DNA from: Deltaproteobacteria bacterium
GTDB taxonomy: Bacteria; Desulfobacterota; Syntrophia; Syntrophales; Smithellaceae
Reading direction: 5' to 3'
DNA length: 36,285 nucleotides
Assembly: GCA_025361065.1 (NCBI GenBank)
Contig: JANYAY010000136.1
Coordinates: forward strand, 1 to 36,285
The translations under genes were made by a program, and so were the position numbers. Under the pieces are notes generated by a model. That model searched no databases. It had not been told where the DNA came from and was given only the letters and a program-made list of their open reading frames with translations. Every line of letters starts with the position of its first letter. Position 1 is the stretch's first letter. Positions 1 through 36,285 of the stretch are shown here, one piece after another.

Positions 1-162
1 AGCCGTACCTGCCTGGCTCTAGATGGGCCGCAGGCATGGCTATGGATAACTCTCACATGGGGGAGGGAAACTTTCTTCTGATAACAGCTTAATAATATAG
101 ATGTTTCAATGAAAATATTAAAGAAATTTTGACATTACGGAACTTATTATGAGGAGGGTTTT
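1..162. other. Window edge, no gene recognised
   Basis: Two frames are open from the edge to about positions 81 and 96, too short to identify as the end of a gene. A good ribosome-binding site (GAGGAGG, 151-157) lies just before the ATG at 163. A TTGACA at 129-134 has no -10 box at a usable distance, so I do not call a promoter. Confidence 0.4.
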
Positions 163-609
163 ATGGAAGATTCAGAATTCCATCAGGAGAAGTTTCCAAC
201 AATAAGTAATTTATTTTCAGAGATTTCTGAAATGCAGCATCAGTTAAAAGAAAACTATAAAATTAAATTGGAGTTGGAAAATGAGTTATCGCAGCGAAAG
301 CGCATTGATGAAGAATCTCGTGCGGTCATAATTTCGCTGGAAGAACAACTGGCCAATAGCAAGACTGCAACAGAACGTCTCTCAGAAGAACTGGAACGCG
401 AAATCAAAGAAAGGAAGCGTATAGAGGAGGAGTTCCGAACGGCCAAGATTTCGTTTGAAGAACAACTGTCCAATTATAACGCTGAAAAGGAACTGATTAC
501 GAATAAGCTTCGGCACCAGAGACAGACATTTAAGCAGGCATTGGACAACTTACAGGAAAGATTTAATACCTTAAACGATTTAACTACCGATGATTTTCGG
601 TCTCTCTGA
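163..609 (+). CDS. Small coiled-coil protein with an internal duplicated segment
   Basis: A 148-residue, strongly charged protein predicted to be almost entirely alpha-helical coiled coil. No signal peptide or membrane segment is visible, so it is probably cytoplasmic. Residues 38-65 and 77-104 are two copies of one unit, 39 residues apart, each with an (E/Q)RKRI(D/E)EE core followed by EEQL(A/S)N. This ERKRxEEE pattern is typical of the helical linkers between PAS and kinase or GGDEF domains, but no such domain is attached here. The start is well supported by GAGGAGG six bases upstream of the ATG. The gene stands alone, and its neighbour on the other strand is convergent. Function is unknown. 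It could be a scaffold, or a leftover signalling linker. Confidence 0.75.
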   Translation: MEDSEFHQEKFPTISNLFSEISEMQHQLKENYKIKLELENELSQRKRIDEESRAVIISLEEQLANSKTATERLSEELEREIKERKRIEEEFRTAKISFEEQLSNYNAEKELITNKLRHQRQTFKQALDNLQERFNTLNDLTTDDFRSL

Positions 610-630
610 AACCGGGATTAACATCGAATA

Positions 631-660
631 AGGAGGAGGGGGCAAATGACTTTGCCTTCT
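631..660 (+). terminator. Hairpin after the coiled-coil gene, weak terminator candidate
   Basis: GGCAAA (641-646) and TTTGCC (651-656) form a 6-bp stem with a 4-base loop. A purine-rich left flank (631-640) can partly pair with CTTCT at the right. The following bases are not a clean T-run, so intrinsic termination is uncertain. Confidence 0.3.
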
Positions 661-784
661 TATGTTTACATTGCCGCATGAAATCATGTTTTTTGGCGCT
701 TCAGTAAATAGTATGAGAGCCTGCTGCTTATCTTAATAATTAATATGATTCGGCCTTCCGTTTTCAGCCTATTGCCTTGCAATC

Positions 785-824
785 AAAAAAGCCGCAGCCA
801 CTGATATTACTTCGTGACTGCGGC
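785..824 (-). terminator. Rho-independent terminator of the envelope operon
   Basis: Arms at 791-801 and 814-824 form an 11-bp stem with a GCCGCAG core. The single imperfect pair is a G-U wobble only when read on the minus strand. Six T follow on the minus strand (785-790). It lies about 45 bases past the stop of the last gene of the minus-strand operon. Confidence 0.85.
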
Positions 825-870
825 CATTTTGTTATTTCAATATCCGGTTCTCGCAACCGGTTGCCTGCAA

Positions 871-1734
871 TTAATCCAGAACAATCATCACGCGGCACTT
901 CTTCATGAAGGAAGCATTTTCCGCCGAAGCCCTAATTTGCTGGGCATCAACGTTGCTGATAATCAGATCGGCTTTCCCCGCGCCGCTTGTCTTCAATGCT
1001 TTAACGGTAACGGGGCTGTTGGTTACCCGCTGGTTGCTCTGCGCAGCCGTCAGATCGCGGGCATAACCGCTCATCCCCTGCTGTACGGCGTATTCACGGT
1101 CAACATTAGCGGAACCATAAACTTCTTTGCCGTCTTCATCAAAAACACGGGGCGACATTGCCGGACGAGCCTGAATACCACGGGCATCGACAACCAGTCC
1201 TGTATAGGCCATGGGAGGCGCCGCTGGTGCAGCTGCAGCGGGCGCTTCTGGTGGCTTTAATTCTTTGCGTTTTTCAATCGAAGCGGGAATCATAATTTGT
1301 GAAAGATTGCCATAAAGAGGCATTCTGACTTTGACTTCAACCGTGCCGTCAGACATATATTCCTGATTAACAACTACGGCGCCTTTAACCAGACCATCAA
1401 CCTGAGTATTAATTACATCACTTTCGACAGTGAAGTCTTTCACTGTTGTTGTGGAATCAACCCGTACGCCTTTGGTAATTTCCAACAAATTGCGGTAAGC
1501 ATCGATTTTGGCGGCACGCAGAGCCATCGGCCGGGCATTAGCTTTACCAATCGATCTATCGGGGGGAGCGCCGATCCCTAAAGCTTCAATGTAACCTGCC
1601 GACCAGTTAACTGCGCCTTGACCGATTTTTTCCGTCCATTCGGATGCGCTTATTTTATCCTGACAAATACCCACTCCGGTAAAGAGGAACAATAGACCGG
1701 TAATCACTGCTGCTGACATGAATCTTAATTTCAT
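871..1734 (-). CDS. Exported LPP20/FlgP-like protein, last gene of the envelope operon
   Basis: A 287-residue exported protein. I choose the ATG at 1734 because AGGAGG lies six bases upstream. A GTG two codons earlier overlaps that site. Residues 1-25 are a signal peptide; the Cys at the end of the hydrophobic stretch does not sit in a convincing lipobox. The central part (about 50-150) has the LPP20/FlgP look: an alanine-rich helix (ARPMALRAAKIDAYRNLLE) followed by beta strands ending in VEVKVRMPLYG. Next comes an Ala/Pro linker (about 163-177) and a C-terminal domain with GLVVDARG and RVFDEDGKEVYG. LPP20-family proteins are outer-membrane-associated, and FlgP belongs to flagellar basal disks, but no flagellar genes are nearby. 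It follows the beta-helix lipoprotein after a 120-base gap. Confidence 0.8.
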   Translation of the reverse strand: MKLRFMSAAVITGLLFLFTGVGICQDKISASEWTEKIGQGAVNWSAGYIEALGIGAPPDRSIGKANARPMALRAAKIDAYRNLLEITKGVRVDSTTTVKDFTVESDVINTQVDGLVKGAVVVNQEYMSDGTVEVKVRMPLYGNLSQIMIPASIEKRKELKPPEAPAAAAPAAPPMAYTGLVVDARGIQARPAMSPRVFDEDGKEVYGSANVDREYAVQQGMSGYARDLTAAQSNQRVTNSPVTVKALKTSGAGKADLIISNVDAQQIRASAENASFMKKCRVMIVLD

Positions 1735-1854
1735 ATACACCCTCCTTTGTTTGTTTGCCTGAGATTAATTATTCCGGCAGACAAGTCATTCGCTCTGTAG
1801 TTGGTCGCTGAAAAATATCAAAATACCCTTAATGTTGCAATAAGAATTCCATTA

Positions 1855-4602
1855 TTATTTCTTCCCGGCAAAAGCTTGCGGGTCTTCTTTTTGAAGCCAG
1901 GGTTTTATGTTGATATTATCACCCCAAATCATGTTTTGATCCGGCGGGTTAGCTCCCCACCAATTATTACGGGCATCGATATAAATTGTGGAAAAGCTCT
2001 GTATCGCCACTGTGTTGCCTGCAAAATTATTAAATTTTATCTTGGGATTGGCCATACCAACGCATTTGATTGCGCCTTCACCGTGGTTTTCGGAAAAGGT
2101 ATTATAGAACAAGACAGGTGTGGCATCACTGCGGCAAAAAACTGCATTTTGCGCCGAATAAATTATCTGGCAATAAGAAATTTCCGGTGCTCCGGTATAA
2201 ATATCAAAGGCTGTAGTGGCATATTTAATAATACAGTAGGCAAAAGAGCTGTTTATTTTAGATTGTTTGGATAAACGCACGGCGTTATTATAAAAACCAG
2301 GTGTTGGTGATGAAGCGGCGGCTGTAAACGTTATGGGATTTTCTCTTGTACCACGGGCAACAATACCGCCGTCTTCCACAATCAGTGAAGTTTTTTGTTC
2401 AAATTCGATAACAACTCCCGGCTCAATGTAAAGAGTCGCCCCGCCGTCAATCACTACATCCTTGGTTACAAGATAAGGGCTGTTGGACAGGATCAAATAG
2501 GAATCGGTCTTGATTCCGCCACTTAACTTTTTACCGAGCGCGGCAATGGACAGAGACTTTCCCTGCGGATAAGGACCATCCAGTACGGTGGCAATATCGA
2601 CCCTTCCCTGAATGCCGGCCAGTACTTCCAGAATCTTGGAACTACCCCACCAGTTATCCCGGGCGCTAATTGATGTACCGGTCATATTGCCCGCAATATT
2701 GTAAGGTTTGTTATCGACAATATTATTCCGGCTGATATTTATTCCGGCCCCTTTTACTGCAATACCGTTATTGTTATTTCTGGCCAGAATATTCTGGACA
2801 AACTCCGGAGAAGCCGATTGAACCAGCAAGCCGGTATTTTCGTTATCCTGGATACAGTTATCTCTAATCAATGGTGCTGCTCCATCGCTGACCAAAAGAG
2901 CAATTCCCCTGTTCTTATAAATGGAATTACGAATAATTTCCGGCCGGGAAAATGCTCCCTGAATCTTCAGAACTTCATTGTTTTGTGTAAACTCGGACAT
3001 TTCTATTCGAGGTGATGAGGCCTGACAATTGATCGCTGTCCTCGCATTTTTAATCCGCACATATTTAATGATGTTTTCTTTATCTTTGACGTTGGCAAAA
3101 ACGATGCCCGGCCAGGATTGGCCATCGCCTGCTGAATCAAAATTTATTATATGATCATTGTCTCCCTGGGCGTTAAGTCTTCCTTCAATAATCAGGGCAC
3201 CGGCCCCCGATTTAATTTCCGTTCCGGGTTCAATAGTCAGAAGCGCCTTGTCTTTAACAATAACGTCTTTTTCCAGGATATAAGGACTGGCGCCGGAATA
3301 CCAGATTGTATCGGCTTCAATTACTCCGGAAACAGCAGTTGGTCCGGGCGCCACCGGCATTCCGGTGACTTGGGCCATTTTGCTTTCATTGCCGGCAACA
3401 TCGTAAGCGGAAATCCGGTAATAATACTTCTGCGAATTTACCAGAGCAGGTCCGGCATCGCGATATTCAGTAACTTCCGTTTTGGCAATTTCCACATAAC
3501 CGCTGAGCGGCGTCAAGGATCGATAAATTTTATAACCGGCCAGATATGTAGCAGAAGATTTTTCCCAGTTTAATAAAACCCGGGCATTGCGTCCCACACC
3601 GGTCAGATTATTGGGCTGGGGCGGAGGAGTTGTCAGCAGAGTTACCGAACTGATCGCATCTACCCATTGTGCGGTATTGCCGGCATCATCCCGGAGATAA
3701 CCGGTGATAATAGCCTTATCTATGTTGTCACCCGGCACCACTTTATAAACACCGTAATAACCGCCCGGTTCGACTTCCTGCATCTCGATATTTTTCTTAT
3801 AATCGCCTATATCAAAGTATGCCTGCATTTTAGGCGTACCCTGAATGACAACTTTGATTTCATCTCCGGCCTTTTTCGGCAGGCCTTTAGAATCCTGAGT
3901 GAGAAGAGTTATGGTCGGCGGCCGGAGCATATCGGCAATATGAGGCACGGGAATTGTTTTAACCATTTCGCGGAAAAGATCATCATTAGCCCGCAGCAAC
4001 TGAATATCACGCACATTCATTGATGTAGCAATGATCGTGGCAATGATACCTATCGGGTTCGTAGATATGCCGCCTTCGTGCTTGCGGACAATGTGTTTGC
4101 CGCCCCAGAGGAAATTGCCGGTTTTCGTATCATACATCTTAATTTCCGCGCCGACGGAAACCTGAGAATACATGACCAGAAATAATTTGTCAAAATTAGA
4201 AATTTCACCAAAAACAACGGCATCAACACCGAGAATCTTGCCTAATTCCTGCGGAGGTATTTTACGAATTGCTTCGGGATCGGTCAATCCGGCTTTTCTC
4301 AAAGAATTATCTATACGGTAAAGTTCCATGTCCTTGAAAGGAAGAGAGCTGAAATGATTGTAAAACCCGCGCCGCATTGTATCAAAACCTTCTTTGCTTT
4401 TAGATAAATCAACAAAAGGCATAACGGCAACTGATTTAGGGACATGATCTTTCATGTAAGGATCAATTTTATAATCTCCTTCATATAAAGATCTGATTTC
4501 TGGGGTTATAATTGTACCTTGCGTGGCCACAAGGCAGCTCTGTAATGCCATAATAATTGGCAGGAGAAACAAAAGAGTCAATAATCTAAAATGCTTTTGC
4601 AT
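1855..4602 (-). CDS. GNA1162/DUF799-like lipoprotein with FN3 domain and two parallel beta-helix modules
   Basis: A 915-residue lipoprotein. The signal peptide ends in a lipobox (L20-Q-S-C23), so it should be lipidated at Cys23. Residues about 50-225 resemble the GNA1162/DUF799 lipoprotein domain (SVAVMPFVDLS, GVDAVVFGEIS), which belongs to the TolB-N/CsgG/LpoB-like group of envelope domains. A fibronectin-III domain follows at about 325-420 (GYKIYRS, YYYRISAYD). The rest, about 425-910, is right-handed parallel beta-helix, built as two similar modules. Each starts with SPY-(I/L)-x-KDV and an IEPG turn and ends in (D/N)NWWG, as in NosD-type repeats. The start has GGGAGA nine bases upstream. 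It lies 39 bases after the FN3-CsgG gene. Beta-helix plus FN3 suggests glycan or surface binding; this is inference. Confidence 0.8.
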   Translation of the reverse strand: MQKHFRLLTLLFLLPIIMALQSCLVATQGTIITPEIRSLYEGDYKIDPYMKDHVPKSVAVMPFVDLSKSKEGFDTMRRGFYNHFSSLPFKDMELYRIDNSLRKAGLTDPEAIRKIPPQELGKILGVDAVVFGEISNFDKLFLVMYSQVSVGAEIKMYDTKTGNFLWGGKHIVRKHEGGISTNPIGIIATIIATSMNVRDIQLLRANDDLFREMVKTIPVPHIADMLRPPTITLLTQDSKGLPKKAGDEIKVVIQGTPKMQAYFDIGDYKKNIEMQEVEPGGYYGVYKVVPGDNIDKAIITGYLRDDAGNTAQWVDAISSVTLLTTPPPQPNNLTGVGRNARVLLNWEKSSATYLAGYKIYRSLTPLSGYVEIAKTEVTEYRDAGPALVNSQKYYYRISAYDVAGNESKMAQVTGMPVAPGPTAVSGVIEADTIWYSGASPYILEKDVIVKDKALLTIEPGTEIKSGAGALIIEGRLNAQGDNDHIINFDSAGDGQSWPGIVFANVKDKENIIKYVRIKNARTAINCQASSPRIEMSEFTQNNEVLKIQGAFSRPEIIRNSIYKNRGIALLVSDGAAPLIRDNCIQDNENTGLLVQSASPEFVQNILARNNNNGIAVKGAGINISRNNIVDNKPYNIAGNMTGTSISARDNWWGSSKILEVLAGIQGRVDIATVLDGPYPQGKSLSIAALGKKLSGGIKTDSYLILSNSPYLVTKDVVIDGGATLYIEPGVVIEFEQKTSLIVEDGGIVARGTRENPITFTAAASSPTPGFYNNAVRLSKQSKINSSFAYCIIKYATTAFDIYTGAPEISYCQIIYSAQNAVFCRSDATPVLFYNTFSENHGEGAIKCVGMANPKIKFNNFAGNTVAIQSFSTIYIDARNNWWGANPPDQNMIWGDNINIKPWLQKEDPQAFAGKK

Positions 4603-4641
4603 AAAGATGGTCTCCCTTTCTTAGTCAAAAAAGAGGGCTGT

Positions 4642-6894
4642 TTATTTTGCGGAGATGGTCAGTTCTGCACTGGGTTCGCTTTCCAGTCCGTCGCGATCAA
4701 CCGCCGTAATTATATATACTTTGTTTTTTCCTTTAGCGAGAGAACTGTCCGTATAGTTTGTTGATTTTACTTCTGCTAATTTTTCTAAGTTGAAAAAACG
4801 CTTTTCATAAATGATATATTGGGCAATATCCGTTTCCTTATTCGGTTTCCAGGAAATTTCCGCTTTTCCTGTCTCATATGCACCATTCAAACCTTCCGGC
4901 TGTTTTGGCCGGGATTTAGTATTTACAACAATGAGTCCCGAATAATCACTCAGCAGCCCGTCTTTGTCTTCAGCCTGAATTTTATAACGGTAGGCAACTC
5001 CATCTTTTAAGTTTTTATCTACATAAGAAGTTTTATCAACTTTGGCTATTGAGGAAAAATCATCTTTTTCGCCGGCAGTCCGGTAAATATGATACGTGGC
5101 AATATCTTTTTCCGGATTAGCCTGCCAGTCCAGCGGCACTTCTTTGACTTTAAGCGCTTCACCCCGCAGACCAACCGGCTTTTGCGGTCTGGGCTTTGTT
5201 GTAGCCTGTGCCAACACCGGCAAGCTTTCCGCGGCCACTTTGTTAAATGCGGTTAGTTTATAGTAGTATGTTTTGTTGTCTGTTAATGGATCGTAACTGC
5301 GGGAATCATCCAGATATTTATTATTGTCCCGGCCACTGATTTTTTTGAGTAAATTATAATGGCCTTCTTTTTCCGGCGCCCAATAGATGTTGTACCCTTC
5401 AACCTCTTCTTGTTTTGCAGCCGTCCAGGTAAGCTCTACTTTCTTTACGAGACCGCTGCGGGCAGAAAAATTCGCGGTTGCCGGCGGGATATCTCTCGTA
5501 GTTGCCTGGGCAACTGGTGACGGGCTTGTTTCTATCCCCAAATCGTCTTCCGCCGTCACATAATAATAATAATTTATTTTGTCGCCTAAACCTTCCATAT
5601 CCGAATAAAGAAAATTATCTTTTAGTTCAGCTGCATTTAATTTTTTAATTTTAGTAAAATTACCGTCATTTTTAAGGCTGCGATAAATATTATAAGCAAC
5701 AATAAAAGGAGATTGAACACCCGCCCAGGTTAGCTTTATTTCGCGGATTAAATCGCTCTGAGTATTGGCGGAAATAACTTTGGCCAAAGGTGTTCCCTTC
5801 AAAGGACGGCTGGGTTCACTTTCAATGTCTTTTTCATTAAAAGCAGCCAGACGATAAAAATATAGACTGCCGTCAGGCAGTGCTTTATCTCGATAATAAA
5901 GTTTCCCGTCGGAATTATCGGAGGTAAGATTATTATCCGCTGCAAGTTTGGTTATTTCCTGATAAGGACCTTCTTCAGCTTTAGCGCGGTAGATTTTGTA
6001 GCCGGCGAGTTTGGAAGTATCCTCACTTTTCATTGGATTGGAAACCCAAACAATCAAAACACTCTTGGCCCGCCCTTCAGTCTTTAAAATAATAGGAGGA
6101 TTCGGTGCAAAATCAGTGCTGGCGGAAAGTACGGGGGTAAAATCGCTCACCCGGTTCGATCTATCAAATGCCCTTACCTTATAAAAATAGGCAGGGCCAT
6201 TTTCCACATTCTGGTCACTGTATTCAAGTTCGTCCGTCTGCCCGATCATCGCAAAAGGTCCGGCTGAATTCAAAGCGCGATATACTTCATAGCCGGTACC
6301 GGCAAATGCCGGTATTTCCTTCCAGCGTAATATAATTTTTTTATTACCGGGAATTTTTTGGAAATTGGCAGGATAAACAGCTGATGCCTTGTCACCCGAC
6401 CCCGCTGCCCTTAACTCAGCAGAACTACTTTTCTTTAATGCCGCCGATATTAAAGAACCTAATTTTCCAATTTCCGTCGATAATGCCGATTCGCCAAATG
6501 CTCTTACGCGCTCGCTGTAAACTTCTTTCTTTTTATCAATCTGAATTAAACTACAGCTGATATAAATAGCCGAACCTCTTTTATCTACAGAGCCGACAAT
6601 TATAAAATCAAGCCCCAGTTGTGTGCCTATGTTCACAACATTATCGAGCTGATCATTTTGCTGTAAATCATTAAAGTTCAGGAAGGCTTCCAGATCTTTA
6701 CGGTCCAGCAAAAATACAGCTGGATCATTTTTTAAAACATTGGTTAGTAAATTGGTGACAGTGGTACCCAATCCGGAAGCTTCCAGATTTACGGTCCCAA
6801 AATTGAAAACAGATAATTTACTGGCATTTGCTGCCCCTGAGCTGACAAAAATTATCAGGAACAAAACAAGCGCAATAAAGATTTTTTTGGGCAT
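4642..6894 (-). CDS. Exported CsgG-like protein with six fibronectin type III domains
   Basis: A 750-residue protein. Residues 1-24 are a type I signal peptide ending in ANA, and no lipobox is present. Residues about 25-165 resemble the periplasmic domain of CsgG/TolB-N-type proteins: LSVFNFG, a VFLLDRKDLEAFL segment, LGLDFIIVGSVD, and a strand pair on ISCSLIQID. The remaining 580 residues are six FN3-type repeats (about 170-262, 263-370, 371-467, 468-567, 568-660, 661-750), each with a G/AYxIYR or similar strand and a YxYKxxAxD strand. Unlike curli CsgG it is not lipidated and lacks an obvious pore-forming transmembrane hairpin, so secretion-channel function should not be assumed. The start is supported by GGAGA seven bases upstream. 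Spacing to both neighbours is 40-50 bases, consistent with one transcript. Confidence 0.8.
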   Translation of the reverse strand: MPKKIFIALVLFLIIFVSSGAANASKLSVFNFGTVNLEASGLGTTVTNLLTNVLKNDPAVFLLDRKDLEAFLNFNDLQQNDQLDNVVNIGTQLGLDFIIVGSVDKRGSAIYISCSLIQIDKKKEVYSERVRAFGESALSTEIGKLGSLISAALKKSSSAELRAAGSGDKASAVYPANFQKIPGNKKIILRWKEIPAFAGTGYEVYRALNSAGPFAMIGQTDELEYSDQNVENGPAYFYKVRAFDRSNRVSDFTPVLSASTDFAPNPPIILKTEGRAKSVLIVWVSNPMKSEDTSKLAGYKIYRAKAEEGPYQEITKLAADNNLTSDNSDGKLYYRDKALPDGSLYFYRLAAFNEKDIESEPSRPLKGTPLAKVISANTQSDLIREIKLTWAGVQSPFIVAYNIYRSLKNDGNFTKIKKLNAAELKDNFLYSDMEGLGDKINYYYYVTAEDDLGIETSPSPVAQATTRDIPPATANFSARSGLVKKVELTWTAAKQEEVEGYNIYWAPEKEGHYNLLKKISGRDNNKYLDDSRSYDPLTDNKTYYYKLTAFNKVAAESLPVLAQATTKPRPQKPVGLRGEALKVKEVPLDWQANPEKDIATYHIYRTAGEKDDFSSIAKVDKTSYVDKNLKDGVAYRYKIQAEDKDGLLSDYSGLIVVNTKSRPKQPEGLNGAYETGKAEISWKPNKETDIAQYIIYEKRFFNLEKLAEVKSTNYTDSSLAKGKNKVYIITAVDRDGLESEPSAELTISAK

Positions 6895-6941
6895 TTGCCG
6901 TCTCCAATGAAATCCGTCAATATAGTTTTTAGAAAACTGAT

Positions 6942-8930
6942 TTATTTGTCGGCAACCAGCTTATCTATTACTTCTAATGATTTCTGAGATATTGGCGTAG
7001 AAATCCCCTTCAGCTTCTCATCAAAAACAGCATCGGTATATTTTTCGACGGCCAGATCCAGATTGCGACGTTTTTGCTGGGATTGCGCCTGATTATAATA
7101 CTCAACTTCCAGACTCTGGAAATGTTTAAGGATACCGCTGCCCATCTCCGAGACCTTTTCATTAGTAATTTCATCCAGGACTTCAGCTTCAGTAGGTAGC
7201 TCCAGTGGATCTTGAACAATCCCGGCAATGGGTACACCGTCCTGATATTTATCTTCCTTAATTAACTTTCCGGAAACCGTACTGGCAAAAATATTTTCGC
7301 CGGTTTGCGTATCGACCAGTTTAAACGATATTTCCAAAAGTGCACTGATTTTGGCCACACCCTGTTTATAGGATACCAGCTGGTAATTTCTTTTCTTCAT
7401 TGTCCGCGGTGGAGCATTTTTCATATCCTCCGCGCTGGGCTTCGGGTTAAGCATCAGCCAGTCGGAAAATTCCGGATTGCGGACATCTTCTTCATCCACC
7501 ATAACTTTGACTTGATTAAGGCTGGGAGCATCTGTGTATTTCGTCGAAAAATGCAATACGTCACCCATAATAAAGGTATCTATGCCGCGCATCTTTCCCA
7601 CGCTTTGGGCTGTTTTAATATCGACCAGACCAGTCTGGCTGAGTTGCATTTCTTTTAAAATTGACTGCAAATTTTCGCGTTCAATAATGCGTAAATCGGC
7701 GCTCGCATTTTTGTGGAGAAAGGCAATCAGTTTATTGGCGGCAATTTTACCGGCATCTTTTTCGGCACTGGGGGAACTGAAATCGAATACAGCAATTGAT
7801 TTGCGAATTCTTTTATTGATGGCATCTTTAACTTCAATCATTTTTTGGAATAGTTCAGGATAGTTGGGATTTACCGCTTCAATTTTTTGCATCCAGAGCA
7901 AAGCATTTCCCCACAATTCCTTCTCGGAAAATTTTTCCGACCTCTTCATAAGGGCCTCGCAAGCAGCATTGAGATGTTCTTTATAAAGAGGATCATTTTG
8001 CAGGGAAGGTGCAAATTTGCGCGCCAATTCCAGCTTCTTCATTGCTGCGTAAAGTTTCCCCTGCTTCAAGAGTTTCACGGATTCCTCAAAATACAACTGA
8101 CCTACTTTTGCTTTTAATGTTCCCAGCCGACCTGACAGAGCGGGATCGACGGATGGATAGTCCTGCGCTTTTTCATAAAGTATTACTGCCCGTTCCCAAT
8201 TTTTCGCCGCTTCCGCCTTTTCGCCTCCAACCATATAATAGTTCAAATTATCTTTAAGGCGGGCATCTTCATATCTCCTGGAAACATCAAGATAATTTGG
8301 GTTAATATCCATCGCCATTTTGAATGCTTCGGCAGCCATTTTCCACTCTTCCAGTTTGCCAAGATCATTAGCCTGCTGATAAAGGACTTTCACGCCTTCC
8401 TGCTGGCTTCGCGCCAGCCTGTTTCTGGTATCTTCATAATTGGGGAAAATTTTGTTAATTTGGTTTAGCTTGGCCATCGCCGCAGTCCAATCTTCCTTTT
8501 GCATATCTATCTCAGCCTGCTGATATAAGCTTTTCAAGGAAGCTTTCAAATTACCTAATTTTGCGTTTACTTCAGTGCGTACCGCTTTTATCTCTGAGCT
8601 TCCCGGGTCCATAGCCGCCATTATATCAAGATCCTTGGCAATTTTTTCCAGGGCAGGGAAATTTTGATCCGCGGAAGCAAGGGCTTGTCTGACTTTAACT
8701 AAACGGGCTTTTGCCGCGTCCTGTTTAGCACGCGTAAGTGCGTCTTTGAATTCCTGATTATCCGGTTCTTCCTTCACAGCTTTTTCAAAATAAGCAATCG
8801 CTTCATCCCACCGGTTATCTTTGACAAATTCCTGCCCCTGCTTATAGCTTTCATTGACGGCACCGCAGGCGACAAGAAAAATGATAATAATTCCAGTTGC
8901 AATTACCATGAACAATTTTTTTGATTTCAT
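6942..8930 (-). CDS. TPR lipoprotein with C-terminal CsgG-like domain
   Basis: A 662-residue lipoprotein. I move the start to the ATG at 8930, five codons inside the longest frame, because GGAGG lies five bases before it. The upstream ATG at 8945 has no such site. The signal peptide ends in a lipobox (L19-V-A-C22). Residues about 25-370 are tetratricopeptide-type helical repeats (for example DEAIAYFEKAVKEEPDN, WKMAAEAFKMAMDINPNY). Residues about 375-500 are CsgG-like: KSIAVFDFSS, a RIIERENLQSILKE helix and GIDTFIMGDVLHFS. The tail returns to a TPR-like helix (LDLAVEKYTDAVFDEKL). It probably works as a membrane-anchored scaffold that joins the other CsgG/GNA1162-type subunits encoded downstream. 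That role is inferred from architecture and operon position. Confidence 0.8.
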   Translation of the reverse strand: MKSKKLFMVIATGIIIIFLVACGAVNESYKQGQEFVKDNRWDEAIAYFEKAVKEEPDNQEFKDALTRAKQDAAKARLVKVRQALASADQNFPALEKIAKDLDIMAAMDPGSSEIKAVRTEVNAKLGNLKASLKSLYQQAEIDMQKEDWTAAMAKLNQINKIFPNYEDTRNRLARSQQEGVKVLYQQANDLGKLEEWKMAAEAFKMAMDINPNYLDVSRRYEDARLKDNLNYYMVGGEKAEAAKNWERAVILYEKAQDYPSVDPALSGRLGTLKAKVGQLYFEESVKLLKQGKLYAAMKKLELARKFAPSLQNDPLYKEHLNAACEALMKRSEKFSEKELWGNALLWMQKIEAVNPNYPELFQKMIEVKDAINKRIRKSIAVFDFSSPSAEKDAGKIAANKLIAFLHKNASADLRIIERENLQSILKEMQLSQTGLVDIKTAQSVGKMRGIDTFIMGDVLHFSTKYTDAPSLNQVKVMVDEEDVRNPEFSDWLMLNPKPSAEDMKNAPPRTMKKRNYQLVSYKQGVAKISALLEISFKLVDTQTGENIFASTVSGKLIKEDKYQDGVPIAGIVQDPLELPTEAEVLDEITNEKVSEMGSGILKHFQSLEVEYYNQAQSQQKRRNLDLAVEKYTDAVFDEKLKGISTPISQKSLEVIDKLVADK

Positions 8931-8970
8931 ACTGTCCTCCAACATAAAGTTATGCCTGAAATATAACTCT

Positions 8971-10083
8971 TTAAGGCAGAAGAACTGCCTCGACTCTGTT
9001 TGGGCTTATTTCTAAAACTTTTATTTTTTTATTTTTTACTGTTATCTGAGCAACATCGTGAGCAACGGCATCGGCATCACCTTCAATTTCCAGATCCAGC
9101 TCCACCTTGCCGCGTGAATAATAGCGCTGATTCGCTGCTTTAAATCCTTTAACTTCTTCCGCCAGCAATGATTTAAATTCCTGCAGATCGGAATAGGAAG
9201 TAAGCCCGCTTACCACTAATTTTACTGTAGCGGTATTTGCTAATTCCTTAGACCAATTTTCCAGAACATTATCAACTAAAGTACGGGCCAGTTTCCTGGC
9301 TACCTCGTCAGTTAATGCTTTAAAATCACCTTTCATGCCGGGAGCAGCTTTCTGTTCGGCATCGGTCGTTATTATACCGCCGGTATCGCCATTGATAATT
9401 TTGCCCGATATAACAACCTTGTTATGGTTCATTTCCACGTCATTGATCTTAAAAGGGTTGCTCACGGCCTCAACGGTATTCACAATGATAATTTCCGCCC
9501 CGTAACGATGGGCAATGCCGGAAAGTGCTTTTTGCTCGGCAGCATCCTGCAGTCGTTCATAGTCTTTGTTTTTCTTAATTGTCTGAGCGTCAACTAATCT
9601 GAAACCCTGGGCAATAAAATATTTGGACATTGCCGCTTCGGCAACAGCATCTCTGCTGGTCGTCCCTGTAAAGATCAACATTACTCTAGGCTTGGATTTG
9701 CGCACCATAATCAAGTTGATTGCAGTCATTTGATCGCGCAGTTTTCCCGCACTGATTTCCGCCTCAATTTCCACCTCATAGTTATCACCGGTCCTTTTTT
9801 CGGAAATTATCTTATAAGAACTGATAAAGCCTTGAGATTCGGAAAGGATCCGGTCCATTTTCACTTGATAATTTTCTACATTGGTGGCACTGGTAATCAT
9901 GACTCCGACGGCTTTTTCCACAGCGTTACGCTGAGCTTCGCTGAGAGCTTTGCTCCGGGCAATGTCAATAAAATTTTTCGAAATGGTGGACATGCCTTTA
10001 GCCCGAATTTTTTGTTGGGCATAAACCGGCGTAATGGAAACAGCGAAAAAAACGAGGGCGAGGAAAATAACGGCTCTTTTCAT
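8971..10083 (-). CDS. FlgT-like exported protein, first gene of the envelope operon
   Basis: A 370-residue protein with a signal peptide (cleavage after about residue 22, VYA). Residues about 28-115 match the pattern of the FlgT N-terminal/LPP20 fold: an IDIARSKALSEAQRNAVEKAVGV helix-strand segment, then ISEKRTGDNYEVEIEAEIS. The middle part (PRVMLIF, EAAMSKYFIAQGFRLVD, YGAEIIIVNTVEA) resembles the FlgT middle or TolB-N-like domain. The C-terminal part (TVKLVVSGLTSYSDLQEFKSLLAEEV, KVELDLEIEGDADAVAHDVA) looks like a small alpha/beta domain. In Vibrio, FlgT forms the H-ring with FlgO and FlgP, but no flagellar gene is in this window and CsgG-like partners follow instead. The start has GAAGGTG five bases upstream. 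It is the promoter-proximal gene; I found no convincing sigma-70 promoter before it. Confidence 0.8.
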   Translation of the reverse strand: MKRAVIFLALVFFAVSITPVYAQQKIRAKGMSTISKNFIDIARSKALSEAQRNAVEKAVGVMITSATNVENYQVKMDRILSESQGFISSYKIISEKRTGDNYEVEIEAEISAGKLRDQMTAINLIMVRKSKPRVMLIFTGTTSRDAVAEAAMSKYFIAQGFRLVDAQTIKKNKDYERLQDAAEQKALSGIAHRYGAEIIIVNTVEAVSNPFKINDVEMNHNKVVISGKIINGDTGGIITTDAEQKAAPGMKGDFKALTDEVARKLARTLVDNVLENWSKELANTATVKLVVSGLTSYSDLQEFKSLLAEEVKGFKAANQRYYSRGKVELDLEIEGDADAVAHDVAQITVKNKKIKVLEISPNRVEAVLLP

Positions 10084-10174
10084 AAAAACACCTTCGAAAA
10101 CTTCCGTAATTGTTTTATCGGACCAAAACGAACATTTTGTTATTCTTAAATATGCAGTCAGGTAATTAATTTTG

Positions 10175-10270
10175 AATCAACCACCTCGCAGCAAGCTGTC
10201 GAGGTATGAAATGAACGTCATTATATCGCAGCAAGCTGTGTGGAATTAACGCTCGTCCCGCGTGAGCGGG
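10175..10270 (+). repeat. 96-bp dispersed repeat, copy 1
   Basis: This segment aligns without gaps to 34922-35017 with 8 differences in 96 positions by hand count. Inside it TCGCAGCAAGCTG occurs twice, at 10186 and 10226, 40 bases apart. It ends in a small hairpin, CCCGC-GTGA-GCGGG (10257-10270). It lies in the intergenic region 10084-10441 between the envelope operon and queD. I see no other gene-like feature in that region. Confidence 0.85.
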
Positions 10271-10441
10271 ATTAAATTTACCCATAAATCGGCGCTGTTA
10301 AAGATATACTTAAATTGTCTTACAGTGTCAAGACGAAATAAACCACTGTTGCGGCAATGACAGTCCGTCACATTCCCCGGTTTAGCTCCAAATTCGCCTT
10401 TTTGAATTTATAAAGTTCGACCAATGGTGTGGCTTGGAGAA

Positions 10442-10804
10442 TTATTCCTTTTTACCTTCATAAATGCAGCCCGACTCCGGGCTTTCCCGAACAATTATTT
10501 TACTTAATTGCGGCAGTGCCGGGTGCAGGCGCTGCCAGAGCCATACGGCTAAATTTTCCGATGTTGGATTGCTGAGGCCTTCAATATCATTCAGGTATTT
10601 ATGATCAAGTTGGTCATGCAGCGGTTGAAAGGCTTTGGCAATGTCCGCAAAATCTATTACCCAGCCCAATTTTGAATCGACCGGACCGCTTATATGTATT
10701 TCGATGCGGAAAGAATGGCCGTGCAGATTTGCGCACTTATGTCCCGACGGCACATTAGGCAGGCGATGCGCCGCATCTATATGAAACACTTTGAAAATCT
10801 CCAT
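10442..10804 (-). CDS. queD: 6-carboxytetrahydropterin synthase QueD
   Basis: A 120-residue PTPS-family enzyme, normal length for QueD. It converts 7,8-dihydroneopterin triphosphate to 6-carboxy-5,6,7,8-tetrahydropterin, the second step of 7-deazaguanine (queuosine precursor) synthesis. Zinc ligands His13, His28 and His30 are present (AAHRL, LHGH), as are catalytic Cys24 and His68 (LDHKYLND) and the pterin-anchoring Glu107 (VRESPES). It is the last gene of the que cluster and starts nine bases after the queE stop, so the two are almost certainly translated from one message. The product is cytoplasmic. Confidence 0.95.
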   Translation of the reverse strand: MEIFKVFHIDAAHRLPNVPSGHKCANLHGHSFRIEIHISGPVDSKLGWVIDFADIAKAFQPLHDQLDHKYLNDIEGLSNPTSENLAVWLWQRLHPALPQLSKIIVRESPESGCIYEGKKE

Positions 10805-10813
10805 TGAAACTCC

Positions 10814-11455
10814 CTACTTTATCTTTAAAATTTTATGCATCTGCAAACCCAACCTCCATTGCGGATGGGCAAGCACGTAATCCACGGTTAATCTCCTGTC
10901 TTTTTCCGGATCATTGCCATCCAGCGGCTGTAAAAAAAAATGCTGGAAATCCAAAAGTGTAAACGCTTCTGGATTGGCGCCTGTTTGAGGGAAAACCAAC
11001 TTTAATTCCTGTCCGGAGTGAACGGCCATTTCAGTTCCGGTTTTCGGACTGACACAAAGCCAATCGATTCCTGCCGGCGGCAAAATAGTGCCGTTGGTCT
11101 CGACAGCGATAAAAAAGTTTTCCTTATGAAATGCCTCAACCAGTGCGGAATCCAGCTGCAAAAGCGGTTCACCACCGGTGCAGACGACAAAAGGCTGAAT
11201 AGATGCATTTTCCCTAAACGGCCATAATCGGGCAACTCTTCTTACGAGCTCCGAGGCTTTTGTAAATTTTCCGCCTTCCGGCCCGTCAGTGCCCGTAAAG
11301 TCGGTATCGCAAAATTGACAGACGGCATTAGGGCGATCAGCCTCTTTACCCGACCATAAATTGCATCCGGCAAAGCGGCAGAAAACGGCAGGCCGCCCGG
11401 CATGAAAACCTTCTCCCTGCAAAGAATAAAATATTTCCTTGACTGAATAACTCAA
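10814..11455 (-). CDS. queE: 7-carboxy-7-deazaguanine synthase QueE
   Basis: A 213-residue radical-SAM enzyme that rearranges 6-carboxytetrahydropterin to 7-carboxy-7-deazaguanine. The N-terminus has the expected EIFYSLQGEG. The 4Fe-4S cluster motif is the expanded form, C31-X14-C46-X2-C49, known from the Burkholderia multivorans type of QueE and unlike the classic CX3CX2C. TGGEPLLQ, the SAM-binding GGEP motif, follows. It lies between queC and queD, with a 9-base gap to queD but a 191-base gap to queC that contains a strong hairpin. The protein is complete, with no disrupted motif. Confidence 0.95.
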   Translation of the reverse strand: MSYSVKEIFYSLQGEGFHAGRPAVFCRFAGCNLWSGKEADRPNAVCQFCDTDFTGTDGPEGGKFTKASELVRRVARLWPFRENASIQPFVVCTGGEPLLQLDSALVEAFHKENFFIAVETNGTILPPAGIDWLCVSPKTGTEMAVHSGQELKLVFPQTGANPEAFTLLDFQHFFLQPLDGNDPEKDRRLTVDYVLAHPQWRLGLQMHKILKIK

Positions 11456-11646
11456 CGCAAACTCCGTTTATAACAAATCGCACTCGCAGCCTAACTTTGT
11501 TGGCACAGCCTGCCCCGGCGCACGCCGGGGTCGTCGGCTTCCTCAGCGTATGTGCAACGCGTGACCTCTAGTAAACTTCAGGTTCTCAGGTTATACGCCT
11601 GCGGAGCCTCCTCCTTGCCGCGTTATGCTTTGAATGCAACATGGTA
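11456..11646. other. Structured spacer between queC and queE
   Basis: This 191-base gap interrupts an otherwise tight que cluster. It contains a near-perfect GC hairpin at 11513-11530 (CCCCGGC-GCAC-GCCGGGG) with no T-run after it on either strand, and a second GC-rich stretch near 11600. No open frame or known riboswitch consensus is recognisable. It may be another dispersed repeat or an untranslated structured RNA segment. Confidence 0.4.
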
Positions 11647-12348
11647 TTACGAAAAAATTTTATAGACCGTAGGGTCCGGAATGCCCGCTTCTTTAAAGCC
11701 CTTCATACGCAGCAGACAGGAGTCACATCTACCGCATGCCTCACCTGTATCCGCGGGATCATAGCAACTGTGCGTTAGGCCGAAATCCACACCCAGATCC
11801 AAACCCTGCTGAATGATTTGCGCCTTTGTGAGATCGATTAACGGTGTATGAATCTTTAACCTTTGCTTGCCTTCCACCGAGGCTTTGGTCGCCAGATTGG
11901 CCATCCGTTCATAAGCGGCAATATATTCGGGCCGGCAATCGGGATAACCGCTGTAGTCCAGAGCATTCACACCAATAAAGATATCGTCGGATTCCAACAC
12001 TTCCGCCCAGGCCAGGGCAAAAGAAAGAAAAATGGTATTGCGCGCGGGAACGTAAGTGATGGGGATATCCGTGGCCATCTCTTCGATGCTCCTCATTTTG
12101 GGGACGGCAATATCATCCGTCAGGGCGGAATTCCCGAAAAGGCGAAGATCGATATCGAGTGTTATATGCCGGACAACTCCGCAGTGTGCGGCTATCCTCC
12201 CTGCCGCCTGCAGTTCAATCTTGTGACGCTGACCATAGTAAAAGCTTAGGCCATAGAGATCAAAACCCATCTTCCCGGCGATATACAGAGACGTTGCGGA
12301 ATCTATGCCTCCGCTTAATAAAACAACAGCTTTTCTTTTAGTCTTCAT
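11647..12348 (-). CDS. queC: 7-cyano-7-deazaguanine synthase QueC
   Basis: A 233-residue ATP-dependent enzyme that turns 7-carboxy-7-deazaguanine into preQ0. The N-terminal PP-loop SGGIDS (residues 12-17) binds ATP. YYGQRH follows, and the C-terminal zinc site is C-X9-C-X2-C-X2-C in the segment starting HSCYDP. The frame is open to a TTG at 12360, but the ATG at 12348 gives the family-typical start, with the SGG motif about ten residues in. Neither start has a clear ribosome-binding site. It lies 35 bases after the TatD-family gene, and queE and queD follow. QueF and the tRNA-modifying Tgt and QueA are not in this window. Confidence 0.93.
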
Positions 12349-12383
12349 TAGTTTGGCCAATCATTAAATTATGAAAATATATA

Positions 12384-13160
12384 CTATTTATTGGGGGGAA
12401 CTTCAATATGGAAGAGGTTAAGAGTATTTTGAGCGGTAACTGCGGCGACTTCTTCCCATGATAGTCCTTTGATTTCGGCTACTTTTTTAACGGTGTGAAC
12501 AATATAAGCCGGTTCATTCCTTTTTCCCCGGTAAGGATTCGGTGTAAGATATGGGCAGTCCGTTTCCAGCAACAACGAAGAAAGGGGAACTTTCTTTACT
12601 ACATCCTGAATTGTTTTGGACTTGTCGAAAGTAACGACCCCGGGCACGGAAAGATAAAATCCCCAATCCAGGCATTGTTTAGCCATGGCATAGTCGCCGG
12701 AAAAACAATGAAAAACCCCGCTACGGATACCGGAGGCTTTAACCATTGCCAGCGATTGTTCATGAGCATCACGATCATGGATGATAACGGGCAGATGTAG
12801 TTCCCTGGCTAATTGGAGTTGTTCGCCGAATTTCTCTATTTGCTGTGCCTGCGGGGCAATATTACGAAAAAAATCCAGGCCGATTTCACCGTAAGCCACA
12901 ACTTTTTTCAGGCCCGCAAGTTCTTTGAGATCATCGTAAGTTTTGTTGCCGATTTTTCCCACATCATGGGGGTGAACACCGATTGTCGCATAAACATTTT
13001 CGTATTGAGCGGCCAGAGAAACAGCCTTAAGGCTGAACTGTAAATTTGTTCCCACTGTAACAATAAAATCAACACCTGCCGCCTGCGCACGCTCGATTAC
13101 TTCCCGGCGATCATCATTGAATTCTTTCATCTCCAAATGAGCGTGTGAATCAATCAGCAT
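12384..13160 (-). CDS. TatD-family metal-dependent hydrolase
   Basis: A 258-residue TIM-barrel hydrolase of the TatD/YcfH family, probably a cytoplasmic 3'-5' DNase or related phosphodiesterase. The metal ligands are in place: D-S-H6-A-H8 at the N-terminus, the Glu of GEIGLDF, the His of VIIHDRD and of FHCFSGD, and the Asp of LLETDCPYLTP. The C-terminal PYRGKRNEP is also family-typical. Length is normal. It starts six bases after a short upstream ORF and is followed 35 bases later by queC, so it is probably part of one minus-strand operon. The family is too uniform for me to choose among tatD, ycfH and yjjV. Confidence 0.92.
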   Translation of the reverse strand: MLIDSHAHLEMKEFNDDRREVIERAQAAGVDFIVTVGTNLQFSLKAVSLAAQYENVYATIGVHPHDVGKIGNKTYDDLKELAGLKKVVAYGEIGLDFFRNIAPQAQQIEKFGEQLQLARELHLPVIIHDRDAHEQSLAMVKASGIRSGVFHCFSGDYAMAKQCLDWGFYLSVPGVVTFDKSKTIQDVVKKVPLSSLLLETDCPYLTPNPYRGKRNEPAYIVHTVKKVAEIKGLSWEEVAAVTAQNTLNLFHIEVPPNK

Positions 13161-13166
13161 AGAGTA

Positions 13167-13334
13167 CTATTTTTCGCTATCGTCCAGATTAACTTCTTCG
13201 GCATTATCAGAAACATCGGGAAGTTTTTTCAATAAACCATGCAAATCCTTTTCATATATTTCCCCGGCTAACAGTTTGCGGGAAATAATTCTCCTATCCG
13301 TACTCAACAATTCTACATTAACTTTTTTCCCCAT
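13167..13334 (-). CDS. Small uncharacterised protein upstream of the TatD-family gene
   Basis: A 55-residue protein when started at the ATG at 13334, which has AAAGGAG about ten bases upstream. The frame extends ten codons further without a ribosome-binding site. It is charged, has no membrane segment, and ends in an acidic tail (NAEEVNLDDSEK). I do not recognise a family. It lies six bases before the TatD-family start and is probably the first gene of the tatD-que transcript. Confidence 0.6.
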   Translation of the reverse strand: MGKKVNVELLSTDRRIISRKLLAGEIYEKDLHGLLKKLPDVSDNAEEVNLDDSEK

Positions 13335-13880
13335 TATATTTTTTCTCCTTTCCTGAAAAACCAATATATCTTTAAAAAAATACTCAAATTCGGCAGTCTT
13401 CAGATGAATATTGTAAAATAATTAACCACTGCCTGATATTCCACACAATGCGTTTTTCAGATTTATCAACAGTCTGCTGCGGAGTACTAATATATTTTAT
13501 TAACTTAAGCAAGGACGAAGAGCGATACTCGTCACTTTCAATAATCAATTGATTGAGCAAGATTCATTGGCGTAAGTAAACCTTTCCCCGGAACATTGTT
13601 TACAGGAATCATCACCTTCATAATCATCATTATTTACTTGCTTGTTTCCTCATCATCACGAAATTTCCCAGTGATAAGTATGATTTTCATATCAATTAAA
13701 TAAAAAGTTTCTTCTTTCCGTCTTTTAATGTAATTAAGATAAAAAAGCGAGGCAGTCACGGAAGGCGAAATTATGCGAAAATAGCGGGATCATATTGCCA
13801 TTCATTTTGGCGGCAATCATGATATAACTAAATTTATTTATTAATGAACATTAATTATAGATTTTTCTATTGAGATAACC
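13335..13880. other. Divergent intergenic region with an imperfect dyad
   Basis: This 546-base, AT-rich region separates the minus-strand tatD-que cluster from the plus-strand TPR gene, so promoters for both are expected here. I found no sigma-70 promoter with both boxes at proper spacing. An imperfect inverted repeat lies at about 13789-13821, with ATTGCC and GGCAAT cores and flanking ATCAT/ATGAT; it may be an operator. No open frame of note was seen. Confidence 0.4.
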
Positions 13881-14621
13881 ATGGAAACAACGGTTCATAA
13901 AACACCGCCCTCAGCGGCTGAAATTATGCGGAAACTTGATGAAAGCAAAAAGCATCTGCGGCTGAGCAACATTTTTTCCTGCATTGTTAGTTTCCGGGAA
14001 ATCCTTGATACTTTTGTGAAGGCAACACATATTACTGAAAGCGACAGAGGACTAGTGGCCGCCGCTCTGAACGAATTTCAGCAAAAGCTCGCCGACTCCC
14101 ATCAGTTCAGAGATCTTTATGGAGCAGTTACTTTCCGCGATAACGACTTCCTCACTTCTTATGAATTTATCGGACAATTAATCCAAATAAAGGAAGATGA
14201 AATTGCCGGCGTTTTAATCGGCAAAGAAGTCGGCCAAAGTTTGAGTCTTGATGATTTGGGTCAAGAAGAACGGCAAAAAACATTGATGATGGTTTCTTTA
14301 GTGGAAAGAGGAGAGCAAATGGTATTGCGGCAGCTGATTTCCGAGAATGATGAATTGGCGTCGTTAGTGCTTGCTTACTATAACGATACTGGAATCAACA
14401 TGCGTGCGGCAGGAGATATAAATAAAGCAATTCAGGAATACAAAAAGGCTCTCTTCGTCTCACCCGATGACGAGCATCTTTTCTACAACCTGGCACGCGC
14501 TTATATGGAAATCGGCAATCGGGAAAAAGCCCTGGAAAGTATTCATCTGGCTCTGACGATTAATCCCGAATTTACGGAAGCGCTGAAATTACAAAACTAC
14601 ATCAACCAATGGGCACCCTGA
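13881..14621 (+). CDS. Cytoplasmic TPR protein of unknown function
   Basis: A 246-residue soluble protein without signal peptide. The first 150 residues are helical and not recognised. Residues about 170-240 are two tetratricopeptide units: INMRAAGDINKAIQEYKKAL followed by SPDDE, and NLARAYMEIGNREKALESIHLAL followed by NPEF. TPR units mediate protein contacts, so a scaffold or adaptor role is likely. The ATG at 13881 has no strong ribosome-binding site. The gene is alone on the plus strand and convergent with the ABC permease genes 36 bases downstream, with no clear terminator between. Confidence 0.75.
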   Translation: METTVHKTPPSAAEIMRKLDESKKHLRLSNIFSCIVSFREILDTFVKATHITESDRGLVAAALNEFQQKLADSHQFRDLYGAVTFRDNDFLTSYEFIGQLIQIKEDEIAGVLIGKEVGQSLSLDDLGQEERQKTLMMVSLVERGEQMVLRQLISENDELASLVLAYYNDTGINMRAAGDINKAIQEYKKALFVSPDDEHLFYNLARAYMEIGNREKALESIHLALTINPEFTEALKLQNYINQWAP

Positions 14622-14657
14622 TCATTAAATAATTCTTTAATCTAATTCGATTTGGTT

Positions 14658-15485
14658 TCACTTTTTCAGGCGCGGATCAAGTGAATCACGAATGCCTTCT
14701 CCTAAAAGATTATAACCGACAACTGTTATCAGAATTGCCAGTCCGGGATAAAGAGAAAGCCACCAGGCAATATCAATATTGTCTTTACCGGCGGTTAATA
14801 TATTGCCCCAGCTGGGTGTAGGCGGCTGAACACCAATTCCTAAAAAGCTTAAAGCCGATTCGGTTAGAATAGCCCCGGCTATTCCCAGCGTGGCCGCAAC
14901 TAATATCGAGGCCATTGCATTAGGAAGGATATGCACAAAAATAATCCGCAAATCACCGGCGCCAATTACCCTTGCCGCCTGGACAAAATCTCTTTCTCTC
15001 AAAGAAATGAAATCTGCACGTACCAGCCTTGTCACGCCCATCCACCCGGTCAAACCAATAATGATCATAATATTCCAAATTGACGGTTCCAAAAAAGCAA
15101 TCACCGCCAGAATTAAAAAGAAAGTGGGAAAGCAAAGCATAACATCTACAAAACGCATAATCACTGCATCTATCCAGCCGCCATAATAGCCCGCAATTGC
15201 TCCTAATAATGTGCCGATAATAATGGCGACACCCGTTGCCACAAAACCGACCTTCAGAGAAATCCGCGCACCCCAAATCATTCGGGAAAGAACATCACGC
15301 CCTAACTGATCCGTCCCGAACAAATGATTCAGCGATGGCGACAGCAGCACATTTTTCAAATCAATTTGCCCCGGATCATAAGGAGCAAACAATGGCGCAA
15401 AAATTGAAACAAGAAACAGCAGCAAGACAATTGCGCTGCCGGTAAGCGCCAATTTGTTCTTATAAAATGTTTCCCAGAAGTTCAT
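14658..15485 (-). CDS. Peptide/nickel-type ABC transporter permease (DppC/OppC family)
   Basis: A 275-residue inner-membrane permease of the OppC/DppC family. The family N-terminal segment is present (FAPYDP, HLFGTDQLGRDVLSRMIWGARISL). About six hydrophobic helices follow, and the cytoplasmic EAA loop is VQAARVIGAGDLRIIFVHILPN, which contacts the ATPase. The C-terminus has the typical SFLGIGVQPPTPSWG and DPRLKK. It pairs with the OppB-type permease just upstream, from which it is separated by a 183-base gap holding an inverted-repeat element. No binding protein or ATPase is encoded nearby, so the substrate (peptide, nickel or other) cannot be told. Confidence 0.9.
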   Translation of the reverse strand: MNFWETFYKNKLALTGSAIVLLLFLVSIFAPLFAPYDPGQIDLKNVLLSPSLNHLFGTDQLGRDVLSRMIWGARISLKVGFVATGVAIIIGTLLGAIAGYYGGWIDAVIMRFVDVMLCFPTFFLILAVIAFLEPSIWNIMIIIGLTGWMGVTRLVRADFISLRERDFVQAARVIGAGDLRIIFVHILPNAMASILVAATLGIAGAILTESALSFLGIGVQPPTPSWGNILTAGKDNIDIAWWLSLYPGLAILITVVGYNLLGEGIRDSLDPRLKK

Positions 15486-15544
15486 TTCCCTGATGCCTTT
15501 AGCAAATAATCAAACATTCAGCACATCTAATTTATCATCCCAAA

Positions 15545-15671
15545 TAGTGCTTTGTAAAAAGCCCCAGAGGCAAGGCGCACGAGTCTCGAGGAGTGAGACG
15601 TACTTTTTGCGTACGTCGCAGCGACGAGAGACGAAGTGCAACGAAGCATATGGGCTTTTTCCAAAGTACTA
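15545..15671 (-). repeat. Inverted-repeat element, copy 1 (MITE-like)
   Basis: The ends 15545-15564 and 15652-15671 are 20-bp inverted repeats with two mismatches (core AAAAAGCCC). Read on the minus strand, the interior matches the elements at 22848-22988 and 24566-24690 (CATATGC near the start, TACG on both sides of an A-rich centre, CTCACTCCTC later). Its right end overlaps the final bases and stop codon of the OppB-type gene. No coding capacity is visible. Confidence 0.8.
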
Positions 15672-16643
15672 ACTTATTCTAATTCTTGGGTCCGCCACTG
15701 CATAAGAAACGTCAGCAATTAAATTACCCACAAGAGTCAAAATTGCGCCGATGAGCAAAATACCCATTACCGTAGGATAATCGCGCGCCATCACTGCCAT
15801 ATAAAAAAGCTGTCCCATACCGGGAATCGCAAAGACCGTTTCAAAAATAACACTGCCGCCGATAAGGCCGGGAATGGACAACCCTAAGATCGTTATTGCC
15901 GGCAATAGGGCATTACGCAACGCATGCTTGTAAATAACATCTCTTTCACTCAAACCCTTGGCCCGGGCAGTCATTATATAATCCTGCCGGATAACTTCGA
16001 GCATATTGGCGCGCATATAGCGGGAGAGGCCGGCCAGTCCCCCAAAAGCAGAGATAAAAACCGGCAGCACCAAATGTCTGGCTAAATCAACGAATTGTCC
16101 CCACGCAGTTAAATATTCATAGTTCAGCGAACGTAAACCGGAGATAGGCAACCACGCCAGATGAATTCCAAAAAAAATCATCAAAAGCAAAGCCAGCCAG
16201 AATGTAGGAATGGCAAAACCGATAAAGACAAAAACCCCTGTCATCTTGTCAAAAAGCGAATCCTGATGCACGGCGGATAAAACTCCAATGGGGATGGCAA
16301 TGGCAATGATAATCAGCAGTGACAAGAATTCCAGAAGGATGGTAATAGGAATACGTTCCATTATTTTTGCGGTAACCGGCCGGTGATCACTAGCAAAAGA
16401 AATTCCTAAATTTCCCCGGCCGAGCTTTTTGAGCCATGACCAGTATTGCTGGTGAATCGGCTTGTCGAGTTCATACAAAGTCTTCAGCCGCTCTTTCATT
16501 TCCACCGAAGATTTAGGATTCATCTGAGTTTCCAAATCAACAGGCGATCCCGGCGCCAGACGCATGACAAAAAAACAAATGACTGTAATCCCCGCGAGCA
16601 GGGGAATCATAAAGAAAATTCTTTTTAGAATATATTTCAGCAA
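15669..16643 (-). CDS. Peptide/nickel-type ABC transporter permease (DppB/OppB family)
   Basis: A 324-residue inner-membrane permease. The first transmembrane helix begins at once ([16 protein letters not shown]), followed by the family-typical [11 protein letters not shown]. Further hydrophobic helices and the EAA loop ([24 protein letters not shown]) follow, then [22 protein letters not shown] and a DPRIR end. The start is TTG at 16643 with AGGTG about ten bases upstream. The last codons lie within the right end of an inverted-repeat element. It forms the membrane channel with the OppC-type partner. Binding protein and ATPase genes must be elsewhere, or the transporter may be borrowing ATPases. 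Confidence 0.9.
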
Positions 16644-16711
16644 GTTATTTCTTCACCTGTCTTAGATATTTTTTTACCCGGAGATGTTTTTTGGCATTTT
16701 TCATCCTCTAT

Positions 16712-16766
16712 TCTTCAGCCATCACCGACATACGCCGGTCTTCGAGCCTTCAGCCTTTAGCCTTCT
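16712..16766 (-). repeat. CTTCAG-family repeat, copy overlapping the isomerase stop codon
   Basis: Its reverse complement contains AAGGCTGAAGGC, then CGAAGACCGGCGTATG and CGGT, and matches the unit at 20160-20200 almost exactly. The minus-strand isomerase-like gene ends inside it: its last two codons and TAA (GAAGGCTAA) are repeat sequence. Confidence 0.7.
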
Positions 16767-17551
16767 TTCTTCCAAATCCCCATCTTTTTAATATTGTCCA
16801 GTGACTGCCAGAGATCATCCCGATTATGAGCCTCCAGCGTTATCAGCGGTCGGGCTTCTATATCCTGTAATCTTTGAAAAAGCTCGGCAAAAGGAAAAGT
16901 GCCATTTCCTACAGGGAGATGTTCATCAAACTTCCCGTGGTTGTCATGCAAATGCAAATGACCTAAATATTTCCCCAGTTCGTCAAACCAGATACCGAGG
17001 GGGACACGGGCAAATACATTGAAATGCCCGGTATCAAAACAAAAACAGATACGATCCGAATTAAGAAGTTCAAAAAGACGGCGCAAAACAGACGGCTCTC
17101 TTTCATAAACATTTTCCAGCGCAATTTTAGTTCCTGATTCCCCGATCAGCCCAATTAATTCCACCCATGTCGCCATACTGTTCTCCAGCCATTCTTCATC
17201 ACAGGATACATAGTAGCGACTATCGTAAGCAGGGTGACAGACAATCCTTAGTGGATGGAAATAAGGAACAAGATCAAATACCTGTTTCAATCTATCGATG
17301 CTTACCTGACGAATTTTATTATCCAGAGCTCCGGGGCGCAAATCCATAAACGGGGCATGGAAGGTAACTTTGATACCGGAACTGATTAGAAGTTCTGCCG
17401 TTTGCCGACACTGCTTCTCATCTAATTTATTGAGCGCATAATGGCTGAAATAAATTTCCAGGTTCATTTTCTTTTGCAGAACCATTTCCTGATACTCAGG
17501 CAGATGATCAAAAGGCATGTGTACGTGCACATTTTTTAAAATATCTTGCAT
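16757..17551 (-). CDS. Sugar phosphate isomerase/epimerase-like TIM-barrel protein
   Basis: A 264-residue protein of the xylose isomerase-like/AP endonuclease 2 superfamily. Metal-ligand style motifs appear in barrel order: TFHAPFMDL, RIVCHPAYD, the Glu of IALENVYE, the Asp-His of CFDTGHFNVF, HLHLHDNHGKFDEHLPVGNG, and the final Glu of TLEAHN. These fit a divalent-metal site used by sugar isomerases, epimerases and endonuclease IV alike. The length is slightly short for endonuclease IV, and the HDNHGKFDEHLPVGNG motif favours the sugar phosphate isomerase/epimerase branch. The substrate is unknown. The stop codon falls inside a CTTCAG-family repeat, so the last two residues may be repeat-derived. 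It lies upstream of the permease genes with a gap of about 110 bases. Confidence 0.82.
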   Translation of the reverse strand: MQDILKNVHVHMPFDHLPEYQEMVLQKKMNLEIYFSHYALNKLDEKQCRQTAELLISSGIKVTFHAPFMDLRPGALDNKIRQVSIDRLKQVFDLVPYFHPLRIVCHPAYDSRYYVSCDEEWLENSMATWVELIGLIGESGTKIALENVYEREPSVLRRLFELLNSDRICFCFDTGHFNVFARVPLGIWFDELGKYLGHLHLHDNHGKFDEHLPVGNGTFPFAELFQRLQDIEARPLITLEAHNRDDLWQSLDNIKKMGIWKKEG

Positions 17552-17736
17552 AGCAAAGACCTTAATTGTTTCAGAATTTAAATCGCGCGGTGATGATTTA
17601 TCATAGCCCTCTTTTTTTCACAACAAACAAACTTCTCAACTATTGTCGCCGATTACCCATAAAACGTTTTTGGGCAAAAATGGCACATTGTCAACTTCCA
17701 TCATTTATGGCATAAAGAAAATATGGCTGAAGGTAT

Positions 17737-17797
17737 TTAGACTGAAGGCTGAAGGCTAAATACCATTTATACCTTCAGTCTTCGGCCTTCAGTCTAA
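17737..17797. repeat. CTTCAG-family repeat, solo hairpin
   Basis: Arms 17737-17757 and 17777-17797 are inverted copies matching at 19 of 21 positions (TTAGACTGAAGGC core). They would form a long hairpin just upstream of rsfS, ending 21 bases before its start. The same motif flanks the four-helix-bundle remnant near 20224, so this may be an empty footprint of the same kind of insertion. Confidence 0.75.
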
Positions 17798-17818
17798 TCC
17801 CCTAAAGTGAGGTTTTAA

Positions 17819-18211
17819 TTGCCAGTAAAAAAAAATGAATCAGCAAAGCGTCTTCTGTTATGTATTAATGCTACTTTACAGAAAAAAGCAAAAGATATCG
17901 TAGTATTAAATGTCAAAGAAAATTCTTCTTTTACTGATTACATGATCATTTGCTCAGGTGCAACCGAGCGTCAGACCCAGGCTGTTTGTGCAGCCATTCA
18001 ACAATATTTAAAGAAAGAGGATATACTGGCGCTGGGAGTGGAAGGAGAAGCCAATGGGCAGTGGATTCTCCTTGATTATGACGATGTAGTTATTTCTATT
18101 TTTCTGGAATCGTTGCGATCTTTTTATGATATTGAAAACCTGTGGGACTCGCCCCGCATGGACGTTGACGATAACGCTACGGAAATAAAACGACTAAGCA
18201 AAGGGATGTAG
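17819..18211 (+). CDS. rsfS: Ribosomal silencing factor RsfS
   Basis: A 130-residue protein of the RsfS/YbeB/Iojap family. It binds ribosomal protein L14 (uL14) on the free large subunit and blocks subunit joining, slowing translation when nutrients are scarce. Family features are clear: VLNVKENSSFTDYMIICSG, the GATERQTQAV helix, GVEGEANGQWILLDYDDVVISIF, and the final FYDIENLW. The start is a TTG at 17819 with GTGAGG seven bases upstream. No in-frame ATG occurs until well inside the domain. The stop overlaps the GTG start of the ComF-like gene by one base, implying translational coupling. In many genomes rsfS follows nadD; here a repeat hairpin lies upstream. Confidence 0.95.
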   Translation: MPVKKNESAKRLLLCINATLQKKAKDIVVLNVKENSSFTDYMIICSGATERQTQAVCAAIQQYLKKEDILALGVEGEANGQWILLDYDDVVISIFLESLRSFYDIENLWDSPRMDVDDNATEIKRLSKGM

Positions 18212-18951
18212 TGAGTTTAAGAGAGCTTTTAAATGATGTCAGCGACATTATTTTTCCGCCCCAGTGCCTGGCCTGTGTGGAGATTATAAACCAACCGGCA
18301 AAACAGGTTTTTTGTTCTACCTGTCAGGAAAAAATAAGCTTCATCACTGATAATTTTTGCCCCATTTGCGGAGTGCCATTTTTGGTGTGCCCCGCGGGAA
18401 CCCACATATGCGGTAATTGTCTGGTAAATAAGCCCTATTATACCCAGGCCCGTGCTGTGGCCGGCTTTGAAACAGTTATTATGGATGCTATCCATAAATT
18501 TAAATACGGCCGCAATGTATCCACGGGTAATTCCCTGGGTTTATTTATGGCCAATTTTTCTTTTCCGGATTTTAATTTTTCTGAATATTCTCTACTAATT
18601 CCCGTGCCTTTGCACATTAAAAGGCTCCGGGACCGTGGATTTAACCAGTCTCTGCTTCTGGCCAAGGAAATAGGGGAAAAGTATAACCTTCCCGTAAAAT
18701 TTTCCTTGCTAAAAAGGAGCAAATTTACTTTAACCCAAACTGGTCTGAATAAAGCCGAAAGAGAAAAAAACATTAAAGGAGCTTTTGTTGTCGCGAACCG
18801 GGAAAAAGTTAAGGGGGAAAATATTATTTTGATTGACGATGTTTATACAACAGGTGCAACAGTCAATGAATGTGCCAAGGTGTTACTCAAAGCCGGAGCA
18901 CAAAAAGTGTCTGTCTTAACCTTGTCCCGTGTAACTCAGAAACAGGCATAA
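18211..18951 (+). CDS. ComF family protein (phosphoribosyltransferase-like)
   Basis: A 246-residue protein of the ComF/GntX family. The N-terminus carries a cysteine-rich zinc-ribbon region (CLAC, CSTC, CPIC, CGNC between about residues 15 and 70). The C-terminal half is a type I phosphoribosyltransferase fold with a PRPP-binding loop, ILIDDVYTTGATVNEC, preceded by the usual LIPVPLH and RGFNQSLLLA segments. In naturally competent bacteria ComF helps DNA uptake; in others the role is unknown, and no other competence gene is seen here. It starts with GTG overlapping the rsfS stop. The rsfS-comF pairing looks co-transcribed. Confidence 0.9.
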   Translation: MSLRELLNDVSDIIFPPQCLACVEIINQPAKQVFCSTCQEKISFITDNFCPICGVPFLVCPAGTHICGNCLVNKPYYTQARAVAGFETVIMDAIHKFKYGRNVSTGNSLGLFMANFSFPDFNFSEYSLLIPVPLHIKRLRDRGFNQSLLLAKEIGEKYNLPVKFSLLKRSKFTLTQTGLNKAEREKNIKGAFVVANREKVKGENIILIDDVYTTGATVNECAKVLLKAGAQKVSVLTLSRVTQKQA

Positions 18952-19103
18952 GCCGTTGTCAAACGATAATCGTAACATTGTAGCATCGTAACCGGCATAA
19001 GGGGCAGTAACGAAACGATTAAAAATGTAATGGTCTTGCCATAACCTGGAGATCACAAGACCTGCATGGGTGGTTATTTCATAACGGCCCCTAAGGAGTT
19101 GTA

Positions 19104-19598
19104 ATGAATAAAATTCTGGACAGACAAATTCTTAAAGAGAAGCTGGATCTGTTACGCCGGGAGGGGAAAAAAATAGCCTTTACTAATGGCTGTTTTGATA
19201 TTTTACACGTAGGCCATGTACGCTACCTTAGGGCCGCAAAAAAAACTGCTGACGTTTTGGTACTGGCGCTCAACAGTGACTCATCGGTGCAGTCAATCAA
19301 AGGAGTAAAAAGACCGCTGGTGCCGGAAGAAGAACGGGCGGAAATTCTGGCTGCCCTGGACATTATCGATTTTGTGACTATATTCCCGGAACTTACACCA
19401 CTGGAATTGATTAATTATTTAAAACCGGATATCATTATTAAGGGCGGTGACTGGCCGGAAGATAAGGTTGTGGGCCGGGATGAAGTAAAAAAATGGGGAG
19501 GCCGAGTAATTATCATTCCGGAAGTGGAAGGCAAATCAACAACAAATATTGTGGAAAAGATAAAAAAAGTATATTGTCCCGGCGAATATAGTAATTGA
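19104..19598 (+). CDS. rfaE2: D-glycero-beta-D-manno-heptose 1-phosphate adenylyltransferase
   Basis: A 164-residue nucleotidyltransferase equal to the C-terminal half of HldE/RfaE. It makes ADP-D-glycero-beta-D-manno-heptose, the precursor for LPS inner-core heptose. The signature sequences are FTNGCFDILHVGH (HVGH at residues 35-38), the SIKGVKRP loop, KGGDWPEDKVVG and the C-terminal EGKSTTNIVEKI. The separate kinase domain (RfaE1) is not fused and is not in this window, as in many deltaproteobacteria. The presence of this gene supports an outer membrane with heptose-containing LPS. AAGGAG lies a few bases before the ATG. It is followed by dksA after 94 bases. Confidence 0.94.
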   Translation: MNKILDRQILKEKLDLLRREGKKIAFTNGCFDILHVGHVRYLRAAKKTADVLVLALNSDSSVQSIKGVKRPLVPEEERAEILAALDIIDFVTIFPELTPLELINYLKPDIIIKGGDWPEDKVVGRDEVKKWGGRVIIIPEVEGKSTTNIVEKIKKVYCPGEYSN

Positions 19599-19692
19599 GG
19601 CGTATATCACCGGTTAAATTTTTTTCTTTACAAAAAAATGTCCATTATGTAATACAGGGAAAAATAAAGCTTTATATGGGGGAGTGTTGCCA

Positions 19693-20073
19693 TTGGAAAA
19701 ACAAACGACTTTGAAGCCGGAAAAACTGGAAGTATTTCGAGCAATGCTCATCCAGAAAATCAATGAGTTGCTGAGTGAGGCGGGTAAAACCGTTTCGGAG
19801 ATGACCAACGGCAAAGAGAATTTCCCCGATCCCAACGACAGGGCATCTCTGGAATCTGACCGCAACTTTGAATTGCGCATCCGTGACCGGGAACGCAAGC
19901 TCATCATGAAAATGCAGGAAGCAATCAAAAGAATTGATGATGGAGTTTATGGTATCTGCGAAGCTTGCGGCGGACCGATTTCCGAAAAAAGACTGTTGGC
20001 CAGACCAGTTACCACTGAGTGCATTGACTGCAAAACCAAGCAGGAAAAAATGGAAAAGCTCAAAGGCGAATAA
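19693..20073 (+). CDS. dksA: DksA/TraR-type zinc-finger transcription factor
   Basis: A 126-residue DksA-family protein. DksA binds the RNA polymerase secondary channel and, with ppGpp, tunes rRNA and amino-acid promoters. The coiled-coil portion contains PNDRASLESDRNFELRIRDRERKL, and the C-terminal C4 zinc finger is CEAC followed by CIDC. I choose the TTG at 19693 because GGGGGAG (19678-19684) sits eight bases upstream. The frame also offers GTG at 19684 and TTG at 19687, both too close to that site. A good terminator follows at 20098. DksA versus a shorter TraR-like paralogue is decided mainly by its length. Confidence 0.88.
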   Translation: MEKQTTLKPEKLEVFRAMLIQKINELLSEAGKTVSEMTNGKENFPDPNDRASLESDRNFELRIRDRERKLIMKMQEAIKRIDDGVYGICEACGGPISEKRLLARPVTTECIDCKTKQEKMEKLKGE

Positions 20074-20097
20074 TATTAACAAATATATGATTAAAAA

Positions 20098-20123
20098 AAC
20101 GCTCCGGTTATGGGGCGTTTTTT
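20098..20123 (+). terminator. Rho-independent terminator after dksA
   Basis: AACGCTCC (20098-20105) pairs with GGGGCGTT (20112-20119), with one G-U pair and a 6-base loop. It runs into a string of T to 20123. It ends the rfaE2-dksA segment 25 bases past the dksA stop. Confidence 0.85.
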
Positions 20124-20137
20124 GTTGGAGAAAGACT

Positions 20138-20212
20138 ATTAAGACTGAAGACTGAGGACTGAAGGCTGAAGGCTCGAAGACCGGCGTATGCCGGTGGAGA
20201 CTGAAGGCTTTT
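20138..20212 (+). repeat. CTTCAG-family repeat, left of the four-helix-bundle remnant
   Basis: Iterations of GACTGAAG/GGCTGAAGGC occupy this segment. It contains a unit with CGAAGACCGGCGTATGCCGG that is an inverted copy of 16725-16760. It precedes the small remnant ORF at 20224. Confidence 0.75.
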
Positions 20213-20223
20213 AGGAACAAATC

Positions 20224-20373
20224 ATGAGTGATCACACAACACTTAAAGCATTTGAGATGGCTGATGAGTTAGCATTATTGGTATATCAGGTAACTTCAGT
20301 TCGAAGCAAAGATTGTCGAAACCGAGAAAATATTGAATGGCTTGATCAGAGCATTGCAAGATGCCTGATATAA
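20224..20373 (+). pseudogene. Remnant of a four-helix-bundle protein gene (23S rRNA IVS/bAvd type)
   Basis: A 49-codon frame. Residues 7-25 (LKAFEMADELALLVYQVTS) match the opening of the four-helix-bundle family found in 23S rRNA intervening sequences and Avd-like proteins. In intact members this is followed by FPK-E-x-YGL-x-SQ-RRA-x-S-PANI. Here the sequence departs after VTS and stops about 24 residues later. Full-length members are about 115-125 residues, so more than half is missing. Inverted CTTCAG-type repeats flank it on both sides (20138-20212 and 20391-20411). I judge it a decayed mobile cargo gene rather than a functional protein. Confidence 0.65.
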
Positions 20374-20390
20374 TTTAATCATCAACCATT

Positions 20391-20438
20391 GGCCTTCAGT
20401 CTTCGGCCTAAATACCTATGCCTATGCCTATGCCTATG
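20391..20438 (+). repeat. CTTCAG-family repeat followed by a (CCTATG)4 microsatellite over the priA start
   Basis: 20391-20411 carries GCCTTCAGTCTTCGGCC, inverted relative to the copy at 20138. Four perfect CCTATG hexamers follow at 20415-20438, creating four in-frame ATG codons at 20418, 20424, 20430 and 20436. The hexamers overlap the beginning of priA. Confidence 0.85.
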
Positions 20439-22844
20439 TTTATAAATATTGCCTTAAACATTCCTGCAGATAAACTCTTCACTTATGAAGTTCCCGCTGA
20501 TTTGCACAAACAAATTGCCATCGGCAAACGCGTTTTTGTCTCCTTCGGCCGGAGAAAACGTACCGGATTTATCGTCGCAATAAACAATTTCTGTAGCCTG
20601 GAAAAAGTAAAATCAGTCAGCGAAGTGCTGGATGAAGAACCGCTTTTCGGCGAACAGGACCTCCGTTTTTATCAGTGGATCGCCGATTATTTTATGTACC
20701 CGCTGGGCAAGGCACTGGCGGAAATTATCCCTGCCGGTTCGGAAAAGAAGGACTTTCTCTGGGTCACACCCCTGCCTTGGACAAACAAGATTTCCCTTCC
20801 TCCGGCACAAAACAAACTTCTTGAATTATTGCAGCAATATCCCCGGGGCATTGCAGCAAGCGGTCTTACCAGGATCAGCGGTATGATGAACATTTCAGCA
20901 ATGATCTGCAGCCTGCAATTAGCCGGGCTTCTGCAAATTGACGAAAAGCAAAAAAAACAACTTGCCCCACGCCGGGAAAATATTGCGACACTCAATAATA
21001 GTAAAATTGGCGAAGTTAAATTAACGAGGAAACAAGAAGAGCTCATTGCTTTTATGCAGACAAGAGGAAAAATGGCTCTGCATGATTTAATCTCGCAAGC
21101 CGGCACCTCCAGTGCAATCATCAAAAGGCTTCAGGATAAAGGTATAATTGAGCTTTCCGAGACCGAAAAAATACGCACTGCTGTTATTGAATCGTTAACT
21201 TACGAAAACGCAATTAAATATACTTTAAATTCCCGGCAGCAAAGTGCATTTCAGGAGATTTCCGCACATCTGGAAAAAAATATTTTTACGCCGATATTAT
21301 TACATGGCGTTACGGGAAGCGGAAAAACCGAAGTCTATTTAAATGCCATTGCCCAGGTACTGGAAAATGACGGCAGTGCAATTTATCTGGTTCCGGAAAT
21401 AGCCTTAACTCCGCAGTTAATCTCACGCATTCAAGGGCGCTTTAACCCCGAGCAGATTGCCATCATGCATAGCGGTATTGCCGAAGCTATCCGCTACGAC
21501 CAGTGGCGACAAATCAAACGCGGTCAAATCAAATTAGTAATCGGCGCCCGTTCCGCCCTCTTTGCCCCGCTGCCGAATTTAAAACTGATTATAGTCGATG
21601 AAGAACACGATGCTTCCTATAAACAGGATGACCGTCTTTGTTACCATGGGCGTGATCTGGCGGTGTTAAAAGCAAAGCTTAATCACGCTGTCGTGGTATT
21701 GGGATCGGCTACACCAGGTATTCGTTCATATTACAATGCCCGGAATAAAAAATATTTCTATCTGGAAATCTCACAGCGGGTGGAAGATAAACCGCTGCCC
21801 GAAATAGAAATTATCGATATGAAAGCACAGTTGGAAGCGCAAGGTAAAGCACCGATTCTTTCCGATGCTTTAATTGCGGCAATTGAGATGACTCTTACGA
21901 GAAAAGAACAGGTTTTACTTTTTCTCAACAAGCGAGGTTTTGACACATTCCTGGTTTGTGCGGATTGCGGTTATAATTTTCGCTGCCCCAATTGTGCCGT
22001 ATCTCTGAAGAGCCATGCTGCCGAAGGTGTTATCAAATGCCATTATTGCAACTATACCCAAAAAGCGCTGCCGGTTTGCCCCGCATGCGCTGGCTGCCGA
22101 ATTTTGAGCTATGGCGCCGGAACGCAAAAGCTGGAAGCGGCAGTAAAAGAACTTTTCCCGGAAACCCGCATTCAGCGGATGGATTCGGATACGACTGCGG
22201 TCAAAGGAGCACAGGAAAAAATATTACAGAAACTCTGGAGACGGGAAATTGACATTCTGGTGGGTACGCAAATGATTACCAAGGGACATGATTTCCCCTT
22301 CATAACTCTTGTCGGTGTCATCTCGGCTGACACATCTTTGAATATGCCTGATTTCCGTGCCGGAGAAAGAACTTTTCAACAGCTGACCCAGGTTGCCGGC
22401 CGCGGCGGCCGCGGCACTGCTCCCGGCAGAGTTATCATTCAGACTTTTAATCCGCAGCATTATGCTTTAAAACATGTCCGGAATCACGATTACAAATCTT
22501 TTTATGAAGAAGAAATCGCTTTTCGGAAAGACTTGAAATATCCGCCCTTCGGCCGGATTATTAATCTGCGTTTATCAGCAACGAAGAAAGAGACTCTTTG
22601 GGATCAGGCAAAACTCCTGGGAAAGATGGCAAAAAAGCTGAGTGCGGAATCCGGAAATAAAGTAGAAATAATCGGCCCGGCGGAATCGCCTCTGGCGAAA
22701 ATCAAAGGCCGCTTCCGGTTCCAGATGCTGCTCAAAAGCAATAATGCCGGCGCTCTGCATCAGATGGCGAAGCAACTTTTACACAAAATGGAGAAAAGCA
22801 CGGTGAAGATTACGGTGGATGTTGACCCGGAAAATTTCATGTGA
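20436..22844 (+). CDS. priA: Primosomal replication restart helicase PriA
   Basis: A superfamily-2 3'-5' DNA helicase that recognises stalled forks and reloads the replisome. It is 802 residues from the fourth ATG (20436), which gives the family-like start MFINIALNIPADKLFTYEVP. The frame can begin at 20418, which adds MPMPMP. No ribosome-binding site precedes any of the four ATGs, since a repeat abuts them. Features in order: the N-terminal DNA 3'-end-binding domain, Walker A GVTGSGKT (about 291-298), DEEH (about 388), the eight-cysteine zinc-binding module from about residue 508 (CADC, CPNC, CHYC, CPAC), then GTQMITKGHDFP and QVAGRGGRG. The last 142 bases are repeated almost perfectly at 24423-24564. 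Confidence 0.95.
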   Translation: MFINIALNIPADKLFTYEVPADLHKQIAIGKRVFVSFGRRKRTGFIVAINNFCSLEKVKSVSEVLDEEPLFGEQDLRFYQWIADYFMYPLGKALAEIIPAGSEKKDFLWVTPLPWTNKISLPPAQNKLLELLQQYPRGIAASGLTRISGMMNISAMICSLQLAGLLQIDEKQKKQLAPRRENIATLNNSKIGEVKLTRKQEELIAFMQTRGKMALHDLISQAGTSSAIIKRLQDKGIIELSETEKIRTAVIESLTYENAIKYTLNSRQQSAFQEISAHLEKNIFTPILLHGVTGSGKTEVYLNAIAQVLENDGSAIYLVPEIALTPQLISRIQGRFNPEQIAIMHSGIAEAIRYDQWRQIKRGQIKLVIGARSALFAPLPNLKLIIVDEEHDASYKQDDRLCYHGRDLAVLKAKLNHAVVVLGSATPGIRSYYNARNKKYFYLEISQRVEDKPLPEIEIIDMKAQLEAQGKAPILSDALIAAIEMTLTRKEQVLLFLNKRGFDTFLVCADCGYNFRCPNCAVSLKSHAAEGVIKCHYCNYTQKALPVCPACAGCRILSYGAGTQKLEAAVKELFPETRIQRMDSDTTAVKGAQEKILQKLWRREIDILVGTQMITKGHDFPFITLVGVISADTSLNMPDFRAGERTFQQLTQVAGRGGRGTAPGRVIIQTFNPQHYALKHVRNHDYKSFYEEEIAFRKDLKYPPFGRIINLRLSATKKETLWDQAKLLGKMAKKLSAESGNKVEIIGPAESPLAKIKGRFRFQMLLKSNNAGALHQMAKQLLHKMEKSTVKITVDVDPENFM
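22703..22844 (+). repeat. priA 3' end, first copy of a 142-bp direct repeat
   Basis: This segment, ending exactly at the priA TGA, recurs at 24423-24564 in the same orientation. A hand alignment shows one difference in 142 positions (22793 G versus 24513 A). The copies are 1,720 bases apart and enclose the VapBC- and HigBA-type modules. Confidence 0.95.
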
Positions 22845-22847
22845 GTG

Positions 22848-22988
22848 GCGCTGTTGAAATACCCTGAAGGGCACGCGAACGCTCATATGCTGCGTTGCGC
22901 TTCGCTCTTCGGCGTTGCGGCGTATGCAAAAATACGCCTCACTTCTCAGACCTCGTACGCCGCGCCTCTGAACGTTTTTGAACAGCCC
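22848..22988 (+). repeat. Inverted-repeat element, copy 2, immediately after priA
   Basis: It begins with GCTGTTGAAA just past the priA stop and ends with TTTTTGAACAGCCCC, giving short terminal inverted repeats (CTGTTSAAA). The interior, CGCTCATATGCTGCGTT through CGTATG and ATACGCCTCAC, matches copy 3 at 24566. It has about 17 extra bases near its left end. It can fold and may terminate transcription between the convergent priA and vapC genes. Confidence 0.8.
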
Positions 22989-23002
22989 CCATACAGGGCT
23001 TC

Positions 23003-23377
23003 TTATTTCTTCGGAAAATAGTTCACATTTCTTATGCTTTTAAAATCTGAATCCTGTGTCCAGATAATGGCATTGAATGCCTGAGCTGTTGCGAGGATAA
23101 TGCTGTCCGCCATGGGTAGATTATGCTCCAAACCTAGCCCCGAAGCGGTAATGGCCAATGAAGCGTTCAGATCAACAACCGTTCCTTTTCGCATAGCAGC
23201 AACCGCCTGCAGTGCTTCATTTTCACTTACCTCCCGCAGAATGACCTTGAAGACTTCATGTATTGTTATCGTCGGAACTACCAGCGAAGCCGAATCACTT
23301 AGCGGAACAAGGAACTGTTTGGCATTAGCCTCATCCGCAAAGTACGCAAGCCAGCCGGAGGAATCTACAATGTTCAT
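23003..23377 (-). CDS. vapC: PIN-domain toxin, VapC-type
   Basis: A 124-residue PIN-domain endoribonuclease-like toxin. The acidic active-site residues are present: Asp5 (MNIVDSS), Glu41 (HEVFKV), Asp91 (MADSIILATA) and Asp109/Asp111 (TQDSDF). These coordinate Mg2+ in VapC proteins, which cut tRNA or rRNA. It is the second gene of a two-gene unit; its ATG overlaps the antitoxin stop by four bases (23374-23377), typical of translational coupling. It is convergent with priA, with an inverted-repeat element between. The sequence is complete, with no disabling change. The RNA target cannot be told from sequence. Confidence 0.92.
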   Translation of the reverse strand: MNIVDSSGWLAYFADEANAKQFLVPLSDSASLVVPTITIHEVFKVILREVSENEALQAVAAMRKGTVVDLNASLAITASGLGLEHNLPMADSIILATAQAFNAIIWTQDSDFKSIRNVNYFPKK

Positions 23378-23580
23378 ACTCTATCTTCCTCTCGTTGGAA
23401 TTTCGTATTGATGCCCTTGAGAAATCCACGGAGTTCTTTGATATCGCGTTCCGGTATAAGCTCGATACGTCCGGCATATTCGATAACCTGCATTTTTTGG
23501 CCCGGACGAAGCTTCAATGCATCCCTGACTGTTTTTGGGATAACTACTTGATATTTCGGTGACACAGTTACTGATTGCAT
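23374..23580 (-). CDS. vapB: AbrB/MazE-type (SpoVT-AbrB fold) antitoxin, VapB-type
   Basis: A 68-residue swapped-hairpin AbrB-type DNA-binding antitoxin: VSPKYQVVIPKTVRDALKLRPGQKM is the classic domain, and the C-terminal tail (GFLKGINTKFQREEDR) should wrap the PIN toxin. GGAGG lies seven bases before the ATG. A promoter with an inverted repeat lies upstream (23611-23640), consistent with autoregulation by the VapBC complex. It overlaps vapC by four bases. Confidence 0.9.
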   Translation of the reverse strand: MQSVTVSPKYQVVIPKTVRDALKLRPGQKMQVIEYAGRIELIPERDIKELRGFLKGINTKFQREEDRV

Positions 23581-23610
23581 GCCGATACCTCCATCGATCT
23601 ATTTGGTATT

Positions 23611-23640
23611 ACGATATCATGATCGATATAGTTTTGTCAA
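23611..23640 (-). promoter_or_regulatory. Promoter with dyad for the VapBC-type module
   Basis: On the minus strand TTGACA (23640-23635) is followed after 18 bases by TATCGT (23616-23611). Inside the spacer and -10 region is the inverted repeat ATATC-N6-GATAT (23614-23629), a plausible operator for the AbrB-type antitoxin. The ATG lies 31 bases downstream. Confidence 0.6.
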
Positions 23641-23679
23641 TTATATTAACAAGCTATTGCTTGTTCCCGGGAAAACCCA

Positions 23680-23955
23680 TTAGGCTATATGAACCTGTAA
23701 TCTTTTACCCAGCGCGTTGGCAACCCTCTCCAGAGTGGAAAGCTTAATGTCTTCGGCGTGATTTTCTATTCTGGAAATAGCAGTCTTCTTTGTTTTAAGG
23801 CGTGTTGCCAGTTCTTCCTGTGTCAGTCCTGCCGATTCTCTGGCCTGACGTAAAATAACTCCAATCTTAAACTGTTCGTAACCTTCATCAAATCCCTCGG
23901 CGAATTTCTTGTCCTTCTTTTTTCTGGTATCTATATATTTTTTTAAATCGCTCAT
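23680..23955 (-). CDS. higA: XRE-family antitoxin, HigA-type
   Basis: A 91-residue protein with a lysine-rich N-terminal arm ([14 protein letters not shown]) and an HTH_3 (Cro/CI) domain: [35 protein letters not shown]. It is the downstream partner of a RelE/HigB-like toxin gene, overlapping it by four bases (23952-23955). The toxin-first order is the HigBA hallmark. It should bind both the toxin and the operator upstream of higB. The next gene on the strand is the vapBC pair, about 100 bases on with its own promoter. Confidence 0.9.
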
Positions 23956-24308
23956 ATCTTTTTCCTCCTGCTTAAAAAATCTTTCCTGTAACTTTCTGCT
24001 CGATCAATTTCCTGCTTTGGTGTTTTCTGAGTTTTCTTTATCAAGCCATGCGTTAATATCACCACTGCCTGTGTGTCAAAGAAGCAGAATATCCGATATA
24101 TGTTAGAACCATATTGCACCCGGCATTCCCATATCCCGTCTGTGCCTGTCAGTTTCTTAAAATATGTGGATGGCAGTTTTTCCAAATCCTCCAGAAGTCT
24201 AAGCGTCCACAATACTTTCTGAGCAACCTTGTCGGATAAAGAATCAAGAAATTCCTGGACAGGGCACTTTCCGTCCGCAGTCTTGTAAAAAATTACCGTT
24301 CGGTTCAT
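23952..24308 (-). CDS. higB: RelE-superfamily toxin, HigB/phage Gp49-like
   Basis: A 118-residue protein of the phage-derived Gp49-like/HigB family: [29 protein letters not shown] and [29 protein letters not shown], then [16 protein letters not shown]. The basic C-terminal segment ([16 protein letters not shown]) is where family members place catalytic or RNA-contact residues; they cut mRNA on the ribosome. It is the first gene of the pair. No Shine-Dalgarno sequence precedes its ATG, and the start lies only six bases past a promoter-embedded dyad, so translation may be weak and the transcript almost leaderless. Confidence 0.9.
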
Positions 24309-24313
24309 GTCTG

Positions 24314-24343
24314 AAGGTTAACCTGCAAGTTAACCTTTGTCAA
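24314..24343 (-). promoter_or_regulatory. HigBA promoter overlapped by a perfect dyad operator
   Basis: Arms AAGGTTAAC (24314-24322) and GTTAACCTT (24329-24337) are perfect 9-base inverted repeats separated by six bases. On the minus strand TTGACA (24343-24338) directly abuts the dyad and is the likely -35 box. A weak -10 would fall inside the right arm. Binding here by the XRE antitoxin would block the promoter, the usual TA autoregulation. Confidence 0.7.
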
Positions 24344-24422
24344 GAGGATTTATAGTTATTCCATTTCTGAGCCTGAACTGAAGTTCAATTGTCAAGGGTA
24401 AAGATGCGACCCCGTTTTTTGA
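24344..24422. other. Junction before the duplicated priA end
   Basis: This short segment contains the inverted repeat TGAAC-TGAA-GTTCA (24374-24387), then GTCAAGGGTAAAGATGCG and a T-run ending just before the duplicated priA segment. It looks like the edge of a mobile or recombined unit, but no transposase is seen. Confidence 0.35.
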
Positions 24423-24564
24423 CAAAGGCCGCTTCCGGTTCCAGATGCTGCTCAAAAGCAATAATGCCGGCGCTCTGCATCAGATGGCGAAGCAACTTTT
24501 ACACAAAATGGAAAAAAGCACGGTGAAGATTACGGTGGATGTTGACCCGGAAAATTTCATGTGA
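24423..24564 (+). pseudogene. Duplicated fragment of the priA 3' end
   Basis: This 142-bp segment is identical to 22703-22844 except at one base. It encodes the last 46 codons of PriA plus TGA and has no start or upstream part, so it is not functional by itself. It may be an attachment-like or recombination repeat, marking the edge of the segment that carries the two TA modules. Confidence 0.9.
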
Positions 24565-24565
24565 T

Positions 24566-24690
24566 GGGTGCTGTTGAAAAACGCTCATATGCTGCGTTTC
24601 CCTCATCTTTCGTCGCTGCGGCGTATGTAAATATACGCCTCACTCCTCAAGACTCGGGGGCCTTGCATCTGAACATTTTTGAACAGCCCC
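24566..24690 (+). repeat. Inverted-repeat element, copy 3, after the duplicated priA end
   Basis: It starts just past the duplicated TGA with GGTGCTGTTGAAAAACG and ends TTTTTGAACAGCCCC, so the termini are inverted repeats. The interior matches copy 2 but with many substitutions and no 17-base insert. It is therefore far more diverged from copy 2 than the adjoining priA segments are from each other. From 24691 to 24807 I see nothing gene-like. Confidence 0.8.
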
Positions 24691-24807
24691 AAAGACCCCT
24701 AGGCAGAGTTTTTTGGCTCGTCCTACCATTAGAGTAATGCTGTATTTCCGATAACTGGCTTAACATAGTGTCCACGGCAATCCTCTGCAAGTCGTGGTTA
24801 ACCGGTA

Positions 24808-25386
24808 CTAATCCAATCTCAAAAACACTTCTGCTGTACCATCAGCCTTTATATCCCAGTACCTTGGCTGCTTTGGAACAATTGCCCCGTTACTGAGTTT
24901 GAAATCGAAGATTTCCTTTTCTATAGCTGACAGTCGTTTAAGATTTTGTTTGGCAAGTTTCTCGAAGTCTATTTTTGCTACGCTTGGGTTCATGTGATGT
25001 ATGTCTGCACGGTAACTATTCCAAATCCTCATAGAGGCGTCTGCGCAGGTATCGGAGATAATACTATTTTCTGTAAATTCTTCAATGAGTTCAGCAATTG
25101 TTTTCGTAGTTCCGTCTGTCTTATGCCTTTTAATATCGTTTCTTTCAGCCACAAATTTGATAATGCCCTCATTGATAGAGTGACTCATCATAACGGCACC
25201 GATGAAATAGCCATCACGGTAGAGGTAAATGCACTCGGACGAAGCGGGTGCAAAGTAGTGCCCACCAATTATCCCCTGATGTTCGATCTCAAGGTATCTA
25301 TCTATCTTCTCCTTTATGAAACTACGGCACTGGGATTCAATGCTTTCTTTTACCGTGCTCCTCTTCATAACTTCAGAAGTGTTCAT
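24808..25386 (-). CDS. Uncharacterised protein, possible HEPN-type fold
   Basis: A 192-residue soluble protein I do not firmly recognise. It is mainly helical at both ends with a short strand segment (CIYLYRDGYFIGAVMMSH, about 52-69). The segment WNSYRADIHHMNP contains R126-X4-H131, which fits the RX4-6H active-site signature of HEPN ribonucleases, in a helix followed by an Asn-Pro turn as often seen there. This is suggestive only. It starts 24 bases after the stop of the upstream FlgT-like/TPR gene, with GAGGA five bases before the ATG, so the two are likely co-transcribed. It lies in a region rich in toxin-antitoxin genes. It could instead be a plain helical accessory protein. Confidence 0.6.
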   Translation of the reverse strand: MNTSEVMKRSTVKESIESQCRSFIKEKIDRYLEIEHQGIIGGHYFAPASSECIYLYRDGYFIGAVMMSHSINEGIIKFVAERNDIKRHKTDGTTKTIAELIEEFTENSIISDTCADASMRIWNSYRADIHHMNPSVAKIDFEKLAKQNLKRLSAIEKEIFDFKLSNGAIVPKQPRYWDIKADGTAEVFLRLD

Positions 25387-25410
25387 TTATTCCTCGTTTA
25401 GCGATAGGTT

Positions 25411-26385
25411 TCAACGGCAATATCCCTTGCCTTTAGCTATTTCTAACAATCCGCAGTCTCCCAAGACACATGCCTTTTGCGCATCGCGGCAGCCAAGTTC
25501 ATTGTTGCCCTGCTTTAAATAAATAACCCCTCGATTGTTATAGATGATCACATCATCTGGTCTATGGCGGATGACCTCATTAAAGTCCTCAATGGCGCGT
25601 TGATACTCGCCGATGTTATAGAAGGAAATCCCTCGATTACCATAGGCATCGCCATTATCTGGTATCAATCGGATAACCGCATTAAAGTAATCAATGGCAC
25701 GTTGATATTGGCCGACGTTTTTATAGGCTATACCGCGATTGTAATAGACAATGGCATAATCCGGATTCAGCGAAATTGCATTTGCTAGATATTCGGCTGC
25801 CTTCTCGGGATTGGCAATTTTCTGCCCATCCCACAATTCTTCTACCTTCTTAAACCAATCCAATGCCGTTAGCCCCTCAGATGTTTGTTGGAATTCATTT
25901 TTTAACTTTTCAGTGCTTTGTTTTTTTGCTGAAAGTTCACGGTTTTCTTCTTCAAGCTGCGCAACCTTCTGGAGGAGTTCCTTTTCTCTTTTCTGCGTAT
26001 CTTGGAGCTGTGTCAGGTGGGTTCTGTCTTGCAGTTGTTTTTTTACTCTTTCTTCCAAGAGAGAGGTATCCACAACGACATTGACAACAATCTCCATACC
26101 GAAGGCATCGTCTGTGTGATAATTCTTTTGGGAAACAACTTCTGCCCTGAGAACACCGGCGGCAATTGCCAGAATTTCATCTTTCTCCACTTTGGAGTTT
26201 TGGACAACGGTGAGGCTTTCAATATAGGTTCCTGCTTTTTCCAGAGCTTCCCTTTTGGCTAAGGCTATGCCGGAAATCCGGGCGTCATCAGGCGATTGGC
26301 CGCCACCGAATGTCTGCTTTACGGTATGGGTAACTGTTAGAATTTCGCCCATGGCGGAAACAGGCAGGAATAGCAAAATAGTCAA
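25411..26385 (-). CDS. FlgT/LPP20-like domain plus coiled coil and TPR protein, probably frameshifted at its signal peptide
   Basis: The 324-residue frame begins at a TTG with no ribosome-binding site, in the middle of a signal peptide (TILLFLPVSAMG). An ATG at 26408 with GGAG eight bases upstream encodes MKISSPPF and then hits TGA. Adding one T in the T5 run (26384-26388) would join it to this frame and give a complete signal peptide, so a one-base loss or sequencing error is likely. Domains: a FlgT-N/LPP20-like domain (about 20-110; ARISGIALAKREALEKAG, MEIVVNVVVD), a coiled coil (about 112-168), then TPR units (about 195-300; YYNRGIAYKNVGQYQRAIDYFN and two similar). Its first domain resembles that of the protein at 8971-10083. 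Confidence 0.72.
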   Translation of the reverse strand: MTILLFLPVSAMGEILTVTHTVKQTFGGGQSPDDARISGIALAKREALEKAGTYIESLTVVQNSKVEKDEILAIAAGVLRAEVVSQKNYHTDDAFGMEIVVNVVVDTSLLEERVKKQLQDRTHLTQLQDTQKREKELLQKVAQLEEENRELSAKKQSTEKLKNEFQQTSEGLTALDWFKKVEELWDGQKIANPEKAAEYLANAISLNPDYAIVYYNRGIAYKNVGQYQRAIDYFNAVIRLIPDNGDAYGNRGISFYNIGEYQRAIEDFNEVIRHRPDDVIIYNNRGVIYLKQGNNELGCRDAQKACVLGDCGLLEIAKGKGYCR

Positions 26386-26428
26386 AAAGGTGGCGAGGAT
26401 ATTTTCATCAAAAGCTCTCCTACTCTGA

Positions 26429-26476
26429 TTCCCCGATCACCCTGCATGCGCTGGGCAATGAGCCGGGGAAAGATAT
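26429..26476. other. Long-armed hairpin between the TPR and HicAB genes
   Basis: TTCCCCG and CGGGGAA form a perfect 7-bp stem, with a shorter CCC/GGG pairing inside. It lies upstream of the frameshifted TPR gene and downstream of hicB on the minus strand. There is no T-run, so a terminator is doubtful. Confidence 0.35.
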
Positions 26477-26506
26477 GATCATTCCTTATTGGAGTATTGG
26501 GAAATA

Positions 26507-26722
26507 TCAGGAACTAAAAACGAAAACTTCACTAACTGCCTGCATTTTCGGTAATTTAATTTTTTCTTCTAACAAACCTTCAAGATGCAGTTGCATGGCT
26601 TCATATATATTTTTTTCGGTCTCGTTTTTTGTGCGGCCAGTGGCGATGCATCCGGGCAGATCAGGAACATAGGCGCTATAACCGGTTTTCGTTTTTTCAA
26701 ATACGACTAAATATTTTCTCAT
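26507..26722 (-). CDS. hicB: HicB-family antitoxin
   Basis: A 71-residue protein with the degraded RNase H-like fold of HicB: YLVVFEKTKTGYSAYVPDLPGCIATGRTKNETEKNIYEAM. I start it at the ATG at 26722, which has AGAGGTG about six bases upstream. A GTG three codons earlier overlaps the hicA stop. It lacks a C-terminal DNA-binding extension and ends in a short hydrophobic tail. It neutralises HicA by direct binding. The toxin-antitoxin order on the minus strand is the usual hicA-hicB. Confidence 0.92.
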   Translation of the reverse strand: MRKYLVVFEKTKTGYSAYVPDLPGCIATGRTKNETEKNIYEAMQLHLEGLLEEKIKLPKMQAVSEVFVFSS

Positions 26723-26727
26723 ATTTT

Positions 26728-26925
26728 TCACCTCTTAATTTTGATCTGCGCTTGCTTTACAATGCTATCCAGTGTTCCTTGTGCAACATCATCCGACATT
26801 TTGTGGCATGCTATTGTTACCAAGCCTTTTTTTACCGGATGTTTATATTGCTTATGGCTGCCTCTTTGGCGAATTTCAAACCAGCCATCTTTAGTAATGA
26901 TATTAATTATATCTTTTACCTTCAT
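26728..26925 (-). CDS. hicA: HicA-family toxin
   Basis: A 65-residue double-stranded RNA-binding-like mRNA interferase. The catalytic His is present at position 24 in GSHKQYKHP. The rest follows the HicA pattern (VKDIINIITKDGWFEIRQRGSH, then GTLDSIVKQAQI). Only the segment before the last helix (TIACHKMSDDVAQ) is less conserved than usual. A perfect palindrome ATGATATCAT (26924-26933) covers the start codon and could be part of the operator. It is probably active unless bound by the downstream HicB. Confidence 0.93.
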   Translation of the reverse strand: MKVKDIINIITKDGWFEIRQRGSHKQYKHPVKKGLVTIACHKMSDDVAQGTLDSIVKQAQIKIKR

Positions 26926-27040
26926 GATATCATTCTACAATCATAATGGTTTTAATTCAATCCGTTTTCTTCATGCATCAACAAATGGCTCATTGACCAT
27001 AAACAGATATTGTCGTAAAGAAGATGCTGACATAGTGAAA

Positions 27041-27069
27041 TTGAAAAGGAATATGTTTCAGGATATAAT
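27041..27069 (+). promoter_or_regulatory. Sigma-70 promoter for the cyclic-nucleotide-binding protein, leaderless
   Basis: TTGAAA (27041-27046), a 17-base spacer, then a consensus TATAAT (27064-27069). The expected start of transcription, seven bases after the -10 box, is the A of the ATG at 27076, so the message would have no 5' untranslated leader. Confidence 0.75.
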
Positions 27070-27075
27070 AACCAC

Positions 27076-27540
27076 ATGGAAGACTCAACGGAACCTTTAA
27101 TAGATATAGTCGCGGAGATGCTGTTTTTTGATTGTTTTAAAAAAGAAGAAATCAGTTTGCTTCTGGATTTAGGAACCTGGATTAATGTTACTCCCGGAAA
27201 CCGGATAATTACCAAAGGCGAAATTGATCTGCGAATGTTTGTTCTGGTACAGGGACGTGCCGAGGTTGTCCTTCAAGAAAAGATTTTAGCAGTACTGAAT
27301 GCCGGAGACATCTTCGGTGAAGTCGGGTTGATGGGTGCTCCCCGTATGGCTCACGTCGAAGCGCAAACGGATTGCCTGCTTTTGTCCTTCGACGCCGAAC
27401 AACTCAACAACCTGCCTTTAGAACTACAGGTGAAATTTCTGCGGCGAATTTTGTTCGCCACTTTTGCCCGTCTGCAGAAAATCAACCAGTGGGATTGGCT
27501 GCGCCGGCATCCCAAGAAAGATTCAACAATAGAACTATGA
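27076..27540 (+). CDS. Cyclic-nucleotide-binding-domain protein
   Basis: A 154-residue protein consisting of one CAP-ED (cNMP-binding) domain. The fold is seen in LFFDCFKKEEISLLLDLG, GNRIITKGE, MFVLVQGRAEVVL, and the phosphate-binding cassette FGEVGLMGAPRMAHVEA (residues 80-96), with Arg90 in the position that binds the cyclic phosphate. No HTH, kinase or channel domain follows, so it is a stand-alone sensor or adaptor. The promoter places the transcription start at the ATG, so the message is probably leaderless. An ATG at 27118 would remove the first helix and is less likely. It is monocistronic or loosely linked to the BON-like gene 114 bases downstream. Confidence 0.85.
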   Translation: MEDSTEPLIDIVAEMLFFDCFKKEEISLLLDLGTWINVTPGNRIITKGEIDLRMFVLVQGRAEVVLQEKILAVLNAGDIFGEVGLMGAPRMAHVEAQTDCLLLSFDAEQLNNLPLELQVKFLRRILFATFARLQKINQWDWLRRHPKKDSTIEL

Positions 27541-27604
27541 TGGAGAGGTACCTTTTCCTGCAACGCGAGGCAGGATCTATCCATTTCGCAGGTTCACTCA
27601 GGTC

Positions 27605-27635
27605 TTGACAAGAGGCGGTTATTGTGAGGTATTAA
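27605..27635 (+). promoter_or_regulatory. Weak promoter candidate for the BON-like gene
   Basis: TTGACA at 27605-27610 and TATTAA at 27630-27635 are separated by 19 bases, slightly long. It ends 18 bases before the ATG at 27654, which has AAGGAAGG upstream. Confidence 0.35.
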
Positions 27636-27653
27636 ACAGGAAAAGGAAGGATT

Positions 27654-28100
27654 ATGTCACAGGACAAACAGGTTTCGCGGTATGAAGTCAACAGGAATGT
27701 GAGAATGGTTTTCACGCGCCATGATGCCGACCTGACAAGAATAGACTACTCTTTTACTGGTAATACGGTCTATCTTTATGGAGACCTGGTCAAGCCGGAC
27801 GGAGATTTTTCGGCGCAGGATATAGATATCCTGGCCAGGGAGATTTCGGCCTTACCTCATGTACGCGATATTCAATTTAACCTTAACAACTTGACAGTCG
27901 TTTCTTCCGGTGATTCCTGGCAGGTCACCAGAACCAAGAAATCTGCCGCCGCTGCAGGGGCGGCCCACCAGCCAGGTTCTTCGGGCGACTCCACAGTCAT
28001 CATCAATAAGGTCGAAGAGATAAAGGTCGTGCTGGATGATCTTCAGGCGGATGCAAAAAAAGAGTCGCAGAAGTTCACCGGGTCGACTGGTTCCAAGTAG
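27654..28100 (+). CDS. Soluble protein with a BON-like domain
   Basis: A 148-residue protein. Residues about 8-88 look like a BON (bacterial OsmY and nodulation) domain: a helix followed by IDYSFTGNTVYLYGDLVKPDGDFSAQD, a second helix ILAREISALPHVRDIQFNLNNLTV, and then VVSSGDSW. The tail is Ala/Gly/Ser-rich (about 100-125) and ends in a charged helix. No signal peptide is seen, so it is probably cytoplasmic despite the domain being commoner in periplasmic proteins. A clear ribosome-binding site (AAGGAAGG) precedes the ATG. Function is unknown. Confidence 0.65.
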   Translation: MSQDKQVSRYEVNRNVRMVFTRHDADLTRIDYSFTGNTVYLYGDLVKPDGDFSAQDIDILAREISALPHVRDIQFNLNNLTVVSSGDSWQVTRTKKSAAAAGAAHQPGSSGDSTVIINKVEEIKVVLDDLQADAKKESQKFTGSTGSK

Positions 28101-28163
28101 GAACACCTGTTCGGCCACACAAGTCAGCTCAGCTTAAATCACCATGATTATCTTCTTTTGCCT

Positions 28164-29372
28164 CTATTTTGTTCTAACCTGTAATGCCGAGAAGGTATTG
28201 ATAATGGCAATAATGACCCCCAGCAGGAAGACATACTGATAACCGCATTTAATCCAGATAAAGCCACCTAAGAGAGCGACCGTAATAGAGAAAGCATGAT
28301 CGATAGTAACACCCATCGTCAGTGTTTGACTGACATCTTCCGGTTTTAATGCTATTTTCTGCAGGTAGGTTGCCCGCGCCATGCCCACTGACATGAGGAG
28401 CTGATCAATAACATAACAGAAAAAAGCAATATACATGGCGACTGTCTCGGAAAAAACATTTCTGGAAAAACCATAACCAAGGCAGACAAAGATCAGAATT
28501 ACCGCCTCCGCCGTAAGGATAAATCTTTCTCCGAACCGGTCGATTGCTCTGCCCAGCATTGGTTTGAAAAAGATGCCGATGATCCCGCCAATCATCAACA
28601 GAGTTGCCACAACGTACGTTTTTTGTTTAAAGATGGTTACCAGCACCCATGGCGCGAAAGTAAGGAAAATCTGTTTTCTGGTCCCGTAGAGGATATTCAA
28701 CCAGTAAAAAAGGGTGTATTCTTTCTTGAGCTTGAATTTTGTTCTTGCCGCTGAAGGCTGATTTTTCTGCATTAAAAAAATTAAAATTGATACCGTGAGA
28801 AAACCCAGAAAAGCAACAATGTAGGAAATTTTAAAATCAAGATTGAAATACTTAAAACCAATTAAGATAGCAAAGCTGCCGATAATGGCAGAGATATTGG
28901 CGATGCCGCTGAGCTGCCCCAACCGCCTGCCGGTTTTTCCGTCCCGGGCCAGTTCCATGCCAATGCTCTGATTAGTCGGTAAAAACAAATGCTGGCCAAT
29001 GCTGAAAATAAAAAGCCAGATCAGCATGAGGGAAAAATTGGGTGAGTAAATGCCAATAAACAATATCCCCAAGGCGCATAAAAGATTAGCCAGCGCCGCC
29101 AGTCGCCGGGAGCAGAGAAAAAACAATAACGCCGAAACAAAGACAACTAAAAAGCCGGGGAGTTCCCGGGGCAATTCCAGAAATCCGCGCTGGAAATCGC
29201 TGATGGAGAAGGTTTCACTTAAATAATTATTGAAGGTCGCATCGACGATACTCTGGGAAAATCCAAAAACAAACATCGCTGCTAAAAAAAGTTGCAGATC
29301 ACGCGGTAAGCTGATCAACCTATTGACCATTCTCTGAACAATATTATCAACTCGCCGTTCATTTTGTATCAT
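28164..29372 (-). CDS. Major facilitator superfamily transporter
   Basis: A 402-residue integral membrane protein with about twelve hydrophobic helices and the MFS layout. The first half has FGFSQSIVDATFNNYL and GKTGRRLGQLSG, the loop between helices 4 and 5. The second half has GGIIGIFFKPMLGRAIDRFGERF, matching the MFS GxLxDRxGRR-like motif. I start at the ATG at 29372 with AGGTGG about eight bases upstream; the frame extends four codons to a GTG. The substrate cannot be told. Downstream (minus strand) nothing follows before the convergent BON-like gene. It is separated from the paralogue pair by a terminator, so it has its own promoter or is read through. Confidence 0.88.
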   Translation of the reverse strand: MIQNERRVDNIVQRMVNRLISLPRDLQLFLAAMFVFGFSQSIVDATFNNYLSETFSISDFQRGFLELPRELPGFLVVFVSALLFFLCSRRLAALANLLCALGILFIGIYSPNFSLMLIWLFIFSIGQHLFLPTNQSIGMELARDGKTGRRLGQLSGIANISAIIGSFAILIGFKYFNLDFKISYIVAFLGFLTVSILIFLMQKNQPSAARTKFKLKKEYTLFYWLNILYGTRKQIFLTFAPWVLVTIFKQKTYVVATLLMIGGIIGIFFKPMLGRAIDRFGERFILTAEAVILIFVCLGYGFSRNVFSETVAMYIAFFCYVIDQLLMSVGMARATYLQKIALKPEDVSQTLTMGVTIDHAFSITVALLGGFIWIKCGYQYVFLLGVIIAIINTFSALQVRTK

Positions 29373-29404
29373 GGCATAATCCACCTGTTGTAAAAATAAA
29401 TCCC

Positions 29405-29440
29405 AAATTAAAACGGCAGCAGGTATAACCCGCTGCCGTT
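29405..29440 (-). terminator. Rho-independent terminator after the RsbRD-N-like paralogues
   Basis: Inverted arms AACGGCAGC (29412-29420) and GCTGCCGTT (29432-29440) form a 9-bp stem with an 11-base loop. Read on the minus strand it is followed by TTTTAATTT. It lies 38 bases past the stop at 29479. Confidence 0.65.
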
Positions 29441-29478
29441 CAATTTAATCTTTTCGAACATAATCAGTTTATGTAGCA

Positions 29479-29937
29479 CTACGAATTCTGTTTTGCTTCT
29501 AATCGAATACGGTCCTTATAGTAAAGGGTTATTTCATATACAGCATAATCAATCAAGAGCATAATACGCATGACAGAGTCAATCGCCTGATTGTGCTCGA
29601 TAGCGTTAATAAAGATAGCCTGGAATTCCGCGTATAACCACATGTGGCGGCGCATCATGTTTAAGGCGTAAATGGATTCATGCAGTGGAATTCCATTTTC
29701 GTAACATGTTCTTGCATAATGCATGAAAAACTCCTGCGCCTTGTCAAGGCGATTAGGAGCAAACAGCAAATTCCTCAACTGACTATAAAATTTTATGGCC
29801 TGCAGCACTAGCTTATCATCAGATATCTGCTGATAATGCACCGTTCTTTTATTTTTCTTTACATCGGCGGTCCAATATCCTGCTATTTCATCAATATTGG
29901 CCTCTAATACATCCAGCAGCTTCATCGATTCTACCAT
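29479..29937 (-). CDS. RsbRD N-terminal-like protein, second of a tandem paralogue pair
   Basis: A 152-residue all-helical protein. I choose the ATG at 29937 because AAAGGAG sits about eight bases upstream; this also makes it the same length as its neighbour. It resembles the RsbT co-antagonist RsbRD N-terminal domain: IAGYWTADVKKNKRT, ALNMMRRHMWLYAEFQ, LIDYAVYEITLYY. RsbR-type stressosome proteins carry such an N-terminal sensory domain before a STAS domain, but none is attached here. The neighbour at 29988 is clearly a paralogue (RRHxWLYAEFQ and DYAVYE are shared). It may sense a signal or dimerise with its sister. Function is not established. Confidence 0.72.
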   Translation of the reverse strand: MVESMKLLDVLEANIDEIAGYWTADVKKNKRTVHYQQISDDKLVLQAIKFYSQLRNLLFAPNRLDKAQEFFMHYARTCYENGIPLHESIYALNMMRRHMWLYAEFQAIFINAIEHNQAIDSVMRIMLLIDYAVYEITLYYKDRIRLEAKQNS

Positions 29938-29987
29938 ATAACATTCTCCTTTCTCCAATGTTAAATAAACAGGGAAATGGAAATTAT

Positions 29988-30446
29988 TTATTTTTTACCC
30001 TTTTCCTTTTTTATTAATTCCTGGTATTCCTTGGTCACCTCATACACTGCATAATCAAAAAGCAGGATGGTGCGGCTTAAGGTATCCAAGGCCTGCCGCT
30101 GGTCGATGCCGGAGCTGAAGATCGTCTGAAACTCAGCATATAACCAGATATGCCTTCTCAAGAGAGTGAGTGCGTAGACAGCCTCATCCATTGGAATGTC
30201 CAGGGCAAAGCTTTCCTGAGCATAAGTGCGAAAATATTTCAATGCGCCTTCGCTGATTTTTTCATCAGCAAACATTTTGCTGAAATTCCGATAAAATTTT
30301 ATGCCCTGATTGATGATCCTCTCTTCATCCAATTCCTTGTATTTTTTTGTTCTGACATTGTTTTGCACATCCAGCGCCCATCTTTTGGCCATCTTCTCCG
30401 CGTGTAGTTCGGCCAATTCTACATATTTAATGGCGTAAGTCTTCAT
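29988..30446 (-). CDS. RsbRD N-terminal-like protein, first of a tandem paralogue pair
   Basis: A 152-residue helical protein, the sister of the next gene downstream: AKRWALDVQNNVRTKKYKEL, LTLLRRHIWLYAEFQTIF, LLFDYAVYEVTKEYQ. It has a strong ribosome-binding site (AAAGGAGATC before the ATG). The gap between the paralogues is 50 bases, so they form an operon closed by the hairpin at 29405. No STAS, serine kinase (RsbT) or phosphatase gene occurs in this window. Possible roles are redox or ligand sensing in a stressosome-like pathway, but this is inference from weak family likeness. Confidence 0.72.
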   Translation of the reverse strand: MKTYAIKYVELAELHAEKMAKRWALDVQNNVRTKKYKELDEERIINQGIKFYRNFSKMFADEKISEGALKYFRTYAQESFALDIPMDEAVYALTLLRRHIWLYAEFQTIFSSGIDQRQALDTLSRTILLFDYAVYEVTKEYQELIKKEKGKK

Positions 30447-30729
30447 TCTTGATCTCCTTTCCGTTCGAAAATTGCCACGATTGTTCTTACATTTCCTGTT
30501 TTAACTTTTCACTTTGACGGTTCGATTCGCGCCATCAATAAACCTGATGCTTTTTCGTGCATTCTTAAAAAAACACTTCATCTGCCGCTTGTTGTATCTT
30601 GAAAGCAATTCAAAAAAAATACTGGAACAACTGCAAGAACTGATGTGATCCTCTTTGCTAATAATATAAAGCATGAAATGGAAATTGACAATAGAAAATT
30701 ATCACAAAACCACCGATCGCTGGTAATTC
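30447..30729. other. Divergent intergenic region
   Basis: This AT-rich region separates the minus-strand paralogue pair from plus-strand fmt. Apart from the fmt promoter at its right end I see no gene, strong hairpin or repeat. A TTCGATTC near 30525 resembles a tRNA T-loop but has no pairing stem. Confidence 0.5.
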
Positions 30730-30758
30730 TTGACACATTCTTCTTAATTCCATATAAA
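30730..30758 (+). promoter_or_regulatory. Sigma-70 promoter of the fmt operon
   Basis: TTGACA (30730-30735), 17-base spacer, TATAAA (30753-30758). The start codon of fmt lies 28 bases past the -10 box, leaving room for the AAGGA ribosome-binding site. Confidence 0.75.
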
Positions 30759-30786
30759 TTACGAAAACTGACAAGGACTGAACACT

Positions 30787-31725
30787 ATGACCAAACCACG
30801 CATTCTCTTTATGGGAACACCGGCTTTCGCCCTGCCCGCCCTGCAAATGCTGCATAACAGTTCTTACCCGATCATCGCCGTCGTCACACAGCCGGATCGT
30901 CCCGCAGGACGGGGACAAAAAGAAGTCGCCCCGCCGGTTAAACTCCTGGCGCAAAAATTCGGTCTACCTGTTTTGCAGCCTCCAAAAGTGAAAGACCCAT
31001 CTTTTCTGGAAACGGTTTATCAACTCAAACCGGAAATGATTGTTGTCGCAGCCTATGGCCAGATTTTACCGAAAGCCATAATTGATTTTCCACCTCTGAG
31101 ATGCCTGAATATCCACCCTTCCCTTCTCCCCAAATATCGTGGCGCAGCCCCGATTAATTGGGCGATTATCCGCGGAGAAACAAAAACGGGAGTCACAATT
31201 ATGCACATGGACGAAGGAATGGATTCCGGTGATATTCTTTTACAGCAGGAAACTGCAATTGATGCTGCAGAAAACTACGGTCAATTGCATGACCGCCTGG
31301 CAAGTCAGGGAGCGGCCCTGCTGATTGCAGCTATTGGCCGGATGTCAGCAGGTACAGCTCTGCGTAAACCGCAGGATGAATCCGGAGTAATCTTCGCCCC
31401 CCGTTTAAAAAAAGAAACCGGCAGGATAAACTGGAGCTCTCACGCCGGTGATATTGTTAATCTGATCCGCGGCCTAAGCCCGGAACCAGCCGCCTACACA
31501 ACACTGGAAGGAAAGACATTAAAAATTTTTACAGCCTCTGCCGGCAATGACGATGTAAAAGATACGCCGGGTACAATTGGCGAGCAGACGGATCGTGGAC
31601 TGGCCGTGGCTGCCGCCGATGGACATGTTTTGTTAAAAGAAATACAACTGGCCGGTAAAAGAAGGATGTCCGTTGATGATTTTCTGCGCGGCCATCGTCT
31701 GAATCCAAAAACAATTTTGGGCTGA
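30787..31725 (+). CDS. fmt: Methionyl-tRNA formyltransferase
   Basis: A 312-residue enzyme that formylates initiator methionyl-tRNA using 10-formyltetrahydrofolate. The catalytic triad Asn108, His110 and Asp146 is visible (NIHPSLLPKYRGAAPINWAI and MDEGMDSGDI). The N-terminus (ILFMGTPAFALPAL, QPDRPAGRG) is family-typical, and the C-terminal OB-like domain begins at about residue 205 (INWSSHAGDIVNLIRGLSPEPAAYT). Length is normal. It is the first gene of fmt-cyclase-rsmB, with a good promoter 28 bases before the start. In many genomes fmt is joined to def and rsmB; def is not seen here. Confidence 0.97.
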   Translation: MTKPRILFMGTPAFALPALQMLHNSSYPIIAVVTQPDRPAGRGQKEVAPPVKLLAQKFGLPVLQPPKVKDPSFLETVYQLKPEMIVVAAYGQILPKAIIDFPPLRCLNIHPSLLPKYRGAAPINWAIIRGETKTGVTIMHMDEGMDSGDILLQQETAIDAAENYGQLHDRLASQGAALLIAAIGRMSAGTALRKPQDESGVIFAPRLKKETGRINWSSHAGDIVNLIRGLSPEPAAYTTLEGKTLKIFTASAGNDDVKDTPGTIGEQTDRGLAVAAADGHVLLKEIQLAGKRRMSVDDFLRGHRLNPKTILG

Positions 31726-31737
31726 AAAGGAGAAGAT

Positions 31738-32520
31738 ATGAAAAAGAGACGCTTTGTTGATTTAAGCATCAGTATTGAAGCCGGTTTGCCGAGTGATCCG
31801 CCCATGATGATTCCTAAAATTGACTATATTGATCATGAATTGGGAGCATCTTCCATGATGGACTTCTTCCCCGGAATTAAAAAAGAAGAGTTACCCAATA
31901 GTCTCGGCTGGGCGTTGGAATTCGTTCATTTGTCCACCCACAGCGGCACACACCTGGACGCTCCTTATCACTACCACCCGACAATGGATAAGGGCAAACC
32001 TTCCGCCACCATCGACGAGATTCCGCTGGAATGGTGTTTCGGTGACGGTGTTTTATTGGATTTCCGCCATAAAGGTGACGGCGAAAGGATCACAGTTGCC
32101 GATGTCAAGAAAGCGCTGCAAAAGATCAAATACGAAATCAAGCCGCTGGATATCGTTCTTATCCAAACCGGGGCGGAAGCTTATTGGGGCAAAACGGAAT
32201 ACCTGATCAAGGGAGCAGGGATGGACAGGGAAAGTACGCTTTATCTGACTGAAAAAGGGGTAAAGATTGTCGGCATTGACGCCTGGAGCTGGGATCGCCC
32301 CCTTCCCTTCCTCGCCAAAGAGTTTCAGGAAAAACATGACCCGCGCGTCATCTGGGAGGCGCATTTTGCCGGCATTGAAGTCGGCTACTGTCATATGGAA
32401 AAGATGGCTAATCTTTCGGCTATAGCCATTCCGTATGGTTTCCAGATAAGCTGCTTCCCGATAAAAATAAAAAGGGCTTCCGCGGGATGGGTGCGCCCTG
32501 TAGCCATTGTGGAGACATGA
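31738..32520 (+). CDS. Cyclase-family (kynurenine formamidase-like) metal hydrolase
   Basis: A 260-residue protein of the cyclase family (PF04199), metal-dependent hydrolases that include kynurenine formamidase and isatin hydrolase. The metal motif is present: STHSGTHLDAPYHYHP, with His68, His72, Asp74 and His78. The N-terminal FVDLSISIEAGLPS is also typical. The likely reaction is hydrolysis of an amide or lactam, but the substrate is unknown. A tryptophan-catabolic context is absent, since the neighbours are fmt (12 bases upstream) and rsmB (ATGA overlap). Its conserved linkage with translation genes may only reflect operon drift. Confidence 0.88.
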   Translation: MKKRRFVDLSISIEAGLPSDPPMMIPKIDYIDHELGASSMMDFFPGIKKEELPNSLGWALEFVHLSTHSGTHLDAPYHYHPTMDKGKPSATIDEIPLEWCFGDGVLLDFRHKGDGERITVADVKKALQKIKYEIKPLDIVLIQTGAEAYWGKTEYLIKGAGMDRESTLYLTEKGVKIVGIDAWSWDRPLPFLAKEFQEKHDPRVIWEAHFAGIEVGYCHMEKMANLSAIAIPYGFQISCFPIKIKRASAGWVRPVAIVET

Positions 32521-33860
32521 AAAAATCAATTCGCCATCTGGCGGTAGATATCCTGGATCAAATTCAGAGAAGCAATGCCTTTGCCGGGCAGCTTCTAGAT
32601 GAGTGCCTGGATGCAAATGAGCTATCCTCAACAGCTGACGGTCGGCTGCTGACGCATCTCGTCTATGGAGTGCTACGTCTGCGGGGTCATCTGGACTGGA
32701 TATTAGCTAAACTCTGTCACGGCAATTGGGAGAAAATGGATGAAAGCATTAAAAACATTTTACGTGTCGGCCTTTTTCAGCTCAAATTCAACAACCGTTT
32801 GCCGGCCTTTGCCGTCGTCGATGAAGCGGTCAAGGTTGCCAAAATAATTGATGCCGCCAAAAGTGGCCTGGTCAATGCTCTTTTGAGAAACTATCTGCGG
32901 CACGGCAGCAGTATTGCCTTCCCTTCGCCGGAAAAGCACCCGGCCGAATTTATTGCAGCGTTTCATTCTCATCCGCTCTGGCTTATCAAAAGTTGGATTA
33001 AAATATTTGGCATTCAAGATACCCAGGCCATTTGTGCCGCCAATAATGGAATGCCGCCTTTGACATTAAGAGTCAACACATTAAAGATTTCACGAGGTGA
33101 ACTTCAAGAAAAGCTCACTGCCGCCGGTTATAATTTACTCGAGACACCCTTTTCTCCCGATGGTCTTATCTTAAATAATCCTGTCTCGCCCATCCAGAAA
33201 ACCGGTTTTTTTCAAGATGGATATCTGCGCCTCCAGGATGAAGCATCGCAACTTATTTCTTATCTGCTCAACCCGAAGAGTGCGGAATCAATTCTGGACG
33301 TTTGTGCCGGCACCGGCGGTAAAACTACGCATCTTGCGGCTATCCTGAAAAACAATGGCAATATTTTGGCTGCCGATTATGACTTAAAAAAAATCGAAGA
33401 GTTGAAGAAAGACGCTCTAAGGTTAGACATAAACATCATTGAAACAAGCCATGCTGATCTGACAAACAGACTGCCGGAATCATTAAACGAAAAATTCGAC
33501 CATGTTCTGGTGGATGCACCCTGCACAGGACTTGGAACACTGCGACGTAACCCGGAAATTAAATGGCACACGACCGCCGTCAATCTTCCCGGCTTTACCC
33601 GAACGCAGAATACGGTTCTCCAAAACGCATCCCTGGCCGTTAAGAGGGGCGGCCATCTGGTTTATTGCACCTGCTCGCTAATGCCTCAGGAGAATGAAAA
33701 TGTTATCAACAATTTCCTCAAGCTAAATGCTCATTTTTCCGCCTGCCCGCCACCCGAATCTATTTCTCCTCAACTTATTGATTCCAATGGTTATTTCAGA
33801 ACTTTTCCCCATTTACATAACATGGATGGTTTTTTCGCGGTCCGCCTTACCCGTACATAA
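32517..33860 (+). CDS. rsmB: 16S rRNA (cytosine-967-C5)-methyltransferase RsmB
   Basis: A 447-residue enzyme that makes m5C967 in 16S rRNA. I start at the ATG at 32517, overlapping the upstream stop (ATGA), which gives MKKSIRHLAVDIL. The frame continues ten codons upstream inside the cyclase gene. Residues about 1-140 are the NusB-like RNA-binding domain, then a linker, then the SAM-binding methyltransferase: DVCAGTGGKTTHLA, ADYD, catalytic VDAPCTGLGTLRRNPEIKW, and YCTCSLMPQENE with the second Cys. Both catalytic-site cysteines are intact. It is the last gene of the fmt operon. Confidence 0.95.
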   Translation: MKKSIRHLAVDILDQIQRSNAFAGQLLDECLDANELSSTADGRLLTHLVYGVLRLRGHLDWILAKLCHGNWEKMDESIKNILRVGLFQLKFNNRLPAFAVVDEAVKVAKIIDAAKSGLVNALLRNYLRHGSSIAFPSPEKHPAEFIAAFHSHPLWLIKSWIKIFGIQDTQAICAANNGMPPLTLRVNTLKISRGELQEKLTAAGYNLLETPFSPDGLILNNPVSPIQKTGFFQDGYLRLQDEASQLISYLLNPKSAESILDVCAGTGGKTTHLAAILKNNGNILAADYDLKKIEELKKDALRLDINIIETSHADLTNRLPESLNEKFDHVLVDAPCTGLGTLRRNPEIKWHTTAVNLPGFTRTQNTVLQNASLAVKRGGHLVYCTCSLMPQENENVINNFLKLNAHFSACPPPESISPQLIDSNGYFRTFPHLHNMDGFFAVRLTRT

Positions 33861-34102
33861 TCTGAAAAATTCAGCTCAGCGCTGTTTTCCGTCGAACAGT
33901 TTGCTGATCCCGCACTAAATGATTTGCCATTGCTGATGTTTTCATCTTTGTGCGACTCAATAATTTTTTAAACTCTATCTAATAGACAGGGAGAATCCAT
34001 TGCCATTGACTTCATAACATCGTCATGCAGTGACAGTGCTAAATAGTTGTTCGCTATCACATTTGTCTCCGTAAAGATTGTAAGCAGGCATCTCACATAG
34101 AG
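33861..34102. other. Gap after rsmB with no gene recognised
   Basis: No open frame or repeat of note. The nearest hairpin with a T-run is the one at 34103-34150, so transcription of the fmt operon may run into this region. Confidence 0.4.
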
Positions 34103-34150
34103 GCCTCTCTTTTGAAAGGGTATAATCCGGAACAGAGGGAGGCATTTTTT
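34103..34150 (+). terminator. Candidate terminator before the MerR-type gene
   Basis: GCCTCTCT (34103-34110) pairs with AGAGGGAGGC (34134-34143), with one or two bulged bases and a wide loop. A run of seven T follows one base later. It would end transcription coming from rsmB, although the loop is wide. Confidence 0.5.
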
Positions 34151-34152
34151 TA

Positions 34153-34195
34153 TTGACATGTTTTTTTTTATATTATATTAAAGTATAACTTTAAT
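34153..34195 (+). promoter_or_regulatory. Promoter and dyad operator of the MerR-type gene
   Basis: TTGACA (34153-34158), a 17-base T-rich spacer, TATTAA (34176-34181). A perfect dyad, ATTAAAG (34177-34183) and CTTTAAT (34189-34195) separated by five bases, overlaps the -10 box. Repression by the gene's own product is plausible. Its placement at the -10 box and the normal 17-base spacer differ from the long-spacer MerR activator promoters. Confidence 0.6.
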
Positions 34196-34203
34196 CTTTA
34201 ATC

Positions 34204-34956
34204 ATGGTAAGGATCATGAAACTCAAAATCAGCTACATTTCAAAACAGAGCGGCGTTCCTGCGTCCACCATCCGCTACTACGTCCGGGAAGAGCTCCTTC
34301 CCGCGCCGGAAAAAGTCAACAAGAAGATGTCCTATTATGACGAAGCCTGTATCGAAAGACTTAAGGTCATTCAGTATCTGCAGGAAAAGCGCTACTTTCC
34401 CCTATATCTCATCAAAAACATTCTCCACCGGATGGATGAAGGACTCAGCCTGCAGGAAGCCGAAACCGTCGAAAAGGCCGTTTTCAACCCCGTGGATCGC
34501 GGGGACAGAAATCTCGTGGACGGGGAAACGGCCATGATGGAAACGGGATTGAAAAAGGAGGAACTGGAGTATGCGGAAAAAATCGGCATTCTGATTCCCT
34601 TTTCTGTAGAAGGGGGAAAATCACTTTACAATGAGGACGACATCCGGCTCTGCCGCGACGTCCTTAAAAGGATCGTCGATTACGGACTGGATTTCCAGGA
34701 ACTTGCCTTTTATGTGGAACTGGGCACATCCATCATGGAGAAGGAGATGGATCTCCGCCGAAAAATCGTTTCCGATAAAACCGTCAAGGAAAACGTCCGG
34801 ATCACCGTGGAGCTGTCCACGGCTGGAGACTTTCTCCGCGAATATATCATGCGGCGTCTTTTCCGGCGACAGGTCCAGGAAAATATTCAGAAGAGCCTCA
34901 AAAAGCGGACAACAAAAGACCAATCAACCAACTCGCAGAAAGCTGTCAAGGTATGA
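34204..34956 (+). CDS. MerR-family transcriptional regulator with a second MerR-like motif
   Basis: A 250-residue regulator. The N-terminal winged HTH is MerR-type (KISYISKQSGVPASTIRYYVREELLP, then MSYYDEACIERLKVIQYLQ). A second stretch at about 110-165 (TGLKKEELEYAEKIGILIP, YNEDDIRLCRDVLKRIVDYGLD) looks like another MerR-type unit or a helical effector domain. No Cys metal-binding site is seen. The ATG at 34204 lacks a ribosome-binding site. The ATG at 34216, before KLKISYI, has AAGGA upstream but only two bases away, so the start is uncertain. The last dozen codons and the stop lie in the 96-bp dispersed repeat (34922 onward), so the C-terminus is repeat-derived. It is followed by the nitronate monooxygenase-like gene. 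Confidence 0.82.
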   Translation: MVRIMKLKISYISKQSGVPASTIRYYVREELLPAPEKVNKKMSYYDEACIERLKVIQYLQEKRYFPLYLIKNILHRMDEGLSLQEAETVEKAVFNPVDRGDRNLVDGETAMMETGLKKEELEYAEKIGILIPFSVEGGKSLYNEDDIRLCRDVLKRIVDYGLDFQELAFYVELGTSIMEKEMDLRRKIVSDKTVKENVRITVELSTAGDFLREYIMRRLFRRQVQENIQKSLKKRTTKDQSTNSQKAVKV

Positions 34957-35017
34957 AATAAACGTCATTATATCGCAGCAAACTGAGGAGAATTAACGCT
35001 CGTCCCGCGTGAGCGGG
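34922..35017 (+). repeat. 96-bp dispersed repeat, copy 2, overlapping the MerR gene end
   Basis: This copy matches 10175-10270 with 8 differences in 96 positions by hand count. It begins inside the MerR-type CDS, so it supplies the last codons and the TGA at 34954-34956, and ends 23 bases before the next start. It contains the CCCGC-GTGA-GCGGG hairpin (35004-35017). Confidence 0.85.
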
Positions 35018-35040
35018 ATAAATCATAAGGAGAAATATAA

Positions 35041-36030
35041 ATGTTCAAAACAGCAATTACGGAGATGTTTGGAGTGAAGTATCCCATTATATGCGGGGCC
35101 ATGATGTGGCTATGCAAACCGTCATTTTGCGCCGCCATATCCAATGCGGGCGGTCTGGGGAACCTGACGGCAGGCAACTACGAAACAGACAATACCTTCC
35201 GCGCCGCCATCCGGGAGACACGGAAACTGACGGACAAGCCGTTCATGGTCAACATCACGATGTTGCCGTCCGTCCGGATCACTGCCGATCATCACAAGAT
35301 GTATATCCGAGTCTGTGCGGAGGAGAAGGTGGACGGTATAGAATTTTCCGGTACGCCCGCCGATAAGGCCGCAGGGATGGAATACATCGAGATGCTCAAG
35401 AAAGCGGGCGTGAAGATATTCCACAAGGTGGGATCGGTGCGCCATGCCGTCCATGCAGAGAAAGTCGGCTATGACGGCATTTACGCCGCGGGTATCGAGG
35501 AAGGCGGTCATCCTCTCAGCGACGACGTAACGACTATGGTTCTGACGCCCCGCATTGCGGAATCAGTGAAGATCCCCGTTGTGACTGTAGGCGGTGTGGC
35601 CGACGGCCGGGGTCTGGCTGCCGCATTGGCTCTTGGTGCTTCGGGTGTGATGATGGCCAGCCGTTTCGTGGCGACCAAGGAGTGCGACGTTCATGAGAAT
35701 ATCAAGCAGGAGCTGGTCCGGCGCCAGGAATTCGAAACGGTTATCTACGGCAAGTCCATAGGTCTGCAGGGCCGGGGATTGAAGACAAAGGTTCTGGAAG
35801 AAGTGCTCGCCATCGAGGAACGGGGTGGTGCTTTTGAAGAGCTGATTCCCCTTTTGGCGGGCCAGAAGGTCAAAGAAGCATGGGAGACGGGAAAGGTGGA
35901 TTATGCCCCCCTCATGGTGGGCCAGTCCATCGGTCTCATCAACGACGTCCCGACATGCCGGGAACTGATGGAAAGGATGGCCAGGGAAGCCAGGGAACAG
36001 CTGTCCAAAGCCTTCCAGGCTTGCGGATAA
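35041..36030 (+). CDS. Nitronate monooxygenase/2-nitropropane dioxygenase-like flavoprotein
   Basis: A 329-residue FMN-dependent TIM-barrel protein of the NMO/FabK-like family. N-terminal KYPIICGAMMWLCKPSFCAAISNAGGLG is typical. The GIEEGGHP segment (151-158) carries His157, the catalytic or substrate-binding His of the family. VVTVGGVADGRGLAAALALGASGVMMASRF (180-209) is the FMN phosphate-binding region. Family members oxidise nitronates or act as enoyl-ACP reductases (FabK); sequence alone does not decide, and no fatty-acid genes are adjacent. AAGGAG lies nine bases before the ATG. It follows the MerR-type regulator after 84 bases of repeat-containing DNA, probably in one transcript. G+C and codon use look richer in G and C than in the rest of the window. 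Confidence 0.9.
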   Translation: MFKTAITEMFGVKYPIICGAMMWLCKPSFCAAISNAGGLGNLTAGNYETDNTFRAAIRETRKLTDKPFMVNITMLPSVRITADHHKMYIRVCAEEKVDGIEFSGTPADKAAGMEYIEMLKKAGVKIFHKVGSVRHAVHAEKVGYDGIYAAGIEEGGHPLSDDVTTMVLTPRIAESVKIPVVTVGGVADGRGLAAALALGASGVMMASRFVATKECDVHENIKQELVRRQEFETVIYGKSIGLQGRGLKTKVLEEVLAIEERGGAFEELIPLLAGQKVKEAWETGKVDYAPLMVGQSIGLINDVPTCRELMERMAREAREQLSKAFQACG

Positions 36031-36285
36031 TCTCTCATCATTTTTTTACACAGCGGTAGATTCTTATCGGCCATTTAACGAAAAATACTGGGAGCAGGAG
36101 GATGAATTAAAGCGCCCCTGCGACGTTTTCGAGATAAATTCAAGAATCGGTAGTGTCAAAAGTTTTATGAAAACTAGCACGGATAAATGAAAAGAGAGAT
36201 AGGATTTGGTTCGGGAGTAAAAGCAAGAGCCATTTGACATAGCGATAATGTTTGTCGGAAGATTTCAGGCAAACTTAGGCCATAA
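36031..36285. other. Window end, no gene recognised
   Basis: No gene is seen. A perfect small dyad AGTTTT-ATG-AAAACT lies at 36161-36175. It could belong to the end of an insertion sequence, but no transposase is visible before the window ends. Confidence 0.4.

Follow-up and report, generated by a model that had tools for sequence, protein, structure and literature searches.

In an uncultured Smithella-like bacterium, a 1.7-kb segment carrying two predicted toxin-antitoxin (TA) pairs was found to be bounded on both sides by a direct repeat that is part of the priA end. The most likely reading is a genuine scar, probably of recent date, left by a single recombination event at a variable locus. 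In the window, i.e., the whole stretch of 36,285 nucleotides that was analysed (Table 1), the final 142 bases of priA, stop codon included (22703-22844), were repeated at 24423-24564 with one difference and a start-to-start spacing of 1720 bases. The functional priA includes the first copy, and its 808-residue product contains all expected domains; the second copy is a priA fragment without its head. An earlier note on this DNA, made from the letters alone, had reported this recurrence of 142 bases 1,720 bases downstream with one difference, VapBC- and HigBA-type genes between the copies, and no visible integrase in the enclosed DNA. Alignment and genome search confirmed the repeat, while domain searches of the segment bore out the lack of an integrase and, as "-like" pairs, both sets of TA genes.

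The sole mismatch between the copies (22793 G, 24513 A) corresponds to codons GAG and GAA, which are synonymous in priA. A chance origin of the repeat is excluded by its E-value (7.8e-68) and by the 2 matches in total of the 142-mer in its own 3.95-Mb genome. In a survey of interior repeats that covered sampled stretches of this genome (0.9 Mb of 3.95 Mb), the priA-end repeat was the only direct pair of at least 100 bases with at least 99% identity. The copies were 99.3% identical, and 1 difference in 142 positions corresponds to a 95% upper bound on divergence of approximately 3.3%, thus indicating that both priA ends stem from one species or from two that are nearly identical. The A at 24513 in copy 2 is also present in the closest relative, G003. 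As weak evidence from a single site, this shared base is consistent with the most likely identity of copy 2, the displaced native priA end.

Table 1. Features in and around the priA-cNMP interval (window coordinates).
Feature	Coordinates	Strand	Evidence or remarks
priA, intact, 808 aa	20418..22844	+	NCBIfam NF004066 839 bits; Pfam PriA_3primeBD, PriA_C; open over full length
Copy 1 of direct repeat, functional priA 3' end	22703..22844	+	Alignment, genome search
Palindromic dispersed element 1	22850..22990	+	Genome search, alignment; found after priA in several relatives
PIN-domain toxin (VapC-like)	23003..23377	-	Pfam PF01850 4e-15
AbrB/MazE-type antitoxin (VapB-like)	23374..23580	-	PF04014 3e-9, TIGR01439 9e-14
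HTH antitoxin (HigA-like)	23680..23955	-	PF01381 1e-12
Gp49/RelE-type toxin (HigB-like)	23952..24308	-	PF05973 4e-24
Short palindromic family motif (TTGTCAA...TTGACAA)	24386..24422	+	Searches of family genomes and own genome
Copy 2 of direct repeat, truncated priA end	24423..24564	+	Alignment, genome search
Palindromic element 2	24567..24692	+	Alignment
orf192	24808..25386	-	No assigned protein family; the one relative at the DNA level within the bacterial family is that behind priA in G028
TPR protein	25411..26385	-	Also downstream of priA in G028 and G008
hicBA, third TA pair in the priA-cNMP interval	26507..26925	-	Pfam HicA 6e-18, HicB-like 1e-11
cNMP-binding-domain gene	27076..27540	+	In congeners G001 and G003, 46-110 bp downstream of priA

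Both enclosed type II TA pairs consisted of adjacent toxin and antitoxin genes with the respective family domains, and in the higBA-like pair the toxin gene precedes the antitoxin gene, with an overlap of 4 bases. On the basis of these domains, the pairs are predicted to be VapBC-like and HigBA-like type II TA modules, the suffix being used because the calls scored below the NCBIfam equivalog cut-offs. No integrase, transposase or tRNA was found in the segment between the priA-end copies. Past copy 2, element 2 was followed by orf192, the TPR-protein gene, hicBA and the cNMP-domain gene.

Named relatives place the genome in the Smithella group, with one genome sampled for this species. The earlier note had expected an empty site in close relatives, and two congeners (G001 and G003) showed one: a single priA end before the cNMP gene, at the distances given in Table 1. 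Since priA stands directly before the cNMP gene in these congeners, the entire priA-cNMP interval is extra in the present genome; a remnant of the palindromic element is kept in G001. In G028, a member of another genus, the order priA-element-orf192-TPR matches the DNA after copy 2, and the copy-2 side was alignable with this genome over 24514-25662 at 77% DNA identity. Relative to G028, orf192 showed 86% identity at the DNA level and 84% at the amino acid level, whereas the PriA proteins were 68% identical; the higher identity of the orf192 DNA is an apparent sign of transfer. The context after copy 1 is resembled by that in G022, in which a single priA end is followed by vapBC. The junction in G022 differs and no palindromic element of the window type is present, and vapBC may have been inserted there independently. 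Each side of the stack thus has a same-site counterpart in another genome and, on this comparison, the window appears to combine, one behind the other, two alternative forms of the variable locus that lies downstream of priA.

A survey of 155 genomes of the class used the last 63 residues of PriA as query. A priA end was detectable in 142 of these, and a second, tandem priA end occurred in one of the 155, the present genome. Three other genomes showed a second PriA-end match on a separate contig. Insertions with the same repeat recurring at priA were found in none of the other class genomes among the 155 searched.

The likeness of the two copies extends past the stop codon: a few bases further on, each runs into a dispersed palindromic element. 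Elements 1 and 2 (~125 bp each) were 81% identical with an indel of ~17 bases, and element 2 was nearest (84%) to the elements that follow priA in genus g5 (G028 and G034). A search of its own genome gave 29 matches to the element, partial ones included, and about 18 full or partial copies were noted there besides the two in the window. In many genomes of the family, an element of this type (~125 bp) trails the priA stop codon. Copies with differing terminal sequences were observed to retain complementary ends, which suggests selection for a hairpin.

The left edge of copy 2 is directly abutted by the short palindromic motif. At 24422/24423 no homology was detected past the repeat edge, and this position is a putative illegitimate junction. 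Approximately 16 copies of the motif were detected in family genomes; the present genome contained the copy at 24386..24422 and one copy with 2 mismatches, and no others. Such near-absence elsewhere in the genome is consistent with an outside origin of the segment. Across family genomes the motif, CAATTGTCAAGRGTAAAGATKYGACCCCG (24386-24422), which has palindromic ends, was seen at unrelated places.

As the cause of the priA-end duplication, one non-dedicated recombination event that left a scar, rather than a dedicated mobile element, is moderately probable. Near-identical priA ends combined with differing downstream DNA would be the expected result of single-crossover integration of a fragment with a conspecific priA end and other downstream DNA. 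We infer an ancestral order of priA-element 2-orf192-TPR-hicBA-cNMP gene and a donor, from this species or one nearly identical to it, that would have carried priA end-element 1-vapBC-higBA. The donor fragment would have spanned the DNA from 142 bases before the priA stop to the short palindromic motif near 24422. Its ends could have been joined into a circle that then entered the priA end through a single RecA crossover. Alternatively, by homology-facilitated illegitimate recombination (HFIR), it could have invaded in linear form, pairing with the homologous priA end while its other side was joined illegitimately. The functional priA would thereby have acquired the donor end and the TA cargo, and the native end would have been pushed 1,720 bp downstream, where it would be silent. 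The 142-bp repeat would now allow RecA to excise the insert exactly, and the TA pairs would select against such loss. No genome searched showed the presumed donor arrangement, in which vapBC and higBA would jointly adjoin priA, and the one genome sampled for this species shows no unstacked allele.

An intrachromosomal tandem duplication of the priA end together with its element, which TA genes then split and in which one element was replaced by conversion from other genomic copies, is conceivable but doubtful. It would account for the presence, after both copies, of an element of one family with many genomic copies. However, it needs three events, and the priA ends must have stayed near-identical while the elements diverged to 81%. 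In addition, element 2 and the DNA that follows it have their counterpart at this very site in G028, a sign that the block was inherited or transferred. The contrast between 81% identity of the elements and 99.3% identity of the priA ends indicates that the unit was not simply tandem-duplicated, and a simple tandem duplication was rejected because the elements are too different.

An assembly artefact, in which two co-assembled strains that differ after priA were joined in one contig and the repeat represents a k-mer overlap, is unlikely. The longest stretch shared between contig ends in this assembly measures exactly 141 bases, which implies an assembler overlap of k = 141, close to the 142 bp of the repeat, and the repeat ends exactly at the point where the two contexts diverge. 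However, the internal mismatch leaves exact stretches of 90 and 51 bases, and a k = 141 graph resolves such copies; upstream of the mismatch, an artefactual overlap should measure 141 bases, whereas 90 were observed. Graph joins moreover require reads across the junction, and the contigs contained no scaffold gaps, with N present only as wholly masked contigs. A systematic k-mer artefact was rejected, since other contig interiors in the 0.9 Mb showed no ~141-base repeat of such length and identity. For metagenome assemblies in general, repeats about one k-mer long call for read-level checks. Both ends of the window (1-141 and 36146-36285), as well as the ends of many other contigs of this genome, lie inside highly repeated sequences with many copies each; the assembly was apparently fragmented by at least one expanded insertion sequence.

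The vapBC unit occurred at places other than priA in approximately 20 family genomes, often between attC-like sites, and one further vapBC unit was present in its own genome (contig C166). Relatives of higBA were found in a few genomes and never adjoined vapBC or priA. Beside priA in other genomes, vapBC was found in G022 only and higBA in none. The occurrence of relatives of both pairs away from priA indicates that the TA genes spread independently of the priA end. In many Smithellaceae genomes, the placement of vapBC units between attC-like sites corresponds to an integron cassette arrangement.

The earlier note had read the locus as integration with the gene end reconstituted or as a recombination-made duplication, and had named TA genes in relatives without a second priA end as evidence against its reading. 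Its proposal found support in the empty sites of two congeners, in the lack of any other tandem priA end and in the occurrence of the alternative contexts singly in relatives. The part that found no support is a dedicated integrating element, in view of the missing integrase, the lack of recurrence and the TA pairs in relatives without a priA duplicate. That vapBC lies beside a single priA end in G022 argues in part against a cargo that travels with the priA end. Recombination, whether by single crossover or by HFIR, explains the duplication better than a dedicated integrating element. A small element that targets and restores the priA 3' end, with its integrase supplied in trans, would share the geometry of islands that restore a gene end and is very improbable: the segment contains neither an integrase nor a defined attachment core, just one genome of the 155 from the class has a tandem priA end, and the TA pairs were also encountered elsewhere without priA. 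With no integrase, no recurrence and no plasmid matches to the segment, a dedicated mobile element was rejected. Delivery of vapBC and the remainder of the segment by integron-type cassette insertion, the least credible alternative, could draw on the relatives' vapBC units between attC-like sites and on an IntI-type integrase encoded on contig C62 of the same genome, but by inspection neither vapBC nor higBA is flanked by an attC-like site in the window, and cassette insertion duplicates no gene end, so that it is largely refuted as the cause of the duplication and may instead belong to the older history of vapBC.

Genomic islands are known to restore a gene's 3' end, as at the icd-type sites of phage 21 and e14. 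As in these islands, priA is intact and the duplicate end is displaced to the far side of the insert; unlike them, the priA segment has no integrase, no recurrence and no shown att core. In experiments with the lacZ end of E. coli, circularised linear fragments integrated by single crossover and generated gene-end duplications of 109-950 bp (PMC3240628). The 142-bp gene-end duplication likewise flanks cargo without an integrase but, in contrast to those experiments, the priA case is a natural event. For T6SS loci of Vibrio, HFIR has been proposed to explain how displaced modules came to be stacked along with the 3' gene ends that were shifted with them (PMC5361080). Consistent with that scheme, a new module lies at a conserved gene anchor, with the older module and a gene-end remnant shifted downstream. 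The Vibrio modules encode effector-immunity pairs, whereas the present locus involves TA cargo, a priA anchor and one instance. The priA case adds a new example to an outcome that is already known; a search of the literature for TA cargo enclosed by repeats of a gene end found nothing.

The locus provides a natural, readable case of TA genes added beside an essential gene without an integrase, and of the way in which a TA pair could keep in place an insertion between direct repeats that would otherwise be lost by recombination. A broader reading, quite unlikely, is that exchange in this family takes place preferentially in the DNA behind priA, where alternative TA and accessory modules would be swapped or stacked via the conserved priA end and the palindromic element that trails it; TA pairs would then lock in place stacks that RecA otherwise renders unstable.

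A 101-bp repeat was also observed in the window, at 10175-10275 and 34922-35022, and its second copy overlaps the end of a MerR-like gene. This repeat was rejected as a further gene-end duplication because it belongs to a dispersed family, with ~30 matches in 0.9 Mb of the genome.
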